Source: Gammaproteobacteria bacterium (lineage in GTDB: Bacteria > Pseudomonadota > Gammaproteobacteria > Enterobacterales > Alteromonadaceae). Taken from it: a stretch of DNA of 37,487 nt. Where the stretch lies: positions 1 through 37,487 of the forward strand of contig NVTW01000022.1 of the NCBI GenBank assembly GCA_002401725.1. The letters are read 5' to 3'. Shown here piece by piece: positions 1-37,487 of the stretch (the stretch's first letter is position 1; every line of letters begins with the position of its first letter). Position numbers and translations under genes: made by a program. Below the pieces are notes generated by a model. It worked only from the letters and a program-made list of their open reading frames with translations, was not told the origin of the DNA and made no database searches.

Positions 1-159
1 TGTTTAGCTGAAAAACGTATGTTAGAAATCATCGCCGATGGCAAACCAAACACTTCATTCATGCAATTTGGTGACACCGTACGTATTGAAATGTTTGATA
101 ATAATGGCGACAGTATTTTTGGCGCGATTGATCAAAAAGTTGTTGAGTATAAAAAATAA
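1..159 (+). CDS. Fumarylacetoacetase / fumarylacetoacetate hydrolase family protein, C-terminal fragment (5' truncated by window)
   Basis: Frame 1 reads CLAEKRMLEIIADGKPNTSFMQFGDTVRIEMFDNNGDSIFGAIDQKVVEYKK*, resembling the FAH C-terminus (FMQFGDTVRIEM). It lies next to maleylacetoacetate isomerase, as in tyrosine/homogentisate catabolism. Confidence 0.8.
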   Translation, partial: CLAEKRMLEIIADGKPNTSFMQFGDTVRIEMFDNNGDSIFGAIDQKVVEYKK

Positions 160-346
160 TATGCTTGTGTAGATTACTTAGGTATTTATTATAATCGTCA
201 TCTTCGAAGTCTTTAAATCGAAGATCTCGTGTTTTTACGTAGAGACAAGACAATATGATCCCAGCATTTTTTTATATGTGGCATCCATACATGGCCGCTT
301 AAAACATTGCGGGAACGATGATCCTGAACCAAGTGAATAGGTACGT
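160..346 (+). repeat. Intergenic repeat family, full-length copy A
   Basis: atgcttgtgtagattacttaggtatttattataatcgtcatcttcgaag...gacaatatgatcc...gcatccatacatggccgcttaaaacattgcgggaacgatgatcctgaaccaagtgaataggtacgt; homologous to copies B-D. Confidence 0.75.
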
Positions 347-401
347 TACAAAATGACACTTGAGTCATTTGCATTAAAAAAGTCATGATTAGTTGGAATA
401 A

Positions 402-1043
402 ATGATGAAATTATATGGTTACTGGCGTTCTTCGGCGGCATATCGAGTTCGTATTGCTTTACATCTAAAAAACATTGAATTTGAATCGCAATCGATACAT
501 TTAATTAAAGAAGGTGGGCAGCAACACCAGAATGACTATGTAGCATTAAACCCTAGCCATTTAGTGCCCACTTTAATTGATGGCGATTTAGTGCTAAATC
601 AATCAGTTGCAATTATTGATTATATTGAAGCGCGATATCCGCAAACGCCATTATATCCTAGTGATATTGCTGCTAAAGCTAAAGTACAAGCGCTAGCGCT
701 TGATATTGCTTGTGAAATTCATCCAATAAATAACTTACGCGTTCAGCAATATTTAGTACAACAACTGGGTGTAAACGACAAACAAAAATTAGCTTGGGTT
801 CATCATTGGATGGCGCTTGGTTTTATCAGTGTTGAAAAACAGTTAGCAACAAGCGCGAGTATATATTGTTTTGGCGATGATATAACACTTGCTGATATTT
901 GTTTAATTCCACAGGTTTATAATGCGTTGCGTTTTGGTATGGAGATGAAAAATTATCCACTAATTTCTGCTATTTATGAACGTTGCAATCTTGTTGATGC
1001 ATTTATTAAAGCCGCGCCTGAAAATCAAAGTGATGCACAGTAA
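402..1043 (+). CDS. maiA: Maleylacetoacetate isomerase (zeta-class GST)
   Basis: 213 aa; N-terminal MKLYGYWRSSAAYRVRIALHLKNI contains the SSxxYRVRIAL zeta-GST signature; adjacent to the FAH gene. Confidence 0.93.
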   Translation: MMKLYGYWRSSAAYRVRIALHLKNIEFESQSIHLIKEGGQQHQNDYVALNPSHLVPTLIDGDLVLNQSVAIIDYIEARYPQTPLYPSDIAAKAKVQALALDIACEIHPINNLRVQQYLVQQLGVNDKQKLAWVHHWMALGFISVEKQLATSASIYCFGDDITLADICLIPQVYNALRFGMEMKNYPLISAIYERCNLVDAFIKAAPENQSDAQ

Positions 1044-1219
1044 CTGCTTTTATTGTGCTTAATAAGTTTATTTTGAGCTTATTGATCTTTTTTATGGATA
1101 ATTTTTACCGCTTTTTGTCAAATATTGTAAATTTTACGTTTTCTTAGTTGCATCCTGAGTCAAAAAGGGGTGCAATAAGTTATTGTGGTTTTTTTTAAAA
1201 TTATTGAGTGATGTACTAG

Positions 1220-2095
1220 ATGACAAATCCAGAGCAAGCAAGTAATAAAAACTCATCATTAACAATAACAATCATTGCTATTGTTGCCATTTTAGCGATT
1301 GTTGTATGGTTTATGCTAAGCAAACAATCAGAGCCGGTTACTGAAAAAGTTGTAACAGTACCGATAGCACAACCTCAGCCAAAAATTGAAGTACCAGTCC
1401 CTGTAATCGAAGAAGTAATTCCTGAAGTTGTCAATGAACCTGAAATTGTAACCCCAGAGGTTGTTGAAGAAGTTAAAAATCCATTGCCTAGTTTAGATGA
1501 AAGCGATTTATGGCTACAAGATAAGTTAGCAGCAATGACTTGGCGCAAAGAATTATTAAAGTTGATCATAGATGAAGATATGATCCGCCGTTTTGTTGTT
1601 TTTACCGATAACTTTGTACAAGGGCAATTAGCTTACGAACACAGCCCTGTGGTACAACCACAGACTAGTTTTTCAGTAAAAGATGAAGATAGTAAACCTA
1701 TAGTTCAAGAATGGCAGTGGGACGAAAAATCTACGCGTCGTTTCAGCCTTTATGTTGATTTATTGCGTTCATTTGACAGCGAAAGTTTAGTCACTTGGTA
1801 TATGGAATTAAAACCACTTATTGATCAAGCCTATACAGAGTTAGGCTATGACGATGAAGATTTTACCTCAACATTACAAGAGGCGATCACTAAAGTGCTT
1901 GATATGGAAATACCTAAACAACCGTTAGAGCTAGTACGCCCGAGTGTAATGTATAAATTTAAAGATCCTGAAATCGAAAGGCTAGATGACGCAGATAAAT
2001 TATTATTGCGTTTAGGTAAAGAAAATTTATTAGTGATCAAATCGGTATTACTAGAAATTAGTGAAAAGCTAGCGCGTAAAAATGCTGATAGATAA
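1220..2095 (+). CDS. DUF3014-like membrane-anchored protein of unknown function
   Basis: 291 aa; N-terminal TM helix, Pro/Val/Glu-rich linker, then LPSLDESDLWLQDKLAAMTWRKELLKLIIDEDMIRRFVVFTDNFVQGQ typical of DUF3014 proteins. Confidence 0.75.
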   Translation: MTNPEQASNKNSSLTITIIAIVAILAIVVWFMLSKQSEPVTEKVVTVPIAQPQPKIEVPVPVIEEVIPEVVNEPEIVTPEVVEEVKNPLPSLDESDLWLQDKLAAMTWRKELLKLIIDEDMIRRFVVFTDNFVQGQLAYEHSPVVQPQTSFSVKDEDSKPIVQEWQWDEKSTRRFSLYVDLLRSFDSESLVTWYMELKPLIDQAYTELGYDDEDFTSTLQEAITKVLDMEIPKQPLELVRPSVMYKFKDPEIERLDDADKLLLRLGKENLLVIKSVLLEISEKLARKNADR

Positions 2096-2114
2096 ACTAA
2101 TTAATTAGTTTTTT

Positions 2115-2729
2115 ATGCTAAGGCAAAATACAACTCATTCAAACCAGCAAATACCATTGCTAAATGAAAAGGTGCCGCAAACAACCAACCGATTTTCTCA
2201 ATGGTTTGGTCGAACTATGTTGTGTTTATTGGGTTGGAAAATATCGGGGGTATTTCCTAGTTGCTCAAAATTTGTTGTTGCAGTAGCACCTCATACCTCA
2301 AATTGGGATTTTGTTGTCGCCGTATCAGCAATGTTGGCATTGCAAATAAAAGTTCGATTTTTAGGTAAAGAGGCCATTTTTATTTGGCCATTTAAGTATT
2401 GGCTAATAAAAATTGGTGGTATTCCTGTTGAGCGTAGCACTGCTCATGGTGTTGTTGAACAAATGACCAAGTTGTTTGAAGATAGTGAAAAGCTGGTATT
2501 AGCAATTGCTCCGGAAGGAACACGACGAAAAACTAAACAGTGGAAAAGTGGTTTTTTGCATATTGCTCATAACGCTCAAATTCCCGTTGTTCCATTGAGC
2601 TTAGATTTTAAGAAAAAAGAACTTTTACTGCACACTGAAATAATGATTGGTGAAAATATTGAGCAAGAATTAGAAAGTTTTCAACAAATTTTTTCAGATA
2701 TTTCCCCTAAAAACCCTCAAAATATATAA
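2115..2729 (+). CDS. 1-acyl-sn-glycerol-3-phosphate acyltransferase-like (PlsC superfamily)
   Basis: HX4D motif (HTSNWD) and EGTR motif (APEGTRRK) of the PlsC/LPLAT superfamily. Confidence 0.85.
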   Translation: MLRQNTTHSNQQIPLLNEKVPQTTNRFSQWFGRTMLCLLGWKISGVFPSCSKFVVAVAPHTSNWDFVVAVSAMLALQIKVRFLGKEAIFIWPFKYWLIKIGGIPVERSTAHGVVEQMTKLFEDSEKLVLAIAPEGTRRKTKQWKSGFLHIAHNAQIPVVPLSLDFKKKELLLHTEIMIGENIEQELESFQQIFSDISPKNPQNI

Positions 2730-2818
2730 GCTATTTCAGTAAATAAATCTAAATTATGCTTAAAACTTGTGTGCTGGTATAAAAAAACAGCAACTAAGCC
2801 ACTTTTTGCAACAAGTAC

Positions 2819-2847
2819 TTGCATCCTTATAGATGATTAGCGATAAT
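2819..2847 (+). promoter_or_regulatory. Candidate sigma70 promoter upstream of ffs
   Basis: TTGCAT (2819-2824), 17 nt spacer, GATAAT (2842-2847), about 45 nt upstream of the mature SRP RNA. Confidence 0.4.
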
Positions 2848-2891
2848 TCGCGCCGCTTTAGTTAGAACCTTTTTTGACTAAAGATCATTAT

Positions 2892-3004
2892 GGTGACCAT
2901 CTCGGTCCCTTCGCAATGATACTCTGTGAACTCGGCCAGATCCGGAAGGAAGCAACCGCAGCAGACGACTCATGTGCCGGAGTGTGGCTGGGGTGGTTGC
3001 CACC
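2892..3004 (+). ncRNA. ffs: Bacterial small signal recognition particle RNA (4.5S RNA)
   Basis: Contains the conserved apical domain core ..ggccagaTCCGGAAGGAAGCAaccgcagcaGacgactcatGTGCCGGagtgtggctgg; ends ggtga../..gccacc can pair. Confidence 0.93.
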
Positions 3005-3235
3005 TAAATCTTAGTTACCTCAGTGTTTTATTTCTCTTCTTATTTTCATTCATATATTGAATGATGATCTTTAATATGTGTCAGCTATTTTTACACTTTA
3101 CAGTTTTTCCTAGTTACTAAAATTTTAACAGTATGAAAGTAATGTGATTTTTTTAATGGTGCGTTTTATGCTTGAATACTATTAATACCAATAACGTATC
3201 CATTTTAAATAAAAAGGTGTTGTAAGGGATAGCAG

Positions 3236-3958
3236 ATGAAAATTAAATTATTAAATATTGTGTTGGTGGTACTGGTTAGTAGTTTCGTTAGCATGGCACA
3301 TGCTGGCTTGATCGTTACTTTTTCTGGTAATGTGAATAACTTTAATCCGGGTCCTTTTGAGAACACCGCAGATTACTCTGGATCGTTCACCCTTGATGAT
3401 ACTATAACGCCTACTGGAGCCAACAATAATTTTACTGGTGCAGTGATCAATTTCACTCTTGATGTTATTGAGACAACAGGTACAACGACTTTCACTGGCA
3501 CAGGCGGTAAACTGCAACAATTTTCTAGTGGGAGCGGAGCAACAGATTTTATTACTATAGCACTTGGTGGCACTAATGGCTCTGTTACCGGATCAACCTC
3601 ATTTAAGTATATAGATACGAAAACAGGGTTATTAACAACCTCTTTATTTACATTAAAAACAATAAAATTTGATCTTCGTGGTTCGAGTCTTTTTGGCTCT
3701 CCTCTGATCGTAGCTTCAAATTTGAATACCAGTGATTTTAGTTATCGCCGATTTGTTATGGACTTTATTCGTCCCAAAACAGGCGTACCAATAGGGAATT
3801 GGTCATCTATTAACACGTTAGGTGCAGTTTCATTTGCTAATAACAAACTTTCTCAAGTTCCAGAGCCTGCAACCTTTATTATTTTTGGATTAGGGCTGAT
3901 GGGGTTAGCATTATGTCGAGTTAAAAATTGTAACAATACATTAGCCACAATTAACTGA
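3236..3958 (+). CDS. PEP-CTERM sorting-domain protein
   Basis: 240 aa; signal peptide (MKIKLLNIVLVVLVSSFVSMAHA) and C-terminal VPEPATFIIFGLGLMGLALCRVKN (PEP motif, TM helix, basic residues). Confidence 0.87.
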   Translation: MKIKLLNIVLVVLVSSFVSMAHAGLIVTFSGNVNNFNPGPFENTADYSGSFTLDDTITPTGANNNFTGAVINFTLDVIETTGTTTFTGTGGKLQQFSSGSGATDFITIALGGTNGSVTGSTSFKYIDTKTGLLTTSLFTLKTIKFDLRGSSLFGSPLIVASNLNTSDFSYRRFVMDFIRPKTGVPIGNWSSINTLGAVSFANNKLSQVPEPATFIIFGLGLMGLALCRVKNCNNTLATIN

Positions 3959-3993
3959 AATAATCCCCCTTTATCATATAAAAAGATGTAATA

Positions 3994-4155
3994 ATACCAT
4001 TTTCATTAATTAGGTGATCTACTTTATACGTAGGGAAAATTTCCAAATACAAGGCGTTTATTTCAATAACTAGTTGTTCTAATTATTAAATAAACAACGT
4101 AGTAATTGGTGATTTTAACAAGTAGAAATGATCACATATTGAGTGAGATTGGTAT
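3994..4155. repeat. MITE-like palindromic intergenic repeat with imperfect ~30-bp terminal inverted repeats
   Basis: Left ATACCATTTTCATTAATTAGGTGATC..TACTT versus reverse complement of the right end ATACCAATCTCACTCAATATGTGATCATTTCTACTT; inner arms GTTTATTT/AAATAAAC. Confidence 0.7.
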
Positions 4156-4178
4156 AACCATTAAGTTTTACCTCTATT

Positions 4179-4216
4179 GCATTTTCTTTGGCTGTGGGCT
4201 TATGCAAAGAAAATGC
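4179..4216 (+). promoter_or_regulatory. Perfect 12-bp inverted repeat in the pdxH upstream region
   Basis: GCATTTTCTTTG (4179-4190) and CAAAGAAAATGC (4205-4216), 14 nt loop. Confidence 0.5.
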
Positions 4217-4265
4217 TACAATACCTTTATCTTCAAAAACCATCTTCAAAAGACTACTTATCAAT

Positions 4266-4925
4266 ATGACTTTTCTTGAAAAACTACGCTGTTTATTAAC
4301 TTTTGGCCAAGGTGTTGCTTTACCGTTACCTGAGATTGCCGATAATCAAGACCCTTTCGAATTGTTTAAATTATGGTTTAGCGATGCCAACAAGTCAGGA
4401 ATTTTACTACCTGAAGCGATGTCAGTAAGTACTTGTGGCAATGATGGTCAACCGAGTTCACGCATGGTGTTACTCAAAGAATTTGATGAACAAGGCTTTG
4501 TTTTTTATACCAATTACGCTAGTAAAAAAAGTCAACAACTTAGCGGAAATAGTAAAGTTGCACTATTATTTCATTGGAACGTGTTACAACGCCAAATACG
4601 TATTGAAGGCGAAGTGGAAAAAGTTAGCTTAGCGCAATCAGCCAACTATTTTCATAGCCGAGATAGAGGCAGTCAAATTGGTGCTTGGGCATCTGAACAG
4701 TCGAAAAAGCTCAATAACGATGATGAACTAAAACAAAAAGTAGCTCACTTTAATAAGCTCTACCCACAAGGCGAAGTGCCCCACCCAGAGTTTTGGGGTG
4801 GTTGGCGCGTAAAACCAAGGTATATTGAATTTTGGCAGGGACGAGCAAGTCGTTTACATGACCGAATTTGTTTTGAACAAAAATTAGAAAACAACACATG
4901 GCAACAGTATAAACTCAATCCATAA
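4266..4925 (+). CDS. pdxH: Pyridoxamine/pyridoxine 5'-phosphate oxidase
   Basis: Family motifs SRMVLLKEFDEQGFVFYTNY, SRDRGSQIGAWASEQS, PEFWGGWRVKPRYIEFWQGRASRLHDR. The track starts at TTG 4188; the in-frame ATG at 4266 gives a normal ~219 aa protein. Confidence 0.92.
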   Translation: MTFLEKLRCLLTFGQGVALPLPEIADNQDPFELFKLWFSDANKSGILLPEAMSVSTCGNDGQPSSRMVLLKEFDEQGFVFYTNYASKKSQQLSGNSKVALLFHWNVLQRQIRIEGEVEKVSLAQSANYFHSRDRGSQIGAWASEQSKKLNNDDELKQKVAHFNKLYPQGEVPHPEFWGGWRVKPRYIEFWQGRASRLHDRICFEQKLENNTWQQYKLNP

Positions 4926-4932
4926 GCAACGC

Positions 4933-5736
4933 TTATCGTGTTACTTCAACACTATATCTACTACTTAATTCCTCTAAAATCTGAGCGATTCGACCCACGT
5001 GTTTAAGCTGAGCGAATGCTTTTTTATAACGGTTAACCAATGCTTGCTCGCTGTTATGATTAAATGCAAGATACAAATCGACACTTAAGGGTTTTATTTC
5101 AACCAAAGGCTTCATTTGATCAAAATCTAAATGATATTTTTTCACTCTGGGTGCCAAAGTTAATGCATCACCAATGATTAAATCTACACGCTTTGCAAAT
5201 AGCATTTGTACACTTTGATCATCATTAACTAATGTATAAATATTAGAAAAATTTTCATTTTCAATATATTGCTGAGCGTATGATTGACGGACAAGCCCAA
5301 TAGAATTAGCTTTCAATTGTTCTATATTATTGATGTTTTTAAACTTTGATGATTTTAGTGCCCAAATATAAATATGTTCACTGTAAATATCGCCAACCCA
5401 ATAAAATAAATTTTCGCGCTCTTTTGTACGAGAAAGTGAGTAAATTAGTGTGTTTTTTTGAGTTAGCGCCTGATGATAACTTCTTGCCCATGGCATTACT
5501 TTAATTTCAAAATCATCTTTTGTTAATTTAAATAACGCTTTCACTATTTCTGTCGAAATACCACCTAAACTACTATCATCATTTTTCACTTGATACGGCG
5601 GTAAATACTCGGTTACTACTGAAATTTTTTCTGCGACCCCTAGCCAAGAGCATAAAAATAAAGATAGCCCCACAGCAAGCAACTTTAACTTTTTGACAAT
5701 ATTCGAACCATGAAAAATCAAGAGAATAGATGACAT
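4933..5736 (-). CDS. Periplasmic substrate-binding protein, SBP_bac_3-like (amino-acid type)
   Basis: Signal peptide, then EKISVVTEYLPPYQVKNDDSSLGGISTEIVKALFK and ANSIGLVRQSYAQQYIE typical of family 3 solute-binding proteins; no permease genes adjacent. Confidence 0.75.
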   Translation of the reverse strand: MSSILLIFHGSNIVKKLKLLAVGLSLFLCSWLGVAEKISVVTEYLPPYQVKNDDSSLGGISTEIVKALFKLTKDDFEIKVMPWARSYHQALTQKNTLIYSLSRTKERENLFYWVGDIYSEHIYIWALKSSKFKNINNIEQLKANSIGLVRQSYAQQYIENENFSNIYTLVNDDQSVQMLFAKRVDLIIGDALTLAPRVKKYHLDFDQMKPLVEIKPLSVDLYLAFNHNSEQALVNRYKKAFAQLKHVGRIAQILEELSSRYSVEVTR

Positions 5737-5802
5737 CAGACACCAAATAAAATAACAGAAAAATGCCTGTTAGTAATACACTAAAGGCATATAATAAAAC
5801 TA

Positions 5803-5943
5803 CATGCCTATGCAGATCACTCAGGTATTTATACTAATCGTCATCTTCGAGTCGTTTTTATCGAATTTTTCGTACTTTTTGACGTAGATTTCCGCTTAAA
5901 AGACTGCGGGAAAGACGATCCTGAGCCAAGTGCATAGGCATGT
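5803..5943 (+). repeat. Intergenic repeat family, copy B (internally deleted)
   Basis: acATGCCTATGCAgatcaCTCAGG...CCTGAGccaagTGCATAGGCATgt; terminal inverted repeats with shared core. Confidence 0.85.
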
Positions 5944-5990
5944 AAAACTAACAAAAAAGCCAATTAAGTTCAAATGTAGATCGCCATTAA

Positions 5991-7121
5991 TTAACCAACT
6001 AATGAAAGTAGCACCCCTGCGGCTACTGCTGAACCTAATACTCCTGCGACATTTGGCCCCATTGCATGCATGAGTAAAAAATTATGCGGATTAGCTTCTA
6101 AGCCAACCTTATTAGCTACACGAGCTGCCATTGGTACCGCGGATACACCAGCAGCACCTATTAAGGGGTTAATCGGCGTTTTTGAGAACTTATTCATCAA
6201 CTTCGCCATTAACACACCGCCAGCCGTACCAATTGAAAAAGCAATGGCACCCAAGGCTAAAATACCAAGTGTCTCTACATTTAGAAAGGCTTCAGCACTG
6301 AGCTTTGAACCCACTCCTAAACCTAAAAATATGGTGGTAATATTAATTAATTCATTTTGAGAAGTAGAACTTAAACGGTCAACCACGCCCGATTCACGCA
6401 TTAAGTTACCTAAACAAAACATTCCCACCAGTGGCGTTGCAGCCGGTAAAAAGAAAATGGTTGCTAACAATACCGCCAATGGAAAAATAATTTTTTCTAC
6501 TTTGGTTACATGGCGCAGTTGTTCCATTTCTATTTTACGTTCAGCTTCTGTGGTTAATGCGCGCATAATAGGTGGTTGAATAATTGGCACTAATGCCATA
6601 TAAGAATAGGCTGCCACCGCTATAGCACCCAACAATTCTGGTGCTAATTTAGAGGCTAAAAATATTGCTGTAGGGCCGTCTGCACCACCAATAATCGCAA
6701 TAGCCGAAGCATCTTTTAAGGTAAATTCAATGCCTGGTACAGCATTTAAAGCAATAGCGCCAAATAGCGTCGCAAATATCCCTAATTGCGCTGCTGCGCC
6801 CAATAACAATACTTTAGGATTAGCGATTAGTGAGCCAAAGTCGGTCATAGCCCCTACGCCCATAAATATAATAAGTGGGAAAACACCGGTATGAATACCA
6901 GTTTCATAAATATAATGCAATAAACCGCCCGCTTCGGTAAAACCCGCTAACGGAATATTGGTTAATATCGCGCCAAAGCCCATCGGTAATAATAAAAGTG
7001 GTTCAAAATCTTTAGCAATGGCAAGATACAATAACAAACAACCCACTGACATCATGATCACTTGGCCTAATGCAAAATTTGCTAGGCCAGTAGATTGCCA
7101 TAAGGTATTTAATAATTCCAT
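5991..7121 (-). CDS. oadB: Oxaloacetate decarboxylase (Na+ extruding) beta subunit
   Basis: Multi-TM protein with [16 protein letters not shown] and [15 protein letters not shown] motifs of Na+-translocating decarboxylase beta subunits; in operon with oadA and oadG. Confidence 0.94.
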
Positions 7122-7129
7122 AATGACTC

Positions 7130-8908
7130 CTAAGCCATACTAATTAAGGCATCGCCAACACTTACTGCGTCGCCTTCTTTTATATGAACTGCGGTAATAG
7201 TACCGGCATTAACAGCACGGATCTCAGTTTCCATTTTCATTGCTTCCATTACAATAACCACATCATTAGCATCAACGTGCTCGCCTTCTTCAACCACTAC
7301 TTTAAAAATATTACCTGCAAGAGGTGAATTAAGCGTTTCATCGGCAGTAACAGAGGCCGATTGTTTTAGTACTTCGCCACCAGAGCCTTTGCCCGGTGCT
7401 ATGCTGTCGAGTGTGCCGCCGGGAGCAACAACAACGTCATAGACTTTACCGTCTACTTTTACTGAGTAACTTTCAGGAGTGCTATTGTTAGCATTATCAA
7501 TCGCAGCAGGAGTTGTTTCTTTAGTAGGAACAGGCTCAAAAGCATCAGGGTTATTGCGGTTTTCTAAAAACTTCAAGCCAATTTGCGGAAATAACGCATA
7601 AGTTAAGACATCATCAATACTTTCGTCGGCAAGCGTTATATTTTTAGCTTTTGCTAATTCTTTTAATTCGCCCGTTAACACATCGACTTCAGGCGATAAC
7701 AAATCAGCGGGACGACAAGTAACCACTGTGCCACCATCTAACACCCGTGCTTGTAACTCAGCATTAACAGGCGCAGCTGTTGCACCATATTCGCCTTTTA
7801 AAACGCCGGCGGTTTCTTTGGTGATCGATTTATAACGTTCACCGGTTAATATATTAAGCACCGCTTGTGTACCAACAATTTGCGATGTTGGCGTAACTAA
7901 CGGAATATAACCTAAATCTTCACGTACTTTAGGGATTTCAGTTAAGACTTCATCAAGTCGGTCTGCTGCACCCTGCTCTTTTAACTGGTTTTCCATATTC
8001 GTTAACATGCCACCGGGAACTTGTGCGAGTAAAATACGCGCATCAATACCACGCAAGCTGCCTTCAAATTTGGCATATTTTTCACGGACATTTCTAAAAT
8101 AAGCCGCAACTTCAGCTAATTTTTCTAAATCTAAGCCGGTATCGCGCGCAGTACCTTCAACCATGGCAACCACCGTTTCTGTCGGTGAATGCCCATAAGT
8201 CATACTCATTGACGAAATGGACGTATCAATCACATCAATATCGGCATCAATAGCTTTCATGTGCGTGGCAATGCTTAATCCCGTAGTAGCATGACAATGC
8301 AAAGAAATGGGTAAAGCAACCGTTTCTTTTAAACGACCAATTAATTCAGCAGCATCATACGGTTTTAATAAACCAGACATATCTTTAATACAAAGCGAAT
8401 GCGCGCCCATATCTTCAATTTGTTTTGCCATAGTTAACCACCCTGCTAAGGTGTGAACTGGACTTTCGGTATAACTTAACGTGCCTTGTGCATGTGCGCC
8501 TACTTTAACAGCGGCTTTAATTGACGTTTGTAAATTACGAACGTCATTCATTGCATCGAAAATACGAAAAACATCAATACCATTAACATGAGCGCGTTCA
8601 ACAAATTTTTCGACCACATCATCGGCATAATGACGATAACCTAAAATATTTTGACCACGAAACAACATTTGTTGCTTGGTATTAGGCATGGCTTTTTTCA
8701 GCGCCCGTAAACGTTCCCACGGATCTTCGCCTAAATAACGAATACACGAGTCAAAGGTGGCTCCGCCCCAAGATTCGATTGACCAATAGCCTACTTCATC
8801 AAGTAATGGTGCAATAGGCAGCATATCTTCTAAACGTAATCGTGTGGCGAGTAGTGATTGATGGCCATCTCTTAATACCACTTCGGTGATCCCTAACGGC
8901 TTAGTCAT
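7130..8908 (-). CDS. oadA: Oxaloacetate decarboxylase alpha subunit (carboxyltransferase plus biotinyl domain)
   Basis: [19 protein letters not shown]-terminus, [10 protein letters not shown], and C-terminal biotin attachment motif [13 protein letters not shown]. Confidence 0.95.
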
Positions 8909-8919
8909 TTGTTTTACTC

Positions 8920-9225
8920 CTATTGCCTAGCTTTTATATTTGGTTGTATATGAACTTTTGTATTAGTTGGTGCATTTAAGTGTTGTTGACGATATTGTGT
9001 TACTGCACTGGTAATAGCGGCGACAATGGCCGGCGAAACACCCTCACTAAGTTTAGTTTTAGTTGTATACTTTTTTACTTTAGTTTGCACTATCGGATCT
9101 GGAAACTTTCTCGCTAACGGGGCTAACACAAAATTAATAATAAATATTAACAAGCCTAAAAAAGCATAAACAAACACCATACCGACAAACAATAAAGTAC
9201 CAGCTTCAGTAAATAACTGGTTCAT
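8920..9225 (-). CDS. oadG: Oxaloacetate decarboxylase gamma subunit
   Basis: Small single-TM protein ([33 protein letters not shown]) directly upstream of oadA; the track's upstream start is 9255, the likely start is the ATG at 9225. Confidence 0.88.
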
Positions 9226-9410
9226 AATTTTCACCTTAGACGTAATATAGTACAAAATTTAACAATTAGAATAATCACTCCAATTCTGAAAAACAAATTT
9301 AATTTGCCTGTTTCAGAAAAATAATTGTTCGTCAATAGATAAAATTAATATAATTGCATTTTTATTTACTTTTATTATATAAATATTCAACAAACATCGC
9401 GAAAGAAGAT

Positions 9411-9422
9411 ATTGTATACAAT
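9411..9422. promoter_or_regulatory. Palindromic operator-like site ATTGTATACAAT (copy 1)
   Basis: Perfect 12-bp palindrome, repeated identically at 9455-9466 upstream of oadGAB. Confidence 0.6.
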
Positions 9423-9454
9423 AGTTTTTGCTGTTTTTATTGAATTAAGCGGAC

Positions 9455-9466
9455 ATTGTATACAAT
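9455..9466. promoter_or_regulatory. Palindromic operator-like site ATTGTATACAAT (copy 2)
   Basis: Identical to 9411-9422; start-to-start spacing 44 bp. Confidence 0.6.
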
Positions 9467-9641
9467 ATTGCTTATGTAGTGCCGTATAAGTAAAGTGAAT
9501 ATTGAACATTAGAATAAGTGAATGAAACATGTATATTCAGCGTATTTAATGCACTAAATATTATAATATTCAGTTAAATTAACTATACTTAAAGGGATTT
9601 TTAGAAGGATATTTTTTATAACGGTACTGTTTAGGAAGAAA

Positions 9642-9881
9642 ATGAAAGGATTATTAATTATATTATGCAGCTTACTCTTAGTTGCTTGCTCAAGCGGTGT
9701 CTCAGTAAACCTAGGAGACTCGGCATTAGGCGCAGTAGTTAATACGGCAATGACGATTAATTCAGCAAAAGCTCAGCATACCAAACACAGAGCTTGTGAT
9801 AATAAAAACAAAAAAGCGCAACAACAATGCTTACAAGAAATAGCAAAATTAAAAAGCATACTGGCTAAGAGAACTCAGTAG
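9642..9881 (+). CDS. Small lipoprotein of unknown function
   Basis: 79 aa with signal peptide and lipobox (LLLVAC|SS); Lys/Gln-rich C-terminus with two Cys. Confidence 0.65.
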   Translation: MKGLLIILCSLLLVACSSGVSVNLGDSALGAVVNTAMTINSAKAQHTKHRACDNKNKKAQQQCLQEIAKLKSILAKRTQ

Positions 9882-9913
9882 CAGAATAGTTGATTTAGAG
9901 AGTAAATTTCAGA

Positions 9914-9943
9914 CGAAAAAAAACCAGTCAAAAGACTGGTTTA
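9914..9943 (-). terminator. Rho-independent terminator of the tRNA cluster
   Basis: Minus strand reads AACCAGTCTTTTGACTGGTTTTTTTTCG: stem AACCAGTC/GACTGGTT followed by a T run. Confidence 0.8.
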
Positions 9944-9962
9944 TTCTCTTACTTAAAAGATG

Positions 9963-10039
9963 TGGCGGACGCGGCAGGAGTCGAACCTGCGACCGCCTGG
10001 TTCGTAGCCAGGTACTCTATCCAGCTGAGCTACGCGTCC
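9963..10039 (-). tRNA. tRNA-Arg (ACG), intact, CCA encoded
   Basis: Minus strand GGACGCGTAGCTCAGCTGGATAGAGTACCTGGCTACGAACCAGGCGGTCGCAGGTTCGACTCCTGCCGCGTCCGCCA; 77 nt; all stems pair; loop CTACGAA. Confidence 0.96.
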
Positions 10040-10186
10040 GCGGTCAAGTTTTATTTTATATCTCACTCCGAGATAGCGAACCTTGTTCGTAGCCATCTTA
10101 ACCTGAATAACCTATCCAGTTAAGTGACGGATTCACAATCTAAAAATTTCTTTATACAGCTTTAATAGTAGCTGTTTTTCATTGCA

Positions 10187-10318
10187 TTACCAACAAGAAG
10201 CTATCCAGCTGAGCTTCTTATCCGCAAATAACCTATTATTTATATCTCGGTTGGAGATAGTCCACTATCTTCATTAGAAGAAAAGTGGCGGACGCGGCAG
10301 GAGTCGAACCTGCGACCG
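10187..10318. repeat. Direct repeat copy 1 in tRNA array (5' tRNA-like half, spacer, 3' tRNA half)
   Basis: ttaccaacaagaagctatccagctgagcttcttatccgcaaataacc...tctcggttggagatagtccactatcttcattagaagaaaagtggcggacgcggcaggagtcgaacctgcgaccg; near-identical to 10344-10474, offset 157/156 bp. Confidence 0.85.
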
Positions 10319-10380
10319 AAAAGACTCAGTCGTAGCCAACTCTTTACCAACAAGAAGCTATCCAGCTGAGCTTCTTATCC
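10286..10380 (-). pseudogene. Degenerate/remodelled tRNA-Arg-like sequence
   Basis: 3' half (T arm, acceptor 3' strand, CCA) identical to the intact tRNA-Arg; 5' half is GGATAAGAAGCTCAGCTGGATAGCTTCTTG and does not pair with CGCGTCC; anticodon stem (GTTGG CTACGAC TGAGT) is broken; 95 nt. Confidence 0.75.
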
Positions 10381-10474
10381 GCAAATAACCTTTATTTATA
10401 TCTTGGTTGGAGATAGTCCACTATCTTCATTAGAAGAAAAGTGGCGGACGCGGCAGGAGTCGAACCTGCGACCG
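10344..10474. repeat. Direct repeat copy 2 in tRNA array
   Basis: Near-identical to 10187-10318 with a 1-nt spacer deletion and a C/T difference. Confidence 0.85.
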
Positions 10475-10518
10475 CCTGGTTCGTAGCCAGGTACTCTATC
10501 CAGCTGAGCTACGCGTCC
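10442..10518 (-). tRNA. tRNA-Arg (ACG), intact, CCA encoded (second copy)
   Basis: Same 77-nt sequence as 9963-10039. Confidence 0.96.
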
Positions 10519-10558
10519 GCAATAACCTTTATTTACATCTCGGTTGGAGATAACGAAC

Positions 10559-10610
10559 CTTGTTCGTAGCCACCTTAGTCTGAATAACCTATCCAGCTGA
10601 GCTACGCGTC
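10559..10610 (-). pseudogene. tRNA-Arg 5'-half remnant
   Basis: Minus strand GGACGCGTAGCTCAGCTGGATAGGTTATTCAGACTAAGGTGGCTACGAACAAGG: intact 5' acceptor strand and D arm plus CTACGAA loop, then loss of the 3' half. Confidence 0.7.
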
Positions 10611-10674
10611 CGCAATAACCTATTATTTATATCTCGGTTGGAGATAACGAAATAAATTCGTAAGTAAAATAGAA

Positions 10675-10766
10675 TGGCGGTGAGCGAGAGATTCGAACTC
10701 TCGAACGGATTTAAAGCCGTTACTCCCTTAGCAGGGGAGCGCCTTCGGCCACTCGGCCAGCTCACC
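10675..10766 (-). tRNA. tRNA-Ser (GCT), CCA encoded
   Basis: Minus strand GGTGAGCTGGCCGAGTGGCCGAAGGCGCTCCCCTGCTAAGGGAGTAACGGCTTTAAATCCGTTCGAGAGTTCGAATCTCTCGCTCACCGCCA; 92 nt, long variable arm, loop CTGCTAA. Confidence 0.96.
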
Positions 10767-11000
10767 TATTTATTCTACTTTTAACTGCCACAGTAATTAA
10801 ATATATTAGCTGCCGTTTCAGTGGGTGCGAATATTAATAGATATAAAAAATATGTCAAACAATTTTTTAGCTTTAATGACTGTTTGTTGAGATTTCATCC
10901 AACAAGCTATTTTTTTATACGTTTTATCGGCAAAACCTCGTTAAAAATAGCAAGCAGGAATAAAACAACCTTTAAACTAGCCGTTGAAAAAATGGCAATA

Positions 11001-11024
11001 AAAAGCCGACTAAATGTCGGCTTG
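11001..11024 (-). terminator. Rho-independent terminator downstream of csrA
   Basis: Minus strand AAGCCGAC ATTTA GTCGGCTT TTTATT: 8-bp stem, 5-nt loop, T run. Confidence 0.75.
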
Positions 11025-11040
11025 TCATCGAGTAATTAAA

Positions 11041-11235
11041 TTAAAAATTACCCGTCTGTGCCTTTTCGTCTTTCTCGGCCTGGATACGCATGTAAATTTC
11101 CTCGCGATGCACTGAAATTTCTTTTGGTGCATTTACGCCAATACGTACTTGGTTACCTTTTACTCCTAAAACAGTGACGGTGACATCGTCGCCAATCATC
11201 AATGTTTCACCAACTCGACGTGTTAATATTAACAT
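11041..11235 (-). CDS. csrA: Carbon storage regulator CsrA
   Basis: 64 aa [52 protein letters not shown]. Confidence 0.98.
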
Positions 11236-11367
11236 GTTTTATTCCTTTCCTTTTACTGGTTAAAATTGAAGTCCACTAAATTTTTAACTTTAAATTTACT
11301 AAGCTAGGCGCAAATATAAAGTTAGACTATTTTACAACAAAAAACACGCAAATAGACAGATTTATCA

Positions 11368-12600
11368 TCAATATTCTAATAAATTCAATTTAAAAGTATT
11401 ATGCAGTGCATGTACCCCTTTAAATAAATCAGCGCTATCAACCATAAATGAGTGATGTATATCAGAACTTGCAAGCGAATATACCGTAATATTTTTCTGC
11501 GATAAGACCGTTAATGCTTGTGCTAAAATATCATCAACTGACTGAAGTTTTGCACCAATCACCGAAAGTTTAGCAACATTATCATTGCTAAGAATAGCAG
11601 CAAAGCGGCAATATTCAGTAATTAATTGTAATGCTTTAGCGTGTGCATGTTTGGTAATGCTAAAGGTAAGTAAAAATTCGGTGGTGCTTTTTTGGATCTG
11701 CGTGAGCATATCAAGCTCAATTCCTTCATCAGTAAATGCTTGTAACAATGCATTGATGTGAACCGCATTTTTTATTTTCGATAATGAAATTAACACTTGG
11801 TTTTGTTGGTGTGCAATATTCGACACTAGATGATTATTTTTTGCTAATTCAATTTCATCATCCGTTACTTTAGTGCCACTACTATCGTATGAGTCAGTAT
11901 CAATAAAGCTATTTAATACCCGGATCGGTAAGTTATGCTGCATAGCATAGGCAACAGAGCGATTGTGCAATACTTTGGCGCCTAAATTTGCCATCATCAA
12001 CATTTCAGCAAAAGAAATTTGATCGAGCTTACGTGCGTTTTTTTCAATACGAGGATCTGCGGTATAAATCCCGTCAACATCGGTAAATATTTGGCACTCG
12101 CTCGCCCCTAAGGCAACCGCAATGGCAACCGCTGATGTGTCAGATCCCCCCCGCCCTAACGTGGTTACATTGCCTTCTTGATCAACGCCTTGAAAACCAG
12201 CCACTAACACCACTTGTTCTTGCTCTAATGATTGTGCTAAGCGTTGCGTTTTAACCGTTTTAATATGCGCACGAGAAAAGTGATTGTCGGTAATAATGCC
12301 CACTTGATGTGCCAATAATGAAACCGCAGAGTAGCCACGTTTAATTAATGCAATAGCCAATAATGCAATGCTCACTTGCTCTCCTGTTGAAAGCAGCATA
12401 TCGAGTTCACGATTCGAGGCTTGTTTATCTAAAGAACGAGCTAATGACAGCAAGCGATTAGTTTCGCCAGCCATAGCGGAAATAACCGCCACTACTTGGT
12501 GCCCTTGCTGGCGAGTTTTTATAATATTTTCAGCAACAACTTCAATACGGTTGAGAGAACCGACAGAGGTTCCCCCATATTTTTGAACGATAACAGCCAT
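11368..12600 (-). CDS. Aspartate kinase
   Basis: MAVIVQKYGGTSVGSLNRI (KYGGTSV), LGRGGSDTSAVAIA, FTDVDGIYTADPRI; C-terminal ACT domains; located between alaS and csrA. Confidence 0.93.
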   Translation of the reverse strand: MAVIVQKYGGTSVGSLNRIEVVAENIIKTRQQGHQVVAVISAMAGETNRLLSLARSLDKQASNRELDMLLSTGEQVSIALLAIALIKRGYSAVSLLAHQVGIITDNHFSRAHIKTVKTQRLAQSLEQEQVVLVAGFQGVDQEGNVTTLGRGGSDTSAVAIAVALGASECQIFTDVDGIYTADPRIEKNARKLDQISFAEMLMMANLGAKVLHNRSVAYAMQHNLPIRVLNSFIDTDSYDSSGTKVTDDEIELAKNNHLVSNIAHQQNQVLISLSKIKNAVHINALLQAFTDEGIELDMLTQIQKSTTEFLLTFSITKHAHAKALQLITEYCRFAAILSNDNVAKLSVIGAKLQSVDDILAQALTVLSQKNITVYSLASSDIHHSFMVDSADLFKGVHALHNTFKLNLLEY

Positions 12601-12606
12601 TAAATA

Positions 12607-15234
12607 CTAAAGACGTTCGCTAAGCCATGCTTCAACTGTGGCTAAAGCTGCTGGCACATTTTCAGGCTGGCTACCACCAGCTTGCGCCATATCTGGTCGT
12701 CCACCACCTTTACCACCGACTTGTTGAGCCACCATATTAACCAATTCACCTGCTTTAACTTTACCGGTTAAATCTTTAGTTACCCCAGCAATTAAACCTA
12801 CTTTACCTTCATTAGGTGCAGCCAACATAATAATGCCCGACTGTAGTTTATTTTTAAGCTCGTCAACCATACCGCGTAATGCTTTCGCTTCAACGCCATC
12901 TAAATTAGCAATAAGTACCTTAATGCCATTAACTTTAATGGTTTGACTAATGAGCTCTGAACCGGCTTGCGCTGCTAGCTGTTGTTTAAGTACGGAAATT
13001 TCTTTTTCTAAGGTTTTATTACGTCCTAATAATTGCTCAACTTTGCTAGCAACACCAGCAACATCTGATTTGACTTTGCTAGCAATATCCGTTATTAGTG
13101 AGCTTTGTTGCTCAATAAAATCAATCGCTCCTTGCCCAGAAACTGCTTCAATACGACGAACTCCAGCAGCAATACCAGATTCAGATACAATTTTAATTAA
13201 GCCAATATCGCCTGTTCTATCAACATGCACACCACCACATAGCTCAATTGAAGCATCACCTAAGGTAACTACGCGCACTTCGTCATCATATTTTTCACCA
13301 AATAACGCCATCGCACCTTTTTCTTTGGCGGCATCTATTTGTAATAGCTCTGTTTTACGTTGATGATTGTTACGAATTTCAGTATTTACCATACGCTCGA
13401 CTTGTTGTAGTTCTGCTGGGGTTACGGCTTCAAAATGTGAAAAATCAAAACGTAATTTATCGGCATCGCACAACGAACCTTTTTGACCAACATGTGCGCC
13501 TAATACTTTACGTAATGCCGCATGCAATAAATGAGTGGAGGTATGGTTTTTAATAATGGCTTGGCGACGTTCAACATTAATTTGTGCTTTAACACGAGCA
13601 TTTAATTGTAAAGTTGCACACGCTTTACCTTTATGGGCAAAAGCATTACCTAATTTAATGGTGTCGTGTACGTCAAAGCAACCTTGGCTAACTAACCCAG
13701 AAGTACTTGCAGCCATTTTTAGATGTCCACTGTCACCTACTTGACCACCTGATTCGGCATAAAATGGGGTGTTATCTAATATTACTAGGCCTTGCTCTCC
13801 CGCGAGTAACTGTGATACTGATTCACCAGTTTTACTATTAAACAATTCAACAATAGTCGCTGAATAAGAGATGTTGGTGTAACCTTTAAAGTTAGTTTCA
13901 TGATCAGATTTTAACTGCTCATTATAGTCAGTGCCGAAATGGCTGGCTTTTTGCGCACGTTCACGCTGTAAACCCATGGCGACATCAAAACCATTGTGAT
14001 CAATTTTTAATTCACGTTCACGCGCAATATCGGCAGTTAAGTCAGCAGGAAAACCATAAGTGTCATACAGTTTAAAGACATCGTCACCGCTAATGGTATC
14101 GCCATCTAGGTTACTCAAAATATTTTCAAGTAAGTTCATACCACGATCTAATGTACGGCCAAATTGTTCTTCTTCAATGCGTAATAATTTTTCAATAATC
14201 GCTTGCTGCTGTAACAACTCTGGATAAGCATCGCCCATTTGTGAAATTAATGAAGTCACTAATTTATGGAAAAAATTCCCTTTTGCTTCGAGTTTATGAC
14301 CATGGCGAATTGCACGACGAATAATACGGCGTAATACATAACCTCGGCCTTCATTAGAGGGCACCACACCGTCAATAATTAAAAAACTACATGAGCGAAT
14401 ATGATCGCTAATTACCCGTAAAGATTTATGTTCTAAATCATTACATTGCAGCAACTTAGCAGTATCACTAATAAGATTTTGGAAAATATCAATTTCGTAA
14501 TTACTGTGCACGCCCTGCATAATTGCCGCAATGCGTTCAAGCCCCATACCAGTATCAATAGACGGATTGGGTAATGGTTCCATGTGGCCATCAGCTTGTC
14601 GGTTATATTGCATAAAAACAATATTCCAAATTTCGATAAAACGATCGCCATCTTCATCAGCAGATCCCGGAGGCCCACCAAAAACATTTTCACCATGATC
14701 ATAAAATATTTCTGAACAAGGTCCACACGGGCCGGTATCCCCCATTGACCAAAAATTATCTTTCGCGCCAATACGAATTACCCGTTCGGCGGGTACACCT
14801 ATTTTTTCGAGCCAAATTTTTTCGGCGTCATCATCTTCTGCAAAAACGGTTACTGTTAATTTTTCTTTCGGTATCATTAATACTTCGGTTAAAAACTGCC
14901 ATGCAAAACTAATGGCGTCTTCTTTAAAATAGTCACCAAAACTAAAATTACCCATCATTTCGAAAAAAGTGTGATGGCGAGCCGTATAACCCACGTTTTC
15001 TAAATCATTATGTTTACCACCTGCACGAACACAGCGCTGTGCTGATGTAGCTCGGGTATAACTGCGTTGTTCTGCACCTAAAAACACATCTTTAAATGGC
15101 ACCATACCCGCATTAGTAAATAAGAGAGTGGCATCGTTACCTGGCACTAATGAGCTACTTTTAACGATTTGATGTTGCTTTGAGGCAAAATACTCTAAAA
15201 ATGCCTGACGCACTTGTGCAGTTGATTTGATCAT
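12607..15234 (-). CDS. alaS: Alanyl-tRNA synthetase
   Basis: 875 aa; [42 protein letters not shown], editing-domain [27 protein letters not shown]. Confidence 0.98.
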
Positions 15235-15291
15235 TGGGATTATCCAGTTTTCTTAAAATAGGTTAATTATTTTTTTTGATTAAAGTAAAAG

Positions 15292-15732
15292 TTAGTCATT
15301 GCTAATCAAGATGAAAATATGTTCTCTTGAAAAACCTCGGCTTTGCATAAAACGAATTCGTTTTGCCTTGTCTTTTTTATTATTAATTTTTATGCCACCG
15401 AAACGCTTATTATACGCAAGCTCTGCTTGTAGATACCAATCAATTTGTTGATTTTTATTCTCTTGATTAATAATACTCTCGCAAACACCTTTTTGTAGTA
15501 AAGTATGCTTTATATACTGCCAACCATAACCTTTTTTTACGCGGTTACGCATTATACATTCTGCATAACGTTGATCGCTTTGATAATTTTTTTCTTTTAG
15601 GTGTTCAATTACTAATTCAATATCTACCACTAAAAAATCTTTTGCTCGTAACTTTTCAAAAAGCTCATCAGCAGAATGTTCTCGTCGTGATAAATAATTT
15701 ATAGCGGAATGTAATACTTCAGTTTTCAACAA
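15292..15732 (-). CDS. recX: Regulatory protein RecX
   Basis: 146 aa; AINYLSRREHSADELFEKLRAKDF, NYQSDQRYAECIMRNRVKKGYGWQYIKHTLLQKGV. Confidence 0.88.
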   Translation of the reverse strand: MLKTEVLHSAINYLSRREHSADELFEKLRAKDFLVVDIELVIEHLKEKNYQSDQRYAECIMRNRVKKGYGWQYIKHTLLQKGVCESIINQENKNQQIDWYLQAELAYNKRFGGIKINNKKDKAKRIRFMQSRGFSREHIFILISND

Positions 15733-15944
15733 GTTACCAAAAATATAAGGTTATTCTTCGATTGACGATTATTTTACCTAAATTTTAACTAAACGCGAAG
15801 TAAATATAACTTTTTACTTTCTGACCATAATCACGCAAAATACAATTCATTAACGCTATTTAGCAATAAATGCTCAAATTTAATAAAGAGTAACGAGTAT
15901 AAAATTAGCTAAAACCATAATATAAAATAAAAACAAGGATCTGT

Positions 15945-18900
15945 ATGACGGCTCAACTAAATAAAATAGCTAAATTGCTGATATTGGTTGCTTTTACGTT
16001 TATCTTACAAGCTTGTGGTGGCTCAAGTAATAACACACCAAAATTTTCAATTTCTGTAGACACCACCAATATAGGTTTAAGCAATAAAATTTTTACCAAG
16101 TCGACAACAACTATAACCGTTAAAATAAACTTTAAAGGTGATGGTTTGTTAGTTGGATTTGCGCCAAATGCCCAACCAGCCTCTTGGCTTAATTATCGCA
16201 CTGGCGAAGTTACCGCAACGTCGGCAACCTTGTTTATTGATGTAGTTAGTGCCCAATTTTTACCGAGCGATCTTTATGAAACCACCTTACGACTTTCCAC
16301 CGGTGATGTTACTAAAAATGAATTAGTACACCAAGACATCAATGTTTCTCTATTAATTTGGCAATTATTAAGTTTTGGTGAAACATTTGGCGCAGATACC
16401 ATTGCCAGTCAAACATTTGAATTTAACAATGCAGATCAACAATGGACTCTGAGCAGCGATGTTGATTGGTTAAATCTAAGCACAACCTTTGACAGCCAAA
16501 CTAATCGCAGCACAGTAACTATTACGCCTGATTTAACTAAGCTAAGCCAAGCTGGTTTAAATCAAGGAAATTTAGTCTTTAAAGGTAAAACCGGTAATAC
16601 TAATTTCCCCGTTGAGCTTGGCTTAGATAATATTTATTTATATGCCGATAAAACCAATGTTGCTTTTACTTCAACCACGAACATTAACGCAACAAAAACC
16701 ACCATTACCATTGGCAGCAACAATCCTAAAGGGTTTGACTGGCAAGCACAAACTGAAGCTAATTGGCTAACACTAACGCCAATTGAAGGCACCAACCAAT
16801 TACAAATTAGCGCCGATATTGCATTAGCACCTAATACTGAATTTAATCAGGCTAGCATTGTTATTAGCCCGAAAATAAATCCTGCAAACCCTGATGCAGT
16901 TAGCCCTATTATTAATGAAACCATTAAAGTAAGCTTATATAAAAATGATATTATTATTAAAACTCAAACCATTAGTGATATAACCGCCAACAATAATGCT
17001 GTGGTAAATGCGCCATTAAAACCTTATACATACATTGGTGTAAATAATGAATTGCGTATTTACCAGCAATATACCGGCGAGCTCATTTCAAGCACAATAA
17101 TCGCGCCAGAAAATAGTTTATTAGAGCAGTTTGTTATTCATCCAAATGGTGAATTGTTAATTGCTAAAGCAGATGAAACCGTTATTGACTTAAATAATCT
17201 CGATGCCGATGGTAATCCTATCGAAACCATTGTTACTCATCGTTATAAAATTAACTTAATCGATTTAAGTTTTAGTGAAATAACCGATGCCAACATTCAA
17301 TTTGAACCAGTAAAATTTATTCGTTTTGCCGGTCGTTATTTTGTGGTAACGCAAATTCTTGAATATGCGGATGAAAATTTACAACGCTTAGCGTTGGATA
17401 ATGCTAATGCCTTTTTTGCTCGTGGTATTCAAACCGCTGCTGTTGCACAAAGTTTGTTTGCTTTTGATCCTGCCAGTGGCAATTTAAAACGCTTTACAGC
17501 AACAGTAAATGATTTTACTACCACTAAAATTACAACCACTAAAACCCATGAATATCGCCCCGAAAATTTAGCTACAAACGATACTATCGTCAATTTTGTG
17601 GTTAGCAGTGATGAGCAAAACATTTATGCTATAAGCCCAACCAGCGAGTGGTTGAGTTTTGACGGCACCACCTTTACCGACAATGGTTTATTAGCAACCA
17701 ATACCGACATCGTTACCCTAGCTTTAAGCTTAAGTGATAATAATCGTCCTCATTATTTACGCTTTGATCCGGCAAATCCTGCGCAAGGCTTTATTATTAA
17801 TGTTTATGATCAACAAAAAGTATTATCTGCAACCCTAACTCTTGGTAATAACCAACCGAGCAGTATTGCGATGTCTGCCGACAATAAACGCTTAGTGCTT
17901 AATGAAAGTACGGCTAATAATATTGAATTTGTTAACTTGCAACAGTTTGATACTTCAACCAATCAGCTTAATTTCAACACTACTTTAGGTAATAGTAATG
18001 CTAGTATTGCAGCACAAGTTATTACACTTGCAGGGGTTGATGCGAATTGGCAAGCCAGCACTAATGTACCTTGGTTAGTATTAGCGCAAGATAATAGTGG
18101 TGAGCAACCTAGCCTAACGGTTAGCGTTGATAGCAGTAATATTACCACTTGGGGATTATTAACCGGCACAATTACCATTTACGATCCAGCCAGTGGCACC
18201 AACACCATAATCACCGTTAATTTAGCCATTGATGAAGTGCGTTTATCGAGTAATTACCCTGCCCTTGCGTTTAATAGCGCGGCTACTCAACAAACACTTA
18301 CTCACACTATTGATGTGTTAATTAATAGAGAAACATCCATAACATGGCAAGCAACAACTGCGGCTGATTGGTTAACCTTAAGCGCTGATAACACAAATAA
18401 TCGCTTAACCATAAGCGCCGATGCCAGCAAAGTAAGCAATGGTTTAACATATGCCACAATTACCTTATCGTCAGTAACCAACGGCGCAGCAGTTTCTGGC
18501 ACGATAAAAGTGAGTATTAACAAAGCGGCGGCAGACGCTAGCGAGGTAACCATTTCTAATGCGGCAACCAATACTGATGGTGTGGTCTTAGATCCATTAC
18601 GCCCCTATATTTACTTAGCTATTGGCGATAGCATTAAAGTTTACAACATTATTTCAGCTGCACTTGAAGCCACCATAGCATCGCCATTAACAGGCATAAA
18701 CTTAACTAATTTAGTAATATTTCCTGACGGTAGTAAATTGTTAGCGTCTAACACTGAAACTGTTACCGACGATCAAGGTGTTGAAACCACCACAGTTCAT
18801 CATTATCAAGTTGATCTAGCCACGCAAAGCATCACTGAAATTGACAATGCTAACGTCACTATTGAATTTAGACCGATAGATGTGCAGATGATCGATGGAA

Positions 18901-19493
18901 AAGCGGTCGTGATCACCCAAACCTTAGAATTTGCCGACACTAATTTAGTTCGCCAAACTTGGGATCAAGATAACGCCTATTTCGCGGGTAAAATTGCCGC
19001 ACCGGCGAGTAAAGATAGCTTTATGGTGGTTAAAAATAGTGCGAGTTCTCTTGAACAATATCAATTAACTTTTAACGTATTTGCCGATCAAACAATTACC
19101 GCCAAGCTAAGCAATAGTTATGTAAATACCGCTTTTTCAAATGCTATTTCAGCCTTAGCATTAAGTAACAATGGCGACAACATTTACACTATTAATAGTG
19201 CAACAGAACATTCAATTTTCGATGGCACTAGCTTTACTGATAAGGGCTTATTAGATAATACTGCAGGGGTGAGCGCATTTAACGTAACAACCGATAGTGA
19301 AGATAACAGTTACTTTTATCGTTTTGACCCTGCTCAAGGCTTTGTATTAACTAAATATGATAGTGCTCAGCAAGTTATATCAACGCAAGTATTAAGCTCA
19401 GGCAGCGTTACCAACTACTTAGCACCTGATTATCAGCGTGTTTTGAACTTTGATGCAGGCACGGCGACGTTTACTCTATTGTCGATGCAGTAA
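15945..19493 (+). CDS. Very large secreted lipoprotein with BACON-like Ig repeats and two homologous propeller-like segments
   Basis: 1182 aa; lipobox (FILQACGGSS); repeated W..WL segments (WTLSSDVDWLNLS, WQAQTEANWLTLT, WQASTNVPWLVLA, WQATTAADWLTLS); two homologous ~300-aa segments starting LKPYTYIGVNNELRIY and LRPYIYLAIGDSIKVY. Confidence 0.75.
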   Translation: MTAQLNKIAKLLILVAFTFILQACGGSSNNTPKFSISVDTTNIGLSNKIFTKSTTTITVKINFKGDGLLVGFAPNAQPASWLNYRTGEVTATSATLFIDVVSAQFLPSDLYETTLRLSTGDVTKNELVHQDINVSLLIWQLLSFGETFGADTIASQTFEFNNADQQWTLSSDVDWLNLSTTFDSQTNRSTVTITPDLTKLSQAGLNQGNLVFKGKTGNTNFPVELGLDNIYLYADKTNVAFTSTTNINATKTTITIGSNNPKGFDWQAQTEANWLTLTPIEGTNQLQISADIALAPNTEFNQASIVISPKINPANPDAVSPIINETIKVSLYKNDIIIKTQTISDITANNNAVVNAPLKPYTYIGVNNELRIYQQYTGELISSTIIAPENSLLEQFVIHPNGELLIAKADETVIDLNNLDADGNPIETIVTHRYKINLIDLSFSEITDANIQFEPVKFIRFAGRYFVVTQILEYADENLQRLALDNANAFFARGIQTAAVAQSLFAFDPASGNLKRFTATVNDFTTTKITTTKTHEYRPENLATNDTIVNFVVSSDEQNIYAISPTSEWLSFDGTTFTDNGLLATNTDIVTLALSLSDNNRPHYLRFDPANPAQGFIINVYDQQKVLSATLTLGNNQPSSIAMSADNKRLVLNESTANNIEFVNLQQFDTSTNQLNFNTTLGNSNASIAAQVITLAGVDANWQASTNVPWLVLAQDNSGEQPSLTVSVDSSNITTWGLLTGTITIYDPASGTNTIITVNLAIDEVRLSSNYPALAFNSAATQQTLTHTIDVLINRETSITWQATTAADWLTLSADNTNNRLTISADASKVSNGLTYATITLSSVTNGAAVSGTIKVSINKAAADASEVTISNAATNTDGVVLDPLRPYIYLAIGDSIKVYNIISAALEATIASPLTGINLTNLVIFPDGSKLLASNTETVTDDQGVETTTVHHYQVDLATQSITEIDNANVTIEFRPIDVQMIDGKAVVITQTLEFADTNLVRQTWDQDNAYFAGKIAAPASKDSFMVVKNSASSLEQYQLTFNVFADQTITAKLSNSYVNTAFSNAISALALSNNGDNIYTINSATEHSIFDGTSFTDKGLLDNTAGVSAFNVTTDSEDNSYFYRFDPAQGFVLTKYDSAQQVISTQVLSSGSVTNYLAPDYQRVLNFDAGTATFTLLSMQ

Positions 19494-19551
19494 TACAGTA
19501 AAAGCGTTGAGGTAATAAACTATTTATGTGGTAAATTAATGTTATCAACAT

Positions 19552-19583
19552 AAAAAATGCTGACAATTTTTTCAGCATTTTTT
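19552..19583. terminator. Bidirectional terminator between convergent genes
   Basis: AAAAAATGCTGA (19552-19563) / TCAGCATTTTTT (19572-19583), perfect 12-bp stem. Confidence 0.8.
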
Positions 19584-19622
19584 GTACGAAATGAAAAATC
19601 AGTTATCTAGTCATTTGGTTAT

Positions 19623-19700
19623 AAAAACACGAGATCTTCGATTAAAAGACCTCGAAGATGACGATTATAATAACTACCTGAGTTATCTGTATAGCCAAGT
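19623..19700 (-). repeat. Intergenic repeat family, copy C (half element)
   Basis: cacgagATCTTCGAttaaaagaccTCGAAGATgacgattataataactacctgagttatctgtatagcc; inverted relative to A and B. Confidence 0.8.
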
Positions 19701-19706
19701 TACTGC

Positions 19707-20558
19707 TTAGCTTTTCAAATCTTTTACTAAAGTTTTCAGCCATTTTTCTTCATTGATAAATTGCCATGACCAAGATTTATATTTATCGCCTAGCCCTAAT
19801 TTAATAATCGCTTGTTCACTTTTACCTTGCTGTAAAAGTTCAGTTACGTGTTTAATACTAAAAGCAATCATCTTAGCAAAAGCTTGATAACGCTTTTTAT
19901 CGGTGAGTTTGCCATGACCAGGAATGATCACCACATCATCAGGTATTATGGCTAACATTTTTTCAACCGCCGCTAAATAACCTTTAACACTACCACCATG
20001 TTTTAAATCTATATAAGGAAACCCTAGTTCAAAAAACAAATCGCCGGTATGCAACACATTAGCCTTTTTGAAATATACCGCAGTATCACCATCGGTGTGA
20101 CCATGGGCATAATGGGTTAATTGAATTTCTTCATTGGCAAAGTAAATAGTCATACTTTGTTGATAAGTAACCACCGGCAAAGCTACTTGCTCTGCCGGTT
20201 CTTTATCCATTAATCTTGCGCGTACATTTTGATGTGCATAAATGGGCGCTTTTTCAGAAAAAAAATTATTACTACCGGTATGATCGCCATGAAAATGGGT
20301 ATTGATAATATATTTTAACGGCTTGTCTTTAATGGTTTTCATCGCCGCTTCAATACGCTCAGCCAAGGGTGCAAACTGATCATCAATTAACACTAAGCCA
20401 TTATCACTGGCTAACACACCAATGTTACCGCCAGCGCCTTTAAGCATATAAACATTACCTGCTGCTTTGATCGGCGTAATTTTCACATTGTTAAAGTCTT
20501 GTGCCACGGTTATGTAACTAAATAGACTCAACAATACCAATATCGATAGCTTCTTCAT
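19707..20558 (-). CDS. Secreted MBL-fold metallo-hydrolase
   Basis: Signal peptide; HFHGDHTGSNNFF (HxHxDH), GHTDGDTAVYF, HTGDLFF, IPGHGKLTDK. Confidence 0.9.
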   Translation of the reverse strand: MKKLSILVLLSLFSYITVAQDFNNVKITPIKAAGNVYMLKGAGGNIGVLASDNGLVLIDDQFAPLAERIEAAMKTIKDKPLKYIINTHFHGDHTGSNNFFSEKAPIYAHQNVRARLMDKEPAEQVALPVVTYQQSMTIYFANEEIQLTHYAHGHTDGDTAVYFKKANVLHTGDLFFELGFPYIDLKHGGSVKGYLAAVEKMLAIIPDDVVIIPGHGKLTDKKRYQAFAKMIAFSIKHVTELLQQGKSEQAIIKLGLGDKYKSWSWQFINEEKWLKTLVKDLKS

Positions 20559-20657
20559 TTCTGATTCTCTTTTTTGTTATTAAATTTTTTATGCTAACCA
20601 AGGTTAGTGTGGTGATAATGCTAAATCAAGTCAATTAACGTTGTTAACTACATAAGC

Positions 20658-23600
20658 CTACTGAGGATTAAAGAGAAACTTTAATTGAAAAGACGCCCCA
20701 TGCCCTGGTTTGCTATTACAACTAATTTTACCACCAAGACGAACTGTTACTATATTTTGGACAATATGTAAGCCTAAGCCACTACCACCTTGTCCACGTT
20801 TACTGGTATAAAAGGCTTCAAAAATTCGTTTTAATTGTTCATCTTCGATACCGACACCATTATCAGTTACTTCCATAGTTAACCACTCATCATCATGTTC
20901 TACGCTAATATCTATAACGCCATTTTGTTTGTTTTCAAACCCATGAATAATGGCATTTAAGATTAAGTTAGTAATAATTTGGGCAATGGCTCCGGGGTAA
21001 CTATCAAGCTTAATGTCTTTATCACAATCTACATTAACAGTGGCATTAGCTTCTTTTATATTTGAACTCAAACTAAAAATAACATTATGAATATATTCAT
21101 TAAGGTTAAATAAGCGACGCTCTTCTGAAGATTGATCTACTGAAACTAACTTAAAACTGCTGATAAGCTCAGAAGCTCGTTGTAAATTACGTAAAACCAG
21201 TTTGGTGCCTTCGTCAACATCACTCATAACACTCACAAATTCAGAGGCACGCATGGTTTTATTTTTATGGCTAGCTAATAGCTTGCTAACAAGCTCTTGT
21301 ACGTGCGAAGCGGCGGTAACACTAATACCCACAGGGGTATTAATTTCATGGGCAACCCCCACTACTAAACCAGATATTGCCGCATTTTTTTCAGCATCAA
21401 CAAGATGCTTATCCGCAAGTAACAATTCTTTGGTGCGTTTTTGCACTTCATTTTCAAGTTCGTGTTTTTGTATATCTAATTTATTAATCCTGTTTCGATG
21501 CCAGGTAAGTATCAGTAACATCACCATAAGTAAACCGATAATTTGCACCCATATTAACTGCCACCAAGAGGGTAAAACAATAATTTCAATTAAACGTTCA
21601 TTACCCCATACCCCATTATTATTGCTACTTTTAACATGAAAAACATACCTGCCGGGATCTAAATTCGTGTAACTGGTATAATGTTGATAATTCGCTTTAT
21701 TATACTTTTCATCAAAATTTTCTAAATAAAACGAATAGTTGTTTTTCATCGGATCAAGAAAATCCATGCCGGCAAATTCTATTTTTAATGATTGTAAAGG
21801 GTAATTAATCGTTAAAGGTTTGTGCTGATTAAATTGATATTGTTTTAGTGGTTTTTTATTTAACCATACATCGGTTATTGCCGTGTTAGGCGCATGATTG
21901 TTAGTAGAAAAATGAGCTGGATCAATTGCTGTAACACCGTTTATACTGCCAAAATATAAGACACCACTTGATGATTTTATTGCAGATCTGATCTGAAAGG
22001 TACTATTTTTCAATCCATCACTTTCATCAAAATTAATAAAATAGTTTTGCTTGGTTTTATACTGTGAAATACCAACATCAGTACCTAACCACAAATCTCC
22101 AAAATCATCTTCAACAATACTTTTAAAGTTATATTTCAATGAATTATCGTTTACAACAAAATGTTCAAATAAATCAGAAGTGTAATTTAATTTATCGAGT
22201 GACTTTCTTGTTGCTACCCAAAGGTTTTTATCCGTTGTTTGAAAAACAAATCGCACTTGATTATCACTTAAACTCTCAGGTAAATCTTTGTCATATTGAT
22301 AACGAATAAAACTTGTTTGATTAAAATTGACTAGATTTAAACCTTTGTTAACTGTACTAACCCACAAATTAGCTGCTCTATCTTCATAAAGGTGAGTTAC
22401 TTCATTTCCACTAATTGAATTGTTATTTTTTTCATCATGTTGTAAATAAGATATTTCACCTTTTTTAATTTTAATAACACCACTAAACCAAGTACCAATC
22501 CATAGTGTATTGTGTTTCCCCCATGCTAAACTAGTGATGTTAAAGCTTTTTACACCAATCATTAAGTCATTACGATTTATTAACTGCTTTCTCTTTTTAT
22601 CCAAACTATATAACCCAAAACTTCCTCCAATCCATAACACGCCATGATTGTCTTCCACAATGCTTTCAATTTTGTATTTAGAAAAATATCCCTTACTATC
22701 AAACAATTTAAATCGTTCACTTTTAGCGGTTAAAAACAACAAACCTTCGCTACTACCAACCCAAACGTTGCGTTGTTTATCTTCAAAAATAGTTGATACA
22801 ATTTTAATATTATGTTGTTGCTCAGAGTCATTAATATATGTCGAAATGCTTTTAAACACATTGTTATAAATTTTTAATTTAATCAAACCATTATAACGTG
22901 TAGCAACCCATAACACGCCTGAATCATCAACAATAATGTCGCGAATATCATTATAAGAAAACACATTATATTTATTATTTACTAAGGGAATAAATTGTTT
23001 ATTTAGGCTATTAAAAAAATACACACCTTTTTGAGTACCAATCCATAGGGTATTATTTTTTCCTTGCTTTATGCACGTAATAGAAGACATAGCTTGGCCA
23101 GTTTCAGGCATGAGGCTTACAAATGACTCGGTGTTAACATTAAATTCACCAAAACCAACTTGGGTACCAACCCAAAGTTTATCGTTATTATCAGCGAAAA
23201 CACTTCTCACCAAAGAACTATTCAATGAATGGGGTTGTTTTGAATGATGTTTAAAATGAACAAAATTACCGGGAGAGTTAATCGACATTTTGTTTAAGCC
23301 ATCGGTAGTGGCTATCCATAAAAATCCGTTTTTAGTTTCAGTAATACTCCACACTCGATTATGGCTTAATGATTTATTATTATTTACATCATAGGTAAAA
23401 TTAGTAAAATCTTGGCTTTCATTATTATAGCGAGATAAACCGCCACCATTAGTACCCAGCCAGACATTACCTAACGAGTCTTCAAAAAAGGTTTGGATCA
23501 TATTACTTGATAGTGAATTTTCTTGATTAGCAGCGTGTTTATAACGCCCGATACGCTTCATCGAGGGATCAAATAAAGTAACACCTTGGCCCCATGAACC

Positions 23601-23954
23601 TATCCAAAAACGCTGTTGGCTATCAACAAAAACGCTTCCTGCTTCCGTGGTATCCAGTGATATTGTACTTGTTGGTGAATCAGTAAAGGTTTTAAACCCT
23701 TTACCATCATATCTTACTAAACCGGAAGGGCTGCCAATCCACAAATAACCAGTTTTGTCTTTAGCCAATGAAAAAATAGCAGTATCTGGTAAGCCATCTT
23801 TAACCGACATACGCTCGATGGAAGAAAAAAAGTTACCTGCTAACGCATTGCCCAAACACGAAATAAAAAACAGCAAGAGATATGATCTTTTCAAATATGA
23901 TCTTTTCAAATATAGTCTTTTCAAATACAGGCTTTTAAATATAGATAACAACAC
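20658..23954 (-). CDS. Two-component regulator propeller-domain sensor histidine kinase
   Basis: 1098 aa; many Reg_prop repeats (LWIGS..GL.RYD, LWVGTQVGFGEFN, LWIGTQKGVYFFN), Y_Y_Y domain, TM helix, H box AHEINTPVGI, HATPase DNGVGIEDEQLKRIFEAFYTSKRGQGGSGLGLHIV. Confidence 0.92.
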   Translation of the reverse strand: MLLSIFKSLYLKRLYLKRSYLKRSYLLLFFISCLGNALAGNFFSSIERMSVKDGLPDTAIFSLAKDKTGYLWIGSPSGLVRYDGKGFKTFTDSPTSTISLDTTEAGSVFVDSQQRFWIGSWGQGVTLFDPSMKRIGRYKHAANQENSLSSNMIQTFFEDSLGNVWLGTNGGGLSRYNNESQDFTNFTYDVNNNKSLSHNRVWSITETKNGFLWIATTDGLNKMSINSPGNFVHFKHHSKQPHSLNSSLVRSVFADNNDKLWVGTQVGFGEFNVNTESFVSLMPETGQAMSSITCIKQGKNNTLWIGTQKGVYFFNSLNKQFIPLVNNKYNVFSYNDIRDIIVDDSGVLWVATRYNGLIKLKIYNNVFKSISTYINDSEQQHNIKIVSTIFEDKQRNVWVGSSEGLLFLTAKSERFKLFDSKGYFSKYKIESIVEDNHGVLWIGGSFGLYSLDKKRKQLINRNDLMIGVKSFNITSLAWGKHNTLWIGTWFSGVIKIKKGEISYLQHDEKNNNSISGNEVTHLYEDRAANLWVSTVNKGLNLVNFNQTSFIRYQYDKDLPESLSDNQVRFVFQTTDKNLWVATRKSLDKLNYTSDLFEHFVVNDNSLKYNFKSIVEDDFGDLWLGTDVGISQYKTKQNYFINFDESDGLKNSTFQIRSAIKSSSGVLYFGSINGVTAIDPAHFSTNNHAPNTAITDVWLNKKPLKQYQFNQHKPLTINYPLQSLKIEFAGMDFLDPMKNNYSFYLENFDEKYNKANYQHYTSYTNLDPGRYVFHVKSSNNNGVWGNERLIEIIVLPSWWQLIWVQIIGLLMVMLLILTWHRNRINKLDIQKHELENEVQKRTKELLLADKHLVDAEKNAAISGLVVGVAHEINTPVGISVTAASHVQELVSKLLASHKNKTMRASEFVSVMSDVDEGTKLVLRNLQRASELISSFKLVSVDQSSEERRLFNLNEYIHNVIFSLSSNIKEANATVNVDCDKDIKLDSYPGAIAQIITNLILNAIIHGFENKQNGVIDISVEHDDEWLTMEVTDNGVGIEDEQLKRIFEAFYTSKRGQGGSGLGLHIVQNIVTVRLGGKISCNSKPGHGASFQLKFLFNPQ
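23881..23940. repeat. Four tandem 15-bp units in the 5' end of the sensor kinase gene
   Basis: tatgatcttttcaaa x2 (identical), tatagtcttttcaaa, tacaggcttttaaat; encodes repeated YLKRS/L on the minus strand. Confidence 0.9.
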
Positions 23955-24048
23955 ATTAAATGATCACATCAATACCAGAGGTTAACTATCAGCATAGTAC
24001 AACTTAACAATTATCGCTTTAGTCCAAACCCTAGCCCAAACATTAACT

Positions 24049-26022
24049 TTAACCACCAATTAATTGGCTAATAAAAGCACGTTCAGCTTGCTGACTTTTG
24101 ACAAAAATACTATTGCCTGCTTGTTGCGCAAAGCGTGCTTGTAAAAATTCAGAAATGGAGCGCGCATAATCAGCATCTTGAATACGTGAACGTGCGCTTT
24201 GTGAGTGAATAGAAGATTGCGATAAATTATTGATAGTAGATAAAAACCGCGACTGTGTTGCGCCTAAACCACTGCGTGTTTGATTAATTTGACCGAGGAT
24301 ATTGTCAATGTTTTTAATTAAATCACCCGCATTACTGGGACTAGTAACATTACCGCCAGTATTAGCAGAAAAGCCACCGACATCACTTAAACCCAATTTA
24401 GCAACCGCAGCACTTTGAGAACCAATAGCAGCAGTTGAGCTGATATTAATTTCGCCACCACTTTTATTGTTTAAGCTTAATTCGCCACGTTGAGTAACAC
24501 TATTGGCAATAGCACTACCATTTTGACTAAAAGCGCTAGCACCATTTTCAATATTAATATCTTGACCAGATTTAGAGCTTAATATCAATTCACCATTACT
24601 GTTACTACTGGCTTTAATATCACCAAGTCCTGCTGAATTTATTTGATTAATGGCATCATTTAACGTTGAACCACTAAAACTACTAAAAACACTAACACCA
24701 TTAAGCGTTAAACTATTATTTTGTAAAACAGTAACATCAGCACTTAAAGCAATATCTGTATTGGCGCTAGCACTAACCCCTGTTTTATTACTAATGGCAT
24801 TAATAGCACTGCTTATATCGCTAGCATTGGTATTGCCACCAGCAGCATTAACATTACCTAAAGCAACGTCATTAATGGTTATTCCATCGTTTGCAGTAAT
24901 ATTTTGTCCGGTTACTTGCCCGCCTGAAAGTTGTGCGGCACCTTGTTGATTATTAAAGCCAAAGGCTTTTAAATCATTTACTGTACCCGTATTAGTAGTT
25001 GAAATATTAATGTCTTTTCCATTACTACTTGATAAGCTAATACTACCTGAATAATTCCCAGCACTAAGCCCTAAACTACCTAAGCCGCCGACACTATTAT
25101 CGCTTAAGGTAATATCTTTACCGCTATTATTTGAAATTTGTAGACTACCTTTACTATCTATTTTCGCCTCAGCACCAGCTACATTTAAATTAAAATCTTT
25201 AACAAACGCAGCTAAATTGGCTGAACTACCCAGTGTATAAGTAGTACCACCGACAGTAACGCTAATACCTTGGCTTACGGGTTGATACTTATTAACATTA
25301 CCACCTTGAACAACATTACTCGCACTAGCAGTAACACCTGTTTGACCACTAATTTGATTAATCGCATCAGCCTTAGCATCAGCTTGGCCTGATGTTGAAG
25401 CTGCTATTGCACCTAGGTCTACACCATTAATGCTAACGCTTCCCGCGCTAACGCCTGAGGTAGCAGCATCAACACGCCCACTTTCTAAATCACCTGATGA
25501 TGAATTTAAGCCACCAGAAAGTGCCCCCGATGATAAATTGCCAAGTTCTATAGAAATACTTTGATTAAAACCCACTTGAATATTTAAAGAGTTGTTTGCA
25601 GAGCCATTACCAAAAACATTAATGCCATTAAATTTAGTGTTTTTACCAATATCGGTTAATTGACTAGAGAGCTGATTAATTTCATTTTGAATAGTATTGC
25701 GGTTATCGCTACTTAAAGTACCATTACCTGCTTGCACAGCAAGTTCGCGAATACGCTGTAGTACATCATTAGCACCACTTAATGCACCATCAGCGACTTG
25801 GGTAAACGAAATACCATCATTAGCGTTACGAATAGATTGGTTGTTTGAACGAATTTGCGAGGTCATTAAGTTGGCGATCGCAAGACCGGCAGGATCGTCT
25901 TTTGCGCTATTAATGCGTTTGCCAGAGGTTAATTTACTGCTTGCATCAAACAGCGATTGCTGACTTTTTTGTAATTGCAAAAAACCATTAATATTACTAA
26001 CCATCGAGCCGACCGTGATCAT
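24049..26022 (-). CDS. Flagellin with long central region containing Flagellin_IN-like repeats
   Basis: 657 aa; N-terminal SKLTSGKRINSAKDDPAGLAIANLMTSQIRSNNQSIRNANDGISFTQVADGAL and C-terminal helices; centre has repeats such as VSINGVDLG..., ITINDVALG..., LTLNGVSVF.... Confidence 0.9.
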   Translation of the reverse strand: MITVGSMVSNINGFLQLQKSQQSLFDASSKLTSGKRINSAKDDPAGLAIANLMTSQIRSNNQSIRNANDGISFTQVADGALSGANDVLQRIRELAVQAGNGTLSSDNRNTIQNEINQLSSQLTDIGKNTKFNGINVFGNGSANNSLNIQVGFNQSISIELGNLSSGALSGGLNSSSGDLESGRVDAATSGVSAGSVSINGVDLGAIAASTSGQADAKADAINQISGQTGVTASASNVVQGGNVNKYQPVSQGISVTVGGTTYTLGSSANLAAFVKDFNLNVAGAEAKIDSKGSLQISNNSGKDITLSDNSVGGLGSLGLSAGNYSGSISLSSSNGKDINISTTNTGTVNDLKAFGFNNQQGAAQLSGGQVTGQNITANDGITINDVALGNVNAAGGNTNASDISSAINAISNKTGVSASANTDIALSADVTVLQNNSLTLNGVSVFSSFSGSTLNDAINQINSAGLGDIKASSNSNGELILSSKSGQDINIENGASAFSQNGSAIANSVTQRGELSLNNKSGGEINISSTAAIGSQSAAVAKLGLSDVGGFSANTGGNVTSPSNAGDLIKNIDNILGQINQTRSGLGATQSRFLSTINNLSQSSIHSQSARSRIQDADYARSISEFLQARFAQQAGNSIFVKSQQAERAFISQLIGG

Positions 26023-26111
26023 AAAATGTCCTGCGCATCGTAAAAAAAATATAGATACTTTATTGAAGTGTAGATAATTATAGCTTATTTTTTAAGCGAA
26101 TTTAACTGTAC

Positions 26112-27218
26112 TCATTCAATGTTCAAACACAATTGTTTAATATTTTCTTCTTGTGTTTGATTTACTAGAGAATTATTTTTTGAATTAACGGATGATTTTT
26201 TATCTAGACTAGAAAAACCTAATGTTAAACCAATTAAACGGATTGCCCGTCCTTTACTACGCGCCAAAGCTGTTGCTAATAAATCTGGTATTAATTGTTC
26301 ATCAAAACAAACACTTTGTTGCTCGACCGTGGTTTGGTTGAAATCAAAAAATTTTAATTTGATCCCTTGCCGACATATTTTTCTATCTTTAACATTCGCC
26401 AAACGTTGTAATAATTTAGTCTGCAACACAGATATAATGTCTAAACATTCGCTTTCTGTTGTTATGTCTTCCGCTAAAGTTGTTTCTACCGCTAATGATT
26501 TACGTTGACGCTTTACTGTTAATTCTCGATTATCGACACCAAAACTACGTTGATATAATGATGTTGCGAATTTTCCAACAATCATTTTTAAATTATTTTC
26601 TGAACTGGCTCGTATATCTGCACACGTAGTAAAGCCATGTTTAGCCAATTTTTCAGCGGTTTTAGGGCCAATACCAGAAATTTTACGTAATGGTAGCTCG
26701 CGCACAAAATCAGCCACACCTTCAGGGGTAATAACGCACTGACCATTAGGCTTGTTTTCATCACTAGCAATTTTTGCCAAAAATTTATTCGGGGCAACTC
26801 CAGCTGATGCAGTTAGCTGAAGTTCATTATAAATATCTGCGCGAATTTGCTCCGCAATTAACGTTGCACTACCTTTAAATAGTTTGCAATCAGTCACATC
26901 AAGATAAGCTTCGTCTAACGACAATGGTTCAATAATATCGGTGTAACGTAAAAAAATGCTGCGTATTTGTTGTGATATTTCACGATAAAGATCCATTCGA
27001 CCATTAACGATGGTTAAATCAGGACACAACCTTTTTGCGGTAATAACAGGCATAGCAGAGCGCACCCCGTATTGCCTTGCTAAATAATTGCTGGTGCATA
27101 ATACGCTGCGCTTGGTGTCCCAGCCAATACCTATGGGAATATTTCTATATTGGGGGAAATCGCGCATTTCAACTGACGCATAAAACGCATCCATATCTAC
27201 ATGAATTATTTTTTTCAT
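26112..27218 (-). CDS. dinB: DNA polymerase IV (Y-family)
   Basis: MKKIIHVDMDAFYASVEMRD, PLSLDEAYLDVTD, TASAGVAPNKFLAKIASDENKPNGQ. Confidence 0.96.
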   Translation of the reverse strand: MKKIIHVDMDAFYASVEMRDFPQYRNIPIGIGWDTKRSVLCTSNYLARQYGVRSAMPVITAKRLCPDLTIVNGRMDLYREISQQIRSIFLRYTDIIEPLSLDEAYLDVTDCKLFKGSATLIAEQIRADIYNELQLTASAGVAPNKFLAKIASDENKPNGQCVITPEGVADFVRELPLRKISGIGPKTAEKLAKHGFTTCADIRASSENNLKMIVGKFATSLYQRSFGVDNRELTVKRQRKSLAVETTLAEDITTESECLDIISVLQTKLLQRLANVKDRKICRQGIKLKFFDFNQTTVEQQSVCFDEQLIPDLLATALARSKGRAIRLIGLTLGFSSLDKKSSVNSKNNSLVNQTQEENIKQLCLNIE

Positions 27219-27326
27219 CGTTTTTATCTAACCCAATATGCCAACAAACTAACTGTACATTAATACAGTATTAATTACAATTCCCTAGCTGGCAAGTAAA
27301 AGTTTAACTCTTTTATCTTGCAATAA

Positions 27327-27380
27327 TATATTAAGTAGTATTTAATTAAACAAGTGATTAATTAAATACTACTTAATATA
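27327..27380. promoter_or_regulatory. Perfect 23-bp inverted repeat, 8-nt spacer, immediately upstream of tetR-family gene
   Basis: TATATTAAGTAGTATTTAATTAA (27327-27349) acaagtga TTAATTAAATACTACTTAATATA (27358-27380). Confidence 0.85.
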
Positions 27381-27392
27381 AGAAAACTTATT

Positions 27393-28049
27393 ATGAAAAA
27401 ATCTGTAGCGGTAAGAGGTCGCCCTGTAGATCCTAATAAACAAATTGCCCAAAAAGCCAAACTACTGGCAGCAGCACAAAGTTTGTTAACCGAAAAACCT
27501 TATGGACAAATTAGTATCCGAGAACTAGCTCAGCGCGCCGAGATTAATTCAGCGATGGTAAGTTATTATTTTAATAATAAAGAAGGTTTGTTTATTACCC
27601 TACTTGATGAAATGTCAGCATCGCATTTTATGAACATGAAAAACATTGCCAAAGCAAACAACCCCATTAAAGCATTTATTAGCAATATTATTGCTATGCT
27701 TAACGACAACAGCAGCTTTGCACAATTAATTCACCAAGAGCTAGCCAATAGCAACTCAGCATTAAGCACTATATTTATTGAACGGTTTCCTAAAAAAATG
27801 GCAACCTTTTTACCGCAATTAATTAAAAAAAATACTGCGATTAAAGATGATATAAAAGCTAAATACGCTGCTTTTTCATTAATTAATATGATCATTATGC
27901 CGTTTATGAATAAAAATATTCGTCAAAATGCATGGCAAATTAGCGATCTAGAAATGCAATCTAACGACTGGATTGAACATATTTATCAACAATTCATTTA
28001 TGGTTGCTCAGCCAGAACGAATACAACAGATACGGATCAAAATAGATGA
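27393..28049 (+). CDS. TetR/AcrR-family transcriptional regulator
   Basis: N-terminal HTH: ISIRELAQRAEINSAMVSYYFNNKEGLFITLLDE. Confidence 0.92.
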   Translation: MKKSVAVRGRPVDPNKQIAQKAKLLAAAQSLLTEKPYGQISIRELAQRAEINSAMVSYYFNNKEGLFITLLDEMSASHFMNMKNIAKANNPIKAFISNIIAMLNDNSSFAQLIHQELANSNSALSTIFIERFPKKMATFLPQLIKKNTAIKDDIKAKYAAFSLINMIIMPFMNKNIRQNAWQISDLEMQSNDWIEHIYQQFIYGCSARTNTTDTDQNR

Positions 28050-29473
28050 ATTTATTCATGCAATTTAAGCCACTATTAAAACGTAAACGCGCATTACCTT
28101 TACTTGCTATTAGCGGTCTGCTGCTATTAATTTTAATGGTAAAATTACAGCCGAGTTTGCAACATGATAAAAGTAAAAAACGCGTCGTTGCTGTTAGTTA
28201 CATTTCATTGCAAAAGCAACAAATTAAACCTGAAATAACCGGTTTTGGTATTATTGAAGCAGATAAAAAACTACAAGCTAAAGCTGAAGTTTCTGGTCGC
28301 ATTATTTATATAAATCCTAAACTAAAAAAAGGAGAAATTTTAGCTAAAGACACCCTACTATTAAAAATTGATGACAAAGATTATTTATTACAATTAAAAC
28401 AAGCAGAAGCCGATTTGTTAGCTAACAAAGCACAATATACAGAAATGGAACTTAATATTGAAAACAATGAATTAGAACTTAAATTAGCGCTAGAAAAACT
28501 AACAGTGCGCCAAACTGAATATAATCGTTTAGCAAAATTGCGCAAAACCGGCGTGGTTTCAAAATCAAATTTAAATAGTGAAAAACAAAATTTATTACGC
28601 CAACAGCAAGAAGTATTGCAGTTACAAAATAAGAAAACCACCCTGCCATCAAACCTCGCCATAGTTAACGCCCAACTTGCTATTGCCCAGGCAAAACTAG
28701 CTAAGAGCCAACGCGATTTAGCCCGTACGATTATAAAAATGCCGTTTAATGGTCGTATCAGTAAAGTTTATACCGAGTTAGATCAATACGTTAGTGCTGG
28801 TGGTTTAGCTAGCGCAGGGCAACTATTCGACGTTTTCAGCTTGAACAAAGTTATTATAAATGCGCAATATCCTATTGATCAATTTAGCTTATTTGCAAAA
28901 AACTTTAATCCGAAAATATTTAAGAATACTGAACAAAACAGCATGCCAAGCATGAGTTCAGTACTCAGCTCTCTTAATTTGTCTGCCACTATTGACGATC
29001 CCAGTAAACGTTTTAGCCCTTGGCAAGCAAAAGTAGAGCGCTTTAGTGACAATTTAGACGCAAAGAGTAGAACCGTTGGCGTTATCGTTAGCGTTAGCAA
29101 TAGTTATAAACAAATAAAACCAGGAGAAAAACCACCGCTACTTGCGGGTATGTATATGCAGGTAAATTTATTAGGCCGTCCGTTAAAAGTTATTGCCATT
29201 CCACGTTTTGCGCTCCATGGCCAGCAAGTATACCTAGTAGATAAAAACAACCAACTTAAGCGTGTTACCTTAACTAATATTCAATATAATGGCGAACTGG
29301 CTTTAATCAAAGATGGCTTAAAATCTGGCGATAAGTTAATTACCTCTGATGTTTTTCCAGCCATTAAGGGCATGTTAGTTACACCAATTATGGATGAAAA
29401 TGTTAGCAAACAAATGCGTCTTTGGTTGGGTAAAAAAGGGGTGGTAGAAAAAGAGCTAGGAGAAAATCAATGA
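28046..29473 (+). CDS. RND efflux periplasmic adaptor (membrane fusion protein, HlyD-like)
   Basis: TM helix, lipoyl halves (GFGIIEADKKLQAKAEVSGRIIYINPKLKKGEIL), coiled coil, IKMPFNGRISKVYTELDQYVSAG. Confidence 0.92.
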   Translation: MNLFMQFKPLLKRKRALPLLAISGLLLLILMVKLQPSLQHDKSKKRVVAVSYISLQKQQIKPEITGFGIIEADKKLQAKAEVSGRIIYINPKLKKGEILAKDTLLLKIDDKDYLLQLKQAEADLLANKAQYTEMELNIENNELELKLALEKLTVRQTEYNRLAKLRKTGVVSKSNLNSEKQNLLRQQQEVLQLQNKKTTLPSNLAIVNAQLAIAQAKLAKSQRDLARTIIKMPFNGRISKVYTELDQYVSAGGLASAGQLFDVFSLNKVIINAQYPIDQFSLFAKNFNPKIFKNTEQNSMPSMSSVLSSLNLSATIDDPSKRFSPWQAKVERFSDNLDAKSRTVGVIVSVSNSYKQIKPGEKPPLLAGMYMQVNLLGRPLKVIAIPRFALHGQQVYLVDKNNQLKRVTLTNIQYNGELALIKDGLKSGDKLITSDVFPAIKGMLVTPIMDENVSKQMRLWLGKKGVVEKELGENQ

Positions 29474-32400
29474 TACGTTTTTTTGCTGGCCATCCTACCG
29501 CTGCCAATTTATTAATGTTGGTATTTTTGCTGATGGGTTTATTAACATTACCGAATATAAAACGCGAAACATTTCCAAAAGTAAATGCTTACTCAGTACA
29601 AATAAAAGTACCTTATCCAGGAGCTACGCCCGCCGATGTCGAACAAGGTATTTGTTTAACGCTAGAAGATGCCCTAGACGGTATTAGCTTTATTGATGAA
29701 AAAATCTGCCAAGCTCGACAAAACATTGGCATTATGACAGTAAAAATGCTTGAAACAGGTGATTTTACTAAATTTTTGGATGACGTAAACAGTGCGGTTA
29801 ACGCCGTTAATGATTTTCCTAAAGAAGCAGAATTAGCCACAGTAAGTGAGTTAGGTCGTACCCAAAATGTCGTTTCTATTGCCTTAACCGCAGAGCTACC
29901 ACGTACTGAATTAAAAACTTTAGCGGAGCAAATTAAACAAGCATTATTACGCCATCCGCAAATTACTTTAGTCGACATCCAAGGTTTTTCTGATCGACAA
30001 TTATTAATTGCTGTACCCAGCTATAACATTCGCCGCTACGGCTTAAGCTTGCAAGATATTGCCAACATTGTTAACAAACAAGATATTGATTTACCTGTTG
30101 GCACTATCGATACTAATTTTCAAGAGCGACAAATACGCGTTAATGACGAACGCCGTAGCGCTGTGGACTTAGCCAACATTATTATAGCTACTGGTGAAAA
30201 TGGTAATGATGTTCGCCTTGGTGATATTGCTACCATAACCGATAGTTTTGAACTAAAAGAAGAAAAAGTATTATTTAATGGCGAACCTGCGGCGTTAATT
30301 GTAGTTAATAAAAACACTACCGACGACAGTTTACGCGTACTTAACGCCGTTGAAGAAGTATTAGCTCAACAACGTGCAAAACTGCCAAGTGGCGTTTCAT
30401 TAAAACTCACTCAAGACGCCACCAGCATAGTAAAAGACAGAATTAACTTATTAGTAAGTAATGCTTGGCAAGGGCTATTATTAGTTTTTGCAGTAATGTG
30501 GCTATTTTTTACCATTCGTTATGCTTTTTGGGTGGTAATGGGTTTACCCGTTTCGTTTTTAGCCAGTATGTATTTTTTAAATCTCATGGGCATTTCTATT
30601 AATATGTTTTCTATGGTGGCGCTACTGCTTGCTTTAGGTATATTAATGGACGACGCCATTGTTATTGCTGAGTCAATAGGTAGTCAAATTAAAAAAGGCC
30701 TGTCGCCTTATGCTGCCTCTATAGAAGGTACTAAAGTAGTTGCTCGTGGTGTGGTTTCGTCATTTTTAACCACTATTTGTATTTTTATTGGCTTAGTTTT
30801 TATTGAAGGCGATTTAGGACAAATTTTAAAAGTGATCCCTATTGTGCTGTTAACGGTGATCACCGTATCACTGATTGAAGCCTTTTTAATTTTACCGCAC
30901 CACTTAAATCATTCACTCTCGCATGCACAAAAAACACCTGATTCAGCTTTTCGACTTAAGTTTGAGCAGAAATTTGAGCGCTTTAGATTAAAAATGCTGC
31001 AATTAGTAACCCATTTAATTAAATACCGTTATGCCTTTATAGGCAGTGTTATCGCGCTATTTTTAATCTCGGTAAGTATGTTAGCTTCTGGCATTTTAAA
31101 GTTTTCAGCGTTTCCAAATATTGAAGGCGATATGGTGCAAGCGCGTATTTTAATGCCCTCGGGTACACCACTAAAACAAACTGAAAACGTGGTTAATAAA
31201 TTACTCGCAGCACTAAAAAAAACCGAGCAAGAATTTCAAGCCCAAGAAAGCTCCCATACAAAAGATAAGCAACTCATTAAAGCAGTTAACGTGACCTATA
31301 ATGAAAACGAAGACGCCTTTGAATTAGGGCCGCACTTAGCCACTATAAAAGTAGATTTATTAACCGCAGAAGCGCGTAATACACACATTCAAGCATTTAC
31401 CGACAGTTGGCGTAAACACAGCGGTGTTATTCCGCAAGCACTAACAATATCTTACAAAGAACCCGTTATTGGCCCTAGTGGTAAAGCTATAGAAATACGC
31501 ATTATGGGTGATGATTTTAAGCAATTATCAACAGCATCTAGTGATTTACAGCAATGGCTATCCGGTTATCAAGGCGTTAATAATATTTTTGATGATTTAC
31601 GTCCGGGTAAACCAGAATATTCTCTTACCTTAAAAGCTGGTGCATTAAATTTAGGCATAGACGCACAAACAATTGCAAATCAACTGCGAGCAGCTTTTCA
31701 GGGCATTAAAGTGCTTGAAAGCAACATCTCCTTAGAAACCTTTGAAGTTACCGTTAAACTTGATCATGCGTCACGAGATGAATTTATCGACTTTGACAAC
31801 TTCGCCATTATTCATCCACAAACTAAAGCGGTGATCCCATTATCAAGCGTTGCCAATATCACCACCACCCGAGGTTATGCGCGTATTAGTCGGATAAACA
31901 ATCAACGTACGGTAACTGTATATGGCGATATTGACGTAAATAAAAATAATACTAAAAAGGTGCTTGCTGACATTAGTAAACACTGGTTACCCCACTTTAA
32001 ACAGAGCTACCCAAATTTACGTTTAAGTTTTGAAGGAGAAATTAAAAACGCAGGCACCACGCAAATATCTATGCTAAAAGCCTTTATTGTCGGTTTATTT
32101 GGCGTGTTTATTTTATTGTCATTCCAATTTAAAAGCTATGTCGAACCATTTATTGTGCTGGTTGCCATTCCTCTGGCAATGATCGGTGTTATTTGGGGAC
32201 ATTTATTAATGGGTTTGCAATTTACCATGCCGTCAATGATGGGCTTTGTTTCACTCGCGGGTATTGTCGTCAACGATTCTATTTTATTAGTGGAATTTGT
32301 AAAACAACATGTTAAAAAAGGTTTAAGCGTACACGAAGCGGCTGCACAAGCCAGTTACGACAGATTTAGAGCGGTGTTATTAACCTCAATAACCACCATT

Positions 32401-32655
32401 GCTGGTATGACTCCGTTACTATTTGAAACCAGTACACAAGCACAAATTATTATACCACTGGCAACCAGTATTGTTTTTGGTATTGCCACTTCAACCTTAT
32501 TAGTTATTTTTGTTATTCCCAGTTTATACACCATTTTAGAAGACTTTGGTTTAACTCGCGTAATTAATTCAGAAAGTGACAAATTAGAAGAGAATAAACC
32601 AGAAGAAAATAATTCAACCCCAACCTCGGAGACCCCCTTTAATGTTAACCTGTAA
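29470..32655 (+). CDS. RND efflux transporter permease (AcrB/HAE superfamily)
   Basis: 1061 aa; IRFFAGHPTAANLLMLVFLLMGLLTLPNIKRETFP, VPYPGATPADVEQGIC, LALGILMDDAIVIAESI, GIVVNDSILLVEFV. Confidence 0.95.
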   Translation: MIRFFAGHPTAANLLMLVFLLMGLLTLPNIKRETFPKVNAYSVQIKVPYPGATPADVEQGICLTLEDALDGISFIDEKICQARQNIGIMTVKMLETGDFTKFLDDVNSAVNAVNDFPKEAELATVSELGRTQNVVSIALTAELPRTELKTLAEQIKQALLRHPQITLVDIQGFSDRQLLIAVPSYNIRRYGLSLQDIANIVNKQDIDLPVGTIDTNFQERQIRVNDERRSAVDLANIIIATGENGNDVRLGDIATITDSFELKEEKVLFNGEPAALIVVNKNTTDDSLRVLNAVEEVLAQQRAKLPSGVSLKLTQDATSIVKDRINLLVSNAWQGLLLVFAVMWLFFTIRYAFWVVMGLPVSFLASMYFLNLMGISINMFSMVALLLALGILMDDAIVIAESIGSQIKKGLSPYAASIEGTKVVARGVVSSFLTTICIFIGLVFIEGDLGQILKVIPIVLLTVITVSLIEAFLILPHHLNHSLSHAQKTPDSAFRLKFEQKFERFRLKMLQLVTHLIKYRYAFIGSVIALFLISVSMLASGILKFSAFPNIEGDMVQARILMPSGTPLKQTENVVNKLLAALKKTEQEFQAQESSHTKDKQLIKAVNVTYNENEDAFELGPHLATIKVDLLTAEARNTHIQAFTDSWRKHSGVIPQALTISYKEPVIGPSGKAIEIRIMGDDFKQLSTASSDLQQWLSGYQGVNNIFDDLRPGKPEYSLTLKAGALNLGIDAQTIANQLRAAFQGIKVLESNISLETFEVTVKLDHASRDEFIDFDNFAIIHPQTKAVIPLSSVANITTTRGYARISRINNQRTVTVYGDIDVNKNNTKKVLADISKHWLPHFKQSYPNLRLSFEGEIKNAGTTQISMLKAFIVGLFGVFILLSFQFKSYVEPFIVLVAIPLAMIGVIWGHLLMGLQFTMPSMMGFVSLAGIVVNDSILLVEFVKQHVKKGLSVHEAAAQASYDRFRAVLLTSITTIAGMTPLLFETSTQAQIIIPLATSIVFGIATSTLLVIFVIPSLYTILEDFGLTRVINSESDKLEENKPEENNSTPTSETPFNVNL

Positions 32656-33088
32656 AAAAACAACCTTACTACTGATCGGTAGTTTACTTACTTTAAGTTC
32701 AATGCAAGCCATTAGCGCACCAACAAATAATGAGGATCAAGATACCTTAAAAATCATTATGCAAGGGTTGTTAAAAAACACTCATAAAATAACCCAAGGT
32801 ATTGTCTTGCATGATTTTGCATTAATTGAAAAAGCAGCTAAAAACATCGCTGAACACCCAAAGCCGTCAATGATGACGAGAATGAAGCTAGTTAAAGCAA
32901 TGGGGGCTGATATGGGTAAATTTAAAACCAAAGATGATGTAGTACATCACAGTTCAGTTAACTTAATTAAGGCAGCGCAACAAAAAGATATGCCCGCTAT
33001 TCAGCAAGAATATCAAATAATGATTAATGGCTGTGTTGCTTGTCATAATGAATTTAAAGAACGTGTAGCAAAAATTTTAAGCAAGTAA
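32642..33088 (+). CDS. Periplasmic c-type cytochrome, class II (cytochrome c'-like)
   Basis: Signal peptide; helical body; C-terminal heme motif GCVACHNEFKERVAKIL (CxxCH near C-terminus); overlaps the RND stop by 14 bp. Confidence 0.82.
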   Translation: MLTCKKTTLLLIGSLLTLSSMQAISAPTNNEDQDTLKIIMQGLLKNTHKITQGIVLHDFALIEKAAKNIAEHPKPSMMTRMKLVKAMGADMGKFKTKDDVVHHSSVNLIKAAQQKDMPAIQQEYQIMINGCVACHNEFKERVAKILSK

Positions 33089-33139
33089 ATTGATTTCTAC
33101 TTAATCTTACTAACCTTACTAAATGGGTAAATATTATCA

Positions 33140-33982
33140 ATGTCAGCTCTTAAAATACCTGATGCGCCAAAATCAATCCAAAAAGGATTTCCGCTAAAAC
33201 TTGTTTTGGATAAACAAGCCGTTACTCAGTTAGCTGAAAATTTACATTTTGTTTATGCTGCTTTTGAAAAATCTACATTTATTGAACAAGCGTTAACGGA
33301 CATTAGAACATTAGGTATTAAAGAAAGAAGTGAGCATATTGCTAAAATGATGCGCAATTATTTACCTGATAATTACAGTGCTGCCATTGATATAATTCTG
33401 GCGTCATTAACGCCACCATTACAACGAACTGAAGGTAACGGCTTGGCAATAATGTTTTATATGCCACACTGTAGCTTTATCGCTAATTACGGACTTGATG
33501 CTAATAATAATGGCGGTGTTGATCCTTTCGATATTTCGATGAATGCTCAATATGAATTAACTAAACGCTTCACCTGTGAGTATTCGATTCGCCCTTTTAT
33601 TGTCCATAATGAAACGCGAACCATGGATTTATTGTATCAATGGATGCATGATGATGATCCTCATGTTCGCCGATTATGCTCAGAAGGCACTAGACCTCGA
33701 CTTCCATGGTCTAAGAAGATAGATTCGTTTGTTAACGATCCTAGCCCTTGTTTAGCTATTTTAGAGCAATTGAAAAATGATGCAGATTTATATATTCGCC
33801 GCAGTGTTGCTAACCATGTTGGTGATATAGCCAAAGATCATCTTGATTTAGCCTTAACGCTTTGTGAAAACTGGTTGGTTGATGCGACTAAAGAAGTAAA
33901 ATGGCTAATACGCCATGCGGTACGAAACCCAGTAAAAAAAGGTAATGAGCGAGCGATTACCATAAGAAAAGCGGCTAAATAA
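33140..33982 (+). CDS. DNA alkylation repair (AlkD/HEAT-like) protein
   Basis: 280 aa; DPHVRRLCSEGTRPRLPWSKKID, DADLYIRRSVANHVGDIAKDH, EVKWLIRHAVRNPVKKGN. Confidence 0.85.
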   Translation: MSALKIPDAPKSIQKGFPLKLVLDKQAVTQLAENLHFVYAAFEKSTFIEQALTDIRTLGIKERSEHIAKMMRNYLPDNYSAAIDIILASLTPPLQRTEGNGLAIMFYMPHCSFIANYGLDANNNGGVDPFDISMNAQYELTKRFTCEYSIRPFIVHNETRTMDLLYQWMHDDDPHVRRLCSEGTRPRLPWSKKIDSFVNDPSPCLAILEQLKNDADLYIRRSVANHVGDIAKDHLDLALTLCENWLVDATKEVKWLIRHAVRNPVKKGNERAITIRKAAK

Positions 33983-34018
33983 TTTTATTGTTTGGCGGCT
34001 TTTTATGAATAAATAATA

Positions 34019-34255
34019 TCAAATATTTTTAATGCGAATATCTTGTTGCTGGTTTGAGTGTTCAGCTAAAGCAGCTTTGCGCTCACGCTCTAAGCGTTTA
34101 TCGCAAGGATTGTCGCAATCACACGCTTTTTCAATGCCCATAGTACCTAAACCGCCACAACTGCCAGCAATAGATTTGCGTTGAAAAATATAACCAACTG
34201 CCATTGCCAGTACAACAACGAGAAAAAAAACTAAGGTAATAAAAAATATTGCCAT
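34019..34255 (-). CDS. nqrM: Na+-NQR maturation protein NqrM
   Basis: 78 aa; single TM, IAGSCGGLGTMGIEKACDCDNPCDKR Cys motif; next to apbE and nqrF. Confidence 0.92.
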   Translation of the reverse strand: MAIFFITLVFFLVVVLAMAVGYIFQRKSIAGSCGGLGTMGIEKACDCDNPCDKRLERERKAALAEHSNQQQDIRIKNI

Positions 34256-34287
34256 TTTAAAGCCTATAAAAATAAATCATTTATATT

Positions 34288-34379
34288 AAAAGATCCTGAC
34301 CTTCGTCAGGATGACAATACTGCGCGCTCTCAAGATTAAAAAACTGCGCCGTCATACTGAATTTATTTCAGTATCTTTT
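34288..34379. repeat. Structured element able to form a four-way junction (two inverted copies of a short palindromic repeat)
   Basis: AAAAGAT-[CCTGAC cttc GTCAGG]-ATGAC...GTCAT-[ACTGAA tttat TTCAGT]-ATCTTTT. Confidence 0.75.
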
Positions 34380-34411
34380 CTCTGAGGATCACCCCAACAG
34401 CCGAGGGAAAC

Positions 34412-35449
34412 TCACTTCAAATAAGGAACGAATTTTACCGTACTTTCTTCCACAAAACCATGCTCAGATTTTGAAATAAATAAAGCGGCAATATCATGTT
34501 GATTAGCAAAAGCTAAGCCTTTTTCTTCGCCCATCACCATTAACGTAGTTGATAATCCATCTGCGGTCATTGATGACGGTGCAATAACCGTTACCGACAC
34601 TAATTTGTGATTAATGGGTTTACCGGTATCAGGGTCGATAATATGAGAAAAACGCTGACCATCAACTTCAAAGTAATTTCGATAATCTCCTGAGGTAGCA
34701 ATAGCATTGTCTTTCGGTAAAATTATATCTTGTACGCTACGTTCTTCACTTACTGGCTTTTCTATTGCCACCGCCCATAATTCACCCGTATGCTTAAACC
34801 CCTTTAAACGCATTTCACCGCCAATTTCTACTAGGTAGTTTTTAAACCCTTGTGCCTCAATAAAATCGGCGACTTTATCCACCCCATAACCTTTTGCTGT
34901 AGTTGACAGATCAACATAAAGATCGGGGATAGCCTTACGTAGCATGTTACCTTTTAGGGTTAAATAATCTAAACCGATACGTTTTCGTGTTGCGGTTAAT
35001 ACTTCAGGGCTAGGAATTTTATCAGGGCGTAAATCTGGACCAAAGCCCCACAAATTTACTAATGGACCAACAGTAATATCAAGCTTGCCGCCGCTGAGTT
35101 TGCCTAAACGAATAGACTCAGCAATCACGCGACGTAAACCATCACTAATTTGCACAGGCTCAGTGGAAGTGTTTTTGTTAAAACGCGATAATTCAGAGTC
35201 GGGTATATAAGTCGACATTTGTTGATTAACTTGTTTTAACAAGGCATCAATATCGGCATGGACATTTTTATCTGCTACTTGTTGTTCAGTTGCAACAATT
35301 TTAACGTGGTAAGTCGTCCCCATAGTATTACCTTGCAGTAATACTTCGGTGACTTTATTCACATCATCAGTTTGTTTTGAACAACCTGATAATAAAATTA
35401 AAGAAACAAAAACTAAGCGTGTAAAGGTAAGTTTAAGGTGTTTTTTCAT
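34412..35449 (-). CDS. apbE: FAD:protein FMN transferase (lipoprotein)
   Basis: Lipobox (LLSGCSK), LQGNTMGTTYHVKI, VDLSTTAKGYGVDKVADFIEAQG, FSHIIDPDTGKPINHKLVSVTVIA. Confidence 0.95.
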   Translation of the reverse strand: MKKHLKLTFTRLVFVSLILLSGCSKQTDDVNKVTEVLLQGNTMGTTYHVKIVATEQQVADKNVHADIDALLKQVNQQMSTYIPDSELSRFNKNTSTEPVQISDGLRRVIAESIRLGKLSGGKLDITVGPLVNLWGFGPDLRPDKIPSPEVLTATRKRIGLDYLTLKGNMLRKAIPDLYVDLSTTAKGYGVDKVADFIEAQGFKNYLVEIGGEMRLKGFKHTGELWAVAIEKPVSEERSVQDIILPKDNAIATSGDYRNYFEVDGQRFSHIIDPDTGKPINHKLVSVTVIAPSSMTADGLSTTLMVMGEEKGLAFANQHDIAALFISKSEHGFVEESTVKFVPYLK

Positions 35450-35468
35450 TTGTATAGATCACTTAAAT

Positions 35469-35502
35469 AGATCCTGAATACTGAAATAAATTCAGGATGA
35501 CA
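35469..35502. repeat. Short palindromic repeat, single copy (same consensus as 34288-34379)
   Basis: AGATCCTGAA tactgaaataaa TTCAGGATGACA. Confidence 0.65.
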
Positions 35503-35509
35503 ATAAAAT

Positions 35510-35700
35510 ACATGCCTATGCACTTGACTCAGGATCGTCCTTCCCGCAGTCTTTTAAGCGGACGCTGCATGGATGCAGCTGTATTAGACAATGCATGGAG
35601 CATATTGTCCTGAATCTACGTCAAAAAGTACAAGATCTTCGATAAAAGCGTCTCGAAGATGACGATTATAATAAATATCTGAGTTATCTGCATAGGCATA
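35510..35700 (-). repeat. Intergenic repeat family, full-length copy D
   Basis: acatgcctatgcacttgactcaggatcgtccttcccgcagtcttttaagcgg...gacaatgcatggagcatattgtcc...cgtcaaaaagtacaagatcttcgataaaagcgtctcgaagatgacgattataataaatatctgagttatctgcataggcat. Confidence 0.85.
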
Positions 35701-35726
35701 ATAAAATATAACTATTTTACCATTAA

Positions 35727-35759
35727 AAAAGGCGAATACTGAAACAGTATTCGCCTTTT
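35727..35759 (-). terminator. Rho-independent terminator downstream of nqrF
   Basis: AAAAGGCGAATACTG aaa CAGTATTCGCCTTTT, perfect 15-bp stem, T run on the minus strand. Confidence 0.88.
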
Positions 35760-35822
35760 ATAGATTTTTAAATCAGTGTTTATATTTTAAATGTTCTGCA
35801 AAAAACCGCTTAGTTGTGAATA

Positions 35823-37046
35823 TTAGCCGCCGAAGTCATCAAGTAATATATTCTCATCTTCTACACCGAGATCTTTCAACATGTGAATAACCGCAGCACT
35901 CATCATTGGTGGTCCACACATGTAGAACTCACAATCTTCTGGTGCTTCATGGTCTTTCAAGTAGTTTTCAAACAATACGTTATGAATAAAACCCGTTAAG
36001 CCATCCCAGTTATCTTCTTTTTGTGGATCTGACAGTGCAATATGCCATTCAAAATTGTCATTTTCTGCCGCTAAACCGTTGAAGTCATCTTCATAAAACA
36101 CTTCACGAGCTGAGCGCGCGCCGTACCAATAGCTAATCTTACGATTAGTATTCAAACGTTTAAGTTGATCAAATATATGTGAACGCATTGGCGCCATACC
36201 TGCACCGCCACCCACAAAGACCATTTCAGCATCGGTTTCTTTGGCGAAAAATTCACCAAATGGACCAGAAATTGTTACTTTATCACCGGGCTTAAGATTG
36301 AAAATATATGAAGACATTTTACCTGCTGGCAAATGTAATTTTCCAGGAGGCGGCGTTGCAATACGCACGTTCAGCATAATAATGCCTTCTTCCTCTGGAT
36401 AGTTAGCCATTGAATAAGCACGCATGGTTTCTGTATCAACTTTTGATTCCACATCAAAAAAGCCAAAATGGTTCCAATCGCCTTTATACTGGTCAGAAAT
36501 ATCAAAATCGCTATATTTAACATGATGCGGTGGCGCAACAATTTGAATATAACCACCGGCTTTAAACGGTACAGATTCGCCATTTGGAATTTGTAATTTA
36601 AGCTCTTTAATGAACGTTGCTTTGTTATCGTTAGAGATAACTTTACATTCCCATTGTTGAACACCAAAAATTTCATCGTCTAGGACGATATCCATATCAT
36701 GTTTAACCGCAACCTGACATGAAAGACGACAACCTTCTTTGGCTTCACGTTTGTTAATGTGGCCTTCTTCAGTGGGTAATATATCGCCACCACCTGAATT
36801 AATATGAACGCGACATTGTCCGCACGTACCACCACCACCACAAGCTGACGGTATAAAAATACCTTGATCAGCTAAAACACCCAATAATTTACCACCAGCT
36901 GCAGCCACTACTGACTTTTCTGGATCACCATTTATACTAATTGTGACATCACCTGTAGCAACTAGCTTAGATTTAGCAAATAAAATCACTAACACTAACG
37001 CTATAACTATCGCGGTAAACATCGATATGCCGAGAATAATTTCCAT
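35823..37046 (-). CDS. nqrF: Na+-translocating NADH:quinone reductase subunit F
   Basis: 407 aa; [2Fe-2S] motif [19 protein letters not shown] domain [11 protein letters not shown]-terminal [35 protein letters not shown]. Confidence 0.98.
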
Positions 37047-37119
37047 CGACTTTTCCTCAAATTTATTTAAAATCTCTAACCCACATTTTGAACTTATGTG
37101 GCGAACTTAGGTTGCGTAG

Positions 37120-37197
37120 TATGGCTGCTAGTACAAGGCGGTAGCGCGGAGTTGACGATAGTCAATAAGCACTTCCAACGCAGTAATTGCAGCCATA
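37120..37197. repeat. Palindromic intergenic element between nqrE and nqrF
   Basis: TATGGCTGC (37120-37128) / GCAGCCATA (37189-37197) ends; core TACAAGGCG..TTGACgataGTCAA..AACGCAGTAATT resembles the 3994-4155 element. Confidence 0.6.
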
Positions 37198-37214
37198 ATG
37201 CGTGAGATAAATCG

Positions 37215-37487
37215 TTACAACGAGATACCACCGAACGATAAGAAGCCAAACGCCATTAGTCCTGCAGTAATAAACGTAATACCTAAACCTTTTAAGCCCT
37301 CAGGCACGTCTGAGTATTTCATCTTCTCACGAATACCAGCCATTAATACAATCGCTAACATCCAACCGACACCAGAGCCAATACCGTAGACAACTGATTC
37401 ACCTAAATCTAAGTTTTTAGCGACCATAAATGATACCGCACCAAAAATGGCACAGTTAACGGTAATAAGCGGTAAAAATATCCCCAA
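37215..37487 (-). CDS. nqrE: Na+-translocating NADH:quinone reductase subunit E (C-terminal part; 5' end outside window)
   Basis: [86 protein letters not shown]. Confidence 0.96.

Follow-up and report, generated by a model that had tools for sequence, protein, structure and literature searches.

Remodelled tRNA-Arg copies as possible structured spacer RNA in a serV-argV-type operon of the Alteromonadaceae

What are the tRNA-like pieces that lie among the intact genes of a tRNA-Arg array, and are they decaying or kept? The question is raised by contig NVTW01000022.1 of a marine member of the Alteromonadaceae (Gammaproteobacteria bacterium, GCA_002401725.1), analyzed as one stretch of 37,487 nucleotides, which we call the window. 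The window makes up contig 11 of its assembly, a draft of 3.23 Mb in 67 contigs that is 79% complete and is probably a metagenome bin. Its minus strand carries a serV-argV-type operon in which tRNA-Ser(GCT) is followed by two identical tRNA-Arg(ACG) genes with tRNA-like pieces between them; as in this operon type, the array lies downstream of csrA, and the gene order matches csrA-serV-argVYZQ of E. coli. A preliminary description had proposed repeated tandem duplication and decay, or tRNA-like elements kept as processing signals or small RNAs. ARAGORN and Infernal agree with it on the intact genes, and exactly three tRNAs in the array pass both programs (9963-10039, 10442-10518, and 10675-10766, all minus). 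The remodelled pieces fail the tRNA model RF00005, which requires a complete cloverleaf, at a relaxed threshold as well. A bacterial small SRP RNA lies elsewhere in the window, at 2900-2996 on the plus strand. The parts of the array and the basis for each are as follows.

About 11041-11235: csrA, recognized by reading the sequence
10830-10858, minus: likely sigma-70 promoter of the operon (TTGACA, 17 nt, AATATT), from consensus and position
10675-10766, minus: tRNA-Ser(GCT), first gene of the operon (ARAGORN, Infernal)
10647-10661, minus: short SL1-type hairpin ACGAA-tttat-TTCGT, without tRNA-derived insert (sequence)
10630-10646, minus: SL2 hairpin copy 1, TATCTC-caacc-GAGATA (sequence)
10553-10613, minus: 5'-half element 1, in which the tRNA-Arg acceptor 5' strand, D arm, and anticodon-loop sequence form one long hairpin (covariance model, E 2.1e-15)
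10536-10552, minus: SL2 hairpin copy 2, preceding Arg gene 1 (sequence, alignment)
10519-10535, minus: A/U-rich linker from SL2 to tRNA-Arg 1 (sequence)
10442-10518, minus: tRNA-Arg(ACG) gene 1, intact (ARAGORN, Infernal)
10418-10444, minus: trailer hairpin taking in the CCA of tRNA-Arg 1, CCACT..CTTC/GAAG..AGTGG (hairpin scan)
10399-10415, minus: SL2-type hairpin copy 3 (sequence)
10286-10382, minus: chimeric remodelled tRNA-Arg (fails the tRNA model; homologues in loci L005 and L006)
10243-10259, minus: SL2 hairpin copy 4 (sequence)
10187-10225, minus: second copy of the chimera's remodelled 5' half, 39 of 40 bases identical (comparison)
10156-10175, minus: type-B leader hairpin ACAGCT-actattaa-AGCTGT (sequence)
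10076-10136, minus: 5'-half element 2, fold retained (z -2.2; covariance model E 9.5e-14, not independent because its sequence was in the model seed)
10059-10075, minus: SL2 hairpin copy 5, TATCTCg-gag-tGAGATA, preceding Arg gene 2 (sequence)
10040-10058, minus: A/U-rich linker ahead of tRNA-Arg 2 (sequence)
9963-10039, minus: tRNA-Arg(ACG) gene 2, intact (ARAGORN, Infernal)
9921-9942, minus: Rho-independent terminator AAACCAGTC-tttt-GACTGGTTT followed by T8 (sequence)

The promoter assignment has position as its main support; the site at 10858-10830 matches the consensus at 10 of 12 bases, and such sites are as frequent in the region as in shuffled sequence. Each piece of the preliminary description was recovered, with corrected borders for the 5'-half remnant (10613-10553) and the chimeric copy (10382-10286), and with the further copy of the remodelled 5' half at 10225-10187. 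The remnant at 10136-10076, which had been called more decayed, is present and is less decayed than described. The covariance model matches run beyond the two elements, to 10523-10615 for element 1 and 10044-10138 for element 2, and the differences between the two include a TTAAC/GTTAA pairing. The recurring spacer proves to be the TATCTC..GAGATA hairpin (SL2), with four closely similar copies and a diverged fifth at 10075-10059. Over 10187-10474, a unit of 156 bp is duplicated in tandem with 98% matches. Within the chimera, the T arm and CCA of tRNA-Arg are intact, the acceptor stem is broken, the D arm is rebuilt as a AAGAAGCT/AGCTTCTT hairpin, and the anticodon stem is replaced. It is found in three of four congeners, namely, the genome of the window and two others (L005, L006) whose copies are 91-95% identical to that of the window, and one pair of the rebuilt D stem is compensated, being G-C in two species and A-U in the third. 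By these comparisons, the chimera is judged to predate the species split and, as far as seen, to be confined to the genus.

The 5'-half piece reaches much further. A DNA search of 99 relatives yielded arrays with the same pieces in varying number and order, rather than relatives with only clean tRNA-Arg repeats, and a covariance model of the 5'-half piece built from 19 copies has matches in 58 of 399 Alteromonadaceae genomes and 16 of 52 genera at E <= 0.01 (41 genomes and 13 genera at E <= 1e-6, counted from the table). Among 395 genomes sampled from the order, the model has no match outside the Alteromonadaceae under stricter filters that may miss weak homologues. Across many genera of the Alteromonadaceae, the 5'-half piece is a single homologous element. 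Chance can be excluded because the element recurs in many independent genomes, and a collapsed assembly was rejected as the explanation for the class because the same kind of array is present in single-contig relatives (G011, G024, G044, G239, and G305). The element is not essential, since it is missing from many Arg genes within these arrays and from the majority of the family's genera.

The proposed tandem duplication is borne out both by the 156-bp repeat and in the relatives, where the element occurs in up to five near-identical tandem copies, some of them in single-contig genomes. Some arrays hold three to five tandem units without an intervening tRNA (L015, L115, and L136), one relative has five nearly identical 96-nt units, and the likeness of copies has a median of 0.89 within an array versus 0.79 between arrays. 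Rho-independent terminators are also duplicated inside Arg arrays of relatives, between functional tRNA-Arg genes (L010, L119, L136, and L156). An origin by duplication and unequal recombination is well supported by the sequences. The same facts bear on a purely passive account, in which unequal recombination makes partial copies that fold merely as fragments of a tRNA, with no selection on them. We regard this account as possible but on balance doubtful. In its favor are the greater likeness of copies within arrays, the recent 156-bp duplication in the window, the duplication of internal terminators along with the units in relatives, and the occurrence of pieces like these elsewhere in the genome, in several other operons. 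What weighs against it is the fold of the pieces and what stands beside them.

The 5'-half element folds as a long hairpin, one side of which is the former acceptor and D sequence and the other the former anticodon-loop sequence plus a GTTCG segment; SL2 comes next. We aligned 48 distinct copies by MAFFT from sequence alone and scored on this alignment an outer stem, the CGTAGC/GGCTACG stem, the D-loop stem, and SL2. Across these copies, 91.3% of cells are paired, a value in which the D-loop stem is under-counted through a MAFFT gap shift in the genus's own rows, versus 88.3% in shuffles and 31-40% when the fold is slid by 1-3 columns; the outer helix is 98.6% paired. Changes on both sides of a pair occur in 45 cells versus 17.7 in shuffles, and the covariation score is 0.280 versus 0.232, values that none of 500 shuffles reach in either case; kinship among the sequences inflates the both-side counts, and the slid control and the compensated SL2 pairs therefore weigh most. 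Neither the number of pairs with both-side changes nor the number of pair types exceeds that of shuffles in the 48 copies. Part of the fold is inherited, because the CGTAGC/GCTACG pairing already exists within intact tRNA-Arg(ACG), and element 1 folded alone is no better than shuffles (z -1.0). A local hairpin, ACGAAC/GTTCGT, was rejected as the main pairing (92.4% paired versus 98.6%, with the outermost pair failing in 18 of 48 rows) and is a possible alternative fold.

Hairpins without tRNA content hold the same position in relatives (for example, GTGAATG...CATTCAC in L156), and ACGAA-tttat-TTCGT holds the corresponding place after tRNA-Ser in the window, so it is the fold, not the tRNA sequence, that recurs. 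The simple decay that had been suggested does not agree with pieces whose shared fold shows compensated changes from genus to genus and whose place ahead of the tRNAs is fixed. The passive account, for its part, is opposed by these compensated changes together with an outer helix that is paired almost throughout in the different genera, and by the non-homologous hairpins in the same place. The most conserved part of the element is the anticodon-loop sequence, GGCTACGAA. Two candidate roles were rejected: a TadA decoy acting via the kept ACG loop, because ACG lies within a stem in both folds, and boxA antitermination, because the exact TGCTCTTTA is in the element of only two relatives' arrays (L144 and L145) and is absent from the window region.

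The hairpin next to the element tells further against a passive origin, since SL2 has no tRNA ancestry and yet is compensated and fixed in position. With SL2 defined by at least 5 Watson-Crick pairs and a 3' end 13-24 nt from the tRNA, such a hairpin precedes 125 of the 151 Arg genes sampled, against 18.9 in dinucleotide shuffles and never more than 30; the observed fraction describes arrays of this kind rather than the whole family, as the loci were fetched for their resemblance to the array. The distance from its 3' end to the tRNA is mostly 17-20 nt, with a peak at 18-19, and its stems are all compensated (TATCTC, TATCTT, TATCCC, TATCG, CATCT, and others). On the other side of the gene, among the same fetched loci, 59 of 146 Arg genes have a trailer hairpin in which the CCA of the tRNA itself is paired (3.0 in shuffles, which reach at most 6); Arg genes without one mostly have a terminator hairpin next. 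RNase E of E. coli cuts tRNA precursors by entering directly at unpaired regions between the tRNAs (PMC3985628). The linkers show no enrichment for the RNase E motif RNWUU (49 of 92 versus 42.8 in shuffles, maximum 57), and the mean unpaired fraction of the linkers is only 0.64 in the folding model.

We give an even chance to the reading that former tRNA-Arg copies have been reused as structured leader and spacer RNA of the serV-argV transcript, multiplied by unequal recombination, with a role in processing. Retention for structure is supported by the comparisons above, and from the position of the hairpins and linker beside each tRNA we infer a function in the folding and cutting of the precursor. 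The hairpins would fold on their own while the polycistronic precursor is made and could keep adjacent identical tRNAs from mispairing. This would leave an A/U-rich single strand ahead of each tRNA and a CCA-holding hairpin after internal tRNAs, and linker and CCA hairpin together might set the site and order in which endo- and exonucleases separate the tRNAs. The proposal that the elements were kept as processing signals or small RNAs would fit the conservation.

The second half of that proposal, in which cleavage frees the 5'-half hairpins and the chimera as trans-acting sponges or decoys like 3'ETS-leuZ, seems to us unlikely. Fragments of E. coli tRNA precursors do serve as sponges excised by RNase E (PMC5222698), more copies would give a higher dose, and it is the anticodon-loop sequence that is most conserved, with pieces of tRNA-Lys keeping their anticodon loop too. 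However, the elements lack a conserved seed in single-stranded form, the favored fold places the conserved anticodon sequence in a stem, and the loops vary freely. That the pieces are relics of integrative elements with a tRNA gene as attachment site is barely credible: some pieces in other operons of the genome break at the anticodon loop or T loop, typical crossover places of such elements, but the common pieces are tandem 5' halves with their own spacer, not 3' ends, and the array has no long open reading frame such as an integrase.

Judged by sequence comparison, the closest known thing is RtT RNA (RF00391), and the elements are not RtT. Both are tRNA-derived, repeated, and structured, and lie in the transcript of a multi-copy tRNA operon, and the array does consist of tRNA-derived repeats inside a tRNA operon. 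In contrast to RtT, the element keeps the 5' half and anticodon loop, has another fold, and is adjoined by the SL2 leader hairpin. The RtT covariance model has no match in 9900-10800 at E <= 10 and no gathering-level match in the arrays of five relatives. In the E. coli argV-argY and argZ-argQ spacers, the model scores 31.0 and 29.2 bits, under the 45-bit cut-off, and these spacers carry tRNA-Arg 3' ends (K-12, L168, NC_000913.3:2817600-2818900, at 325-452 and 740-850). With these 3' ends and weak RtT scores in E. coli, tRNA-derived repeats in a serV-argV-type operon are of a known sort. The E. coli operon shares the order csrA, Ser(GCU), and Arg(ACG) copies with the array but has four intact Arg genes versus two here, and the spacers have no visible homology. 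The element's fold and set are absent from Rfam, and a literature search for comparable tRNA pseudogenes or spacer elements yielded no relevant work. In Photobacterium phosphoreum, the repetitive tRNA-Pro/tRNA-His cluster likewise has partial, tRNA-like copies beside its tandem tRNA genes. The Pro operon of the present genome (L004) resembles this cluster, whose isoacceptors differ from those of the array and for which we know of no description of a fold conserved across genera. Sponges of the 3'ETS-leuZ type are not tRNA-derived and act via an unpaired seed. They share with the elements a place between or after the tRNAs of one precursor (PMC5222698), whereas the elements have no visible unpaired conserved seed.

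The genome also has remodelled pieces in further tRNA operons, namely, those of Lys, Pro (a tandem pair), Gly (two), and Asn. Its Lys operon has three tandem units of nearly 97 nt, with a T-loop insert in the last, and more copies beyond. The mark of the Lys piece is AAGCCAAGGCTTTTAAC; here, the strand of the anticodon loop forms a stem with a new strand upstream. The motif occurs in 26 of 199 family genomes and 11 genera, in up to nine copies at a spacing of about 102 nt; a reversed control pattern has no match in the 199 genomes, and the motif has none in other families of the order among the genomes sampled. Tandem pieces of this kind stand in tRNA-Lys(TTT) operons at L171 (G000:C40:1-800), L195, and L196. 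Covariation of the Lys element flanks is not claimed (13 of 39 with arms of at least 6 bp versus 6.4 when re-dealt, maximum 13). At L004 (G000:C18, 1598-1885), a tandem pair of pseudo-tRNA-Pro pieces, which have a T arm and CCA and lack the 5' half, sits between tRNA-Pro(TGG) and tRNA-Arg(TCT). Two tRNA-Gly(GCC) pieces at L170 (G000:C23:100-1000) keep the anticodon arm and 3' end, with the T loop replaced by the same insert. A tRNA-Asn copy at L172 (G000:C65:11156-11240), in which the anticodon loop is swapped for about 17 nt, is likely an annotation trap: ARAGORN names it tRNA-Tyr(gta), and its Infernal score is still 43.5 bits. We think it improbable that all of these belong to a family-wide class of tRNA-derived tandem hairpin RNAs spread over several kinds of tRNA operon (those of Arg and Lys in many genera, and in the present genome those of Pro, Gly, and Asn as well). 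Such RNAs would retain the anticodon-loop sequence, concealed by a new stem, and would work in their own right as decoys, sponges, or regulators of processing.

Remnants of tRNA genes are usually skipped as decay. In the present case, the remnants of a single tRNA share their fold in 16 genera, and other tRNAs of the same genome have been remodelled likewise. If the elements act in processing, dead tRNA genes would have been reused as structural parts of their own operon, and the arrays would offer a natural set of variants for how polycistronic tRNA precursors avoid misfolding and get cut in order.
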